NCBI GenBank assembly: GCA_947624815.1
Contig: CANQME010000009.1
Span: forward strand, 1-45,870
DNA: 45,870 nt
Reading direction: 5' to 3'
DNA from: an uncultured Lachnospiraceae bacterium
GTDB lineage: Bacteria > Bacillota > Clostridia > Lachnospirales > Lachnospiraceae
The notes beneath the pieces were generated by a model. That model had not been told where the DNA came from, ran no database searches, and saw nothing but the letters and a program-made list of their open reading frames with translations. Shown here piece after piece: positions 1 to 45,870 of the stretch; the first letter of the stretch is position 1; every line of letters starts with the position of its first letter. The position numbers were made by a program, and so were the translations under genes.

Positions 1-22
1 TGGAGCATATGGGATTCGAACC
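1..22 (-). repeat. Left copy of 22-bp inverted repeat (tRNA-Ala 3' end)
   Basis: These 22 bases are the T-loop 3' half plus acceptor 3' strand of the tRNA-Ala. An identical copy in the opposite orientation lies at 1710-1731, on the far side of the DUF4143-type ATPase gene. Identity stops abruptly after the 22 bp, as is usual for an att core at a tRNA 3' end. Confidence 0.85.
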
Positions 23-73
23 CACGACCTTTTGAATGCCATTCAAACGCGCTCCCAACTGCGCTAATGCCCC
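1..73 (-). tRNA. tRNA-Ala (anticodon GGC)
   Basis: Read on the minus strand, 73 bases fold as a full cloverleaf. The 7-bp acceptor stem is GGGGCAT with ATGCTCC, the D stem is GCGC/GCGC, the anticodon stem is TTTGA/TCAAA around the loop ATGGCAT, and the T arm contains GGTTCGAATCC. The anticodon is GGC, which reads the alanine codon GCC. The acceptor stem has a G3-U70 wobble, the established identity element for alanyl-tRNA synthetase, and the discriminator base is A. The gene ends exactly at the left edge of the window, so it cannot be seen whether CCA is encoded. Its 3' end is repeated in inverted orientation at 1710-1731. Confidence 0.97.
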
Positions 74-274
74 ACGCACATCCCCACCGGAGTCCCGGCG
101 GAATCGGTACTTTAAGAGGATACCACAAAAAGTGAATTTTGTACAGTAGAATTTATTATTTTTTTCATTTTTTTCTTTTGCGGCTGTTGGGTTTCGGATT
201 CTTTGCCGTTGTTCGCGGCCAGGAGTGTTTAAAGGAATATGATCGTATCGTGAGGCAAGGTTGTACTTGTTAAG

Positions 275-354
275 AAAAGTATCGGATTGAAAAGTCAAAA
301 TCTATCGGATTTAAAATATAAAATCTATCGGGTTGAACTTGTAAAATCTATCGG
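275..354 (+). repeat. Operator-like array, 23-bp period
   Basis: The 12-mer AAAATCTATCGG occurs at 297-308, 320-331 and 343-354, exactly 23 bp apart, and a weaker copy (AAAAGTATCGG) lies at 275-285, 22 bp before the first. Each is followed by a similar RTT or RTTG tail. The spacing is a little over two helical turns, so the copies lie on nearly the same DNA face. The last copy lies between the -35 and -10 elements of the promoter for the gene at 390. This arrangement suggests cooperative binding by a regulator, possibly the downstream protein itself. The binding factor is unknown. Confidence 0.75.
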
Positions 355-367
355 GTTGTTATATAAT
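339..367 (+). promoter_or_regulatory. Sigma-A-type promoter of the DUF4143-type ATPase gene
   Basis: A -35 TTGTAA at 339-344 and a perfect -10 TATAAT at 362-367 are separated by 17 bp. The third full copy of the 12-mer operator-like repeat fills the spacer, so a bound protein would be expected to block RNA polymerase. Confidence 0.7.
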
Positions 368-389
368 AAGGTCAGAGGAGAGAGCTGAT

Positions 390-1667
390 ATGAAAAAGGA
401 AGAATATATACCACGTATTATTGACCAAAAGTTGGATGAATATTTATCGACCTTCGGCGCGGTCTGCGTGGAAGGTCCCAAATGGTGCGGAAAGACATGG
501 ACATCCTCCTATCACAGCCGAAGCGAGATCTTCATCGGCGACCCGGCCGGGAATTTTCAGAACCGGCAGCTGGCAGAGATGTCGCCGGATCTGGTTCTGG
601 ACGGTGAGGCGCCCCGGATGATCGATGAGTGGCAGGAAGTTCCGCCGATCTGGGACGCGGTCCGCTATCGGGTGGATCAGTCGGCGGAGAAAGGCTGTTT
701 CATCCTGACCGGATCCGCCACACCCAATCACAAGGGAATCCTTCACAGTGGAGCCGGACGGATCGCCCGGATTCGGATGCGGCCCATGTCCCTGTACGAA
801 TCCGGAGATTCCACCGGACAGGTGTCTCTTGAGGCGCTGTGCCGCGGCGAACTGCCGTCGGTCATGACCAGAGAGACCGATCTCAGGGAGCTGATCCGGC
901 TAATCATCCGGGGCGGATGGCCGGGCAGCCTCGGCCTGCCTGCGGAGAGAGCGGCGTTATTGCCGGCGGAATATCTGAATGCAGTCATTGACGATGATGT
1001 GTATCGTATAGACGGCGTAAAGCGCAATACCGTGAAGATGCGTCTGTTGCTCCGCTCCCTGGCCCGAAATGAGAGCACAACGGCCACCAACCGGAAGCTG
1101 AAGAACGATATCAGCGAGATTGACGATGAGGACATTGATGTGGAAACCGTGAAGGAGTATTTGGACATATTCGATCGGCTGTTCATCACGGACAATCAGC
1201 CTCCGTTTTCCATGGATGTCCGCTCGTCGGTGCGCGTAAAGCAGGCGGCGAAGCGGCATTTTGCGGATCCGTCGCTGGCCTGCGCGCTCCTTAAGGTGTC
1301 AGCGGAGGGACTTCTCGGGGATCTGAATACACTTGGCTTCCTCTTTGAGGCGCTGTGTGAGCGGGATCTGAAGATCTATGCAGAGTCCTTTGGCGGCTCG
1401 CTCTATCATTATCAGGATTACCAGGGGCGGGAGATCGACGCAGTGATCGAGCTGACAGACGGCAGGTGGTGTGCCTTCGAGATCAAGCTGGGGGCCAACC
1501 AGATCGACGGTGCCGCGGAAGCCCTTCTGAAGATTCAGAAAGAGTTTTCCGAGGATCCCAAGGGCCATCCGCCGGATATACTGTGCGTAGTCTGCGGTCT
1601 GTCGAAGGCCGCCTATCGGCGGCCGGACGGCGTGTTTGTGGTGCCGATTACGGCGCTTAAGAATTGA
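390..1667 (+). CDS. DUF4143-type AAA ATPase (ATP-binding protein)
   Basis: A 425-residue protein of the P-loop ATPase plus DUF4143 family, common in accessory regions of gut bacteria and without an established function. The Walker A motif GPKWCGKT is at residues 29-36, a Walker B-like MIDEW at 77-81 (D79, E80), and a sensor-like LTGSATP follows near residue 106. The C-terminal part has the family's nuclease-like segment (YQGREIDAVIEL, then FEIKLG), reminiscent of the D...ExK pattern of restriction-type folds; that comparison is inference. The start follows an AGAGGAGAG ribosome binding site. The gene stands alone between a tRNA-Ala and an inverted piece of the same tRNA, is preceded by a repeat array over its promoter, and is followed by a terminator. 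This context suggests horizontal acquisition. Confidence 0.88.
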   Translation: MKKEEYIPRIIDQKLDEYLSTFGAVCVEGPKWCGKTWTSSYHSRSEIFIGDPAGNFQNRQLAEMSPDLVLDGEAPRMIDEWQEVPPIWDAVRYRVDQSAEKGCFILTGSATPNHKGILHSGAGRIARIRMRPMSLYESGDSTGQVSLEALCRGELPSVMTRETDLRELIRLIIRGGWPGSLGLPAERAALLPAEYLNAVIDDDVYRIDGVKRNTVKMRLLLRSLARNESTTATNRKLKNDISEIDDEDIDVETVKEYLDIFDRLFITDNQPPFSMDVRSSVRVKQAAKRHFADPSLACALLKVSAEGLLGDLNTLGFLFEALCERDLKIYAESFGGSLYHYQDYQGREIDAVIELTDGRWCAFEIKLGANQIDGAAEALLKIQKEFSEDPKGHPPDILCVVCGLSKAAYRRPDGVFVVPITALKN

Positions 1668-1709
1668 TAGAAACGATTTCAATCCATTTGTCTAAAAGAA
1701 TGTTTTACA

Positions 1710-1731
1710 GGTTCGAATCCCATATGCTCCA
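1710..1731 (+). repeat. Right copy of tRNA-Ala 3' end (att-like scar)
   Basis: Twenty-two bases identical to the last 22 bases of the tRNA-Ala at 1-73, but on the plus strand. The bases upstream do not form the rest of a tRNA, so this is a 3' fragment, not a gene. It sits 9 bp before a strong terminator, the position expected if a complete plus-strand tRNA once stood here and was displaced by integration at its 3' end. Confidence 0.85.
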
Positions 1732-1740
1732 TTTCAAAAA

Positions 1741-1781
1741 GAGCTGAGAAATGGTTTAAATACGTCATTTCTCGGCTCTTT
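1741..1781 (+). terminator. Rho-independent terminator, probably bidirectional
   Basis: A 13-bp stem with one G-T wobble (1741-1753 with 1766-1778) closes a 12-base loop and is followed on the plus strand by TTTCTTT. On the minus strand the stem is followed by TTTTTG, so it could also stop transcription from the small gene at 1834-1932. It lies directly after the tRNA fragment and may be the original tRNA terminator. Confidence 0.8.
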
Positions 1782-1833
1782 CTTTATCCCGTTTTTTCGC
1801 AAGGTAATCAAGGAGGTAATCAAAACACTAAAG

Positions 1834-1932
1834 TTATTTGTTTTTCTTTTCTTTATTGCGTCTTATCAATACTGCAACAATTCCTACGCATAACCATATA
1901 GCACCCGAAATTATAAGTATTGTGCTAATCAT
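1834..1932 (-). CDS. 32-residue single-pass membrane microprotein
   Basis: An ATG at 1932 is preceded at good spacing by GGAGGA, a near-perfect ribosome binding site. The product begins with about 20 hydrophobic residues (MISTILIISGAIWLCVGIVA) and ends in a strongly basic tail (RRNKEKKNK). This layout is seen in small membrane proteins and type I toxins, but no family is recognised. A second in-frame start at 1968, also preceded by a GGAGAG site, would add 12 residues (MRTQLGVVGGII). The gene lies between the bidirectional terminator and the end of the metallophosphoesterase gene. Whether an antisense RNA pairs with it cannot be told from the sequence. Confidence 0.5.
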   Translation of the reverse strand: MISTILIISGAIWLCVGIVAVLIRRNKEKKNK

Positions 1933-2095
1933 AATTATTCCTCCTACAACGCCGAGTTGCGTCCTCATTATCTCTCCGACTGGAAGCTGCCGCTTACCAG
2001 CGCAACTCACACTTTCCGGTAGCATTTTTAATTTCCAACGGAGGTAGTAACTGCTTTTCGCATCTAAATCTATTGTCTGCGGTTTCAAGCATCCT

Positions 2096-3244
2096 TTACA
2101 GGGAAACGTCGCAGCCCTCATTCAGATACCAGCCTAATTCGCCGTCTTTCTTGACGATTCTGCCGATGGAGGTTTCCCGGACGACGGACAGCTGGTCGCC
2201 GGCACGTACTTCCAGGAGCGCGTCGGAATAATCGTCGCACTGGGTCGGCTTGCCGGGACGGTAGTAGAGCAGGTATTTGGGGGCCAGAAAGATCCGGCCG
2301 GTGCTTTGATGGCGCAGGCGCACCAGATCGTCTATTTCCTCCAGAACGTCCACGGAGCAGTCGAAATATCGCATGTGTATGGTCGCCGTACGGCCTTTCT
2401 GGGGATGGTCGGCGGTGATCACCGGAAACGGATCATAGTGTTCGAATCGGGCACGGCTCATGTCCTGCGCTTCTGCCGGAAGGATCAGGGCGTTGAGTTG
2501 TGCCCCGGCTTTTAAGGCGCACCCGCCGTCGATGGCGACGATACGCTTTTCTGCGTCATAGATCGAGCTCATGCTGTCGATGTCCGAACGGTAGAGGGTC
2601 ACGGGCCAGTGACCGGTGACGATATAACGGGTGAAGCGGACATTTTCATGAAGAAATGCGTCGCGCTTCAGACATTCCCATGCGTCGGTCTCGCGCAGCC
2701 GTGCCAGATCGTCTGTGGGAACGCCGGCGTGGGCGAAAATGAAATTCCCAGCGGTCAGAACCGTGGGGAGATTCCAGAGCCAGTCGATCTCGCGCTGATA
2801 GCGGGTCAGAAGAGCCTGCTTTAACGCGGGAACAGAAATACCGTCATAAGTCACGTTGTCCATGGAAATCCCCATTTCGTCCATCATATCGAGAAACAGG
2901 CCGTGTTTCCATACATTGTGAGCATATTGGAGCGTATGAAGGAACCGCCGGTCGGCGTCGGAGCTGCTGTCGATCAGATCGCCGAGACGGCTCATTTCCA
3001 CATTGCCCATGCTGACGAAGACCTGGTGGCCGCTGTCGATCAGATTCAGGATGAAACGGACCGTCGCCAGGCTTTCCGGGCCTTTTTCAATCAGGTCGCC
3101 GATGATGAGGAGGGTATCGTTTAGGGAAAAGCACAGTTTTTCAAGCAGGCCTTTCAGGTAGCTGACATAGCCGTGGATGTCGCTTACGGCGATCAGACGG
3201 CCGGCAGCCGCCGGCAGAGGGATCTTGCGGATAGTGGTCTTCAT
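2096..3244 (-). CDS. Calcineurin-like metallophosphoesterase (PPP/ApaH-like)
   Basis: A 382-residue metal-dependent phosphoesterase. Metal-binding motifs appear in family order: SDIHG (D22, H24), GDLIEKGP (D50), GNVE (N81), HAGVP and TGHWP. The third motif is normally GNHE or GNHD; here the histidine that usually acts as general acid is valine, so activity may be altered. The last ~50 residues look like a small beta-barrel of SH3 type (ending GELGWYLNEGCDVSL). Relatives act on serine/threonine phosphoproteins or diadenosine tetraphosphate; the substrate cannot be assigned. The start at 3244 is chosen because AAAGGAG lies just upstream and the core fold begins soon after; an upstream in-frame ATG at 3313 would lie outside the promoter found at 3281-3309. 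Confidence 0.85.
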   Translation of the reverse strand: MKTTIRKIPLPAAAGRLIAVSDIHGYVSYLKGLLEKLCFSLNDTLLIIGDLIEKGPESLATVRFILNLIDSGHQVFVSMGNVEMSRLGDLIDSSSDADRRFLHTLQYAHNVWKHGLFLDMMDEMGISMDNVTYDGISVPALKQALLTRYQREIDWLWNLPTVLTAGNFIFAHAGVPTDDLARLRETDAWECLKRDAFLHENVRFTRYIVTGHWPVTLYRSDIDSMSSIYDAEKRIVAIDGGCALKAGAQLNALILPAEAQDMSRARFEHYDPFPVITADHPQKGRTATIHMRYFDCSVDVLEEIDDLVRLRHQSTGRIFLAPKYLLYYRPGKPTQCDDYSDALLEVRAGDQLSVVRETSIGRIVKKDGELGWYLNEGCDVSL

Positions 3245-3280
3245 GGAGCAACTCCTTTGACGAAACGTATTTACGGTAAC

Positions 3281-3309
3281 AGTATACCATCGGAAGAAGG
3301 AAAAGTTAA
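3281..3309 (-). promoter_or_regulatory. Promoter of the metallophosphoesterase gene
   Basis: On the minus strand, TTAACT (3309-3304) and TATACT (3286-3281) are separated by 17 bp, about 37 bp before the start codon. It is divergent from the promoter at 3332-3360. Confidence 0.7.
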
Positions 3310-3331
3310 GCATTATGATAGAAAAAGGCGC

Positions 3332-3360
3332 TTTACAGGAACATGCGTTCTCATTATAAT
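3332..3360 (+). promoter_or_regulatory. Promoter of the thioesterase gene
   Basis: A -35 TTTACA at 3332-3337, a 17-bp spacer and a perfect TATAAT at 3355-3360, with an AAGGAG site and start codon shortly downstream. Confidence 0.82.
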
Positions 3361-3393
3361 AAAAAATAATCAGAGTGCAAAGGAGCGAACGCC

Positions 3394-3807
3394 ATGTATC
3401 GTCATGTGGTACAGTACTATGAAACCGACCGGATGGGCATTACCCACCATTCCAATTATGTAAGATGGATGGAGGAGGCGCGGATTCATTTTCTGGGGCA
3501 GATCGGATGGGATTATGCGAAGCTTGAAGAGATGGGCATCATTTCGCCGGTCGTGTCCGTAAGCTGCCGCTACCGACGGCCGTCCACGTTCGCGGATGAG
3601 ATCGATATTCAGGTTACGGTGGCTGAGTTTAAGGGCGTTAAGCTGAAGCTGGATTATCGGATGACGAACGAGGAAGGGCAGGAGGTCTGCGAGGCGCATT
3701 CGGAACACTGCTTTCTGGATCGGAACGGTATGCCTGTACGGCTCGCGAAGGAATATCCGGATTTCTATCGGACTCTCACGGAGCTTGCGGCAGGAAGCAG
3801 ACATTGA
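3394..3807 (+). CDS. Acyl-CoA thioesterase, hotdog fold (YbgC/FadM family)
   Basis: A 137-residue single-domain hotdog protein of the 4-hydroxybenzoyl-CoA/YbgC-type thioesterase family, which hydrolyses acyl-CoA or acyl-ACP thioesters in the cytoplasm. The N-terminus carries the family signature YETDRMGITHHSNYVRWMEE, with the conserved Asp in TDRMG and a family-typical glutamate and arginine (MEEAR). The length is normal for the family. The gene has its own strong promoter and an AAGGAG site before the ATG, and it converges on the DUF975 gene. The acyl substrate cannot be predicted. Confidence 0.88.
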   Translation: MYRHVVQYYETDRMGITHHSNYVRWMEEARIHFLGQIGWDYAKLEEMGIISPVVSVSCRYRRPSTFADEIDIQVTVAEFKGVKLKLDYRMTNEEGQEVCEAHSEHCFLDRNGMPVRLAKEYPDFYRTLTELAAGSRH

Positions 3808-3838
3808 GGGATGAAGCTGCGGAGGCGCTGCGTGTGGT

Positions 3839-4567
3839 TTATCGCTTCAGTCCCCCATAGAATTCTGTCATCGTCGCGTTGTAATATGGGATGACAAACG
3901 GTACGCCCATGCCGCACATAAGAGCTCCCAGAAGAAACCACCCTGCAAATGACAGCTGCAGTATGAAGCACTCCCATTTGTGGCCGTTCATCATCTGCCG
4001 GCTCAGGGCCAGGACCTCTCCGGTGCGCATTCTCGGATTCTCGGCCAGAATATACGGCACCATCCGGTATTCATAGCGCTTGATGATTCCGGGTACGATC
4101 AGAAGAAGGGTCCACAGCGTGATGAAAAGCCCCCTCAGAAACATCGTCAGAAATACCGGCAGATACGTTTCCCCGGTAAACATACAGAGGATGTGGCCGA
4201 CGCCGGCGGATGCTCTGTTTCTGCGGCTTTCCAGATAGAAGCTGGCCTCTCCCACCTTCAGCAGATTGGTAATGAAAATGGTCACCGCCGTCCACACCAG
4301 CGCCAGGAGGGTGGTCGTAACGACCAGTGTTCCCAACGTCACCAGAACGATCTCCATACTCATCCGGCCCATGATGCGCTCCATCCAGGAGGAGATATCC
4401 GGAACTGTGACGCTGCGTCCCCGTACTGCGCCCGCGCCCCTGGCCGCCGTGCCGGAATTCATCCATCTCTCCAGCGCAAAGAGAATGAAGCTGACGATAA
4501 ACGCGTGCCAGTAATAGGCATTCAGCCCTGCCTTAGCCCGCTGCTTCAGATCTGCCCTTGAAAGCAT
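3839..4567 (-). CDS. DUF975 family integral membrane protein
   Basis: A 242-residue polytopic membrane protein with the features of DUF975. The start MLSRADLKQRAK leads into a first membrane segment near residues 20-34; others lie near 72-100, 135-160 and 205-230. The diagnostic stretch TLLLIVPGIIKRYEYRMVPY is at about residues 150-170 and is followed by ILAENP and SRQMMNGHKWE. The function of the family is unknown. Its ribosome binding site (GGAGGGAG) precedes the ATG. The region upstream contains the terminator of the preceding operon, so the gene is probably transcribed separately. Confidence 0.88.
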   Translation of the reverse strand: MLSRADLKQRAKAGLNAYYWHAFIVSFILFALERWMNSGTAARGAGAVRGRSVTVPDISSWMERIMGRMSMEIVLVTLGTLVVTTTLLALVWTAVTIFITNLLKVGEASFYLESRRNRASAGVGHILCMFTGETYLPVFLTMFLRGLFITLWTLLLIVPGIIKRYEYRMVPYILAENPRMRTGEVLALSRQMMNGHKWECFILQLSFAGWFLLGALMCGMGVPFVIPYYNATMTEFYGGLKR

Positions 4568-4608
4568 ACTAATCTTCTCCCTCCATATGTGACGCCTGTC
4601 CCGGATAC

Positions 4609-4673
4609 AAAAAGATCTGCGGACGGCACTTTCGCTGCTTTTGCAGCTATTTTAGCACAGTTCGCAGATCTTT
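4609..4673 (-). terminator. Terminator of the 12.3-4.8 kb minus-strand operon
   Basis: A 14-bp stem with one wobble pair (4611-4624 with 4660-4673) encloses a smaller GCTGC/GCAGC hairpin and is followed on the minus strand by TTTTT (4613-4609). It lies about 160 bp past the stop codon of the last gene. The 158 bp between that stop and the hairpin contain only GC-rich imperfect repeats (GGCTGCGGACG variants) and no credible gene. Confidence 0.65.
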
Positions 4674-4831
4674 CCCACTGTTTTCTGCTAAGGGGAGGAA
4701 TCTTTTCTACAGCTGCCTCCACAACTGCCGTGCAGAGTGCTGCCGGCGGACGCGGACAGAGTCGCGGATGACGGCTGCGGACGAAATCCGCTGACAGGCG
4801 GCTGCGGACGGAGCCGTGAATGGCGGCCGGT

Positions 4832-5521
4832 TCAGTAACCGCCTCCGACGCGCTGACGCGCCTTCGCCTCCGCCTGGTAGCGGCGGGCCATGCGAAACGC
4901 GGCGTACTCGATCGTACCCTCCGACGCGGTCTTCAGAAGATACAGTCCTTCCTTGTCGATCACGCCGGCTACCGTCAGTAGCTCGCCGTCTGCCTTCACA
5001 GACTCTCCCGCCGTATCCGTACTTCCGAACAGCGCATCCGAAAGCTCCTCCGTCAGGATACACATTTTCCTGCCGCCGGCGCCGGACGCCATGCCGGCTC
5101 CCGCTCCGTCCGTCTGGGATGTTTCGTCTGCCTCCGGACGGGGAAGAACGTAGTCGCCGGACAGGAGCTTCGCGGGATATACCAGGTATGCACTGCCGTA
5201 CACCTCCACGACCGCGGCGCTTTTCCGGCGGCCGGTGCTGACCGACTGGACGTTCTGCTGTTTTCCGATCCGCCATCCGGCCATATCCAGGATGCCGCTA
5301 TAGGCGTCCTTCTCCTGTTCCTCCCACTCCCTCAGCCGGGCCACGTCGATCCCCATTCCGCGGCAGTCCGTCTCGACGCGGCAGGGCGTCGCATAGATAT
5401 AGGTCCAGAGCGCCATACCTGCCATAACGGCGATCCCGGCCGCACAGAACGCCTCCAGGATCCGATTCCATACTTCTCTGCCGGATATTCTGCTCCGGCT
5501 TTCGGACGTCGTATGCTCCAT
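4832..5521 (-). CDS. MacB-like periplasmic core domain protein, one membrane anchor
   Basis: A 229-residue protein with one membrane segment (residues about 22-43) and an extracellular domain. The stretch LTEELSDALFG...ESVKADGELLTVAGVID near residues 153-190 matches the MacB_PCD pattern of ABC exporter permeases, in which this domain sits between membrane helix 1 and helices 2-4. Here the protein ends after the domain (RQRVGGGY), so the FtsX-type C-terminal helices are missing. No continuation is seen in other frames downstream, so this seems a stand-alone form, not a frameshift. It starts 5 bp after the HlyD-like gene with a GAGGAA site. Interpretation: an accessory subunit working with the adjacent adaptor. 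The family match is by eye. Confidence 0.62.
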   Translation of the reverse strand: MEHTTSESRSRISGREVWNRILEAFCAAGIAVMAGMALWTYIYATPCRVETDCRGMGIDVARLREWEEQEKDAYSGILDMAGWRIGKQQNVQSVSTGRRKSAAVVEVYGSAYLVYPAKLLSGDYVLPRPEADETSQTDGAGAGMASGAGGRKMCILTEELSDALFGSTDTAGESVKADGELLTVAGVIDKEGLYLLKTASEGTIEYAAFRMARRYQAEAKARQRVGGGY

Positions 5522-5526
5522 CTTCT

Positions 5527-7464
5527 CTATTCCTCAAGACTTTCTACCGGGCGGATGCGGCTGCCGGGCAGGATCACCTGGTTTGCCGCTGTGACCAGAG
5601 GATCGGTTTCAAACAAAGCGCCTTCCACGGCAGCCTCCGAGCTGCCCATTTCGAGAACTGTCAGTCCCACCCGCTCTGCCTTGAATTCCTGTCCCATGAC
5701 GGCGCTGCGGGTACGGACGGCCAGACAGTAATAGCCTTCGGAATCCTGGCGCAGCGCGGACAGCGGGATCACCTGCTGATAGGTATCCGAGGTCCGGCGG
5801 CACTGATAGGACGTTACAGTGCCGATCGGCAGGTTCAGCTCCGCCAGGTCCGCCGTGAATGTCCCGGTCTCCTCTCCCAGAAGGTTCATGCTGCCTACCC
5901 GCGCCTCTACGGTCCGGGTACTGCCGGGAATCGAAACCGACAGCAGATCGCCAACCGACAGCTCCTGGCCATTCTTGTCGAATTCTGCCACAAACAGCCT
6001 GCCTCCGCAGGCGATGGACAGACGTTCCTCGCCGGTACTGGTCCGGCCGGCCGCTACCTCCTGAAGGATCACGGTACCGTCCACCTCCGAGCACACGCGG
6101 CCCTCTTCTCCGATCATCTGTCCGAGCTGGTCCAGCCGCCGTTCGATGTCCCCGATCTCCAGCTGCTGAAGCTGGCGGTCGATCTGGGCCAGGCGTTTCT
6201 GCTGATCCGCGGTGAGCGCCGCCTGTTCGTCCTGCCGGGAAGCGATGTCCAGGTTCCAGCGGGTGTTTTCTACGCTCTTTACAAGGGCGTCCAGCGCCTT
6301 CTGCTCGGCCTTCTCCGCCTCGTCCTCCTGCTTAAGCTGCGCCTGGTAAGTTTCCTTAAGCGCCTCCTGGGCGCTGGTCTCCCCGCTTGCAAGCCGGTCA
6401 TACTGGATCGAAAGGATGTCATAGCGGTCCCGGATCTCGCTGATCGAAGCTGCCCACTGCTCCTTCTGTTCCTCCAACTCCTTCTGGGCGGCGCTCAGCT
6501 GCTTCTCCAGCTCGGCCACGCTGCTGCCGGCTGTTGCGGCTGTACCGCCAGCGTTGGTTGCACTACCTGTGTTGGCTGCACTGCCTGTGTTGGCTGCACT
6601 GCCTGTGTTGGCTGCATTGCCTGTGTTGGCTGCACTGCCTGTGTTGGCTGTACTGCCTGTGTTGGCTGTACCGCTTGTACCAACTGTGTCGGTTGTACCG
6701 GCTGTACCGGTTGCTCCAGCCGCTCCGGCGGACGGTACTTTCTCTGCATTGGCGCCGCTGGCCGCCGGCGGAACCGCATTTCCGCCCTTAGCTGCTTCGA
6801 TCTGCTTCTTCAGCTCTTCGATCGTCTGCTGCGTCTCCTGAAGCTGCCTGTCTCGCGACGTTCTCGCGCTGCGCAGCTCTCTCTCAGCGCTGTCCAGCTG
6901 CTGCTCCTGGGACAGCATCAGTTCGTCGTCATTCATCGCCTTCTTGCGCGCGTATTCCGCCTCCAGGTTCTTCCGGTTGACAAAATGCTCCGCCCACAGC
7001 TCGTCATGCTCCTTCTGTCCTTCCTCCAGCTCCTGCTGCGCAAGCATCAGCTCCCGCTGCGCAAGCTCGGTCTGCGTCACAGACGCATAGGTCTCAGAAG
7101 CCACATCGAAGCGCTGAAGGCCAAGCTGAGCCTTTAGAAGCTGTTCCTCCAGCTCCTCCTTCTCTTCAAGCATTGAAGCCATCTGAAAACGGAACAGCTC
7201 GTCGCCGGTCTTCACCTCGCTGCCGGCAGTCACGGAAACGGCCTCCACCTTCAGGCCGGGCAATATATCGCAGAATACGGCCTCCTGCTCCTTCACGGTT
7301 CCGGTTCCGGTGATGATGGTTTCCACGCTCTTCCGCTGCGCATACGTGGTCAGCACCTTTGGCACCGTCACGCTGTCATAGATCCGCGATACCAGCGTGC
7401 CGAATAGCATGAAAAGAAAGAATCCGATCAGAATCCTCCGATACCATTTCCGTCTGTGTTCCAT
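5527..7464 (-). CDS. HlyD/MacA-like periplasmic adaptor with repeat insertion
   Basis: A 645-residue membrane-fusion-type adaptor. An N-terminal membrane helix (about 11-30) is followed by a barrel-sandwich segment (about 45-95, [13 protein letters not shown]... [11 protein letters not shown]), two long coiled-coil arms (about 95-225 and 315-450), the second half of the barrel-sandwich ([14 protein letters not shown]) and a beta-barrel C-terminus. Between the two coiled-coil arms, where adaptor proteins have the hairpin tip, lies a Thr/Gly/Ala/Asn repeat of six residues (NTGSAA) encoded by an 18-bp minisatellite. In known tripartite exporters such adaptors link an ABC permease to outer components; in a Gram-positive the partner would be a membrane permease. 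Start supported by GGAGGGA. Confidence 0.85.
6551..6676 (-). repeat. 18-bp coding minisatellite (NTGSAA repeat)
   Basis: Seven head-to-tail 18-bp units (consensus on the plus strand GTGTTGGCTGCACTGCCT), nearly identical in the centre and degenerate at the ends. All keep frame and encode a six-residue repeat at the tip of the adaptor's coiled-coil hairpin. Confidence 0.95.
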
Positions 7465-7626
7465 CGATTATCCCTCCGCGATTTTCCCCGCTGTTTCTTT
7501 CTCCACCCGTTTTTCCACTTTCCTGCTCTTTCACGCCGGACGCGGCGGCTTCTCTGCATCCTGCTGCTACTCGTTCGCTCCTCCACGCCCGGCCCAGAAA
7601 TCTTCCGCGCCTGTTCGCCTTCCCCC

Positions 7627-8619
7627 CTACTCCTTCACGCCGGACGCGGCGATCCCCTGCTCCAGTTCGCTCTGTCCGTTCAGATAGAGCAGAACCGGCG
7701 GCATCATCATCACGATGCCGGCAGCGAAGGCTACCGCCGCCTTCTCCTGGGCGATATTGGGAAGGTACAGCGACAGCGGCCAGCGGGAAACCTCCTTCAG
7801 GAAAGCCACCGGCTGTTCCAGAGCGTTCCAGTTGTCGATAAAGCCCAGAAGGAGCGCGGTCACGATCCCCGGATAGCCAGACGGCAGTCCCACATGGAGC
7901 AACGCCCGCAGCTCTCCCGCGCCGTCCAGATAGGCCGCCTCCAGAAGGGCGTCGGGAATCGTCTCGAAGGACTTCGTCATGATAAAGACCGGAAATGTGG
8001 CCCAGACGGCCGGAAGGATCAGCGCCAGATGGGTGTCCAGAAAATGCAGCCGGTCCAGCACCAGATAGTTGGAAACCTGGGTCACCTGAAACGGAAGCAC
8101 CATCAGAAGCACGTAGAAGAAGAACAGCGGCTTCTTCCCCGGAAAGGAGAACCGGGCGAAGGCCCATGCCGCCGGCGCGCCCACCAGGAACTGTCCCGCC
8201 AGAGCCGGTATGACCTGGATGCAGGAATTCCAGAACATGACGTAGAAGCCAGGCGAACGGAACAGAAGCTCCAGAAACGGCTTGACAGACGGATAAGATG
8301 GGATTAGCGCCGCATGCACGGTCTCCCGGCCCGCGCCCAACGGCTCGGCGTACCGGTAAAGCAGCTCGTCCTCCGGCATGAAAGACGCCGCCAGCATCAG
8401 AAGGATGGGGAGCCAGACCAAGAGGCATACGGATATGCAGGCCAGACGGCGCAGGCGGACACGGGCGGTCCGCCCGGTATGCGCGGTGTGTGCGGCGTGC
8501 ATGGCATGTGCAGAATATGTCATATGCGTAATATGTGCAGTGCATCCGATGCGGCCGGACAGTCTGTCTCTTTGATTCGATGCAGCGCCCTCTTCGCTGA
8601 ACTCCTTCATATGCTCCAT
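7627..8619 (-). CDS. Carbohydrate ABC transporter permease, MalG-like
   Basis: A 330-residue binding-protein-dependent transport permease. It has about six membrane segments and the EAA loop EAAYLDGAGELRALLHVGLP that contacts the ATPase. The N-terminal ~55 residues are an unusual cytoplasmic extension rich in Ala and His (TAHITHMTYSAHAMHAAHT). The start at 8619 (MEHMKEF) is a choice: an in-frame ATG at 8733 would add 38 residues, and another at 8610 lies three codons downstream. It follows the MalF-like gene by a 107-221 bp gap without visible promoter or terminator and precedes the HlyD-like gene by 162 bp. No cognate ATPase gene is in the window, so a shared MsmK-type ATPase encoded elsewhere is likely. 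Confidence 0.86.
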   Translation of the reverse strand: MEHMKEFSEEGAASNQRDRLSGRIGCTAHITHMTYSAHAMHAAHTAHTGRTARVRLRRLACISVCLLVWLPILLMLAASFMPEDELLYRYAEPLGAGRETVHAALIPSYPSVKPFLELLFRSPGFYVMFWNSCIQVIPALAGQFLVGAPAAWAFARFSFPGKKPLFFFYVLLMVLPFQVTQVSNYLVLDRLHFLDTHLALILPAVWATFPVFIMTKSFETIPDALLEAAYLDGAGELRALLHVGLPSGYPGIVTALLLGFIDNWNALEQPVAFLKEVSRWPLSLYLPNIAQEKAAVAFAAGIVMMMPPVLLYLNGQSELEQGIAASGVKE

Positions 8620-8840
8620 CCTTATCTTCCCATTTCTTATACCGGTTTCATCCGCATCTGCTGTATGAAACTCCTGACAGTTCTTTGCAGATTTCAACAA
8701 AAACCGCATCCATACCGCCTGCCTCTGCCGCACAGGCAGCCGCCGGATTCACACAAGCCTGAACAACATCTCGTCAGCCTCACACGGCCAGCAACACAAA
8801 CACCGTCAGCTGCGAGCAAATCTGCGGCATGAACGCCCTG

Positions 8841-9920
8841 TCAGCCTCTCCTGAACCTGCGATACACGAAACGTATCAGACCTGCTGCCGCCGCGATCAG
8901 CAGCGCCGCCGCAACCAGCAGCATGGAACCGGTACACATATTCTGCACGTCCAGCGTCAGGAACCAGTGGCTGAACAGATGCGGGATCATATAGATACTC
9001 ATGTCCGGATAGGAACCGGCCAGCAGATACGCCTCCCGGTAGACGCGGAAGGAATTGACCACCGACAGGATCAGCACCAGACCGAAGGTTCCGGAAAGCC
9101 CCGGCAGCGTGATATAGCGGAGTCGCGCCATGGCCCCTGCCCCATCCACCCGCGCCGCGTCATAAAGACTCTCGGAGATGGAGGCCAGACCGGCCATCCA
9201 CAGCAGCAGGTCGTAACCTGCATTCTTCCAAATATAGGTTATAACAAGCACCGGAAACGCTGTACTGCTGTTAACCCAGTCATTGTTCCACGGCCGCGTA
9301 ACCTGTGATACGGCGCTTTCTCCGGCCACTGCAGCGCCTGACAGAACGCTCTCTCCCACGGCAGCAGCGCCTGACAGAACGCTCTCTCCCACGGCAGCAG
9401 CGCCCGGCAAGACACTTCCTCCCGCGGCTCCTCTGGCCGCAGATGCGGCCATTCCCCCGGTCATGCCCCAGACCCGGTTCAGCAGTTCGTTCAGCAGTCC
9501 GTCCTGGCAGAGAAGGATCTTCCAGACCAGCACCATGGCGGCCACCGGGATGACCATGGGAAGCACCAACGTCGTCTTGTACAGGTTGCCCTGTCCGTCC
9601 CGCCGGAATACCAGCAGGGCCAGCACAAAGGATACCAGCAGCAGTAGCGGCAGACATACCGTCAGGAACCGGGCGGTGTTGGACGCTGCCAGGCGGAAGG
9701 CGGTGTTCTGACAGACCGCCGTGTAATTTGCCAGACCCACCCGCGTCCGCCCCATGGCGTCCAAGAAGGAGCGGCGGACCACGTCGGCGAACGGAACCGC
9801 GGTAAACACCGCCACGCCCGCCAGGCTGGGCGCCAGGAAGAACCAGGCCGTCCGCGCCTGACGGCGGCGGATGCCGTGCTTTTGCCGCCGCGAACCTCTG
9901 CCTCGATCCTGGCTTCTCAT
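8841..9920 (-). CDS. Carbohydrate ABC transporter permease, MalF-like
   Basis: A 359-residue permease of the sugar ABC importer class. The first membrane helix is at about residues 26-46, and the EAA loop DAARVDGAGAMARLRYITLP is at about 254-273. Residues about 153-208, in the extracellular loop before TAFPVLVITYIWK, hold an 11-residue repeat (AAAVGESVLSG) that is not part of the usual family fold. Its ATG overlaps the stop of the upstream solute-binding protein gene (ATGA), indicating translational coupling and a shared transporter. Substrate class (oligosaccharide-like) is inferred from the family. Confidence 0.88.
   Translation of the reverse strand: MRSQDRGRGSRRQKHGIRRRQARTAWFFLAPSLAGVAVFTAVPFADVVRRSFLDAMGRTRVGLANYTAVCQNTAFRLAASNTARFLTVCLPLLLLVSFVLALLVFRRDGQGNLYKTTLVLPMVIPVAAMVLVWKILLCQDGLLNELLNRVWGMTGGMAASAARGAAGGSVLPGAAAVGESVLSGAAAVGESVLSGAAVAGESAVSQVTRPWNNDWVNSSTAFPVLVITYIWKNAGYDLLLWMAGLASISESLYDAARVDGAGAMARLRYITLPGLSGTFGLVLILSVVNSFRVYREAYLLAGSYPDMSIYMIPHLFSHWFLTLDVQNMCTGSMLLVAAALLIAAAAGLIRFVYRRFRRG
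9307..9420 (-). repeat. 33-bp coding minisatellite in MalF-like permease
   Basis: Two exact 33-bp units (9334-9366 and 9367-9399) are flanked by degenerate copies on both sides. Each encodes eleven residues (AAAVGESVLSG) and keeps frame. Confidence 0.93.
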
Positions 9921-12304
9921 TCTCGCTCCGCCTGGTACAGCATCACCTGCTGCTCTACGGCGGACGCCGCCTGTTCGACGGAGATCTTGCCTCTAAGACA
10001 GTCCATGGAACCGCTCACAACCATTCCCAGAAGCGTCTGATTCACATTCACCGGCTGACGGACGTCTTCGATCAGCCCGCGAAGCTTTGCCCGGTTCTCC
10101 GCGTCCGGATAACTGGCGCCGGCGGTGTAGTCCCAGTTGTTAAAACCCATACTGAAGGAAATATTATTGCCTTCTATCGCAAACATGGCATCCAGTCCCG
10201 CGACGCTGACCGGGAATCCGTCGTAGAGGTTCTCCTTCTGCACATCCGCGGAGAAGATGCATTTCACGAAATCCTTCGCCAGGTCCGGGTTGGCCGTCGC
10301 CTGATTGATTCCGATGAGCCCGCTCGGAAAATAGATTCCGTTCACCAGCTCCACGGCTGCGTCCGGATGGTTCGTCAGAAATGTCACCGGATAGCCGAAA
10401 TCGGAAATACTGTCCATCCTCTCAATGCCGCTGGCCGCCAGGCCCGCGTCGAAGAAGATGGCGCTGCCCTTGATGCCAAGAGGCAGCACGCGGTTGCTCA
10501 CATGGACATCGTCCTGCTCCTGATCGGTAAAGGTCTCTTTGGACCCACTGGCTTCCGCCAGGGCCTTCGCCGCCTCCAGATACGTGATAAGCGTCCCATG
10601 ATCGAGATTTAAGCCGTCCGCGCCGAACAGCTCCGGATAATGCAGAACCGCCAGCTCCCGCATGACCGATTCGTAGGTATCCGCCCACTGGAGTGGTTTT
10701 TCTCCCCGATAATCACGGATGCTCTCCAGAGAATTCCACGCCTCCACTGCGTCTGCATTTCCCAGAGCGATGGGAACCTGGATCCGGGCCGGCATCTGGT
10801 AAATGCCTCCGTCCGCGTCGGTGTAGCTCTCCGCCACCTGTGTCAGAAGCGGCGATTCCTGCTGGATCTGGGCGAACAGCTCCCGCATATCCATCAGCAC
10901 GCCCTTCGCCTTATAGGAATCGGCGGGCAGGCCGTCCAGAACGAATACGTCGGCGCCTTTGCCGTTTAAGATCTCCGTGTTCAGCGCACGGATCGTGTCG
11001 TCCGAGATGGTGGAAACATTGGTGTCCGTCTCCGTCGCGCAGCGCACATCCACGAACACATCCGGGTTCTCCTCCTGGAAGACGGATGCGGCCTGACGGA
11101 CCGTGGCGTTGTCGGTTAAGCTGTAGACCGTAAGCGTGTAGCGGGGAACGCTGGGCATCTCCGGGTCGTAGGTATAATGACAGACCACAAATCCGGCAAA
11201 TCCCCCATTCGTATAGCAGCCGTAGAAATCATTATCGTCTCCGGCGCAGATGGCGCTCAGATACCGGCTCTGACGGCCCATGGAGTTTAATCTTCCATCC
11301 ATCACCTGCTCCCACAGGGTTCCGCCCTTATTGACATGGAACAGCCCCTTCTCGCTTGCCAGATAGACGCCGCCCTCGCCATCGCCGAACAGATAATTGC
11401 CCTCGCCGTACTCAGTGATTCCAATGCTGTCGTCGAAGGGGATGTCCTCGATCTTCCTGCCGTCGCTTAAGTCGTAGCGGGTAACGCCGTCCTCCGTGAC
11501 GGTCAGGAATTCATTGCCCTCTATGTAACCGACGCTGGAATCCGAAACTGCCGGGAACCGTGCCATGCTGAAAAGCATCGCGCCGTCGGGTCGGTAGCAG
11601 TAGACATAATCCATATCGTGAAGCAGGATCCTGCCGTCCGCTGCCACGTCGATCTGGCCGGGGATCAGACCGTACTCCTGACCGGCCGGCGGGAGGAACA
11701 CATCGGAGAGCAGCTCCGTTACGCTGCCGTCGCCGCCTGTCTGGTACAGATGACACACGTAGCCTTCGTCGTCCATGGCGGTAAAATAATATTTGCCGTC
11801 CAGGCCGTAGGTGATCTTATAGGGCTCGGAACAGACATCCCCGGAGGTCAGCCTGTCCCGGTACCATTCCATCCACTCGGAATCCAGCTTCCAGGATTCT
11901 CCGTCGTAGAGATAGCGGACGGAGTCATGGGACTCGTAGTCGCACATATAGAACTCAAGACGGCCGCCCTCGCCTTTCAGAAGCGTGGTGTAGGAGTATT
12001 GGCTGGCGCTGTCGGGGAAGGTGAATTCTTCTTCCACATAACGGCCCAGCGGGATCTCGCCGTCCACGGCGGACGCCTGGGAACCGCCGAAGAGGCCGGA
12101 GCCGGACGATGCGTCTCCGCTTCCGCCGCCCTGGCTGTCCCCGGCGGAACCGCCGCCGGACTGGGAGTCGCCGCCGGACGCGCCGGAATTTTCCTCTCCC
12201 GCCTTCGTGTATTGACCGGTTCCCGCCCCGTTCCCGCAGCCGGCCAGAAGTCCGGCCGCAAGCGCGGCGGCGAGAACGATGGATATCATTCGATGTTTGC
12301 GCAT
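9917..12304 (-). CDS. Solute-binding lipoprotein with N-terminal beta-rich domain
   Basis: A 795-residue lipoprotein. The signal peptide ends in the lipobox LLAGC (Cys23), followed by a Gly/Ser linker to about residue 80. Residues about 85-388 are rich in beta strands with repeating aromatic and Asp/Gly turns (GLDGKYYFTAMDD, AADGRILLHDMDYVY, EDGVTRYDLSDGRK), which suggests a beta-propeller-like sensor domain. Residues about 389-795 resemble a family 1 extracellular solute-binding protein (YTLTVYSLTDNATVRQAASV...; ADVFVLDGLPAD). Typical sugar-binding proteins are about 400-450 residues, so the N-terminal half is an extra module. First gene of the cluster; its stop overlaps the MalF-like start. 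It is divergent from the two-component system genes. Confidence 0.85.
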   Translation of the reverse strand: MRKHRMISIVLAAALAAGLLAGCGNGAGTGQYTKAGEENSGASGGDSQSGGGSAGDSQGGGSGDASSGSGLFGGSQASAVDGEIPLGRYVEEEFTFPDSASQYSYTTLLKGEGGRLEFYMCDYESHDSVRYLYDGESWKLDSEWMEWYRDRLTSGDVCSEPYKITYGLDGKYYFTAMDDEGYVCHLYQTGGDGSVTELLSDVFLPPAGQEYGLIPGQIDVAADGRILLHDMDYVYCYRPDGAMLFSMARFPAVSDSSVGYIEGNEFLTVTEDGVTRYDLSDGRKIEDIPFDDSIGITEYGEGNYLFGDGEGGVYLASEKGLFHVNKGGTLWEQVMDGRLNSMGRQSRYLSAICAGDDNDFYGCYTNGGFAGFVVCHYTYDPEMPSVPRYTLTVYSLTDNATVRQAASVFQEENPDVFVDVRCATETDTNVSTISDDTIRALNTEILNGKGADVFVLDGLPADSYKAKGVLMDMRELFAQIQQESPLLTQVAESYTDADGGIYQMPARIQVPIALGNADAVEAWNSLESIRDYRGEKPLQWADTYESVMRELAVLHYPELFGADGLNLDHGTLITYLEAAKALAEASGSKETFTDQEQDDVHVSNRVLPLGIKGSAIFFDAGLAASGIERMDSISDFGYPVTFLTNHPDAAVELVNGIYFPSGLIGINQATANPDLAKDFVKCIFSADVQKENLYDGFPVSVAGLDAMFAIEGNNISFSMGFNNWDYTAGASYPDAENRAKLRGLIEDVRQPVNVNQTLLGMVVSGSMDCLRGKISVEQAASAVEQQVMLYQAERE

Positions 12305-12518
12305 AGATTTTCGTCCTCCTTCATGCTATTCCTCTGCAGGCGCGCCTCGGCGAACCGCTCGCCCGGCGTGCCTTCTGTATACCGATTTTAACAGGGGTTT
12401 CTCTAAAAATACTGGAAAGAGAAAGTTATTTTTAAAGATTATTTAGAGATATGTATGATATAATTTTTTTGGAAAGTATCATGTTCAGATCGTACTCAGA
12501 ATTGCAGGAGACAGTTCC
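12305..12518. promoter_or_regulatory. Divergent regulatory region between SBP and response regulator
   Basis: This 214-bp AT-rich gap carries the signals for both directions. On the plus side a perfect TATAAT is at 12459-12464, but there is no good -35 at 16-18 bp, as expected for an activated promoter. TTATTT occurs at 12426-12431 and 12439-12444, possible half-sites for the neighbouring response regulator. On the minus side a TAAAAT lies near 12390. No RNA structure was recognised. Confidence 0.45.
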
Positions 12519-13202
12519 ATGCGGATTTTAATGATTGAAGACGACAAAGATCTCTGCCTGAATATTAAACTGGCGCTTAACGCGGCCGGATATGAAACGG
12601 AATGCTGCCACAGCGGCGACGACGGGCTGTTCTACGCAAAAAGCGGGGCCTACGACGTGATCGTGCTGGACCGGATGCTGCCTAAGGTAGACGGACTGAC
12701 CGTGCTTCTGAGCCTGCGCCGTCAGGGCGTGCAGACGCCGGTGATCCTGGCGACAGCTCTGGACGGACTGGGCGAGCGGATCGACGGACTGGACGCGGGG
12801 GCGGATGATTATCTGGTAAAGCCGTTCGCGGTGGAGGAGCTGATGGCGCGGATCCGGGCCATTACCCGCAGACCGGGGAGGCTTCAGGATCCGGGCCGTC
12901 TGACGGCTTACGGGATCTGTCTGGAACCCGACCGGCGTATTCTCTCCTGCGAAGGGAAAAGCGTGAACCTGTCGAAGCGGGAAGCCTCGCTTCTGGAATG
13001 CTTCCTGAAGCATCCGGGACAGACGCTCGCCCGGGCGCGGATCCTCTCCTATGTCTGGGGCTCCGCGGCCGAGGTAGAGGAAGGGAATCTGGATAATTAC
13101 ATCTATTTTCTAAGGCGCCGGCTGTCCGCAGTGAACGCACCGGCGAAGCTGACGACGGTACATGGAGTCGGGTATCTGCTGGAATCGGCGGAATCCGACT
13201 GA
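12519..13202 (+). CDS. OmpR/PhoB-type response regulator
   Basis: A 227-residue two-domain regulator. The receiver domain (1-115) has the acidic pair D8/D9, the phosphoacceptor D51 in VIVLDRMLPKVDG and K101 in YLVKPF. The C-terminal winged helix (about 130-225) contains NLSKREASLLECFLKHPGQ and ends in TTVHGVGYLLE. AGGAG lies 8 bp before the ATG. The kinase gene follows after 35 bp. Given its divergent position it most likely controls the transporter cluster at 4.8-12.3 kb and perhaps itself; this is inference from layout. Confidence 0.93.
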   Translation: MRILMIEDDKDLCLNIKLALNAAGYETECCHSGDDGLFYAKSGAYDVIVLDRMLPKVDGLTVLLSLRRQGVQTPVILATALDGLGERIDGLDAGADDYLVKPFAVEELMARIRAITRRPGRLQDPGRLTAYGICLEPDRRILSCEGKSVNLSKREASLLECFLKHPGQTLARARILSYVWGSAAEVEEGNLDNYIYFLRRRLSAVNAPAKLTTVHGVGYLLESAESD

Positions 13203-13237
13203 GAGAAACCAGATATTACGCGCTACAGGAGCTTCTT

Positions 13238-14875
13238 ATGAAAATGTCTTTCTCCGGCAGTCAGAAACCGGGCCTTTCCAAAACACGCAACCCGTCCGCA
13301 CCGCGGACCGCAGGCCGCCGCGGCGGCCGTTTTGCCGCCAACTCCATGAACGTCCTGCGCCGCCGGCTGACGCTTCTGTATGCAGTCACGACCTCCCTGA
13401 TCCTGACGCTGGTCATGGCGGCGTTTCTCATCATGCGCATTCGGGAAACCAGGCAGGGACAGATGGAGGATTTCTATGATCTGTGGAATTCGCTGCAGTT
13501 CCGACTCCAATCCGATACGACGATCGCCCAGGGATTCCTGGCGCAGACGGAAGCCGATCATAAGGTCGTCATCCATATAGAAGAAAACGGAACGGCTCTC
13601 CTTTATAACGGCTCGTGGCAGCCTCAGACGCCGCGGGCGGAGCTGATCGGGCGGGTGAAAGCGCTGGCCGAAGCGGAGGGCGTATTTACCACGGTGCGGC
13701 CGATCTCGGCCTCTTCCGTAGTCAGCTCCATTTTCACGTTTCAGGGAGAATCCGGAGAGGATTACTGCGCCCGGGTGCTTGTCTCGGCCTTCGGCAGATC
13801 CGTCCGCGCCCTGTGTCTGATCGCCTATGTGCCGCCTGTAACCGACGCTCTCAGAACGACGCTGATCTGGCTCGCCGCGCTGGAGCTTCTGGGCGTCGCG
13901 GGCCTGTCCGCGATCAGCTGGTATTTCGTCGGCTGGTCGCTTCGCCCGGTGGCGGAAAGTCAGCGGAAGCAGGCGGAATTTATCGCGGCGGCCTCCCACG
14001 AGCTGCGCTCGCCTCTGGCCGTGCTGCGTTCCGGGATCGCCGCGCTGCAGAGCGCCTTCGCGGAGGTCTCTGCCTCTCCCCGGTCTCTGTCCGGGGAGGA
14101 CGCATCCGGCGCGTCCGTCTCCGGCCTTCTGTCCACCTTCGACAGCGAATGCGGCCGAATGGCGCGTCTCATCGACGATATGCTCCTTCTGGCGTCTGCC
14201 GACGCCCGGACATGGAAGCTTACGATGTCCGATGTGGATCTGGACACGCTCCTGATCGACACCTATGACGCCTGGCTCCCGCTCTGCCGCGGAAAGGGCA
14301 TCGGCCTGCGGCTGGCGCTTCCCGAGGAGCCGCTTCCTGTCCTTAAGGGCGACGCGGAACGCATCCGCCAGATCCTGGCGATCCTTCTGGATAACGCGGC
14401 CGCCTACACCCCGGCGGGAAAGGATATTCTGCTCAGCGCGGAGCCCGTCTCCGATCCCGGCCGGTCCGTCCTGCATTCCGGTCGTTTCCGGCGCCGGCTT
14501 CCGGCCGGGCGTTCCGGATCCGTTCGGATCCCCTCGCCGGCCCGCCAGGCCAGGATCCCAGGCGTCGCCTTGCCGGCTCATCGGGCCGGGATCTCCGGAG
14601 TCACCTTGCCGGTTCATCAGGCCAGAATCTCCGGCGTCGCCTTGCATGTCGCAGACCAGGGGCCCGGCATCCCCGACGATGTCAAACCCTATATCTTCGA
14701 CCGTTTCTACCGTGCCGATTCCGCCCGCAGCGACAAGTCCCATTTCGGTCTGGGCCTGAGCATCGCAAAGGAGCTGGCCGCTCTCCACGGAGGAAGTCTC
14801 TCTGTCTCGGATACAGAAACAGGAGGAAGCTGCTTTACGGCGGTCTTCCCCCTGAATTCAAATGCTGCTGACTGA
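13238..14875 (+). CDS. Membrane sensor histidine kinase with repeat insertion in ATPase domain
   Basis: A 545-residue partner kinase of the response regulator upstream. Membrane helices lie at about 42-66 and 206-233 around an extracellular sensor of ~140 residues. The H box FIAAASHELRSPL holds H254, the N box LLDNAAAYTP holds N386, and the G boxes are DQGPGIP (D473) and FGLGLSIAKEL. Between N box and G1, residues about 404-470 are a basic low-complexity insertion with a 12-residue repeat (ARIPGVALPAHR). In typical HisKA/HATPase kinases this stretch is a single short strand and turn, so the insertion would extend a loop of the ATP-binding domain. The stop codon abuts the stop codon of convergent larC with no base between. 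Confidence 0.92.
   Translation: MKMSFSGSQKPGLSKTRNPSAPRTAGRRGGRFAANSMNVLRRRLTLLYAVTTSLILTLVMAAFLIMRIRETRQGQMEDFYDLWNSLQFRLQSDTTIAQGFLAQTEADHKVVIHIEENGTALLYNGSWQPQTPRAELIGRVKALAEAEGVFTTVRPISASSVVSSIFTFQGESGEDYCARVLVSAFGRSVRALCLIAYVPPVTDALRTTLIWLAALELLGVAGLSAISWYFVGWSLRPVAESQRKQAEFIAAASHELRSPLAVLRSGIAALQSAFAEVSASPRSLSGEDASGASVSGLLSTFDSECGRMARLIDDMLLLASADARTWKLTMSDVDLDTLLIDTYDAWLPLCRGKGIGLRLALPEEPLPVLKGDAERIRQILAILLDNAAAYTPAGKDILLSAEPVSDPGRSVLHSGRFRRRLPAGRSGSVRIPSPARQARIPGVALPAHRAGISGVTLPVHQARISGVALHVADQGPGIPDDVKPYIFDRFYRADSARSDKSHFGLGLSIAKELAALHGGSLSVSDTETGGSCFTAVFPLNSNAAD
14548..14650 (+). repeat. 36-bp coding minisatellite in histidine kinase
   Basis: Three units with a 36-bp period (14548-14583, 14584-14619, 14620-14650) starting GGCCRGRATC, diverged at several sites, in frame. 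They encode a 12-residue repeat inside the kinase ATP-binding domain. Confidence 0.88.
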
Positions 14876-16285
14876 TTACCGGTCGATCTCCTCTTTCACC
14901 TGCGCAAGACTCATTCCCCGTTCTCTGGCGATGCGGGCCAGATCCTCGTATTCCAGCTTCGAACGGCTGACGCCGTAGCCGGACGAATCCTTGCGCCGGA
15001 CGGCTCCGTAAGGTGTTTCAATCACCGTTTCCTTCCGGTCAAGCACGTAGCGGCAGGTCTTAAGCTCACGGACGCCGATGGTCGTCGTATGCAGGTAGAT
15101 CAGCCTCAGAAGCTCCTCCCGGTTCTCTTCCCGGCACATGACGCGCAGAAGCGTCCCCGGCCGGGATTTCTTCATCCCGATGGGAATCGTATAGACCTCC
15201 AGGGCGCCGCCCTCCAGCAGGCGTTCCATCGCAAAACCCAGCGCCTCTGCTGTCATATCGTCCACATTGCAGGACAGCTCCAGAACCAGATCGGTCCGGT
15301 CCTCTGTCTCTCCCAGCATGGCCCGGACGCAGTTGGCCATTTCAAACTCCTTCTTCCCCATGCCGTAGCCGATGGCCCGGGTGCGCATCACCGGCATATC
15401 GCCGAACCGGGACGCGAAATGCTTCAGAAGCGCCGCGCCGGTCGGCGTGCACAGCTCGCCCTTCACGCTGCCTCCGTAGACCGGCACATCCCGCAGGATA
15501 TAGGCCGTGGCAGGAGCAGGCACCGGCAGGATCCCGTGGGCGCAGCGCACCTTGCCGCTTCCCACATGGACCGGAGACACCACCACCTCGTCGGGCGCCA
15601 GCCGGTCCATCAGAAGGCATACCGCCGTCACGTCTGCAATGGCGTCCATCGTCCCCACCTCGTGAAAATGAATCTCTGTCACCGGCATGCCGTGCGCATG
15701 GCTCTCCGCCTCGGCGATCAGCCCGTAAACCGCCAGAATGTCGTCCTTCACCTTCGCTGCGTTCCGGACGGACGCGGGAAGCGAGAGATGATCCTGAACG
15801 ATATGCTCAATATCATGCATACTGCTGTGATGGTGATGACCATGATGATCGTGATCATGACCGTCCCCGTGGTCATGGTCGTGATGGACATGGTCGTGAT
15901 CGTCCGCATGATCATGATACTCATGCCCATGGTCATGACAGGCCGCATGGCCGTGTTCATGGTCATGATGGCTGTGCTCATCCTCGCAGTCGCCGTGGTC
16001 ATGGTACTCGTGATCATGATCGTCTGCATGCTCATGCCCATGCTCCTCATGCTCATGCACGTCAAGGCTCTCCTCCTCGGCTCCGTCCACGGTCACCGTA
16101 ATGTGTGTTCCCGTGATCCCGCACTTCACCGAAGTCTCTCTCGTCACCCGCACGCCGGGCAGTCCCAACCCGTTCATTTCCCGAAGAAACTGCTCCGCTT
16201 CGCCCTCCGGCAGAAGCTCAAGAAGCGCAGCGGTCAGCATATCGCCTGCCGCGCCCATTCCGCAGTCCAGATACAGTGTTTTCAT
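14876..16285 (-). CDS. larC: LarC: nickel insertion into the nickel-pincer cofactor
   Basis: A 469-residue LarC, which inserts nickel by a CTP-dependent reaction into pyridinium-3,5-bisthiocarboxylic acid mononucleotide, the last step of nickel-pincer nucleotide synthesis. The start MKTLYLDCGMGAAGDML is the family N-terminus. Residues about 77-155 form a histidine/aspartate-rich run with roughly 35 histidines, likely for nickel binding or storage. The C-terminal part (LELSCNVDDMTAEALGFAME, later GRKDSSGYGVSRSKLEYEDLARIA-like region) is complete in one frame, unlike the lactobacillal larC that is split and read through a frameshift. It begins 4 bp after larB, with GAGGAAG as ribosome binding site. 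Confidence 0.95.
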   Translation of the reverse strand: MKTLYLDCGMGAAGDMLTAALLELLPEGEAEQFLREMNGLGLPGVRVTRETSVKCGITGTHITVTVDGAEEESLDVHEHEEHGHEHADDHDHEYHDHGDCEDEHSHHDHEHGHAACHDHGHEYHDHADDHDHVHHDHDHGDGHDHDHHGHHHHSSMHDIEHIVQDHLSLPASVRNAAKVKDDILAVYGLIAEAESHAHGMPVTEIHFHEVGTMDAIADVTAVCLLMDRLAPDEVVVSPVHVGSGKVRCAHGILPVPAPATAYILRDVPVYGGSVKGELCTPTGAALLKHFASRFGDMPVMRTRAIGYGMGKKEFEMANCVRAMLGETEDRTDLVLELSCNVDDMTAEALGFAMERLLEGGALEVYTIPIGMKKSRPGTLLRVMCREENREELLRLIYLHTTTIGVRELKTCRYVLDRKETVIETPYGAVRRKDSSGYGVSRSKLEYEDLARIARERGMSLAQVKEEIDR

Positions 16286-16289
16286 AATA

Positions 16290-17045
16290 TTAATGCTTCC
16301 TCTCCATATGATTGATCATGCCGGCCAGATATCCGGCTCCAAATCCGTTGTCGATATTCACCACAGACACGCCGCTGGCACAGGAATTCAGCATGGAAAG
16401 AAGGGCGGAAAGCCCCCCGAAGGACGCTCCGTAACCGACGCTGGTGGGCACCGCGATCACCGGGCAGTCCGCCAGTCCTCCGATGACGCTGGCCAGAGCC
16501 CCCTCCATCCCTGCGATTGCGATAATGACGCTGGCGCCCATGATGTCGTCCAGATGGGCCAGCGTCCGGTGAAGTCCGGCCACGCCTACGTCGTAGAGGC
16601 GCACCACCTCATTGCCCAGGATCTGCGCGGTCAGCGCCGCTTCCTCCGCCACCGGGATGTCGCTGGTCCCGCCGGTCGCCACCACGATCCGTCCGATTCC
16701 GTCCGGCTCGGGGAAGCCGCCGATGATCCCAACGCGGGCGTCCATATAATAGTCCATGGGATGCGTCTGTCCCACGAACTCCGCCGACTCCGCGCTCAGC
16801 CTGGTGATCAGGATATTCCCCTGTCCATGGCCCTTCATCACGTCAATGATCCCGACGATCTGCTCCGGCGTCTTGCCGGCGCCGTAGATCACCTCCGCCG
16901 CGCCCTGCCGCACCTTCCGGTGCAGATCCACCTTCGCATATCCGATATCCTCAAACGGCTCCTTCTTGATCTTCAGAAGCGCCTCTTCCACAGGCAGATC
17001 CCCTGTCCTCACCGCTTCCAGAATGCGTCTGATCTCGCTGTTCAT
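16290..17045 (-). CDS. larB: LarB: nickel-pincer cofactor biosynthesis carboxylase/hydrolase
   Basis: A 251-residue LarB. It carboxylates nicotinic acid adenine dinucleotide at C5 of the pyridine ring and hydrolyses the phosphoanhydride, the first step of the cofactor pathway. The C-terminal two thirds resemble PurE (AIR carboxylase): IVVATGGTSDIPVAEEAALT, then DVGVAGLHR and PTSVGYGASFGG. Length is normal. AAGGAGA precedes the start. It lies between larE (33 bp upstream) and larC (4 bp downstream). Confidence 0.95.
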   Translation of the reverse strand: MNSEIRRILEAVRTGDLPVEEALLKIKKEPFEDIGYAKVDLHRKVRQGAAEVIYGAGKTPEQIVGIIDVMKGHGQGNILITRLSAESAEFVGQTHPMDYYMDARVGIIGGFPEPDGIGRIVVATGGTSDIPVAEEAALTAQILGNEVVRLYDVGVAGLHRTLAHLDDIMGASVIIAIAGMEGALASVIGGLADCPVIAVPTSVGYGASFGGLSALLSMLNSCASGVSVVNIDNGFGAGYLAGMINHMERKH

Positions 17046-17078
17046 CCCTAATCTCCTTCTAAGTGACCTTCAAGCTGC

Positions 17079-17822
17079 TCACCGGGTCGTAAGATCCAGA
17101 AGCACCGCCCGGTACTCTTTCCCAAGCTCCGATGCGATCTCTTCCCGCCGCTTTACCAGAAGCTCCAGCTGATCCGGTTTGACCTGGATTCTGGCGCAGC
17201 CGTCCAAAAGCCGCACCCGAAAGTCCCGAAAGCCCAGGGAAGCCAGATACCCTTCCGCGGTCTCGGTCCGTGCCAGCTTCTCTGCGGTGATCTCTTCTCC
17301 CGCCGGGATCCTGGTCGCCAGGCAGGCGTAGGCCGGCTTGTCCCAGGTGAACAGTCCCGCTTCCCGGGAAAGCCGCCGGATCTCCGTCTTCGTCAGTCCG
17401 CACTCCCGCAGGGGCGACCGCACCTTCAGCTCCTTAAGCGCCCGCATACCGGGCCGGTCCCCCGCGTCGTCGGAAGCGTTGGTCCCGTCCAGCAGAAGCA
17501 GAAATCCATCCTCTGCCGCCGCCCTCAGGATCTCCCCGAAGATCGCCTGCTTACAGTAATAGCACCGGTCGGACGGGTTGGCCCGCACGCGCGGATCCGC
17601 CAGAACGTCCAGCGTCAGCACCCGCATGTCCGCGCCGGTCTCCTCCGCCGCGCGCAGCGCATCCTCATACTCGAACCGGGGCTGAAACGCAGAACGCACA
17701 TAGTAAGCCTTCACCTGCGCCCCGGCACGGACCGCCGCCCAGAGCAGATACGTAGAATCCACGCCGCCGGAGAACGCCACCGCAATCTTCGGATTATCCC
17801 GGAAAAACTCCTGTAATGTCAT
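17079..17822 (-). CDS. larE: LarE: ATP-dependent sulfur transferase
   Basis: A 247-residue LarE, which installs the two sulfurs of the nickel-pincer cofactor after adenylating the substrate. The PP-loop SGGVDST is at residues 17-23. Three cysteines are placed as CYYC (87, 90) and ACLATR (167). Some LarE proteins use a single sacrificial cysteine, others a cluster held by three cysteines; this sequence looks like the latter, which is inference. The start at 17822 (MTLQEFF) is chosen because a GGAAGAAAGCGGAG stretch precedes it and homologues begin there; an in-frame ATG at 17894 would add 24 residues lacking family similarity. First cofactor gene of the larE-larB-larC operon. Confidence 0.92.
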   Translation of the reverse strand: MTLQEFFRDNPKIAVAFSGGVDSTYLLWAAVRAGAQVKAYYVRSAFQPRFEYEDALRAAEETGADMRVLTLDVLADPRVRANPSDRCYYCKQAIFGEILRAAAEDGFLLLLDGTNASDDAGDRPGMRALKELKVRSPLRECGLTKTEIRRLSREAGLFTWDKPAYACLATRIPAGEEITAEKLARTETAEGYLASLGFRDFRVRLLDGCARIQVKPDQLELLVKRREEIASELGKEYRAVLLDLTTR

Positions 17823-17912
17823 GCTCCGCTTTCTTCCTTTCTTCTGTCCGGCCGGCGGCCAGAAGCACGTCGCTTTCCCGCTCCGTTCCCGCAACAGCCG
17901 CCGGTGATCCGG

Positions 17913-17975
17913 CTAGTTCACATATTTCTCCGCGTCCTTCAGAGTTCCGTTCTTCGTATGGTTCTCAAAGTACAC
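17913..17975 (-). CDS. Putative 20-residue leader peptide upstream of larE
   Basis: In the ~195-nt leader of the lar operon, a GTG at 17975 is preceded 7 bp upstream by GGGGAAGG, and the frame runs 20 codons to TAG. The peptide (VYFENHTKNG... DAEKYVN) is hydrophilic with no run of a single amino acid, so it does not look like a classical attenuation peptide. It ends about 90 bp before the larE start. The only support is the ribosome binding site and position. Confidence 0.35.
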   Translation of the reverse strand: MYFENHTKNGTLKDAEKYVN

Positions 17976-18026
17976 GTATTATCCTTCCCCTTCGAATGTA
18001 TGTATCCCGTTTCGACGGTTAGCTTT

Positions 18027-18055
18027 ATTCTACACCAAATATCGACCTGCCGCAA
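18027..18055 (-). promoter_or_regulatory. Promoter of the lar operon
   Basis: On the minus strand TTGCGG (18055-18050) and TAGAAT (18032-18027) are spaced by 17 bp. The predicted leader of about 195 nt before larE contains the small ORF at 17913-17975 and a short GCCGG/CCGGC hairpin; no known riboswitch was recognised. Confidence 0.55.
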
Positions 18056-18069
18056 CAAAAACAGGCATA

Positions 18070-18098
18070 TTGCCAAACCAATCATTTTGATATATAAT
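18070..18098 (+). promoter_or_regulatory. Promoter of the hybrid kinase/HD-GYP operon
   Basis: TTGCCA at 18070-18075, a 17-bp spacer, and a perfect TATAAT at 18093-18098, divergent from the lar promoter only ~15 bp away. AAGGAG follows at 18145-18150. Confidence 0.8.
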
Positions 18099-18162
18099 GA
18101 TAGTTGTAAGAATATTTACTCTTTTGCCAAAGTTTTCAAACTGCAAGGAGACTATTGAGTAT

Positions 18163-20070
18163 ATGAAAAAGCAAGAGAAATTCATCTCCGCGTGGGAAAG
18201 CGCCGGTCTGCCGGTGATCGTGCTTGAACGCGCGGCAGACGGGTTCGCACCGGTCTATCAGAACAGTGCGGCGGACGCCCTCTGCGAGGAGCCCGGCCGC
18301 AGTCTTACGGACCACATTCCGGAGGAGATCCGGACACGGCTGCTGGGGGGCGGCCCATGTCCTGTTGAAGACGAGCTTCCTTTCCTCTTCCTCATACGCA
18401 GCGGAGCCTATTCCCTGGTTCCCTTCCGCTGGGAGGAATACCGCGTCTGCATGCTCCATGAGGTAACCGGCTATTACAACGAAAACCGGCGCATTCTCAA
18501 CGAGGCTGTCATGGCCAGCGAAGCCAAGACCAGCTTCCTCTCGGAGATGTCGCACGACATCCGCACGCCCATGGGCGCGATCATCGGTATGACGGATATC
18601 GCCCTGATGCAGGAAGACATTCCTGCCCGCGTGAAGGAGTGCTTAAATAAGATCAAGACGGCTTCCGGCCATATGATGTCGCTGCTGAACGAGGTTCTGG
18701 ATATGTCCCGCATCGAGAGCGGGCGGATCCTGCTTCAGGAGGAGGACGTGGATCTGGCGGATCTCCTCCACGAGGTCCTGACCGTGATCCGTCCCCAGGC
18801 CGACGCGGGAAAGCTGCATTTCTCCCTGAAGCTGGGAGAGATGGCCGAGGAACGGCTGCGCGGCGACAGTGTGCGTTTAAAACAGATCTGCATCAACCTT
18901 CTCTCCAACGCGGTCAAGTTCACCCCCGCCGGCGGCGACGTGGAAATGAGCCTTGAGACCGTCCCGGCCGGAGAACCGGACCGGGTGCTGCTGAAGCTGA
19001 AGGTACAGGACAACGGCATCGGCATGAGCGAAGAATTCCTCCAGCGGATCTTCGTGGCCTTCGAGCGTGAGGAGAAATCCACCACCAGCAAGATCCAGGG
19101 TACCGGACTCGGCATGGCAATCACGAAGAACCTGGTGGAGCTGATGGGCGGCACGATCTCCGTGAAGAGCCGGCTCCATGAGGGCAGCTGCTTCTATGTG
19201 GAGATCCCGTTTACCGCCAGCACGGACATGGAAGAGAGCCACAGATGCGCCCTGTCCGGCAGGCGCGTCCTGCTTTTCGACGACCGCGAGGATCAGGCGG
19301 AGCAGATCCGCGGAATGCTCGGACGTCTCGGCGTCTCCGTCGACGCGGCAGCCAGCACGGACGCCGCTGTGGATCTGATCAATGAGATGGCATTTTCTGA
19401 TGAGAGATATTTCGCGATGCTGACCGTGGAGAAGGTGAAGAACGCGGAGATGCTCCTGTTCCTTCCGCAGGTCCGCCAGCGGATGGGCGCGGATTTCCCG
19501 ATCCTTTTGCTGTCCGACAACGACTGGACCCAGATGGAATATGTCTACACGCGGGCCGGCGTGGATGCGTTTATCCCGCTTCCCCTGTTCCGGACAAGGC
19601 TCTCGGCAGGGCTCTACGCCTTCACCGACGAAGCGAAGCAGGAGCTTGGAGAAAGCGGCGGCAAACGGTGGAACTTCCACGGCAAGCGGATCCTTCTGGC
19701 GGAGGACAACGAGATCAACCGGGAGATCGCCCTGGAGCTTCTCGGCATGGCAAACCTGCAGATCGAGACCGTGGAGAACGGCCGGGAAGCGGTGGACCGG
19801 TTCGCCGAGACCTCTCCCGATTATTACGATATGATCCTGATGGATATCCAGATGCCGGTGATGAACGGTCTGGAGGCCACGCGGACGATCCGCGCCCTGG
19901 ACTGCGCGGACGCCAAGGATATCCCGATCGTGGCCATGACGGCCAACGCGTTCGTGGAGGATGTGCGGAATTCCCTGGAGGCGGGCATGAACGCCCATCT
20001 CGCCAAGCCCCTCGACATGAACCAGGTCTATTCCACGCTGGACTATTTTCTGGGGAGGGGCGGCCGATGA
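18163..20070 (+). CDS. Soluble hybrid histidine kinase with pseudo-receiver and receiver
   Basis: A 635-residue cytoplasmic kinase; no membrane helix is seen. Residues 1-110 are a PAS-like sensor region. The H box FLSEMSHDIRTPMGAIIG has H131, the N box NLLSNAVKFTP follows near 246-255, and G boxes are DNGIGM and GTGLGMAITKNL. Residues about 367-488 fold like a receiver (RRVLLFDDREDQAEQIRGML) but the acceptor position reads AMLTVEK, without Asp, so it is probably a pseudo-receiver. The second receiver (about 507-630) is complete: AEDNEINREIA, acceptor D561 in MILMDIQMP, and LAKPLD. The start at 18163 is used because the longer frame (from 18097) would begin inside the promoter. Its stop overlaps the next start (ATGA). 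Confidence 0.92.
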   Translation: MKKQEKFISAWESAGLPVIVLERAADGFAPVYQNSAADALCEEPGRSLTDHIPEEIRTRLLGGGPCPVEDELPFLFLIRSGAYSLVPFRWEEYRVCMLHEVTGYYNENRRILNEAVMASEAKTSFLSEMSHDIRTPMGAIIGMTDIALMQEDIPARVKECLNKIKTASGHMMSLLNEVLDMSRIESGRILLQEEDVDLADLLHEVLTVIRPQADAGKLHFSLKLGEMAEERLRGDSVRLKQICINLLSNAVKFTPAGGDVEMSLETVPAGEPDRVLLKLKVQDNGIGMSEEFLQRIFVAFEREEKSTTSKIQGTGLGMAITKNLVELMGGTISVKSRLHEGSCFYVEIPFTASTDMEESHRCALSGRRVLLFDDREDQAEQIRGMLGRLGVSVDAAASTDAAVDLINEMAFSDERYFAMLTVEKVKNAEMLLFLPQVRQRMGADFPILLLSDNDWTQMEYVYTRAGVDAFIPLPLFRTRLSAGLYAFTDEAKQELGESGGKRWNFHGKRILLAEDNEINREIALELLGMANLQIETVENGREAVDRFAETSPDYYDMILMDIQMPVMNGLEATRTIRALDCADAKDIPIVAMTANAFVEDVRNSLEAGMNAHLAKPLDMNQVYSTLDYFLGRGGR

Positions 20071-21914
20071 AGGAATACCAGCTGTCCTATATCCGGAATC
20101 TGAAACAGGTCATGCTTTTAAGCGATACGTCCCAGGAATTCGGTCTGGACGCGGAGCACTTTCTCAACGCGCGCCAGGAGAAGCGCCGCCAGATCGGCGG
20201 CCTTGTGAAGGAAAACTCGTCCCTGCTTCGGAAGTACCTCTTCCCTCTCCTGGACGACATTACGACGGCAACCCGCCAGGATATCGATGATCTGGATGAA
20301 TTTGCGGACGCCTTAATGCCGGACAACCAGGATGTGATGCTGGCTTACACGATCCGCAGCTCGCTGGTCGCCTATGCCAGGCACTATGAGCTCCGCGACA
20401 TGCTGATCCGGGAGCTCTACAATACGGGCATGGCTCTCTTCCACCTGAATTCGATCATCGAGACCACGGATCCCCACCGCTACCGCTGGAAGATGCGGAT
20501 GATGTTCGGCGAAGCGGCCGCCTATATCAAGGTCTACGACGAGATCGAGGATCCCGAGACCCGCGGTTATATTCACCGTTCCATGGGCAACCTGGCGTTG
20601 GGCTACAACACCGGCTCGGTGTCCAACGGTGTGAAAAAGATGCAGATCCTCCGCCGTTCCCTCCAGATCCTGACCGATCCCGTCTATCAGCAGAAGACAC
20701 CGTCCCTGCCATGGGATACCTATATCTACAAGAGCCACCAGGAACGGACCACCGGGCTTTCGTTCCTGCGCACCGGCCTGGCCGACGCACAGACGACGCG
20801 GGAGGTCATGGAGTCCGCAGAATATGTATGGGAACGCCAGCAGGAGGTCAGCCGCAGGACCGGCCGTCCTCTTTCGACCCGTTGGCATGTAACCTATAAC
20901 CTGGCTCAGTATCATTGCGGCATCCTGACTCTGAAGCAGCTCCTTACTTATCTGGAGGAGCTGTACATGCAGAGGGATCTGAACGATTTCTCCGTAGAAG
21001 GAAACTACAACAACCTGTTCCTTCCCACCCTGTACGCGGAGTACCTGTCCAAGGACAGCCGGTACAGGGCGGCCAAGAAGGAGGTTCTGGGGCACATGTA
21101 CCGGATGATGCTGCGCTACGTGCGCCGCATCCCTTCGGAGAAGATGACCTATCATTTCATCCGGAACCTGATGACCACCTTTCTCAATTTCATCGAGTAC
21201 CCGGACGGCATCAAGCAGCGGGACTTCCTGCTGCAGCTGGTCGTCTGCCGGAACCCGGAGACGTTCGTCTACCTGCAGATGACGGCCTGCGTCTCGGAGA
21301 TGCTCCTGGACCGGATCGCCGACCGAAAGCCCGAGCTTCTGATCGGCGCGATGGGGTGCCGGACCACGGACGAGGTCCTGGCTTCCCGGGAGAAGCTGAA
21401 GCGGCTGGCCTACGACAGCGGCATGTTCCACAACATCGGGCAGATGAATTTCTCCCGCTTAACGACCATGACCGGAAGGGACTGGCTGAAGGAGGAGCAG
21501 GAGCTGTTCCATTATCATGTGGAGATCGGAGCCAATATCTTAAAGCGCTGCGAATCCACGAAGCTCTTCGCCGACGCGGCAATGGGGCACCATTTCTATT
21601 ATGACACTCTGGGAGGTTATCCCAAGGACTACGAACCCAGGGAGCACGAAAACCAGGTGATCGTGGATATCGTCGGACTGGCCGCCTATTTCAACCAGCT
21701 GCTGGACAACACGATCGACTATACCCGGCCGCCGCTGCCGCTTGACGAGGCTCTCCGGATGATCGAAGGGAAATCAGGAACCAGATTCTCTCCCGTGATC
21801 ACCGGGCTGTTCCTGGAGATGCGGGACGAACTGGAAGAATATTTGAAGGACGGACGTCTAAAGGCCTATGAACTGGCCCTGCGGTACATGAAAGAAGAGG
21901 ACTCCCCTCTGTAA
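20067..21914 (+). CDS. Degenerate HD-GYP domain protein, partner of the hybrid kinase
   Basis: A 615-residue protein. Residues 1-400 are mostly helical with no recognised family, perhaps TPR-like. The C-terminal ~170 residues align by motif with HD-GYP phosphodiesterases: HNIGQ (H455, N456) in place of HDIGK, LFHYHVEIGANIL for the H..G..L helix, and GHHFYYDTLGGYP (H508, H509, GYP near 517-519). The Asp of the HD pair is Asn, which would remove a metal ligand, so c-di-GMP hydrolysis may be lost or changed. Translationally coupled to the kinase by an ATGA overlap, so the two are expected to act together. The start is set by that overlap. Confidence 0.8.
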   Translation: MKEYQLSYIRNLKQVMLLSDTSQEFGLDAEHFLNARQEKRRQIGGLVKENSSLLRKYLFPLLDDITTATRQDIDDLDEFADALMPDNQDVMLAYTIRSSLVAYARHYELRDMLIRELYNTGMALFHLNSIIETTDPHRYRWKMRMMFGEAAAYIKVYDEIEDPETRGYIHRSMGNLALGYNTGSVSNGVKKMQILRRSLQILTDPVYQQKTPSLPWDTYIYKSHQERTTGLSFLRTGLADAQTTREVMESAEYVWERQQEVSRRTGRPLSTRWHVTYNLAQYHCGILTLKQLLTYLEELYMQRDLNDFSVEGNYNNLFLPTLYAEYLSKDSRYRAAKKEVLGHMYRMMLRYVRRIPSEKMTYHFIRNLMTTFLNFIEYPDGIKQRDFLLQLVVCRNPETFVYLQMTACVSEMLLDRIADRKPELLIGAMGCRTTDEVLASREKLKRLAYDSGMFHNIGQMNFSRLTTMTGRDWLKEEQELFHYHVEIGANILKRCESTKLFADAAMGHHFYYDTLGGYPKDYEPREHENQVIVDIVGLAAYFNQLLDNTIDYTRPPLPLDEALRMIEGKSGTRFSPVITGLFLEMRDELEEYLKDGRLKAYELALRYMKEEDSPL

Positions 21915-21938
21915 TACGTAAGGGAATCCTCTTTTTTT
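21895..21938 (+). terminator. Terminator of the hybrid kinase/HD-GYP operon
   Basis: AAGAGGACTCCC pairs with GGGAATCCTCTT with one mismatch, followed by seven T. The gene's stop codon is in the loop. Confidence 0.85.
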
Positions 21939-21940
21939 GC

Positions 21941-24900
21941 CTAACTTCGGCGCCCCTGCGGCCTGACCGTGGCGATATCGACCAGCGTGAGACTGCGCGC
22001 CCGGTTCTCCAGGCTTGTGGCCAGCGCCCCGGCGGTATCCAGGGAGGTCAGGACATGGACGCCGGTCTCGATGGCGTTGCGGCGGATGATGAATCCGTCG
22101 TGGCTGCGCTCCGCTCCCTGCTGGGGCGTATCGATGACCAGGTCGATCTGGTGACCCAGGATCAGGTCCAGCATGTTGGGCGACTCCTGCTCGATCTTAT
22201 TGACCGCAACGGCGCGGACGCCGTGGGCGTTTAAAACCTTCGCCGTGCCCTTCGTGGAGAAGATCCGATAGCCTACCGCAGCGAACCTTCTGGCGATCTC
22301 CACCACGTCCTCCTTGTCCTCGTCGCGCACGGTGATGATCATGTTCTTATGCTTCGGCAGCTTGATCCCGGCGCCCTCAAACGCCTTATAAAGCGCCTCG
22401 TTAAATGTCTTCGCAATTCCCAGACACTCGCCGGTGGACTTCATCTCCGGCCCCAGGCTGATGTCGGCGCCCCGGATCTTCTCAAAGGAGAATACCGGCA
22501 TCTTGATGGCGATGTAATCCGCCTTCTTCTGAAGTCCCGGCTCGTAGCCCAGCTCCCGCAGGCTGTGTCCGCAGATCACCTGGGTCGCCAGCGGAACGAT
22601 AGGGATTCCCGTCACCTTGCTGATATAGGGCACGGTGCGGGAGGAACGGGGATTCACCTCGATGATGTAGACCTTCCCGCCGGCCACGATGAACTGGATG
22701 TTGATCATGCCCTTCACATGAAGGGCCCTGGCCAGCTTCTCCGTATAGTCCACCAGCGTCGCCTCCACCTCCGGCGTGATGCTGGGCGCCGGATAGACGG
22801 AAATACTGTCGCCGGAATGGATACCGGTCCGTTCGATATGCTCCATGATGCCGGGGATCAGGATGTCGGTTCCGTCGCAGACCGCATCCACCTCGATCTC
22901 CTTGCCGACGATATACTTGTCCACCAGGATCGGGTGATCCTGGGCGATCTGGTTGATGATGCCGATGAATTCGTCGATATCGTGGTCGCTGACGCAGATC
23001 TGCATGCCCTGTCCGCCCAGCACGTAGGAGGGCCGCACCAGCACCGGATAGCCCAGATCGTGGGCCGCCGCCTTGGCCTCCTCCGCCGTGAATACCGTGT
23101 GGCCCGCCGGCCGCGGGATCCTGCATTTCTCAAGGATCCGGTCGAACAGCTCCCGGTCCTCCGCCGCGTCCACATCCTCCGCCGCGGTGCCCAGGATCGG
23201 CACGCCCATCTTCATCAGGGCCTCCGTCAGCTTGATGGCCGTCTGTCCGCCGAACTGGACCACAGCCCCGTCGGGCTTCTCCAGATCCACGATGGACTCC
23301 ACATCCTCCGGCGTCAGAGGCTCGAAATACAGCTTGTCCGCGATATCGAAGTCGGTGCTGACCGTCTCCGGATTGTTGTTGACAATGATCGTCTCATAGC
23401 CTTCCTTCGCGAAAGCCCAGGTGCTGTGAACCGAGCAGAAATCGAACTCGATACCCTGACCGATGCGGATGGGTCCGGAACCCAGAACCAGCACCTTCTT
23501 CCGCTCATGCTCTTCCGCTACCTCGTTCTCGCTGCCGAAGCAGGAATAATAGTAAGGCGTCTCCGCCGCGAACTCCGCGGCGCAGGTATCTACCATCTTA
23601 TAGGCCGCCGTGATACCGTTCGCATGACGCATGGCTTTCACCTCGTCTGCCGGCACGCCGCTTAACCGGGCGATCACCTGATCGGGGAACTCGATCCGCT
23701 TGGCCTCGCGCAGAAGCTCCGGGGTCAGCGGCCCTTTCTCAAGCGCCGCCTCCATCTCTGTCAGGATCGCCAGCTTGTCGATAAACCAGTGATCGATCAT
23801 CGTGATCTCATGGATCCGGTCATAGGAGAAGCCGCGCCGCAGGGCTTCGGCGATAACCCAGATCCGCCGGTCGTCCACCTTCTTAAGCTGCGCCTCCAGC
23901 TCCTCGTCGTCAAGTCCCGTAAAGTCGTAGGACCGCAGGCAGTCCACATGCTGCTCCAGGGAACGGATCGCCTTCATCAGCGCACCCTCGAAATTGGTGC
24001 AGATACTCATAACCTCTCCGGTTGCTTTCATCTGCGTACCAAGGTTACGCTTGGCGCTTATGAACTTGTCGAAGGGCAGCCGCGGCATCTTCACCACGCA
24101 GTAATCCAGCATCGGCTCGAAGCTGGCGTAGGTCTTCTTCGTCACCGCGTTTTTGATCTCGTCCAGGGTGTAACCTAACGCGATCTTGGCCGCCACCTTG
24201 GCGATGGGATAGCCCGTGGCCTTGGATGCCAGGGCCGAGGACCGGCTGACGCGGGGGTTCACCTCGATGACGCAGTATTCAAAGGACGTGGGATGCAGGG
24301 CGAACTGGACGTTGCAGCCGCCGGTGATTCCAAGCTCGGTGATGATGTTCAGCGCCGAGGTGCGGAGCATCTGGTACTCCTTGTCGCCCAGGGTCTGGGA
24401 CGGAGCCACCACGATGCTGTCTCCGGTATGAACGCCCACCGGATCGATATTTTCCATGTTGCAGACCGTGATCACATTGCCCGCGCTGTCGCGCATGACC
24501 TCGTACTCGATCTCCTTCCAGCCGGCGATGCAGCGCTCCACCAGCACCTGTCCCACCCGGGACAGCCTGAGGCCGTTCTGCAGGATCTCCACCAGCTGCT
24601 CCTGATTGTAAGCGATGCCGCCGCCGCTGCCGCCCAGGGTGTAGGCCGGCCTGAGCACCACCGGATAGCCGATCGTATTGGTGAACGCGATACCCTCCTC
24701 CACCGACTCCACCACCTGGGACGGAGCCACGGGCTCGCCGATCTTCTCCATCGTTTCCTTGAATTCCAGGCGGTCCTCCGCCTTCTTAATCGTGGCAGCC
24801 GTCGTCCCGATCAGGCGCACGTTGTGCTCCTTTAAGAAGCCTGCCTCCTCCAGCTCCATGGCCAAATTCAGCCCCGCCTGTCCGCCCAGGGTGGGAAGGA

Positions 24901-25156
24901 CGCTGTCCGGCTTTTCCTTCAGGATCAGCTGCTCCACCACCTCCAGGGTCAGCGGCTCGATGTAGACCCGGTCGGCGATATCCCTGTCGGTCATGATCGT
25001 GGCAGGGTTGGAGTTTAAGAGCACCACCTCGATGCCCTCCTCCTTTAAGGAGCGGCATGCCTGGGTTCCGGCGTAGTCGAACTCCGCCGCCTGACCGATG
25101 ATGATGGGGCCGCTTCCCAGCATAAGGACTTTCCTGATATCCGGATTCTTAGGCAT
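21941..25156 (-). CDS. carB: Carbamoyl-phosphate synthase large subunit
   Basis: A 1071-residue CarB of normal length and domain order: two ATP-grasp halves, each starting with a preATP-grasp segment (VLMLGSGPIIIGQAAEFDYA near residue 10; VLVLGSGPIRIGQGIEFDF near 550), and a C-terminal MGS-like allosteric domain (RRFAAVGYRIFSTKGTAKVL). It makes carbamoyl phosphate from bicarbonate, ammonia and two ATP for pyrimidine and arginine synthesis. The start overlaps the end of carA by 8 bp. Confidence 0.98.
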   Translation of the reverse strand: MPKNPDIRKVLMLGSGPIIIGQAAEFDYAGTQACRSLKEEGIEVVLLNSNPATIMTDRDIADRVYIEPLTLEVVEQLILKEKPDSVLPTLGGQAGLNLAMELEEAGFLKEHNVRLIGTTAATIKKAEDRLEFKETMEKIGEPVAPSQVVESVEEGIAFTNTIGYPVVLRPAYTLGGSGGGIAYNQEQLVEILQNGLRLSRVGQVLVERCIAGWKEIEYEVMRDSAGNVITVCNMENIDPVGVHTGDSIVVAPSQTLGDKEYQMLRTSALNIITELGITGGCNVQFALHPTSFEYCVIEVNPRVSRSSALASKATGYPIAKVAAKIALGYTLDEIKNAVTKKTYASFEPMLDYCVVKMPRLPFDKFISAKRNLGTQMKATGEVMSICTNFEGALMKAIRSLEQHVDCLRSYDFTGLDDEELEAQLKKVDDRRIWVIAEALRRGFSYDRIHEITMIDHWFIDKLAILTEMEAALEKGPLTPELLREAKRIEFPDQVIARLSGVPADEVKAMRHANGITAAYKMVDTCAAEFAAETPYYYSCFGSENEVAEEHERKKVLVLGSGPIRIGQGIEFDFCSVHSTWAFAKEGYETIIVNNNPETVSTDFDIADKLYFEPLTPEDVESIVDLEKPDGAVVQFGGQTAIKLTEALMKMGVPILGTAAEDVDAAEDRELFDRILEKCRIPRPAGHTVFTAEEAKAAAHDLGYPVLVRPSYVLGGQGMQICVSDHDIDEFIGIINQIAQDHPILVDKYIVGKEIEVDAVCDGTDILIPGIMEHIERTGIHSGDSISVYPAPSITPEVEATLVDYTEKLARALHVKGMINIQFIVAGGKVYIIEVNPRSSRTVPYISKVTGIPIVPLATQVICGHSLRELGYEPGLQKKADYIAIKMPVFSFEKIRGADISLGPEMKSTGECLGIAKTFNEALYKAFEGAGIKLPKHKNMIITVRDEDKEDVVEIARRFAAVGYRIFSTKGTAKVLNAHGVRAVAVNKIEQESPNMLDLILGHQIDLVIDTPQQGAERSHDGFIIRRNAIETGVHVLTSLDTAGALATSLENRARSLTLVDIATVRPQGRRS

Positions 25157-26300
25157 CTGCGCTCACCTCCATCATTTTAAGGAAACGGTCGAACAGATAA
25201 CCGGAATCCTGGGGGCCGGGACACGCCTCCGGATGGTACTGGACCGTGAAAATGTTCTTGCCAACATAGCGTAAGCCCTCGTTGGTCCCGTCGTTCACGT
25301 TGACGAAGGCCGGCACCGCCACGTTCGGATCCAGGCTGTCCGTATCCACCGCATACCCGTGGTTCTGGGAGGAAATGTAGACCCGCCCGGTCTCCAGATC
25401 CTTCACCGGATGGTTACCGCCCCGGTGACCGTATTTTAACTTATAGGTATCCGCTCCGGTAGCCAGCGCCATCAGCTGATGACCCAGGCAGATCGCGAAG
25501 ATCGGCACGTCGGATTCATAGAGCCTGCGGATCTGGCGGATCACTTCCACATTCTCCTTGGGATCGCCGGGACCGTTGCTGAGCATGATGCCGTCGGGAT
25601 GGCCGGCCAGGATCTCCTCCGCGGAGGTATCGCTGGGATAGACCGTCACCTGGCATCCCCTCTCCGCCAGGGAAAGGGCGATATTCTTCTTGGCTCCCAG
25701 ATCCAGGAGGGCCACTCTTCTGCCGGTCCCCGCCCGCTTCACAAGGCTTTCGGGCCGCTCCGCGGTGCGGACGGATATGGGCTCCGCCGTCGGATCGCTG
25801 GGCTTTATCACGTATTTCTCCTTACAGGATGTGGCCGCTACCACGCCGCTCACGCGGTAGGCGCGGATCCGGCTTAAGGGTTCCTCCAAATCACGGTATG
25901 ACGTGGTCGTGATCATACCGTTCATCGTGCCTTTTTCTCTTAAACGCTTCGTGAGGGCTCTTGTATCGATACCGCTGATACCGGGAATGTTCTGCTCGGA
26001 TAAGAAATTCTGAATGGTGCCGTCGCTTCGGAAATTACTGGGAATACGGGATAATTCGCGGACAATGTAGCCGTCCGGCCACGCCTTTGCCGATTCCATG
26101 TCCGGGTGGGCAATGCCGTAATTACCGATCAGGGGATATGTCATGACGACTGCCTGTCCCGCGTAGGAAGGGTCGGTAAGGACTTCCAGGTATCCGGTCA
26201 TCGACGTGTTGAAGACGATCTCGCTGATGACCTCTCTGGGAGAACCGATGCTCTGGCCTTCGAATACGGCGCCGTCTTCCAGTATCAGGTACGCTTTCAT
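25149..26300 (-). CDS. carA: Carbamoyl-phosphate synthase small subunit
   Basis: A 383-residue CarA. The N-terminal domain begins AYLILEDGAVFEGQSIG. The class I glutaminase carries the nucleophile in IFAICLGHQLMALATGA, and the catalytic histidine and glutamate in VQYHPEACPGPQDS. It releases ammonia from glutamine and feeds it to CarB. AAAGGAATGG precedes the ATG. The leader from the promoter is short, so no PyrR-type attenuator can be present. Confidence 0.98.
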   Translation of the reverse strand: MKAYLILEDGAVFEGQSIGSPREVISEIVFNTSMTGYLEVLTDPSYAGQAVVMTYPLIGNYGIAHPDMESAKAWPDGYIVRELSRIPSNFRSDGTIQNFLSEQNIPGISGIDTRALTKRLREKGTMNGMITTTSYRDLEEPLSRIRAYRVSGVVAATSCKEKYVIKPSDPTAEPISVRTAERPESLVKRAGTGRRVALLDLGAKKNIALSLAERGCQVTVYPSDTSAEEILAGHPDGIMLSNGPGDPKENVEVIRQIRRLYESDVPIFAICLGHQLMALATGADTYKLKYGHRGGNHPVKDLETGRVYISSQNHGYAVDTDSLDPNVAVPAFVNVNDGTNEGLRYVGKNIFTVQYHPEACPGPQDSGYLFDRFLKMMEVSADA

Positions 26301-26339
26301 GAATCACCATTCCTTTCTTTGTCATACAAAGCCGATAGC

Positions 26340-26368
26340 ATTATACAGGATGCACCCCTGTTTTGCAA
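26340..26368 (-). promoter_or_regulatory. Promoter of carAB
   Basis: On the minus strand TTGCAA (26368-26363), 17-bp spacer, and perfect TATAAT (26345-26340), about 40 bp before the carA start. Confidence 0.8.
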
Positions 26369-26457
26369 TCGCTTTTTTCATGATTTTTCCTCACACCGAT
26401 ACATCTTTTTTCGTCAGGTTCGATATACTGGTATGGATTAGTAAAATCAGGAGCAAT

Positions 26458-27723
26458 ATGTATCAGAATATCCATATCTGCGCCGCAGACAGGGGTGCCG
26501 CCGGCCTTCTGCAGGTCCATGCGGTCTCCCTTGCCAACGGCTTTCCGATCGCCGGCGCCACGGTTCGGATCCTCTGCGGCGAAGATCCGGCCCGAACGCT
26601 TCACACAGCCGAGACTGACTCCTCCGGACAGACCCCGCAGATCGCCCTTGCGGCCCCGCCGTTGGAGTACAGTCTGACGCCTGGCGAAGGAAAACCCTAT
26701 AGCGAGTACAACCTGGAGGTTACAGCGCCGGGTTACAAACCCCTTTCGATCCGGGGCGTCCAGATCCTTCCGGACACGACCGCCATTCAGCCGGCCGCCC
26801 TGGAGCCCGCCGGCGACAATGAGCCGCAGGAGGATCCGGTCACGATCCCCGACCACGGCCTCTACGGGAGCTACCCGCCCAAGATCGCCGAATCGGAGGT
26901 AAAGCATGTCCGGGAGAGCGGCGAGATCGTCTTAAGCCGCGTCGTGGTGCCTCAGACCATCGTCGTTCACGACGGCGTTCCCACGGACCTCTCCGCGAAG
27001 AACTATTACGTCCCGTACCGGGACTATATCAAGAACGTGGCCTCCAGCGAGATCTACGCCACCTGGCCCCGGGCCTCCATCACCGCCAATGTACTGGCCA
27101 TCATGTCCTTCACCCTGAACCGCGTCTATACCGAATGGTACCGGAACCAGGGCCATGACTTTACGATCACATCCTCCACAGCCTTCGACCACAAATGGAT
27201 CTACGGCCGCAGCATCTATGAAAGCATCTCCCTGACCGTGGACGAGATCTTCGACAATTATCTGTCCCGCCCGGACGTCAAGCAGCCGATCCTGACCCAG
27301 TACTGCGACGGGCGGATGGTGGCCTGTCCGGGATGGATGACGCAGTGGGGCTCGGCGGAGCTGGGAGAACAGGGCTACAGTCCCATCGAGATCCTCCGCT
27401 ATTACTACGGCTCGGACATCTACATCAATACCGCCGAACAGATCGCAGGCATTCCCTCCTCCTGGCCCGGCGACACGCTGCGCGTCGGCTCCTCGGGACA
27501 GAAGGTGGCGCAGCTCCAGGAACAGCTGAACGCCATCGCCGGCGTCTACACCGCCATTCCCCACGTGGAGAGCGACGGCCTCTATGGTCCCGCCACATCG
27601 GAAGCGGTGCGCACGTTCCAGTCCATCTTCGGGCTGCCCCAGAGCGGCGCCGCCGATTTCGCCACCTGGTACAAGGTGTCGCATATCTATGTGGGAATCA
27701 CAAGGATCGCGGAACTGCAGTAA
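26458..27723 (+). CDS. SpoIID-like protein with peptidoglycan-binding domain
   Basis: A 421-residue protein, probably acting on spore or cell-wall peptidoglycan. Residues about 1-115 look like a carboxypeptidase-regulatory beta-sandwich (VHAVSLANGFPIAGATVRIL). Residues about 180-330 resemble SpoIID/LytB (YIKNVASSEIYATWPRASIT at the start; WGSAELGEQGYSPIEILRYYYG at the end), a lytic-transglycosylase-type fold. Residues about 340-415 are a PG_binding_1 domain (LRVGSSGQKVAQLQEQLN... DGLYGPATSEAVRTFQSIFGL). No signal peptide is seen, so it may act in a compartment reached by mother-cell lysis or be exported otherwise. Start chosen by AGGAG 5 bp before ATG 26458; longer in-frame starts would run back over the carA promoter. 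Confidence 0.78.
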   Translation: MYQNIHICAADRGAAGLLQVHAVSLANGFPIAGATVRILCGEDPARTLHTAETDSSGQTPQIALAAPPLEYSLTPGEGKPYSEYNLEVTAPGYKPLSIRGVQILPDTTAIQPAALEPAGDNEPQEDPVTIPDHGLYGSYPPKIAESEVKHVRESGEIVLSRVVVPQTIVVHDGVPTDLSAKNYYVPYRDYIKNVASSEIYATWPRASITANVLAIMSFTLNRVYTEWYRNQGHDFTITSSTAFDHKWIYGRSIYESISLTVDEIFDNYLSRPDVKQPILTQYCDGRMVACPGWMTQWGSAELGEQGYSPIEILRYYYGSDIYINTAEQIAGIPSSWPGDTLRVGSSGQKVAQLQEQLNAIAGVYTAIPHVESDGLYGPATSEAVRTFQSIFGLPQSGAADFATWYKVSHIYVGITRIAELQ

Positions 27724-27739
27724 ACTGCCATGCGGATGC

Positions 27740-27826
27740 GGACACAGATCCAATGCCGGTTTTGCCGCGGATGCATACGGACACAGATCCGATGCCGGTT
27801 TTACCGCGGATGCATACGGACACAGG
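27740..27826. repeat. 39-bp tandem repeat in intergenic region
   Basis: Two 39-bp units (27740-27778, 27779-27817; start GGACACAGATCC, two mismatches) and a partial third unit (27818-27826) follow the stop codon of the SpoIID-like gene. Between 27724 and 27922 no gene or terminator is evident. Confidence 0.9.
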
Positions 27827-27922
27827 CGCTGCCGCGGTTCACGCGCACAGAAAGCGCCGCCTGCCGCGTCCCCCTTTGGACGCCGCAGACGGCGCATATT
27901 CATCTCTGTGATCCGGTTCGCA

Positions 27923-28693
27923 TCAGCCCAGCGGGCCTCTCGGTGCTGCCGTCGTCTCAGGTTCGGTGGGCGGAGCGATCGTGGTCTCCGGTACCGTCTC
28001 GGGAATCGTCTCCGGTACTGCTTCCGCCTCCGTCTCTGCCACACGGTCGACCGTGAGTCCGCTGATCGACAGGGTGGGAAGCTCTACCCGCTCTCCGTTG
28101 GCCGTCATGTAACGGTTCACGCCGGTAAACGTTCCCGTCACGGTCACGATATCGCCGTGCCCCAGAACCACGGAAATCCGGGACTTATTAAACTCGCACA
28201 CCATCTGTGTCGCAAGATCGCCGTCCACGGCGATCAGAAGCTGCATCATATCGTTATCCAGACTGGCGAACTGCACGACGCTTCCGGTATAGGTCAGCTC
28301 CCTCTCTTCAAGCCCGGACGCCTGGCTCATCAGCTCCTCATAGGCGACCGCCGGCGTCTCTTCCGCTTCCTCTTCTTCCTCCGCGGACGTCTCCCCGGCC
28401 ATGGAGCCTAAAACCTCCTGAATGGACTCCTCCATCCCCATCAGGGATTCCTCGACCGATTCCAGAGATTCGGCCAGTCCTTCCAGTTCCTCCACTCTGG
28501 CCTCCAGGGATTCCACGGAAGCATCGACCGCTTCCCCATCCACCAGGCCCTCTCCGGATCCTTCCTCCGCAGCCGTCACGACCTCGGCCGAAGTCCTCTC
28601 GCCCACCGGACTGATGGAGGTGTCCGAAGATCCGGACGAACAGCCGGCCGCAAGCATCATCACGCACACGGCGGCAGCCATATATCTACGCAT
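27923..28693 (-). CDS. Lipoprotein with acidic coiled coil and OB-fold-like domain
   Basis: A 256-residue lipoprotein. The signal peptide ends in LAAGC (Cys18). Residues about 50-120 are a very acidic coiled coil (VESLEARVEELEGLAESLES, then EEEEEAEE). Residues about 125-215 look like the OB-type tRNA_anti-like domain found in many secreted Firmicutes proteins (LTYTGSVVQFAS... GHGDIVTVTGTFTGVN... LSISGLTV). The tail is Pro/Thr/Glu-rich and repetitive (PETIPETVPETT). The function is unknown; it is anchored on the outer face of the membrane. The amidase gene upstream (28790) is on the same strand, but this gene has its own promoter. Confidence 0.72.
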   Translation of the reverse strand: MRRYMAAAVCVMMLAAGCSSGSSDTSISPVGERTSAEVVTAAEEGSGEGLVDGEAVDASVESLEARVEELEGLAESLESVEESLMGMEESIQEVLGSMAGETSAEEEEEAEETPAVAYEELMSQASGLEERELTYTGSVVQFASLDNDMMQLLIAVDGDLATQMVCEFNKSRISVVLGHGDIVTVTGTFTGVNRYMTANGERVELPTLSISGLTVDRVAETEAEAVPETIPETVPETTIAPPTEPETTAAPRGPLG

Positions 28694-28734
28694 CGCTATC
28701 CCTCCCCTGTACCTTATTCCTATCTTATCCCCTT

Positions 28735-28763
28735 ATTTTATGACGTTTTCTCTGCCGCGTCAA
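28735..28763 (-). promoter_or_regulatory. Promoter of the OB-fold-like lipoprotein gene
   Basis: On the minus strand TTGACG (28763-28758), 17-bp spacer, TAAAAT (28740-28735), about 42 bp before the ATG. Confidence 0.75.
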
Positions 28764-28789
28764 TAGTTTTCTGACCGGTTCAGCCCGGT

Positions 28790-29569
28790 TCACCGCACAG
28801 CCTCTTCATGGACCATATAGGTGTTATAGCCTAGCTCTCTGAGCCTCCGCTCCATCCTTACAGCGTTGTCCAGCTGAAGGAACGCGCCCGCGCGCACCTT
28901 ATAATATCCGTCCTGATATACGATGAACGCCGGGAAGCCCTGGGCCTGCAGCTGGGCCGAAGCCTGAACCGCCGCGTCCCTGCCCGGGAACGCCCCGATC
29001 TGGATCTGATAATAGACCGGCGCCCCGGACTCCTGCCGCAGCGTCTGGACGATCCCGCCGGCGACGGCCCTGGCGATCTGTTCAAAATTTCCGTCAAACA
29101 GCCGGTTGTCGGCCTCATTGTCCAGAAATCCCGTCTCGATCAGAACCGCAGGTCCCTGCGTCTCCCGAAGAACCACCAGTCCCGGTCGCTCCACGACCCC
29201 CAGATCGGCGTACCCGGTCCGGACCAGGTTGTTTTGGATATTCGCCGCCAGCGCCTCTGACGCGCCGCCCTTCTCATAGACCAGCACCTGAGCGCCGGAC
29301 GCGCTTCCCGGCTGAGGCATCGCGTTGCGGTGGAAAGACACGAAATAATCCGCTCCCGACCGGTTGGCGATCTCCGCCTTCTCATACGGCGTCTGGTAGA
29401 TATCGTCGATCCTCGTAAACATCACGTCGATCCCCTCGCCGGCCAGCAGCCGTCCGACCTCCAGCGCCAGCTTCAGATTATCGTCCTTCTCCAGCCGTCC
29501 GTTATAGACGGCTCCCGGTTCCATTCCGCCGTGCCCGGCATCCAGAATGACCTTCTTATTCGATATCAA
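28790..29569 (-). CDS. N-acetylmuramoyl-L-alanine amidase with SPOR domain (CwlC-like)
   Basis: A 259-residue cell-wall hydrolase that cuts between muramic acid and the stem peptide. The Amidase_3 domain (1-178) has the zinc ligands H13 (DAGHGG), E27 (NGRLEKDDN) and H80 (SFHRN), and the catalytic E145 (LIETGFLD). A SPOR domain occupies about 185-255 (YQIQIGAFPGRDAAVQASAQ). There is no signal peptide. Length, domain order and lack of signal match Bacillus CwlC, a mother-cell lysis enzyme of late sporulation, so the same role is likely here. The start codon is TTG, with AGGAG 8 bp upstream. Confidence 0.88.
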   Translation of the reverse strand: MISNKKVILDAGHGGMEPGAVYNGRLEKDDNLKLALEVGRLLAGEGIDVMFTRIDDIYQTPYEKAEIANRSGADYFVSFHRNAMPQPGSASGAQVLVYEKGGASEALAANIQNNLVRTGYADLGVVERPGLVVLRETQGPAVLIETGFLDNEADNRLFDGNFEQIARAVAGGIVQTLRQESGAPVYYQIQIGAFPGRDAAVQASAQLQAQGFPAFIVYQDGYYKVRAGAFLQLDNAVRMERRLRELGYNTYMVHEEAVR

Positions 29570-29602
29570 TTCGATTGCTCCTCTCGGAAAATCCTGTCAT
29601 TC

Positions 29603-29611
29603 CATCATATG
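29603..29611 (-). promoter_or_regulatory. Possible mother-cell sigma -10 element before the amidase
   Basis: CATATGATG on the minus strand lies 34 bp before the amidase start and resembles the -10 elements of SigE/SigK promoters (CATA followed by AT/TA after a short gap). No convincing matching -35 was found. Confidence 0.25.
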
Positions 29612-29669
29612 AACGAACCGGCCGATTCGAATCCTGTCCGCCGAAGTCCTTCCGCACTGCGCGGCACCG

Positions 29670-29780
29670 GCCTGTCTGCCCGTGCCACGGCCCCCGCACG
29701 AACCCGCTGCAGCGACAGCCTGTCCGCCCGGCCCCAGGCCCCCGGCCATGCACGAACCTGCCGCAACGACGGTCTGCCCG
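29670..29780. repeat. Imperfect ~50-bp tandem repeat, intergenic
   Basis: Two GC-rich imperfect units begin GCCTGTCTGCC (29670) and GCCTGTCCGCC (29718) and share CACGAACC..CTGC; a third start is visible near 29770. No gene is evident in the gap between the amidase and the operon terminator. Confidence 0.45.
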
Positions 29781-29785
29781 CATAG

Positions 29786-29814
29786 AAAAAGGGAACGGCC
29801 GCTAGGCCATTCCC
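29786..29814 (-). terminator. Terminator of the DUF5717-like operon
   Basis: A 10-bp stem with one mismatch (29791-29800 with 29805-29814), a 4-base loop that contains the stop codon of the last gene, then TTTTT on the minus strand. Confidence 0.88.
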
Positions 29815-30614
29815 CTGTATTCCTGCTTCCACGCCTCCAGCGTCTGTCTGGCGCCCTCCATCCGCCTGACCGGATCCTTAGCGAACATTTCCTCCAGCTT
29901 CTTCATTCCATCCGACTGCTCCGCCGTCTCCTTTGCCCTGGCGAAATCCTCATCCCACGCCGCCTTCAGCTCCTCGGTGACAATCGGCTGATAACGGTCC
30001 TTTAAGGAAATATCCGGATCCATCCGCGTCAGATGGTAGATCCGCTCCAGAACCGATACGTCCTTCAGCTTGCCGTAGGCCCGGTCGTAAGCGCTTAACG
30101 CCTTGTCGAACTGGAAGATCCTGGCGTAGCACGCGCCCAGATTGTTCCAGACCCTGCCCAGGAACGCGTCGTCCGCCTTCTGGGCCAGATAGGATTCCAG
30201 AATCTTCTCGTATCCGGCGATGGCCCGGCCGTACTGCTTGAAGCCGAACAGGTAATCCGCCTTCCGTTTCGCGTACTCGAGCGGCGGCAGCTTCCGAAGC
30301 GCCGCCACCTTCTGTCTCAGCCGGTTGATCTCGGCGGTGGTATAGTAATCGCATTCCTGCAGAAACAGAAACAGCAGCTCGTCCTGGTTCTCACCGCTCT
30401 TCATCCACCGTTCCAGCTTCAGGGCCGTATACCCCATGTCCAGCTCCTCGCGGATGAAATCCACCAGGTTCCGGTCCATAAAGCCGTCCAGCGCCAGAAG
30501 CGGGTGATTGTAAATGGCGTAGCAGAGCTCCTGGGAGGTATAGATATGGATCCCCAGGTTCTCGATAAAGAACGGATGGCTGACCTTTTCCTTTCTGCAC
30601 AGTATGACGCTCAT
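29802..30614 (-). CDS. TPR-like protein, third gene of the DUF5717/DUF5716-like operon
   Basis: A 270-residue soluble protein, mainly helical. Residues about 110-215 look like tetratricopeptide-type repeats (FKQYGRAIAGYEKILESYLA; WNNLGACYARIFQFDKALSAYDRAYG). The N-terminus (SVILCRKEKVSHPFFIENLGIHIYTSQE) recurs in conserved clostridial proteins of unknown function. Its ATG overlaps the stop codon of the Hsp70-like gene upstream (ATGA), so it is translationally coupled and likely a partner, perhaps a co-chaperone or scaffold. That role is inference from the TPR-like helices and gene order. Confidence 0.75.
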   Translation of the reverse strand: MSVILCRKEKVSHPFFIENLGIHIYTSQELCYAIYNHPLLALDGFMDRNLVDFIREELDMGYTALKLERWMKSGENQDELLFLFLQECDYYTTAEINRLRQKVAALRKLPPLEYAKRKADYLFGFKQYGRAIAGYEKILESYLAQKADDAFLGRVWNNLGACYARIFQFDKALSAYDRAYGKLKDVSVLERIYHLTRMDPDISLKDRYQPIVTEELKAAWDEDFARAKETAEQSDGMKKLEEMFAKDPVRRMEGARQTLEAWKQEYRGMA

Positions 30615-32119
30615 AGCATTACCTCTTGTCTGATGACCGCGCCGGTGGACGGATAGAATTCGCCGAAGCCCAGATCCTTCACCACCACAGCCATGGTATT
30701 TTCATCTAAGAATGCCACCTGAAGCTGAATCCTCAGCGTCTTGTCGTCCCGTTCCGGGAATCCCTCCAGCGTCAGCTTCACCACCTTCCGGCGCTTGGGA
30801 TCCGCCGGCGAGATGACAAATTCCAGATACTGCTGGTTGTCCAGGATGAATTCCTGCGTCGTCCTGGCCTCGTACCAGCTGTCGCCCGCCGCCGCCAGGA
30901 TCATCTGATCCTCCTGGTCCCGGCGCATGACCTTCATGGATACCGTTGTGTCCAGCCGGCCGTCGCAGACCAGCACATAGGGATACATCGTCTTATCCCG
31001 CTCCAGATCCGCTGCCTTGTACGCGGCTCCCTGGACAAACAGCGCCTGATCCACATACACCTTTCTCCTGGCGCAGACCAGCTTCATGAAGCCCGCCGCC
31101 CAGTCCTGCTTCTCGAAGCCCTTCCCCGTCAGGAAAACGGAGGAGAACAGCTTCTTCTGCAGGAATCTCTCGCCGCAGGAGCATAGGATCTTATCCGCCA
31201 GCTTCACGCCGGACGGGGTGCTTAAAATGTCCAGGTTAAAGCCTTCGTCCAGCTTCTCCCGGTCCGCCACCACCGTCACCTGGCGCATTCCCCGCTGGAC
31301 CTTCATCTCATAATAGCAGAGAAAATCCTCCGAAAGATCGAACATCCCCACCTGGTTGTTCCAGACCTCGCGCTTCTGGCTCAGGACATAGTAGAGAAAG
31401 CTCTCCGTATGGCTGATGATGCGGATCCGGTCCCTGGGGATCTTTAAGCGGTCCGCACAGTAAACCAGCATATCCATCAGCTTCGCGCTGATCCTGGGCA
31501 CCGTGACCACCAGCCTGCCGATGCGGCCGGAGTCATAGTCCGCCGCTCCGTCCGACGGCGCCTGCACGCCGCCGTCTTCCGTCTCCTGCTGCCCGTCCGC
31601 TTCCGCCGTCGCGGCTGCCTCTTCCATCCCGGACGTCTCCGTACGTCTGTCCGGCTCCGCCTGCCCGGCGGCCTTTGCCGTTCCAACCGCTTCCGCCTGC
31701 GCGGCCCGGCCCGCCTGACCCGCCGTTCCCGCGCGGCCTGCCGGCCCGAAGTCCTTCGCCGTACCGGATGCCGCTTCCGCCGCCCTGTCCGGCTCCCGCT
31801 CCGCGGCCTCCGCCCGGTCGGCCTCCCGTACCGCCGCGGCCAGCACGCATTCCAGGAACTTCTGCATCAGATCCAGTCCCTCGTAGCGGACGCCGCCGAT
31901 GGTGGCCGTCCCCTCCTTGCGCAGCAGCTTCAGAAGCTTGTCCACGATGACGCCGTCCCCCACAAGGGCGCCCGCATACGCGTCCTGGCCGATCAGCCAT
32001 ACGTCCTCGTCCTTTTTCTTGCAGATCACCGTGGGATAATTCAGTACCTCTCCCAGTCCGGCACAGCATACCTGCGTATAGGTATCGCATATGTCCAGAC
32101 CGATCAACCGTTTCTCCAT
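30611..32119 (-). CDS. Divergent Hsp70/actin-fold protein (DUF5716-like)
   Basis: A 502-residue protein that I recognise as DUF5716-like. By eye it follows the Hsp70 motif order: LIGLDICDTYTQV at 5-17 (DnaK has IGIDLGTTNS), PTVICKK...WLIGQDA near 29-47, LVVTVP, ISHTESFLYYVL, VGMFDLSEDF (DnaK: FDLGGGTFD), VFLTGKGF and VQGAAYKA. A C-terminal ~100 residues (KRRKVVKLTLEGFPERDDKT... VKDLGFGEF) resemble an Hsp70 beta substrate-binding domain. The glycines that hold ATP phosphates are replaced (CDT, SED), so ATPase activity is doubtful. An Ala/Glu/Gly-rich insertion lies at about 95-195. Start at 32119 (MEKRLIGLD) instead of 32164 because the fold begins there. TGA overlaps the TPR-like gene. Confidence 0.75.
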   Translation of the reverse strand: MEKRLIGLDICDTYTQVCCAGLGEVLNYPTVICKKKDEDVWLIGQDAYAGALVGDGVIVDKLLKLLRKEGTATIGGVRYEGLDLMQKFLECVLAAAVREADRAEAAEREPDRAAEAASGTAKDFGPAGRAGTAGQAGRAAQAEAVGTAKAAGQAEPDRRTETSGMEEAAATAEADGQQETEDGGVQAPSDGAADYDSGRIGRLVVTVPRISAKLMDMLVYCADRLKIPRDRIRIISHTESFLYYVLSQKREVWNNQVGMFDLSEDFLCYYEMKVQRGMRQVTVVADREKLDEGFNLDILSTPSGVKLADKILCSCGERFLQKKLFSSVFLTGKGFEKQDWAAGFMKLVCARRKVYVDQALFVQGAAYKAADLERDKTMYPYVLVCDGRLDTTVSMKVMRRDQEDQMILAAAGDSWYEARTTQEFILDNQQYLEFVISPADPKRRKVVKLTLEGFPERDDKTLRIQLQVAFLDENTMAVVVKDLGFGEFYPSTGAVIRQEVML

Positions 32120-32167
32120 GACACCCTTTCCCTTCCGATCGCTTATCCGCGGCCCCTGACCCACGGT

Positions 32168-35100
32168 CTACATCAGACTGAACAGTCCCTCGACTGCCGC
32201 CGTCCTCTTCACATATTCCTCCATGGCGTCCTTTAAGCCGTCCTCTTCCTTTCGGTTCATATAGACGGCCATCTGGTTCAGCAGCCGGAACCGGCTGTCC
32301 TCGTCCGCCGTCGCTTTCCGGTCGCAGGAAAGGCTTCCCTCCTCCATCAGCACCTGCCGGTCTCCCTGATGCTCATAGATCCGGTATTCCATGGTCTCCC
32401 CCTCAAACAGCACCTTCTGCTTGATGAAGACGCCCTGATACACCCGTTTCATGTCGTCGCTGTAGAACCGCTCCTCCTGGGGCCGGATGCGCACCTGCAG
32501 ATCCACCCTGGAATCCTTCCTGCCGATATACTGCAGGATCGCCTTGTCCGTGATCTCCTTCGGGATATGTACATGGGCCGCCAGCGGCTTGAAATGGGCG
32601 AATACCATCCCCTCCGCCAGCAGGATGTCCACAATAGCCTGGCACAGCTCCGTCTGCTCCGGATCCAGCTGCGTGAGTCCCGCGTAATACCTGGTCAGCG
32701 CCAGCAGATAGATCGTGGAAAGCTTCTCCTTCTCGATCGCCCCGCGGATCATGCCCTCCAGGTAGCGGAACACCTCCTCGCCGGCCGGTTTCCCCTCCAT
32801 GAAGTACTGGGTGCTCTTCTTCGTAAAATATGCCTTGACAATGCTTTCGCTGGTCTTCTTCCGCTCCATATACAGGGCGAATACCCGGTCGATCCGGTCG
32901 GTCCGGTCCGTGAACAGCATCTGCGCCAGGAGCCGTTCCTCCAGGTCATAGGTCTCCACCCGGTCCGTCACTCCCTGCAGCAGAAGCCGGTACATCTGTT
33001 CCGTGGAGCCGTTGAAATGCTCGCAGAGGTAGTCCAGGATCACGCTGTCCGCCTCGTCCTCCTCGAATACCGAATACGCCAGCTTCAGAAGCAGCTCGTC
33101 CTCGTCGAACAGTTCATTTAAGATCATGCGGCTGCAGAGACGGCGCAGCTTCTCCGGCGGCACCTGGCAGAAATACCTGCGGATCATGCCGTAGGCTTCC
33201 TTGATATAACCGTGGGCGATCAGCGCCTGGCACATATCGCTGCGCTGCTGCCTGGAAATGATCTCCTTGTCCGCCGACAGAAGCGGCTTCGCATTGACCG
33301 GCTCCGCATCTCCGCCGTCCGCGGACGTCTCCCGCAGATAATACCGGATGATCCGGCCGATCAGCTGCTTGCTGTACAGCGGATGGAGCTTCAGCTTGGT
33401 CAGAGCCCTGTCGATGATCTGGATATCCTCCGCCTCCGGCTCCTCCTTCTCCCCCGCCCTCCGGCATGCGCCGAGCAGAAGCATCGCGTGCTCCGGGTAC
33501 ACCTCGAAGCAGCGCTTCTCAAGCTCCGGCTTGTCCATCACCGGCGTCTCCTCATGCTCCACGTTCGTATAGCGGTTGCCGTATGCGTCCTCGAACAGCA
33601 GCCGGCTTCCCTCAAAGTAGACCGGCACATAGGCCACACCGTCCCGGATCGGGTAGACTCCCTGATCCGTCAGCTCCTCATAGCAGACGACCACATTGCG
33701 CATCCGCCTGTCCGCGCAGGCGATACGGCAGGAATTCAGGATTGACGGCAGGATCTGCGCCACCGGCTGATCCACCATATCCGGATAGATCATGGCGTCA
33801 TAGATCACCGCCAGGTTCCTGCCGATCCGCGCCTTCAGCACCTGTTCCACGGCAAAGGCTCCCATGGCCTTCTGATAATCCTGATAGACCCTGGACTCCC
33901 GGTCCATATACCGGATCATATTGGCGTAAAGGACCGCCCTGCTGTTCTGATCCAGATTATGGTCATAGGAAAAATACCGCAGAACCTCGTCCGGCATCAG
34001 CTTCCCGTAATCCTTCGGAAGCGAATACAGGAAATATTCATAAAGCCTTGTCAGGCTGATCTTCTCGGCCAGCGCCTTCTCGTACCAGACGAAATCCTTC
34101 CCGCGGCGGCAGTCGCCCCGGATCATCTGGCTGCAGACTGACGCCAGGATCTCCTTCTTCGGGAATTTCCCGTACAGCTCCTTAAGCATCCGGCACTGCA
34201 GAGGCTGGTAATTCCGGCTCGTGACCGCCAGCATGGCCGCCTTCACCGCCAGATCCTCCTTCACAAAGCCCCTCTTCGCGCCGAAATACAGCACCTGCGT
34301 CTCGAAGGCCCCGATCCCGAGCATCAGCTGCGGCGCGTCGTTTAAGACCGCCAGGGCCTGGGTATACAGAAACGGGCTGTGACAGCCCCTGCCGTAAAGC
34401 ACCTTCATCCGCACCAGCGCGTCCGCCGGATTCTCGAAGCAGTACTGCTCCTCGCAGCGGGAGAACACATAATACAGAAGGTATTCCCCCCGCCCGTCCT
34501 CCATGTACTTGCGGGACAGGCGTCCCAGGGACTCCCAACGCTCCATATCCGGCTCCAGGCGCAGATACACATACTGGTAGAGACAGTACAGATCAGGTCT
34601 CTGCTGCCGGTTCTCGATGATCCAGTCGCGGCACTCTGCCAACGCCTCCCGCGTCTTCTCCTCCCGCACGGCCAGCAGATTCAGTTCCGCCTCCAGAAGC
34701 GACAGTCTGACGGACTGGCCGCAGACAAGGCGGAGCTGCTCCGTCTGCTGAAGCATCTGGTTGATCAGCGTTTCGGCGTCCCCCGTATTGTTCTCGTAGG
34801 CCAGACGCAGCTCCAGGTATTTCTGCAGCATTTCGTTGCCGGCCTCGCGGGGATCGTCCTTCGCCCTTTCCGGCCCCTGGCGCACCTCGATCTCCACGGT
34901 GACGGATTCGTTCAGGGTCTCGAAGGTGATGCTCCCCAGATTCCGCCCCGCATGCAGCCCGGCCGGCGTCAGTTCAAAGGGGAACTCGTACACGCCCCCG
35001 GTAAAATCTTCATTTGTGAAATTCTTCCTGCCGATGCGGAGGAAGCTTCCGTCCACCCGCACGTTCACGGCCAGATAGCCCCATCCGCTGCGGTGCAGTT

Positions 35101-35743
35101 CGATCGTATCCCGGCTGTTCTGTTCAATGGAGGAATACTCCTTCCGCTGCTCGTCGATCCTTAACTCCACCGGCTTCTTCAGATTAAGGCCGATCATAAA
35201 CTGTTCCACCTGGCCGTAGCGGTTGCCGCGTCCTAAAAGCCCGTCGTACAGGCTGCGGATCTTCATGTCCTGCATGAAGGGCACGTCCGCGAAATCCCGG
35301 TATTCAAAGATCTGCACCGCCGTCTCGTAATCCTGTCTGGCGAGCGCGGCGAAATCCTTCGGCTCCTTCAGCTTCTTCAGAGCACGGCCGGAGATCCCCG
35401 GCTGCACCACGAACGAATAGGGAACCGTGAATTCCCCGCTGCCCGTGACCAGACAGAAGCTGCCCTCGATCACGTCACCATATTCCAGATATTCGCTGTC
35501 GATCTCATACATGACGTGGTTTCTGAGACCTCCGAAGGATGCGTTCAGTACCCGGACCCTCGGATTGGAAGAATAAGCAAGACCCTTGATGTGAAGTCCG
35601 TTCTGGCTGGTGATATACAGTTCCTTTTTTTCAAGTCCGCCCCCGTCGATCTCGACATGGTCCAGGCTTTCCGGCTGAATTGCGATCTCCGGTACCTCCA
35701 TGTCGATGATTCCCCTGGCCAGGCGGTTGATCCGTTCTCTCAT
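32168..35743 (-). CDS. Giant DUF5717-like protein, beta-sandwich plus helical solenoid
   Basis: A 1191-residue protein without signal peptide or membrane helix, recognised as DUF5717-like. Residues about 1-130 and 195-290 are beta-rich, Ig-like segments (ELYITSQNGLHIKGLAYSSN; GSITFETLNESVTVEIEVRQG). Residues about 300-1000 are helical and look like a long alpha-solenoid (repeated short LLxxAxxxL-type helices, ending in pairs such as YGMIRRYFCQVPPEKLRRLC). The C-terminal ~130 residues are beta again (RIRPQEERFYSDDMKRVYQG... YRIYEHQGDRQVLMEEGSLS). Function unknown. GGTGGAG precedes the ATG. It heads a three-gene operon with the Hsp70-like and TPR-like genes, 48 bp before the former. A scaffold or client-handling role is inference. 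Confidence 0.78.
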   Translation of the reverse strand: MRERINRLARGIIDMEVPEIAIQPESLDHVEIDGGGLEKKELYITSQNGLHIKGLAYSSNPRVRVLNASFGGLRNHVMYEIDSEYLEYGDVIEGSFCLVTGSGEFTVPYSFVVQPGISGRALKKLKEPKDFAALARQDYETAVQIFEYRDFADVPFMQDMKIRSLYDGLLGRGNRYGQVEQFMIGLNLKKPVELRIDEQRKEYSSIEQNSRDTIELHRSGWGYLAVNVRVDGSFLRIGRKNFTNEDFTGGVYEFPFELTPAGLHAGRNLGSITFETLNESVTVEIEVRQGPERAKDDPREAGNEMLQKYLELRLAYENNTGDAETLINQMLQQTEQLRLVCGQSVRLSLLEAELNLLAVREEKTREALAECRDWIIENRQQRPDLYCLYQYVYLRLEPDMERWESLGRLSRKYMEDGRGEYLLYYVFSRCEEQYCFENPADALVRMKVLYGRGCHSPFLYTQALAVLNDAPQLMLGIGAFETQVLYFGAKRGFVKEDLAVKAAMLAVTSRNYQPLQCRMLKELYGKFPKKEILASVCSQMIRGDCRRGKDFVWYEKALAEKISLTRLYEYFLYSLPKDYGKLMPDEVLRYFSYDHNLDQNSRAVLYANMIRYMDRESRVYQDYQKAMGAFAVEQVLKARIGRNLAVIYDAMIYPDMVDQPVAQILPSILNSCRIACADRRMRNVVVCYEELTDQGVYPIRDGVAYVPVYFEGSRLLFEDAYGNRYTNVEHEETPVMDKPELEKRCFEVYPEHAMLLLGACRRAGEKEEPEAEDIQIIDRALTKLKLHPLYSKQLIGRIIRYYLRETSADGGDAEPVNAKPLLSADKEIISRQQRSDMCQALIAHGYIKEAYGMIRRYFCQVPPEKLRRLCSRMILNELFDEDELLLKLAYSVFEEDEADSVILDYLCEHFNGSTEQMYRLLLQGVTDRVETYDLEERLLAQMLFTDRTDRIDRVFALYMERKKTSESIVKAYFTKKSTQYFMEGKPAGEEVFRYLEGMIRGAIEKEKLSTIYLLALTRYYAGLTQLDPEQTELCQAIVDILLAEGMVFAHFKPLAAHVHIPKEITDKAILQYIGRKDSRVDLQVRIRPQEERFYSDDMKRVYQGVFIKQKVLFEGETMEYRIYEHQGDRQVLMEEGSLSCDRKATADEDSRFRLLNQMAVYMNRKEEDGLKDAMEEYVKRTAAVEGLFSLM

Positions 35744-35827
35744 GTGTGCTCCACCTGTTATCTATGTTTATGCGTCGTCTCGTCCAGACATAATCCGTCC
35801 ATTATTTTTATCTTAGCACATTTTCCC

Positions 35828-35856
35828 TTGATTTACTATCCCAAAATTGATATGAT
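35828..35856 (+). promoter_or_regulatory. Promoter of the DUF4364 gene
   Basis: TTGATT at 35828-35833, 17-bp spacer, TATGAT at 35851-35856; GGAGGAG lies before the start at 35897. The promoter of the divergent DUF5717-like gene must lie in the same 150 bp but no convincing pair was found. Confidence 0.72.
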
Positions 35857-35896
35857 AGTAGAGAAATATGCGAAAATTCGAGAGGGAGGAGTTCTT

Positions 35897-36421
35897 ATGC
35901 TGTCGGAACCAAAGACGCTATATAAGCTGATGAATCTCTATATGTTGAAACAGGTGAATTTCCCCCTGACCAACGCGCAGCTGACGGATTTCTTCCTGGA
36001 GCACGAATATACGACCTATTTCACGCTTCAGCAGGTCTTAAACGAGCTTCTGGAATCGGGGCTTATCAAGACCCATTCCAACCACAATTCGACCCGGTAC
36101 GAGATCACCAGGGAAGGCGAGGAGACGCTGGAGTTTTTCGGGAAGAACATCTCCCAGGCGATCATCGACGACATGGACCAGTACCTGAAGGACAACCGGA
36201 TCAAGATCCGCAACGAAGCGGGGGTCCTGGCGGACTACTATAAGTCGACCAGCCAGGATTTCGTCGTGCATATGGAGATCCGGGAAGGGAAAAGCTCCCT
36301 GATGGAGCTGAGCCTGTCGGTTCCGACCCGGGAGCAGGCGGAGGCCATGTGCTCCCAGTGGCAGGGCAAGAGCCCGGAGGTCTATTCCTATCTTATGAAA
36401 ACTTTAATGAGCGGAGAGTGA
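35897..36421 (+). CDS. DUF4364 family protein, winged-helix N-terminus
   Basis: A 174-residue DUF4364 protein, a family typical of Lachnospiraceae and relatives. Residues about 1-75 form a winged helix (LMNLYMLKQVNFPLTNAQLTDFFL; LNELLESGLIKTHSNHNSTRYEIT). The C-terminal half is an alpha/beta domain (VVHMEIREGKSSLMELSLSVPT). It is likely a DNA-binding regulator, with unknown target. It is divergent from the DUF5717-like operon and may control it. GGAGGAG supports the start at 35897. Confidence 0.88.
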   Translation: MLSEPKTLYKLMNLYMLKQVNFPLTNAQLTDFFLEHEYTTYFTLQQVLNELLESGLIKTHSNHNSTRYEITREGEETLEFFGKNISQAIIDDMDQYLKDNRIKIRNEAGVLADYYKSTSQDFVVHMEIREGKSSLMELSLSVPTREQAEAMCSQWQGKSPEVYSYLMKTLMSGE

Positions 36422-36425
36422 CAAG

Positions 36426-36815
36426 ATGAGACGTTCGGCGAATACGGATCCCGTCCAGAAATGGATGAAATCCATGAAAAAGAAACTCCGGAAGAAAGCA
36501 TTTAAGATGAAGGCGAAGTTCATTCTGTCGGTGATCCTGCCGGGAGTGATCGTGTTTCTGGGGACGGCGACGGCGCGGATCTTTCTGCGGATGTCGCTTC
36601 GGAAGGCGGCCGCAAGCGTGAAGACAGCGAAGGAGAAGCCTGACAAGCCGGCCAGATGGGCGGCTACGCCACCGGCGGAGCATCCGGTGCAGGACGCCCC
36701 GGACGCGCAGGCCGCGGGACCGGACGAAGCGGTCCGGCCGGAGCCGGCCGTTCTTACTCGTGAGAAGCCGGAATTTGTGACGCCGGAAGCGGTCGGGACG
36801 GAGACTGTCCGCTGA
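36426..36815 (+). CDS. Small basic single-pass membrane protein
   Basis: A 129-residue protein of no recognised family. The N-terminal ~30 residues are very basic (KWMKSMKKKLRKKAFKMKAK), a membrane helix follows at about 31-50 (FILSVILPGVIVFLGTATA), and the remaining ~75 residues are Pro/Ala/Glu-rich and probably disordered. It starts 4 bp after the DUF4364 stop, so the two are co-transcribed. By the positive-inside rule the basic end is cytoplasmic and the disordered tail is outside. A GGAGAG lies upstream of the ATG. Confidence 0.6.
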   Translation: MRRSANTDPVQKWMKSMKKKLRKKAFKMKAKFILSVILPGVIVFLGTATARIFLRMSLRKAAASVKTAKEKPDKPARWAATPPAEHPVQDAPDAQAAGPDEAVRPEPAVLTREKPEFVTPEAVGTETVR

Positions 36816-36830
36816 ATCCGGAACCGGACG

Positions 36831-36863
36831 CGCAGGATCCCCCGTCTCTTACGGGGACCTGCG
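36831..36863. terminator. Strong hairpin between convergent genes
   Basis: CGCAGG/CCTGCG and CCCCGT/ACGGGG form a two-part stem with a 5-base loop. There is no T run on either side, so it may stop RNA polymerase weakly or protect 3' ends. It overlaps the stop codon of the AI-2E-family gene. Confidence 0.5.
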
Positions 36864-37976
36864 GAAGCGGTTGATCTCCCCGGCAAGGAGCCGGATATTC
36901 TCCAGCAGGGAACGAAACGCGCCGTACTCGTAGAGATTGACGACGATCAGTCCCACCGGAACGGCCAGGATCATGCCGGAGATGCCGCGGATCTTAAAGC
37001 CCAGGTACAAAAGAAACAGCGTCGCCAGCGGCGGAACGCCCAGGGAATCGCCTACGATCTTGGGCTGGATGACCTGCCGGATGACCTGGGTCAGAAGATA
37101 CAGAAACACCAGGCCGGCGGCGAAGGGCCATTCGCCGGACAGAAGCTTGATCAGGGCCCACGGGAACAGGGCGGTTCCGGTGCCGAACAGCGGCAGAAAG
37201 TCCAGAAGCGCGATCAGCACGGCCCAGATCACACTGTAATTGACTCCCAGGATCAGAAAGCCGATCGCCAGGATCACGGCTACCACGAACATAATCCGAA
37301 ACTGCGCCAGGAAGTACCCGCCCAGAAGCCTCAGCATATCGTTCTTCAGGAAGTGCAGGTAATCCCATACAGACGCGGGAACCAGACGCCGCAGCGCGTC
37401 AAGGATCTGATCCCGCTCCACGATAAAGAAATACGACGACAGGATCGTCACGATGGCGTAGACCAGCATGCCCGGAACGGCGCGCGCCACATTCCCGGCG
37501 GCCGTCATGGTAGGCGACGCGATCCTCTGAAGCAGCTGCCCGATCGCGCTGCCCAGGTTGTCGTTCAGTCTGGTAAGCCAGGTCCGGATCCCTTCCGGAA
37601 GGATATACAGGAAGCGCGACAGGCTGGATACGGCCTCTGTGATCTCCGTCTGCAGCGATTCCACCATCCCGGGGAGGTCGCGGAGCAGACTCATGGTCTC
37701 CCAGAACAGCCTCGAAACCGCCAGGTAAAGCAGACCGATGACCAGCGCCAGCACAAGAACCACGATCAGGACCGAGCTGTGACGGCGCACGATCTTCAGA
37801 TGCTTCTCCAGAAACTGCACCAGCGGATTGGCGATCATCGCGATGATCCAGCCGATCACAAAGGGCATGAAGAACCGGAGGAGCCACGGTCCCAGAAGGC
37901 ACACCAGAAGGATCCCTGAGACCGGGATCAGAATATTCAGTATGATCTTCAGTATCCGGCTTACGCCTTCGCTCAT
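36849..37976 (-). CDS. AI-2E/PerM family permease, YtvI-like
   Basis: A 375-residue polytopic membrane protein of the AI-2E exporter (PF01594-type) family. Membrane segments lie near 10-30, 32-52, 68-90, 165-190, 220-250, 255-280, 285-305 and 315-350. The family signature is seen in VLIALLDFLPLFGTGTALFPWALIKLLSG and RQVIQPKIVGDSLGVPPLATL. The closest remembered type is sporulation protein YtvI; relatives export autoinducer or small metabolites or ions, and the substrate is unknown. The gene is last in the long minus-strand run, 48 bp after hisC. Confidence 0.88.
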   Translation of the reverse strand: MSEGVSRILKIILNILIPVSGILLVCLLGPWLLRFFMPFVIGWIIAMIANPLVQFLEKHLKIVRRHSSVLIVVLVLALVIGLLYLAVSRLFWETMSLLRDLPGMVESLQTEITEAVSSLSRFLYILPEGIRTWLTRLNDNLGSAIGQLLQRIASPTMTAAGNVARAVPGMLVYAIVTILSSYFFIVERDQILDALRRLVPASVWDYLHFLKNDMLRLLGGYFLAQFRIMFVVAVILAIGFLILGVNYSVIWAVLIALLDFLPLFGTGTALFPWALIKLLSGEWPFAAGLVFLYLLTQVIRQVIQPKIVGDSLGVPPLATLFLLYLGFKIRGISGMILAVPVGLIVVNLYEYGAFRSLLENIRLLAGEINRFRRSP

Positions 37977-38024
37977 TTCTTCTCACTCACCTTTCCCGCG
38001 GCGCACAGGCCCGCGCGGCGCCGG

Positions 38025-39116
38025 TCAGTCTCTCGCCGCCAGATATTCTTCCAGGAAGCGGTACAGCTCTTCCATCTCTTCGTCCGTTCCGACCGTCACC
38101 CGCAGATAATCGCATACCCTGGGCCCGGTGAAATACCGCACATAGATCCGTCCGGCGCGGAGAGCCTCGTATAGCTCCTTCGCCGGAACCGTTCTGTGAC
38201 GGATGAAGAGGAAATTCGCCATGGAATCCGGGAACGTAAAGCCCATCGCGGCAAGCCGCTTCTTGGCGTTCTCCCTCGTCGCCGTGATCTTCCCCACCGT
38301 CTCCTTAAAATATTCCTGATCCCTCACCGCCGCCTCGCCTGCGAGGACGGCCGGAAGGCTCATCGTATAGGAATTATAGGAGTATTTCACGTCCTGCATG
38401 GCCTTGATCAGCTCCGGCGATCCGAACGCGTAACCGATCCGCATCCCGGCCATGGAGCGGGATTTGGAGAAGGTCTGCACCACCAGCAGGTTCTCATACC
38501 GGTCAAGCAGGCTTCTGGCCGACTCCCCTCCGAAATCGATATACGCCTCGTCCACGATCACCACCACGTCCCGGTTATGGCGGAGGATGTCCTCCACCTG
38601 CCGAAGCGGCAGGAAGCAGCCGGTCGGCGCATTGGGGTTGGGGAAAACGACGCCGCCGTTTTCCCGGTCGTAGTCCCTTGGATCGATGGCGAAGGCCGCG
38701 TCCAGCGGACAAGTCTCATAAGGGATCCCGAACAGCTCCGCCCATACCGGATAAAACGAATAGGTCACATCCGGGAAAAGGACCGGCCGCTCCGAATTAA
38801 AAAAGGTCAGAAACGCCATCCCCAGCACATCGTCGGAGCCGACGCCCACGAAGATCTGCTCCGAAGCAAGACCATAGGCTTCGGCCAGCGCCTTCACAAG
38901 CGCCGACGCAGCCGGATCCGGGTACTTGCGCAGCATACCGGCGTCCAGCTTCCGAAGGGCCTCCGCCACGCCGGGCGCCGGCGGATAAGGGTTCTCGTTG
39001 GTGTTCAGCTTGATCAGACGGCCGCCCTGGGGCTGCTCGCCGGGGACGTAAGGCGTGACCCGGCGGATGTTCTGCTCCCACGCCCGGACGGCCGCCGGCT
39101 CCTTCTGACCGGTCAT
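38025..39116 (-). CDS. hisC: Histidinol-phosphate aminotransferase
   Basis: A 363-residue class I/II PLP aminotransferase with HisC hallmarks: KLNTNENPYPPAPGV at the N-terminus, DEAYIDFGGESA, and the PLP lysine in VQTFSKSRSMAGMRIGYAFG. In histidine synthesis it converts imidazole-acetol phosphate and glutamate to histidinol phosphate. It is not beside other his genes; its ATG overlaps the stop of the upstream aminotransferase gene. Some HisC-like enzymes also act on aromatic amino acids or cobalamin linker precursors, so the physiological substrate is likely but not certain. Confidence 0.9.
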   Translation of the reverse strand: MTGQKEPAAVRAWEQNIRRVTPYVPGEQPQGGRLIKLNTNENPYPPAPGVAEALRKLDAGMLRKYPDPAASALVKALAEAYGLASEQIFVGVGSDDVLGMAFLTFFNSERPVLFPDVTYSFYPVWAELFGIPYETCPLDAAFAIDPRDYDRENGGVVFPNPNAPTGCFLPLRQVEDILRHNRDVVVIVDEAYIDFGGESARSLLDRYENLLVVQTFSKSRSMAGMRIGYAFGSPELIKAMQDVKYSYNSYTMSLPAVLAGEAAVRDQEYFKETVGKITATRENAKKRLAAMGFTFPDSMANFLFIRHRTVPAKELYEALRAGRIYVRYFTGPRVCDYLRVTVGTDEEMEELYRFLEEYLAARD

Positions 39117-40300
39117 AGACCGTACTCCTCCGCCACCGCGCGGAAGGCCGGCAGGGACCGTTCGATCTGCTCGTAGGAGACGCAGTAGGAGATCCTCACG
39201 TATCCGGGGCAGGCGAAGGACGAGCCGGGAACCACCAGTATGTTATGCTTCTTGCAGGCGGCGCAGAACGCTTTCTCATCCGGCTCCGGCGATTTCAGGA
39301 ACAGGTAGAAGGCGCCCTGGGGCTTGATGCAGGTAAAGCCGTATTCCAGAAGGGAGGAATACAGAAGGTTCCGGTTCCTGTCGTAGGCCGCCACGTTGGC
39401 CTTGGCGCCCAGACAGCGCATGACGACGCGCTGCATCAGGGACGGTGCGTTGACGCAGCCCAGGACCCGGTTGGCGATGGTGGCCGCGGCGAATACGGCC
39501 GCGCTGTCCGTAAGCTCATCCGGGATCACCAGATAGCCGATGCGTTCCCCGGGCAGGGACAGGGACTTGCTGTAGGAATAGCATACCACCGTGTTGGCGT
39601 AATACTTCGTCACATACGGAACCTCCACCCCGTCGTAGGCCAGTTCGCGGTAAGGCTCGTCGGACACCAGAACGATCTCGCATCCAAGCTCCTGCTGCTT
39701 CTCCGTCAGGATCTGCGCAATCGTCTTAAGCGTCGCGTCGGAATATACCACGCCGGTGGGGTTGTTGGGGGTATTGATGATCACCGCCTTCGTCCTGCTG
39801 CCGACCAGCGCCCGAAACGCCTCCATGTCGGGCTGGAAATCCGTCGTATTCGGCGGAACGACCACCAGCTTTCCGTCATAATTGCGCACGTAATTGCCGT
39901 ATTCCAGAAAATAGGGCGCGAAGGCGATCACCTCGTCGCCGGGATTCAGGATGGTCTTAAACAGCACGTTCATGCCGCTGGCCGCCCCCACCGTCATCAG
40001 GATATTGCCCTGATGGAAGGCCGTGCCGAAGCGTTCGTTCAGGGACTGGGCGATGGCCGCGCGCACGTCCTCAAAACCGGAATTGCTCATATAGCCGTGG
40101 ACAAAGGTCGATTCTTCCTCATCCAGGATGCCGCGGATCGCCGCGTCTACCTCCGGCGGCGCCGGCACGTTGGGATTGCCGAGGCTGAAGTCGTAGACAT
40201 TCTCCCGGCCATAGATCTTCGCCAGCCGGTTGCCCTCCTCGAACATCTCGCGGATCGCCGAATTATTCTGCACCAGCGGTTTCATTTTCTCTGAAATCAT
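39113..40300 (-). CDS. PLP-dependent class I aminotransferase (aspartate-aminotransferase-like)
   Basis: A 395-residue fold-type I aminotransferase. The cofactor-binding aspartate/tyrosine region is VSDEPYRELAYDGVE, and the PLP lysine lies in SYSKSLSLPGERIGYLVIP. The N-terminal YDFSLGNPNVPAPPEV is the substrate-binding strand of the family, and the C-terminus has the arginine-containing GYVRISYCVS. It is related to AspB/alanine-type enzymes; the amino acid pair is not decided by sequence alone. AAGGAGGA precedes the start. It overlaps hisC by 4 bp (ATGA), so both are coupled. Confidence 0.88.
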   Translation of the reverse strand: MISEKMKPLVQNNSAIREMFEEGNRLAKIYGRENVYDFSLGNPNVPAPPEVDAAIRGILDEEESTFVHGYMSNSGFEDVRAAIAQSLNERFGTAFHQGNILMTVGAASGMNVLFKTILNPGDEVIAFAPYFLEYGNYVRNYDGKLVVVPPNTTDFQPDMEAFRALVGSRTKAVIINTPNNPTGVVYSDATLKTIAQILTEKQQELGCEIVLVSDEPYRELAYDGVEVPYVTKYYANTVVCYSYSKSLSLPGERIGYLVIPDELTDSAAVFAAATIANRVLGCVNAPSLMQRVVMRCLGAKANVAAYDRNRNLLYSSLLEYGFTCIKPQGAFYLFLKSPEPDEKAFCAACKKHNILVVPGSSFACPGYVRISYCVSYEQIERSLPAFRAVAEEYGL

Positions 40301-40360
40301 ATCGGAATTCCTCCTTCATCTTGATCATTCTGTTTTCTTCTTATGCATAACCTGTATCCT

Positions 40361-41635
40361 TTAGCCTGTCCAGTAACAGTAGAAACCGACAAGTCCCATC
40401 ACGGCGAAGTAGAACCACGTGGTCGGATTGCTGAACCACGTCGTGAAGAACGACAGCACCATGTAGAGCGCAAACTGCGCGTAGAACAGAAAGCCCATGG
40501 GATTCCTCATTCTTCCCAGCCTGCCGTCCAGCCAGGCGGCCACTCCTCCCAGCACGCAGGAGAAGACCGCCACGCCCGCCACGCCGAAATCATAGTACGC
40601 GTCGTAGAACAGGGTCAGCGTCGTCAGTTCCTCCTTGTCGATATAGATCGGAAAGCTGATCAGATACGGGAAGAAGAACTTCATCCCGGTAAGCGCCCAC
40701 ACCGGGAACAGCATCCGGATCCCGAAGGTATGGGCCGGAAGCGCCTCCACCAGACAGTTGAAATTCTCGTAATTATTGGCGATATAGATGTACGGCTGGG
40801 AGATAAAGATCGGCATGGCCGGATTCTTCATCTCGAAAATACCGTTCAGATACGGAATGTCATGGCTCCTGGCCACGGTCAGGATCACATAGAGGGGAAG
40901 CATGGCCGCCGCCAGGATCAGCACCGTCTTAAGACGGACCTTTCCGGTATAGGCGATGTAGGTAAACAAAGCCGTCGCCACCGCGAAGATCAGCTGGAAC
41001 CGGGACACGCACAGGATCGGGATCAGCAGACAGATCACCGACATCGCGACGACAAGCGCGTTGCGCCAGGGACGCCTGGAACCGCCCTGCCGGAAGAAAA
41101 CAACCGCCATGGAAGGCACCAGGACGCAGGATACGGTCAGATAATGCACTCCCGTCACATGAAACGCGGAATATGCATGGGGCACGCCCCGCAAAAACAG
41201 CGGTACGAATCCCAGATACACGGCCTCGAACATAAACGCCGCCGCGGACACCGCCGTCACCGCGATCATGCTGTAGTACAGGGGGCGGACAAAATCCCTC
41301 TCTCTCCGCCTGCCGAGCCGCATCCCGTCGTCCGCCGCCGCCCGGGATATGATCCCGAAGCTGCACCAGAAGCAGATAAACGCCAGAAAGAAGCAGAGCC
41401 ACGTCACCGGCGACCAGTCCGTCTGGAGCCTGCTCAGCTTCAGACACGCCACGCCCTGTCCCCCGACCCAGAAAGCCGAAAACAGCCCCCGCAGGTGCAG
41501 GAGATTCCCGGTGCGGCGGTACTCGTGCCAGTAGAGATAGACTGCGGCCAGCATAAGAGACGCCCCGGACAGATAAGCCTGTCCCAGACGGGCCATCAGA
41601 TATCCGGCCGCATAACAGATACAGTAAACAATCAT
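40361..41635 (-). CDS. Polytopic membrane protein, oligosaccharide repeat-unit polymerase-like
   Basis: A 424-residue protein with about 11-12 membrane segments, a large loop near residues 270-330, and an overall pattern like Wzy/O-antigen polymerases (for instance RSHDIPYLNGIFEMKNPAMP in the long extracellular loop). Such enzymes link oligosaccharide units on a lipid carrier outside the membrane. No glycosyltransferase genes are adjacent, so the assignment rests on topology and family resemblance. The start at 41635 (MIVYCICYAAG) is supported by GGGAGAA; an ATG at 41665 would start inside the HPr gene. It begins 4 bp after the HPr stop. Confidence 0.65.
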   Translation of the reverse strand: MIVYCICYAAGYLMARLGQAYLSGASLMLAAVYLYWHEYRRTGNLLHLRGLFSAFWVGGQGVACLKLSRLQTDWSPVTWLCFFLAFICFWCSFGIISRAAADDGMRLGRRRERDFVRPLYYSMIAVTAVSAAAFMFEAVYLGFVPLFLRGVPHAYSAFHVTGVHYLTVSCVLVPSMAVVFFRQGGSRRPWRNALVVAMSVICLLIPILCVSRFQLIFAVATALFTYIAYTGKVRLKTVLILAAAMLPLYVILTVARSHDIPYLNGIFEMKNPAMPIFISQPYIYIANNYENFNCLVEALPAHTFGIRMLFPVWALTGMKFFFPYLISFPIYIDKEELTTLTLFYDAYYDFGVAGVAVFSCVLGGVAAWLDGRLGRMRNPMGFLFYAQFALYMVLSFFTTWFSNPTTWFYFAVMGLVGFYCYWTG

Positions 41636-41639
41636 GATC

Positions 41640-41903
41640 TTATTCTCCCAGGCCGTCCTCCACAACCTGTATCATGGCTTTTAACGCGTCTTCCTCATCT
41701 TCTCCTTCGCAGATGAATTCGATCTCATCCCCGTATTTGACACAGGCCCCCAGGACGCTCAGCACGCTCTTGGCGTTGGCCGAAACGTTCCCCATCTCGA
41801 AATGGATCCTGGATTTATAAAGGAGCGCCTTATTGCAAAGGACTCCTGCCGGCCGCAGATGCAGACCGGTCAGGTTCCGGATTGCCACTTTTGCTCTTAC
41901 CAT
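41640..41903 (-). CDS. HPr-family phosphocarrier protein
   Basis: An 87-residue HPr. Counted from the start at 41903, His15 (LHLRPAG) and Arg17 are in the canonical positions and Ser46 lies in NAKSVLSVLG, so both the PTS phosphorylation site and the HPr-kinase site are kept. That numbering and the GAGGAAA site support this start over the ATG at 41915. HPr carries phosphate from enzyme I to sugar-specific enzyme II proteins and, when phosphorylated on Ser46, takes part in catabolite control. No other PTS gene is nearby, and it lies between cdaR and the polymerase-like gene. It could be the main HPr or a paralogue. Confidence 0.92.
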   Translation of the reverse strand: MVRAKVAIRNLTGLHLRPAGVLCNKALLYKSRIHFEMGNVSANAKSVLSVLGACVKYGDEIEFICEGEDEEDALKAMIQVVEDGLGE

Positions 41904-41930
41904 ACTTTTCCTCACTGCCTTCCGACTCGC

Positions 41931-43364
41931 TTACTGTGGCGACGCCGCCGTCTCGTCCGATCCGGCCGTCTCTCCGCCTGCAGGCTCCTCTCCGTCCGCC
42001 ATATCGCCGTCAGCCGGAGTACTGCTTTCTACGTCCTCCCCGCCGATCAGGGGCATCGCTGTCCCGCCGGGCCCGATGGTACCGATGCTTTCCGAATCCA
42101 CGGGAACCGTAAGATCGCGGATATTCACGTTGATCCCGGAGCTGCCGAGGAAATCAAAGCCCTCCTCCAGCTCCGCCTCCAGCCTGAGCGTATGGATCCC
42201 CGGCTCCAGATCCGACACATCGGCCCTCACCCGGATATCGTCCGCATCCAGCGTATCCAGATCCTCCGTCAGTCCCCGGATCTGAAGCGTCAGCGACGCC
42301 GCGTCCAGGGTATATTCATAACCGTTTCTCCGGCCGTCCAGATCGATATCGTCCGCGTCGTACTCATAGCTTCTGGTCTCCAGCTGCTCCACGAGCATCG
42401 TCACCGTAGCCGTCGTCGGCTGGTCCCCGACCATGGATACATTGTCCGGCAGATAGGCGTTCAGATCGACCTCAACGACCACATCCCCGGTCGCGCCGTC
42501 CAGCGTCAGGGCCGGATCCGGGATCTCCAGCGTAATGAGGTTCGCCAGAACGGACCGGAGTCCCACTACCGATATCACCTGAATATCGGTCTGCACGCCG
42601 GTAAACCGGAACCCGTCGGCCACCGTTCCGACGATCTTATAATTAAGCGTCAGATCCTTCACCCGCAGCACGGATACATTATAAGCCGCCTGCGTCACGT
42701 TCAGCTCGATGCCCTCCGCCTGCTGCATCCGGTTGCCGTTGGCATCGTAGAAGAAGATCAGCGCGCTTCCGGTAATATCGGTTTCCGCTTCGTCCACGTC
42801 GATCTCCACGCCCGCGGAGCTGATCTGCCCGATGGCCGACTCGGCGCCGGTCACCGTGACCCGCGGCGGAGACAGGCTGATCTCGCCGATGTCATATCCC
42901 TCCGCCTCCGTCCCGCTCGTGTGGGCCACCAGCTCGAACGTCTTCGTCTGGATCGGCTCCGTCTGGATCCGCACCACGGCGGGATTCACCGTCACCGAAC
43001 CGGACTGGACCAGCGATCTGGCCGTATAGGACGTGATCTCCGTCTGTACCGGGATCGACCCGGTCACATCGTAAAGCTGCGCAAGATCCGCGTATGCGCT
43101 GAAGTCGCTGGCAGACACCCTCGCTTCATCCCTGACGTGGATCCTGTAGCTGACCGTCACCGTATTCCTGCTCAAGGACTCATAGGTCAGCCCGGCATTC
43201 TTCAGTACGTCCTCGTTGGTGAATTCCACCGGGATCGTGTGGGTGACCGTCATCATCGGATTGGACACGTTAACCATGATCAGCCACGTCACCAGGGCCA
43301 GGACGACAGAGAGGATCTTCAGACCCAGATTATTCGTCAGCATCCGTTTCAGCTTTTTTTTCAT
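41931..43364 (-). CDS. cdaR: CdaR: YbbR-domain regulator of diadenylate cyclase
   Basis: A 477-residue YbbR-domain protein. A membrane helix near residues 14-32 (LKILSVVLALVTWLIMVNVS) follows the family start NNLGLKILS. The extracellular part holds about four YbbR repeats of ~80 residues (for example HTIPVEFTNEDVLKNAGLTY; VTGAESAIGQISSAGVEIDV). The C-terminus is an acidic low-complexity tail (ESSTPADGDMADGEEPAGGE). In Firmicutes CdaR binds and modulates CdaA. The start overlaps the cdaA end by 35 bp, with GGAAGGCAGAAGG before the ATG. Confidence 0.92.
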   Translation of the reverse strand: MKKKLKRMLTNNLGLKILSVVLALVTWLIMVNVSNPMMTVTHTIPVEFTNEDVLKNAGLTYESLSRNTVTVSYRIHVRDEARVSASDFSAYADLAQLYDVTGSIPVQTEITSYTARSLVQSGSVTVNPAVVRIQTEPIQTKTFELVAHTSGTEAEGYDIGEISLSPPRVTVTGAESAIGQISSAGVEIDVDEAETDITGSALIFFYDANGNRMQQAEGIELNVTQAAYNVSVLRVKDLTLNYKIVGTVADGFRFTGVQTDIQVISVVGLRSVLANLITLEIPDPALTLDGATGDVVVEVDLNAYLPDNVSMVGDQPTTATVTMLVEQLETRSYEYDADDIDLDGRRNGYEYTLDAASLTLQIRGLTEDLDTLDADDIRVRADVSDLEPGIHTLRLEAELEEGFDFLGSSGINVNIRDLTVPVDSESIGTIGPGGTAMPLIGGEDVESSTPADGDMADGEEPAGGETAGSDETAASPQ

Positions 43365-44220
43365 CCTTCTGCCTTCCCTTCCAAATTCTGAACCGTCTCC
43401 CCTGGTCGGCGTTATCAGCGGTATTCACCTCCAGGGCCTTGCTCAGCGCCTCCGGCGAGGTGACCCTGGTCAGCTTTCCGTCCTCTGCAAGGGAAATATG
43501 GCCCGTCTCCTCCGATACAACGATCGTCAGGCTGTCCGTGATCTCGCTGATGCCGACGGCCGCCCTGTGCCTGGTGCCCAGGGCCTTGCTGATATCCCCG
43601 TTGTCGGACAGGGGCAGATAGCAGGTAGCCGCAGTCACCCGGTTGCCCCGTATCACCACCGCGCCGTCGTGAAGCGGCGTATTATGCTCGAAAATATTGA
43701 TCAGAAGCTGGCTGGTCACGAGACCGTCGATCTCGATCCCGGTCTGCTCGATGTCCTTTAGGGACGCCTCGCGTTCGATGACCATCAGGGCTCCGGTCCT
43801 GGCCTTGGCCAGCTCCATGGACGCCCGCACCAGCTCGTTCACGGTCTTCTCGGTAAACCTGGATTCCGCCTCACGGTCGCCCTCGAAGGGCAGGAGGTTC
43901 GTCAGAAGGTTCCGGCTGCCCAGCTGCTCCAGCGCGCGCCGCAGCTCCGGCTGGAAGACAATGATCAGCGCCGTCGTCGCCACGAACGCCACATTCTGCA
44001 TGATCCACAGGATCGTATACAGCTTCAGCATCCAGGCGATGAGCGCGAAGACCAGGATCACCACAAGCCCCTTCAAAAGCGTCCAGGCCCTTGTATTCTT
44101 GATCCAGACCAGGATCTCATAGATCAGGAAAGCGATGATGATGATCTCCAGGATATTCGTCTTGGTAATCTGTGGCAGAAATGAAAGCCATTCATACAAG
44201 GTATCGATCAGCTGCGCCAC
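43330..44220 (-). CDS. cdaA: CdaA: membrane diadenylate cyclase
   Basis: A diadenylate cyclase that makes c-di-AMP from two ATP. Three membrane helices at the N-terminus (about residues 23-90) precede the DAC domain, with FQPELRRALEQLGSRNLL, the DGA motif (HDGAVVIRG) and the RHR motif (LGTRHRAAVGISE). The C-terminus is basic (RRFRIWKGRQKDEKK). Two GTG codons are possible starts: 44220 has AGGAAGG upstream, while 44241 has no ribosome binding site and would add seven residues. It is followed by cdaR; glmM, the usual third gene of this operon, is not present. Confidence 0.94.
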   Translation of the reverse strand: MAQLIDTLYEWLSFLPQITKTNILEIIIIAFLIYEILVWIKNTRAWTLLKGLVVILVFALIAWMLKLYTILWIMQNVAFVATTALIIVFQPELRRALEQLGSRNLLTNLLPFEGDREAESRFTEKTVNELVRASMELAKARTGALMVIEREASLKDIEQTGIEIDGLVTSQLLINIFEHNTPLHDGAVVIRGNRVTAATCYLPLSDNGDISKALGTRHRAAVGISEITDSLTIVVSEETGHISLAEDGKLTRVTSPEALSKALEVNTADNADQGRRFRIWKGRQKDEKKAETDADE

Positions 44221-44253
44221 GTTATCACCATCCTTCCTCACTCAGATACGCTT

Positions 44254-45204
44254 CTATTCGTCAAACCTCTCCCTGCGCCGTCCGTCGTTGAATCTCTGTA
44301 CCTTGACGTCCGGAAGGGAAATGGCGATCTTCGGAACCGCCTTCACATAGTAATAGTAATCGTCGTCTTCAAACTGCACATATTCCGTCCGCGTGTAATC
44401 CACGGCGAACACGAAGAAATGATAGACAGCCGCCAGAGCCATGGACAGGACCAGTCCCGCCACGAGCTGTCCCATGGGCAGCGACACGTCGAACAGGAAA
44501 TCTCCGATGAAGATCGCCCCAAGCTGCGTCAGGGCCCCCGCCACGATGGCGATCGCCCAGGAGAAGTTCACCGGCAGCCTGCGGATCAGCCAGACGATCA
44601 GGATCCCCGCCGCGCATGTGACCATCATCACCACCATCAGGCGGTTGGAGAGCAGGGTCCTTACGATCTGCATCAGCTGCTCCACGATCCCCAGCGTCGA
44701 ATCCCCGCTCAGAGTTCCCGCGTTCTGCTTAATGTACTGCATCACATAGAACAGAACCGTGCCGCAGCAGACCGTCGCCACAGACGAGAGCCCGCAGGAA
44801 AGTCCCACCAGGATCGGGATGGCGTACGGGATCTTCAGATGGAAGAAGATCGGCGTCAGAAGCAGCAGGTAACTGTCCTTCGGCTGGAGGCCGAAATACA
44901 GGATCAGGATAAACAGCAGGAGAAGGAACAGGATCGTCGTCATCTCCAGGGAGATGCTGCTGACATGTGCCAGCAGGAGGACGCCCGCCACGAATACCAT
45001 GACGCCGTACGGAAGCACGCTGCATACCAGAGCCAGAACCAGCTCCACCAGCACATTGTTCAGCCTCGCCATGGCGCCCAGACTGCCGTTCAGCATATGA
45101 AAGGTAACGAACCCGAACGCGAACCGGATCAGCGGATTGATGAACGCGTCGAATCTGGCGTAAAAGCTTTTCAGCTTCTCACGGAACACCCATAATCCAG
45201 TCAT
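44254..45204 (-). CDS. Polytopic membrane protein of unknown function
   Basis: A 316-residue protein with about eight membrane segments between residues 20 and 270 (for instance MTTILFLLLLFILILYFGLQ and LVAGLVLSMALAAVYHFFVF). The cytoplasmic C-terminus (about 270-316) begins DYTRTEYVQFEDDDYYYYVK and ends in a basic RFNDGRRRERF. I do not recognise a characterised family. It is the second gene of the cdaA-containing run, coupled to the 142-residue gene upstream by a 4-bp overlap and 33 bp before the cdaA GTG, which suggests a link to cell-envelope or c-di-AMP physiology. The tyrosine-rich acidic motif is the most distinctive part. Confidence 0.72.
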   Translation of the reverse strand: MTGLWVFREKLKSFYARFDAFINPLIRFAFGFVTFHMLNGSLGAMARLNNVLVELVLALVCSVLPYGVMVFVAGVLLLAHVSSISLEMTTILFLLLLFILILYFGLQPKDSYLLLLTPIFFHLKIPYAIPILVGLSCGLSSVATVCCGTVLFYVMQYIKQNAGTLSGDSTLGIVEQLMQIVRTLLSNRLMVVMMVTCAAGILIVWLIRRLPVNFSWAIAIVAGALTQLGAIFIGDFLFDVSLPMGQLVAGLVLSMALAAVYHFFVFAVDYTRTEYVQFEDDDYYYYVKAVPKIAISLPDVKVQRFNDGRRRERFDE

Positions 45205-45629
45205 GCCTTCTGCGCCCCCTTTCCCTGTTCTTTCGCCCTGTCCTGGAATTCATACCGTCTCTGAAGGCGCTTCAGCCGCGCCGTATATACCTTCATGCCG
45301 CGGGATGCGTACCGGTACCGCCGGCTGCATACGATATACGTGATGACCAGGTAGACCACCAGACCCAGCAGGTACCAGACGCCGTAATCCACGAACGGGA
45401 ACACCACGTCCTCCAGGGTCACGATGGACAGGATATCCTCGAGCCTGCAGACGGCAGCCAGGGCCAGTCCCAGGATCCAGCAAAGCGTGTAGCCCAGAAA
45501 CGATCTGAGCAGGTTCCGGCTGATGTAATCCGTCCGGAAATACCGCTTCACGATCGACAGATTGCGGTCCTCTGCTTTCTCAAATATGGCAATGCTGGTC
45601 ATAAGCTTGAGTTTTTCTTCATTCAACAT
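45201..45629 (-). CDS. Small two-helix membrane protein of unknown function
   Basis: A 142-residue protein with two membrane helices (about 43-61 and 83-100) between a charged N-terminus and a very basic C-terminus (about 104-130, SRRYRYASRGMKVYTARLKRLQRR). No characterised family is recognised. It is the first gene of the long minus-strand run and overlaps the next gene by 4 bp (ATGA), so the two membrane proteins are probably made together and may form a complex. A sigma-A-type promoter lies about 35-65 bp upstream of the start. Confidence 0.75.
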   Translation of the reverse strand: MLNEEKLKLMTSIAIFEKAEDRNLSIVKRYFRTDYISRNLLRSFLGYTLCWILGLALAAVCRLEDILSIVTLEDVVFPFVDYGVWYLLGLVVYLVITYIVCSRRYRYASRGMKVYTARLKRLQRRYEFQDRAKEQGKGAQKA

Positions 45630-45665
45630 ATGCGATCACCCCGTATGCCCATAACATATCAATTT

Positions 45666-45694
45666 AGTATAACACAGTTTTAGAGTCTTGGCGA
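45666..45694 (-). promoter_or_regulatory. Promoter of the cdaA-containing operon
   Basis: On the minus strand TCGCCA (45694-45689), 17-bp spacer, TATACT (45671-45666), ahead of the gene starting at 45629. The genes down to 36849 are on the same strand with gaps of at most 60 bp, so this may drive nine genes; internal promoters are not excluded. Confidence 0.6.
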
Positions 45695-45823
45695 TAGGAT
45701 ACTTTAAAATTTAACAGAATTTTTCCTTTCATTTTTCTTGCATTCCGCCGCTTCCGCAGCCGGTCTGCACAGAAGAAGGGCAGGCCCCGCGGCCTCCTGA
45801 GTTCCGAAGTTTAATATAGACGA

Positions 45824-45861
45824 AATCACCCGCAAACCCTTGTGGTTAGCGGTAATTTTTT
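45824..45861 (+). terminator. Terminator-like hairpin at the right edge
   Basis: An imperfect stem (CCCGCAAACC with GGTTAGCGG, with a mismatch and a bulge) followed by six T. No plus-strand gene precedes it within the window; between 45695 and 45823 nothing was recognised. Confidence 0.35.
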
Positions 45862-45870
45862 GTCAATATT

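Follow-up and report, generated by a model that had tools for sequence, protein, structure and literature searches.

The Lachnospiraceae, one of the main groups of bacteria in the human gut, carry a nearly universal cluster of three genes, of which the middle one, DUF5716, encodes an inactive, lidless homologue of Hsp70, recognizable as such by fold and, through intermediates, by sequence. Together with DUF5717 and a TPR-like protein, the genes of this trio look like the remains of a larger chaperone operon still kept by related families. Our starting point was the window, a stretch of 45,870 nucleotides whose family was inferred to be Lachnospiraceae. DUF5716 and DUF5717 occur together in 147 of 150 genomes of this family, the same three genomes lacking both, and DUF5716 is single-copy, with no stops inside the match in any of the 147 rows. 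In 144 of these 147 genomes DUF5717 and DUF5716 share a strand, with DUF5717 immediately 5' (the two genes are on different contigs in the other three), the order of all three genes is kept in 96 of 100 loci, with the four misses at contig or locus ends, and fusion of DUF5716 to the TPR protein is recurrent. Among the 230 genomes of the class sample that fall outside the order, none passed the DUF5717_N cut-off and one matched below it.

A sequence-only reading of the window had proposed open reading frames for DUF5716 and DUF5717, the latter a protein of beta and solenoid parts preceding DUF5716, a coupling of DUF5716 to a TPR-like protein, and neighbours conserved together in related genomes. 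The frames were recovered at the positions claimed, the DUF5716 and TPR genes overlap (Table 1), and the gene pairs and trios counted above establish the conserved neighbourhood; the TPR-like gene itself falls just outside the span of 30611-35743 originally given. An in-frame GTG at 32164 is a possible alternative start of DUF5716, which from the sequence we judge to be weaker than the ATG. The stem-loop after the TPR gene is weak by itself, because six terminator-like sites were found in the region versus 3.5 expected, and a search of the window for a CIRCE-like heat-shock element found none. Wall-related genes lie near the trio in the window (Amidase_3 and SPOR, and also a PG_binding_1 protein).

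Table 1 Features of the trio locus in the window.
Feature	Position	Strand	Description
DUF5717 protein	32168-35743	minus	1191 aa
DUF5716 protein	30611-32119	minus	502 aa from ATG at 32119
Low-complexity Gly/Ala/Glu-rich insertion in DUF5716	31550-31738	minus	about aa 128-190; predicted disordered
TPR-like adaptor protein (putative)	29802-30614	minus	270 aa; 4-base ATGA overlap with DUF5716 stop
Intrinsic-terminator-like stem-loop	29789-29816	minus	directly after TPR gene; 12 pairs, tail TTTCTATGCG

The assignment of DUF5716 to the Hsp70 family rests on several lines of evidence. Residues 202-502 match the Pfam family DUF5716_C (PF18980; E 5.2e-103, 344.5 bits versus a cut-off of 34.7), and the predicted structure (mean pLDDT 85.4) contains both a nucleotide-binding domain (NBD) and the beta part of the substrate-binding domain (SBD-beta). 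Every one of the 50 rows that Foldseek listed is an Hsp70-family chain or a complex holding one (best listed E 3.6e-15), so that the fold is of the actin/Hsp70 type foreseen from sequence. The insertion at residues 128-190 is modelled at pLDDT below 50, and its columns are filled by none of the 12 other rows of our alignment. Common descent with Hsp70 is also detectable in sequence and supported by a tree, although the tree has several long branches and its inner placements are unsure. The sequence link needs intermediates, because DnaK is only just within reach of the DUF5716 family profile by itself (best E 2.8e-4); a direct search of PDB sequences with the single protein returned nothing relevant. 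In NCBIfam, DUF5716 has no match over cut-off and DUF5717 has no match at all.

The nucleotide site has been dismantled. Phosphate loops 1 and 2 read GLDICDTYT and DLSEDFLC in DUF5716 versus GIDLGTTNS and DLGGGTFD in the organism's own DnaK, in agreement with the earlier claim that their glycines are replaced. At the positions that we take to be K70, E171, T199 and D201 of Hsp70, the catalytic residue is kept in 0, 1, 8 and 0, respectively, of 101 family sequences, a set that includes near-duplicates (L002 and L149 are identical in DUF5716). This set combines 57 rows of A4, 29 of L001-L033 and 15 of L054-L072. Excluded from it are L001, which is the same as the window, L012 and L021, whose starts are truncated, and L033, taken in a wrong frame. 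The 20 same-family loci L054-L073 had been picked for long frames in six cases and for divergence or contig quality in the others. Furthermore, the region of subdomain IIB, the piece of the NBD that GrpE rotates for nucleotide release, spans 91-110 residues in the family versus 176 in the organism's own DnaK. Judged by length and by the topology of the model in this region (E256-263, E266-275, E280-289, H302-320, E325-332), the approximately 75-80 absent residues are subdomain IIB. The SBD-alpha lid is absent as well: the model stops in SBD-beta, and unfused family members continue for 136-161 residues (median 140) beyond the GAA motif versus 284 in the organism's own DnaK. DUF5716 thus departs from canonical Hsp70s in its phosphate loops and catalytic residues, its incomplete NBD and its missing lid. 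The sequence-only reading had followed the DnaK order of motifs through both NBD lobes and into SBD-beta; the order and the SBD-beta stand, but lobe II is not intact, because subdomain IIB is missing. Since conservation across the family is only marginally higher in SBD-beta than in the whole NBD (mean majority fraction 0.54 versus 0.49), client binding by SBD-beta remains putative.

These losses bear on an unlikely alternative, in which DUF5716 would be a regulatory, Hsp110-like pseudo-Hsp70 that docks on the housekeeping DnaK for nucleotide exchange or substrate handover, and DUF5717 and the TPR protein would bring DnaK to a single site. Hsp110-type exchange requires an ATP-bound NBD. In DUF5716, K70 and D201 are gone from every family sequence and T199 from nearly every one, and subdomain IIB is missing.

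The partners are consistent with a scaffold and an adaptor. DUF5717 matches both of its Pfam models (PF18983 and PF18984) decisively (DUF5717_N, E 1.2e-262 and 874.1 bits; DUF5717, E 7.7e-87 and 291.8 bits; cut-off 25 for each) and comprises two PapD/ASH-like beta-sandwiches (approximately residues 17-115 and 189-290), a long helical solenoid and a C-terminal beta-domain. Structure comparison had good coverage for residues 17-291 only, and Foldseek rows for the solenoid (SKI complex, UNC-45) reach a TMq of 0.15 or less. The TPR-like protein hits TPR_12 under the Pfam cut-off (E 6e-6), and Pfam lists no J domain in any of the three proteins at E values up to 5. The sandwiches, together with the wall-related neighbours in the window, speak for a family-specific envelope or cell-wall assembly platform in which PapD-like domains of DUF5717 would bind extended chains and the Hsp70 part would serve only as a structural brick. 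We consider this improbable: the genes adjoining the trio vary, with valyl-tRNA synthetase in L055 and L066 and adenylosuccinate lyase in L078 and L140, and the wall genes are not seen as conserved context because the neighbours differ between the loci looked at. A downstream gene of approximately 880 residues, considered as a fourth component of the trio, proved to be valyl-tRNA synthetase in both loci scanned.

Other families of the order have a longer operon that begins with the DUF5717 orthologue, has the DUF5716 orthologue in the middle and ends with the TPR orthologue; its gene order is DUF5717, Hsp70, GrpE-like protein, DUF5716 orthologue, Hsp70, Hsp70-VWA and TPR protein. Three Hsp70s of this ancestor-like operon are motif-intact and one is motif-dead; they are accompanied by a GrpE-domain protein and flanked by DUF5717 and the TPR protein. 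All seven genes were recognized in 14 of the 20 loci read, which were picked from 57 positives for spread and size of contig (profile A6 derives from 17 of them; the intact Hsp70 set, n=53, leaves out the frame-split Hsp70-VWA of L034). The window TPR protein matches that of the seven-gene operon in L040 (BLASTP 8e-16), its N-terminal non-TPR part included. At the trio locus of the window's family, neither the GrpE-like gene nor any of the three intact Hsp70s is present. Hsp70s do adjoin the trio in L092, and were considered as retained ancestral partners; we set them aside because neither their loops (GIDFGTTYS and GVDFGTCYS) nor their layout match those of the seven-gene operon and because they were seen in one of 100 loci. 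Profile A7 of the GrpE-like protein matched 35 of 243 class genomes, 34 of them in its C-terminal part, where most matches cover approximately 65-85 positions in frames of 173-249 residues and are read as ordinary GrpE; the remaining match (G761) covers positions 62-176, and no full-length operon GrpE-like protein was seen in the 243 genomes.

The gene content of the longer operon would also fit a system for conflict or defence, related to the Hsp70-GrpE variant among the GAP1-N2 systems, in which, according to their description (PMC7159879), Hsp70s, a GrpE domain, VWA, TPR and a beta-sandwich protein recur; the operon Hsp70 H70b (E 4.4e-10) and the Hsp70-VWA protein (E 2.4e-7) also match the candidate defence model PDC-M61B over approximately 190 residues. 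Such a role is very improbable, given that DUF5716 is near-universal and single-copy in the family, unlike patchy defence genes, that each trio protein matches zero PADLOC 2.0.0 families (E up to 0.001), that DUF5716, the GrpE-like protein, H70a and DUF5717 of L040 have no PADLOC match, and that no GTPase is found among the seven L040 proteins. The loss of partners, catalytic residues and one subdomain could likewise signal a functionless, decaying remnant; we give this hardly any credence in view of retention in 147 of 150 genomes with no stops in the DUF5716 match, the kept gene order, the recurrent TPR fusion and the high model confidence.

On balance we lean slightly towards the trio being the surviving core of an earlier Hsp70 machine, acting as a nucleotide-independent holdase, relay or assembly platform. 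The identity and ancestry of DUF5716 are shown by the data above; this biochemical role, like the 'non-canonical chaperone or assembly machine' of the sequence-only reading, is inferred. Under this model, DUF5716 would no longer run an ATP cycle; its SBD-beta, lidless and fixed, would sit on a body of NBD shape, with the solenoid of DUF5717 as the scaffold to which the protein docks. The TPR protein would link it to clients or another chaperone, and the task of the complex would be to hold or present particular proteins, not to refold them. Whether the near-universal family complex is, more specifically, a passive, family-defining assembly scaffold, made when excision of IIB turned an Hsp70 into a nucleotide-free structural module after the operon had lost its GrpE-like factor and its ATP-using Hsp70s, is an even call. 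A near-universal gene set with no described function marks a blank spot in what is known of abundant gut bacteria, and the trio offers a clear evolutionary case of a chaperone machine that lost its motor and kept its other parts, for which sister families supply the intact version for side-by-side comparison.

Pfam gives no function for the families concerned, although the window proteins match DUF5716_C and DUF5717 far over the curated cut-offs; the Hsp70 relationship and the ancestral operon were worked out here. In the literature text accessible to our searches, 'DUF5717' appears nowhere and 'DUF5716' once, under a title on curcuma and mismatch repair; among the matches listed for the families themselves, non-canonical Hsp70s, Hsp70s without IIB and operons joining several Hsp70s to GrpE and VWA, none describes the trio system. 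Among the closest known systems is Ssz1 of the ribosome-associated complex, described as a lidless, non-canonical Hsp70 without ATP hydrolysis (PMC7083937) and one of the best structural matches of DUF5716. However, Ssz1 does bind ATP and has the J-protein Zuo1 as its partner, whereas DUF5716 lacks IIB and the phosphate loops and is partnered by DUF5717 and a TPR protein, with no J domain listed in the trio. Compared with Hsp110/Sse1, DUF5716 stops after SBD-beta and its nucleotide site is destroyed. GAP1-N2 systems with HSP70 and GrpE, as described by Kaur et al. 2020 (PMC7159879), encode the two in an operon, together with a fusion of an FNIII protein to DnaJ or TPR, and a subset has a second HSP70 without the peptide-binding domain; they are centred on GTPases, none of which occurs in the window trio or the seven L040 proteins, whereas the longer operon here has four Hsp70s, one with VWA. 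Finally, CnuD of the CoCoNuTs, according to its description (PMC11090510), has Hsp70-like NBD and SBD with partly degenerate motifs and is likewise fixed in an operon. CoCoNuTs are restriction systems with McrB-type GTPases and nucleases, neither of which Pfam lists for the trio.

In the window, the trio has a 48-base gap between the DUF5717 and DUF5716 genes and a 4-base overlap between the DUF5716 and TPR genes. Given the divergent DUF4364 gene upstream and the terminator-like stem 3' of the TPR gene, we infer that the trio is probably one transcription unit. As the sequence-only reading had it, conserved glycines in both phosphate loops of DUF5716 are replaced: where the canonical DnaK of the same organism has GIDLGTTNS (loop 1) and DLGGGTFD (loop 2), DUF5716 has GLDICDTYT and DLSEDFLC. 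DUF5716 is longer in the window genus (502 aa here and 519 aa in L017, a locus of the same genus) than in most others (~380-440 aa). The extra length in the window includes a Gly/Ala/Glu-rich NBD insertion that is missing from L066, a relative with 63% identity.

Coordinates of the trio and of the DUF5716 insertion in the window
Feature	Position	Strand	Length
DUF5717	32168-35743	-	1191 aa
DUF5716	30611-32119	-	502 aa counted from ATG
TPR-like protein	29802-30614	-	270 aa
Gly/Ala/Glu-rich NBD insertion of DUF5716	31550-31738		

The trio is nearly ubiquitous in the bacterial family of the window. PF18980 (DUF5716_C) has a single match in each of 147 of 150 family genomes, and PF18983 (DUF5717) is likewise found in 147, the same three genomes lacking both, a coincidence with a chance of 1.8e-6 if all genomes are equally likely to lack them. 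Those three are G022, G075 and G081, with completeness of 93-99%. The proposal that the neighbours are kept together was borne out, with DUF5717 immediately 5' of DUF5716 and co-oriented with it in 144 of 147 genomes and on a different contig in the remaining three. The three-gene order is present at 96 of 100 family loci; at the other four the missing gene lies beyond the locus or contig end. Names among 80 family loci include Blautia, Fusicatenibacter, Robinsoniella and Lachnospiraceae bacterium, together with broader labels such as Clostridia, Eubacteriales and Bacillota bacterium; the family is probably Lachnospiraceae. Within the order sample (n=196), PF18980 matched in 92 genomes (86 of them above the cut-off) and PF18984, the second DUF5717 model, in 93; outside the family, 55 genomes hold both, two PF18980 alone and three PF18984 alone. 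Above the cut-off, PF18984 was found in 10 genomes of the class sample (n=243), all from the window's own family, with one further match below it. PF18980 was found in four genomes of the phylum sample (n=249), again all from this family, and PF18983 in the same four above the cut-off, with one further match below it.

In other families of the order, relatives of the trio lie inside a longer same-strand operon encoding DUF5717, an Hsp70 (H70a), a GrpE-domain protein, the DUF5716 orthologue, a second Hsp70 (H70b), an Hsp70 with a VWA domain (Hsp70-VWA) and the TPR protein. Among the 20 loci read out of 57 positives, all seven genes were recognised in order at 14, counting L034, where Hsp70-VWA and TPR each occupy two frames; at the remaining loci the ends are unrecognised or broken up by frames or contigs. 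The order GrpE-like, DUF5716 orthologue, H70b holds at all 20 loci, and in L044, L050 and L053 extra frames separate the DUF5716 orthologue from H70b. H70a was found at 18. In the example locus L040, the GrpE domain scores 46.4 bits (cut-off 25.8), and the TPR protein aligns with that of the window (E 8e-16), over the region before the TPRs too.

The three intact operon Hsp70s match 12 DnaK positions in 53/53 sequences. The 20 order orthologues of DUF5716 never match K70, G198, T199 or D201, and two of them match E171. Of 101 family sequences, not one matches K70 or D201, a single one matches E171 and eight match T199; no sequence has all four of these catalytic positions, and 92 have none. 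The family has also lost length: 91-110 residues separate the phosphate-2 Asp from the GAA Gly in the 101 family sequences, versus 143-186 in the order orthologues (170 in L034), 176 in the organism's own DnaK, 180-181 in H70b, 185 in Hsp70-VWA and 211-216 in H70a. In the DUF5716 model, strands 256-263, 266-275 and 280-289, which start from loop 2, pass directly, apart from a short helix turn, into helix 302-320, which precedes the adenosine-motif strand. Based on this predicted topology and the lost length, the missing segment is subdomain IIB, with the alignment gap sitting somewhat earlier than the limits of IIB in DnaK, which we take to be about 229-306. Our analysis shows DUF5716 to have an Hsp70 fold that lacks the catalytic residues, IIB and the lid. 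GrpE rotates IIB, opening the nucleotide pocket (PMC4753570).

In a maximum-likelihood tree of 80 rows, run in quick mode with the organism's own DnaK as root, family DUF5716 groups with the orthologues from the order (SH-aLRT 100), and both with intact H70b (support 100). DUF5716 descends from an operon with motif-intact Hsp70s. Family sequences cluster together (support 99), with the L034 sequence as nearest relative (support 97); the order orthologues divide into a group of 15 and five that cluster with the family. Inner placements are unsure because several orthologue rows are long branches. This tree places the loss of IIB, and that of the GrpE-like gene and the intact Hsp70s from the locus, between L034 and the family. 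The operon GrpE-like profile matched in 0 of 10 own-family genomes, and the window's genome keeps its canonical DnaK plus a further Hsp70 that is unlinked. At L034:9514-10353, the GrpE-like protein has 279 aa, versus 546-645 aa at the other 19 loci, and could represent an intermediate step in the loss of partners.

Other Hsp70 modules were observed. Directly downstream of the trio, in locus L092 alone, a separate array (L092:11069-18904) encodes four Hsp70-like proteins, of which three carry a GIDFGTTYS or GVDFGTCYS loop and the fourth is more divergent, and a 442-aa charged protein, probably coiled-coil, with no Pfam match. The window's genome carries a second, divergent Hsp70 at G000:C8:27705-29243 (L155), followed by one in-frame TAG and a protein with AAA+ Walker-type motifs, read by eye; this module differs from the trio.

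DUF5716-TPR fusions and the architecture of DUF5717 are signs of physical coupling. Frames of at least 690 aa at DUF5716 occur in 6 of 147 genomes and all contain DUF5716 and TPR, the fusions measuring 684-723 aa when counted from the first start codon. A tree of the DUF5716 part requires at least three changes of the fused state, so fusion either had more than one origin or was lost again repeatedly. Most family genomes encode DUF5717 as one protein of about 1100-1240 aa, with some shorter frames (898 aa in G149, for example), and many order genomes encode it in two pieces, an N-terminal one of about 390-480 aa and another of about 900 aa. G106, G574 and other family genomes have frames of about 1090-1150 aa, ~50-100 residues below the usual 1190. 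The DUF5717 model (pLDDT 86.1, pTM 0.59) comprises a pair of PapD/ASH-like sandwiches, a long helical solenoid that contains a beta insert, and a beta-domain at the C-terminus.

Seven of the 11 invariant columns in a 57-sequence DUF5716 alignment lie within residues 385-502 (P about 0.01, with the cut picked afterwards), which hints that the SBD-beta end may carry the function; mean conservation is 0.54 in SBD-beta versus 0.49 in the NBD, a small difference. The invariant columns include the D, G and G of a DLGFGE motif common to intact H70b of L040. DUF5716 would act without an ATP cycle, docking on a DUF5717 scaffold with the TPR protein as adaptor, and the complex could serve as a holdase, a relay or in assembly.

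DUF5716 and DUF5717 are curated families without assigned function. In the literature covered, mostly without subscription journals, 'DUF5716' appeared in a single paper, on an unrelated topic, 'DUF5717' was not found, and neither was a paper on an Hsp70 without IIB. Among described operons, the closest are the HSP70-GrpE variant of GAP1-N2 systems (PMC7159879) and CnuD of CoCoNuTs (PMC11090510), both linked to GTPases; unlike them, neither the window trio nor the seven L040 proteins yielded a GTPase in a profile scan. H70b and Hsp70-VWA of L040 match the candidate defence model PDC-M61B (E 4.4e-10 and 2.4e-7), and the window trio matched no defence model. The nearest functional parallel to DUF5716 is Ssz1, which is lidless, does not hydrolyse ATP and touches nascent chains before their handover to Ssb (PMC7083937).
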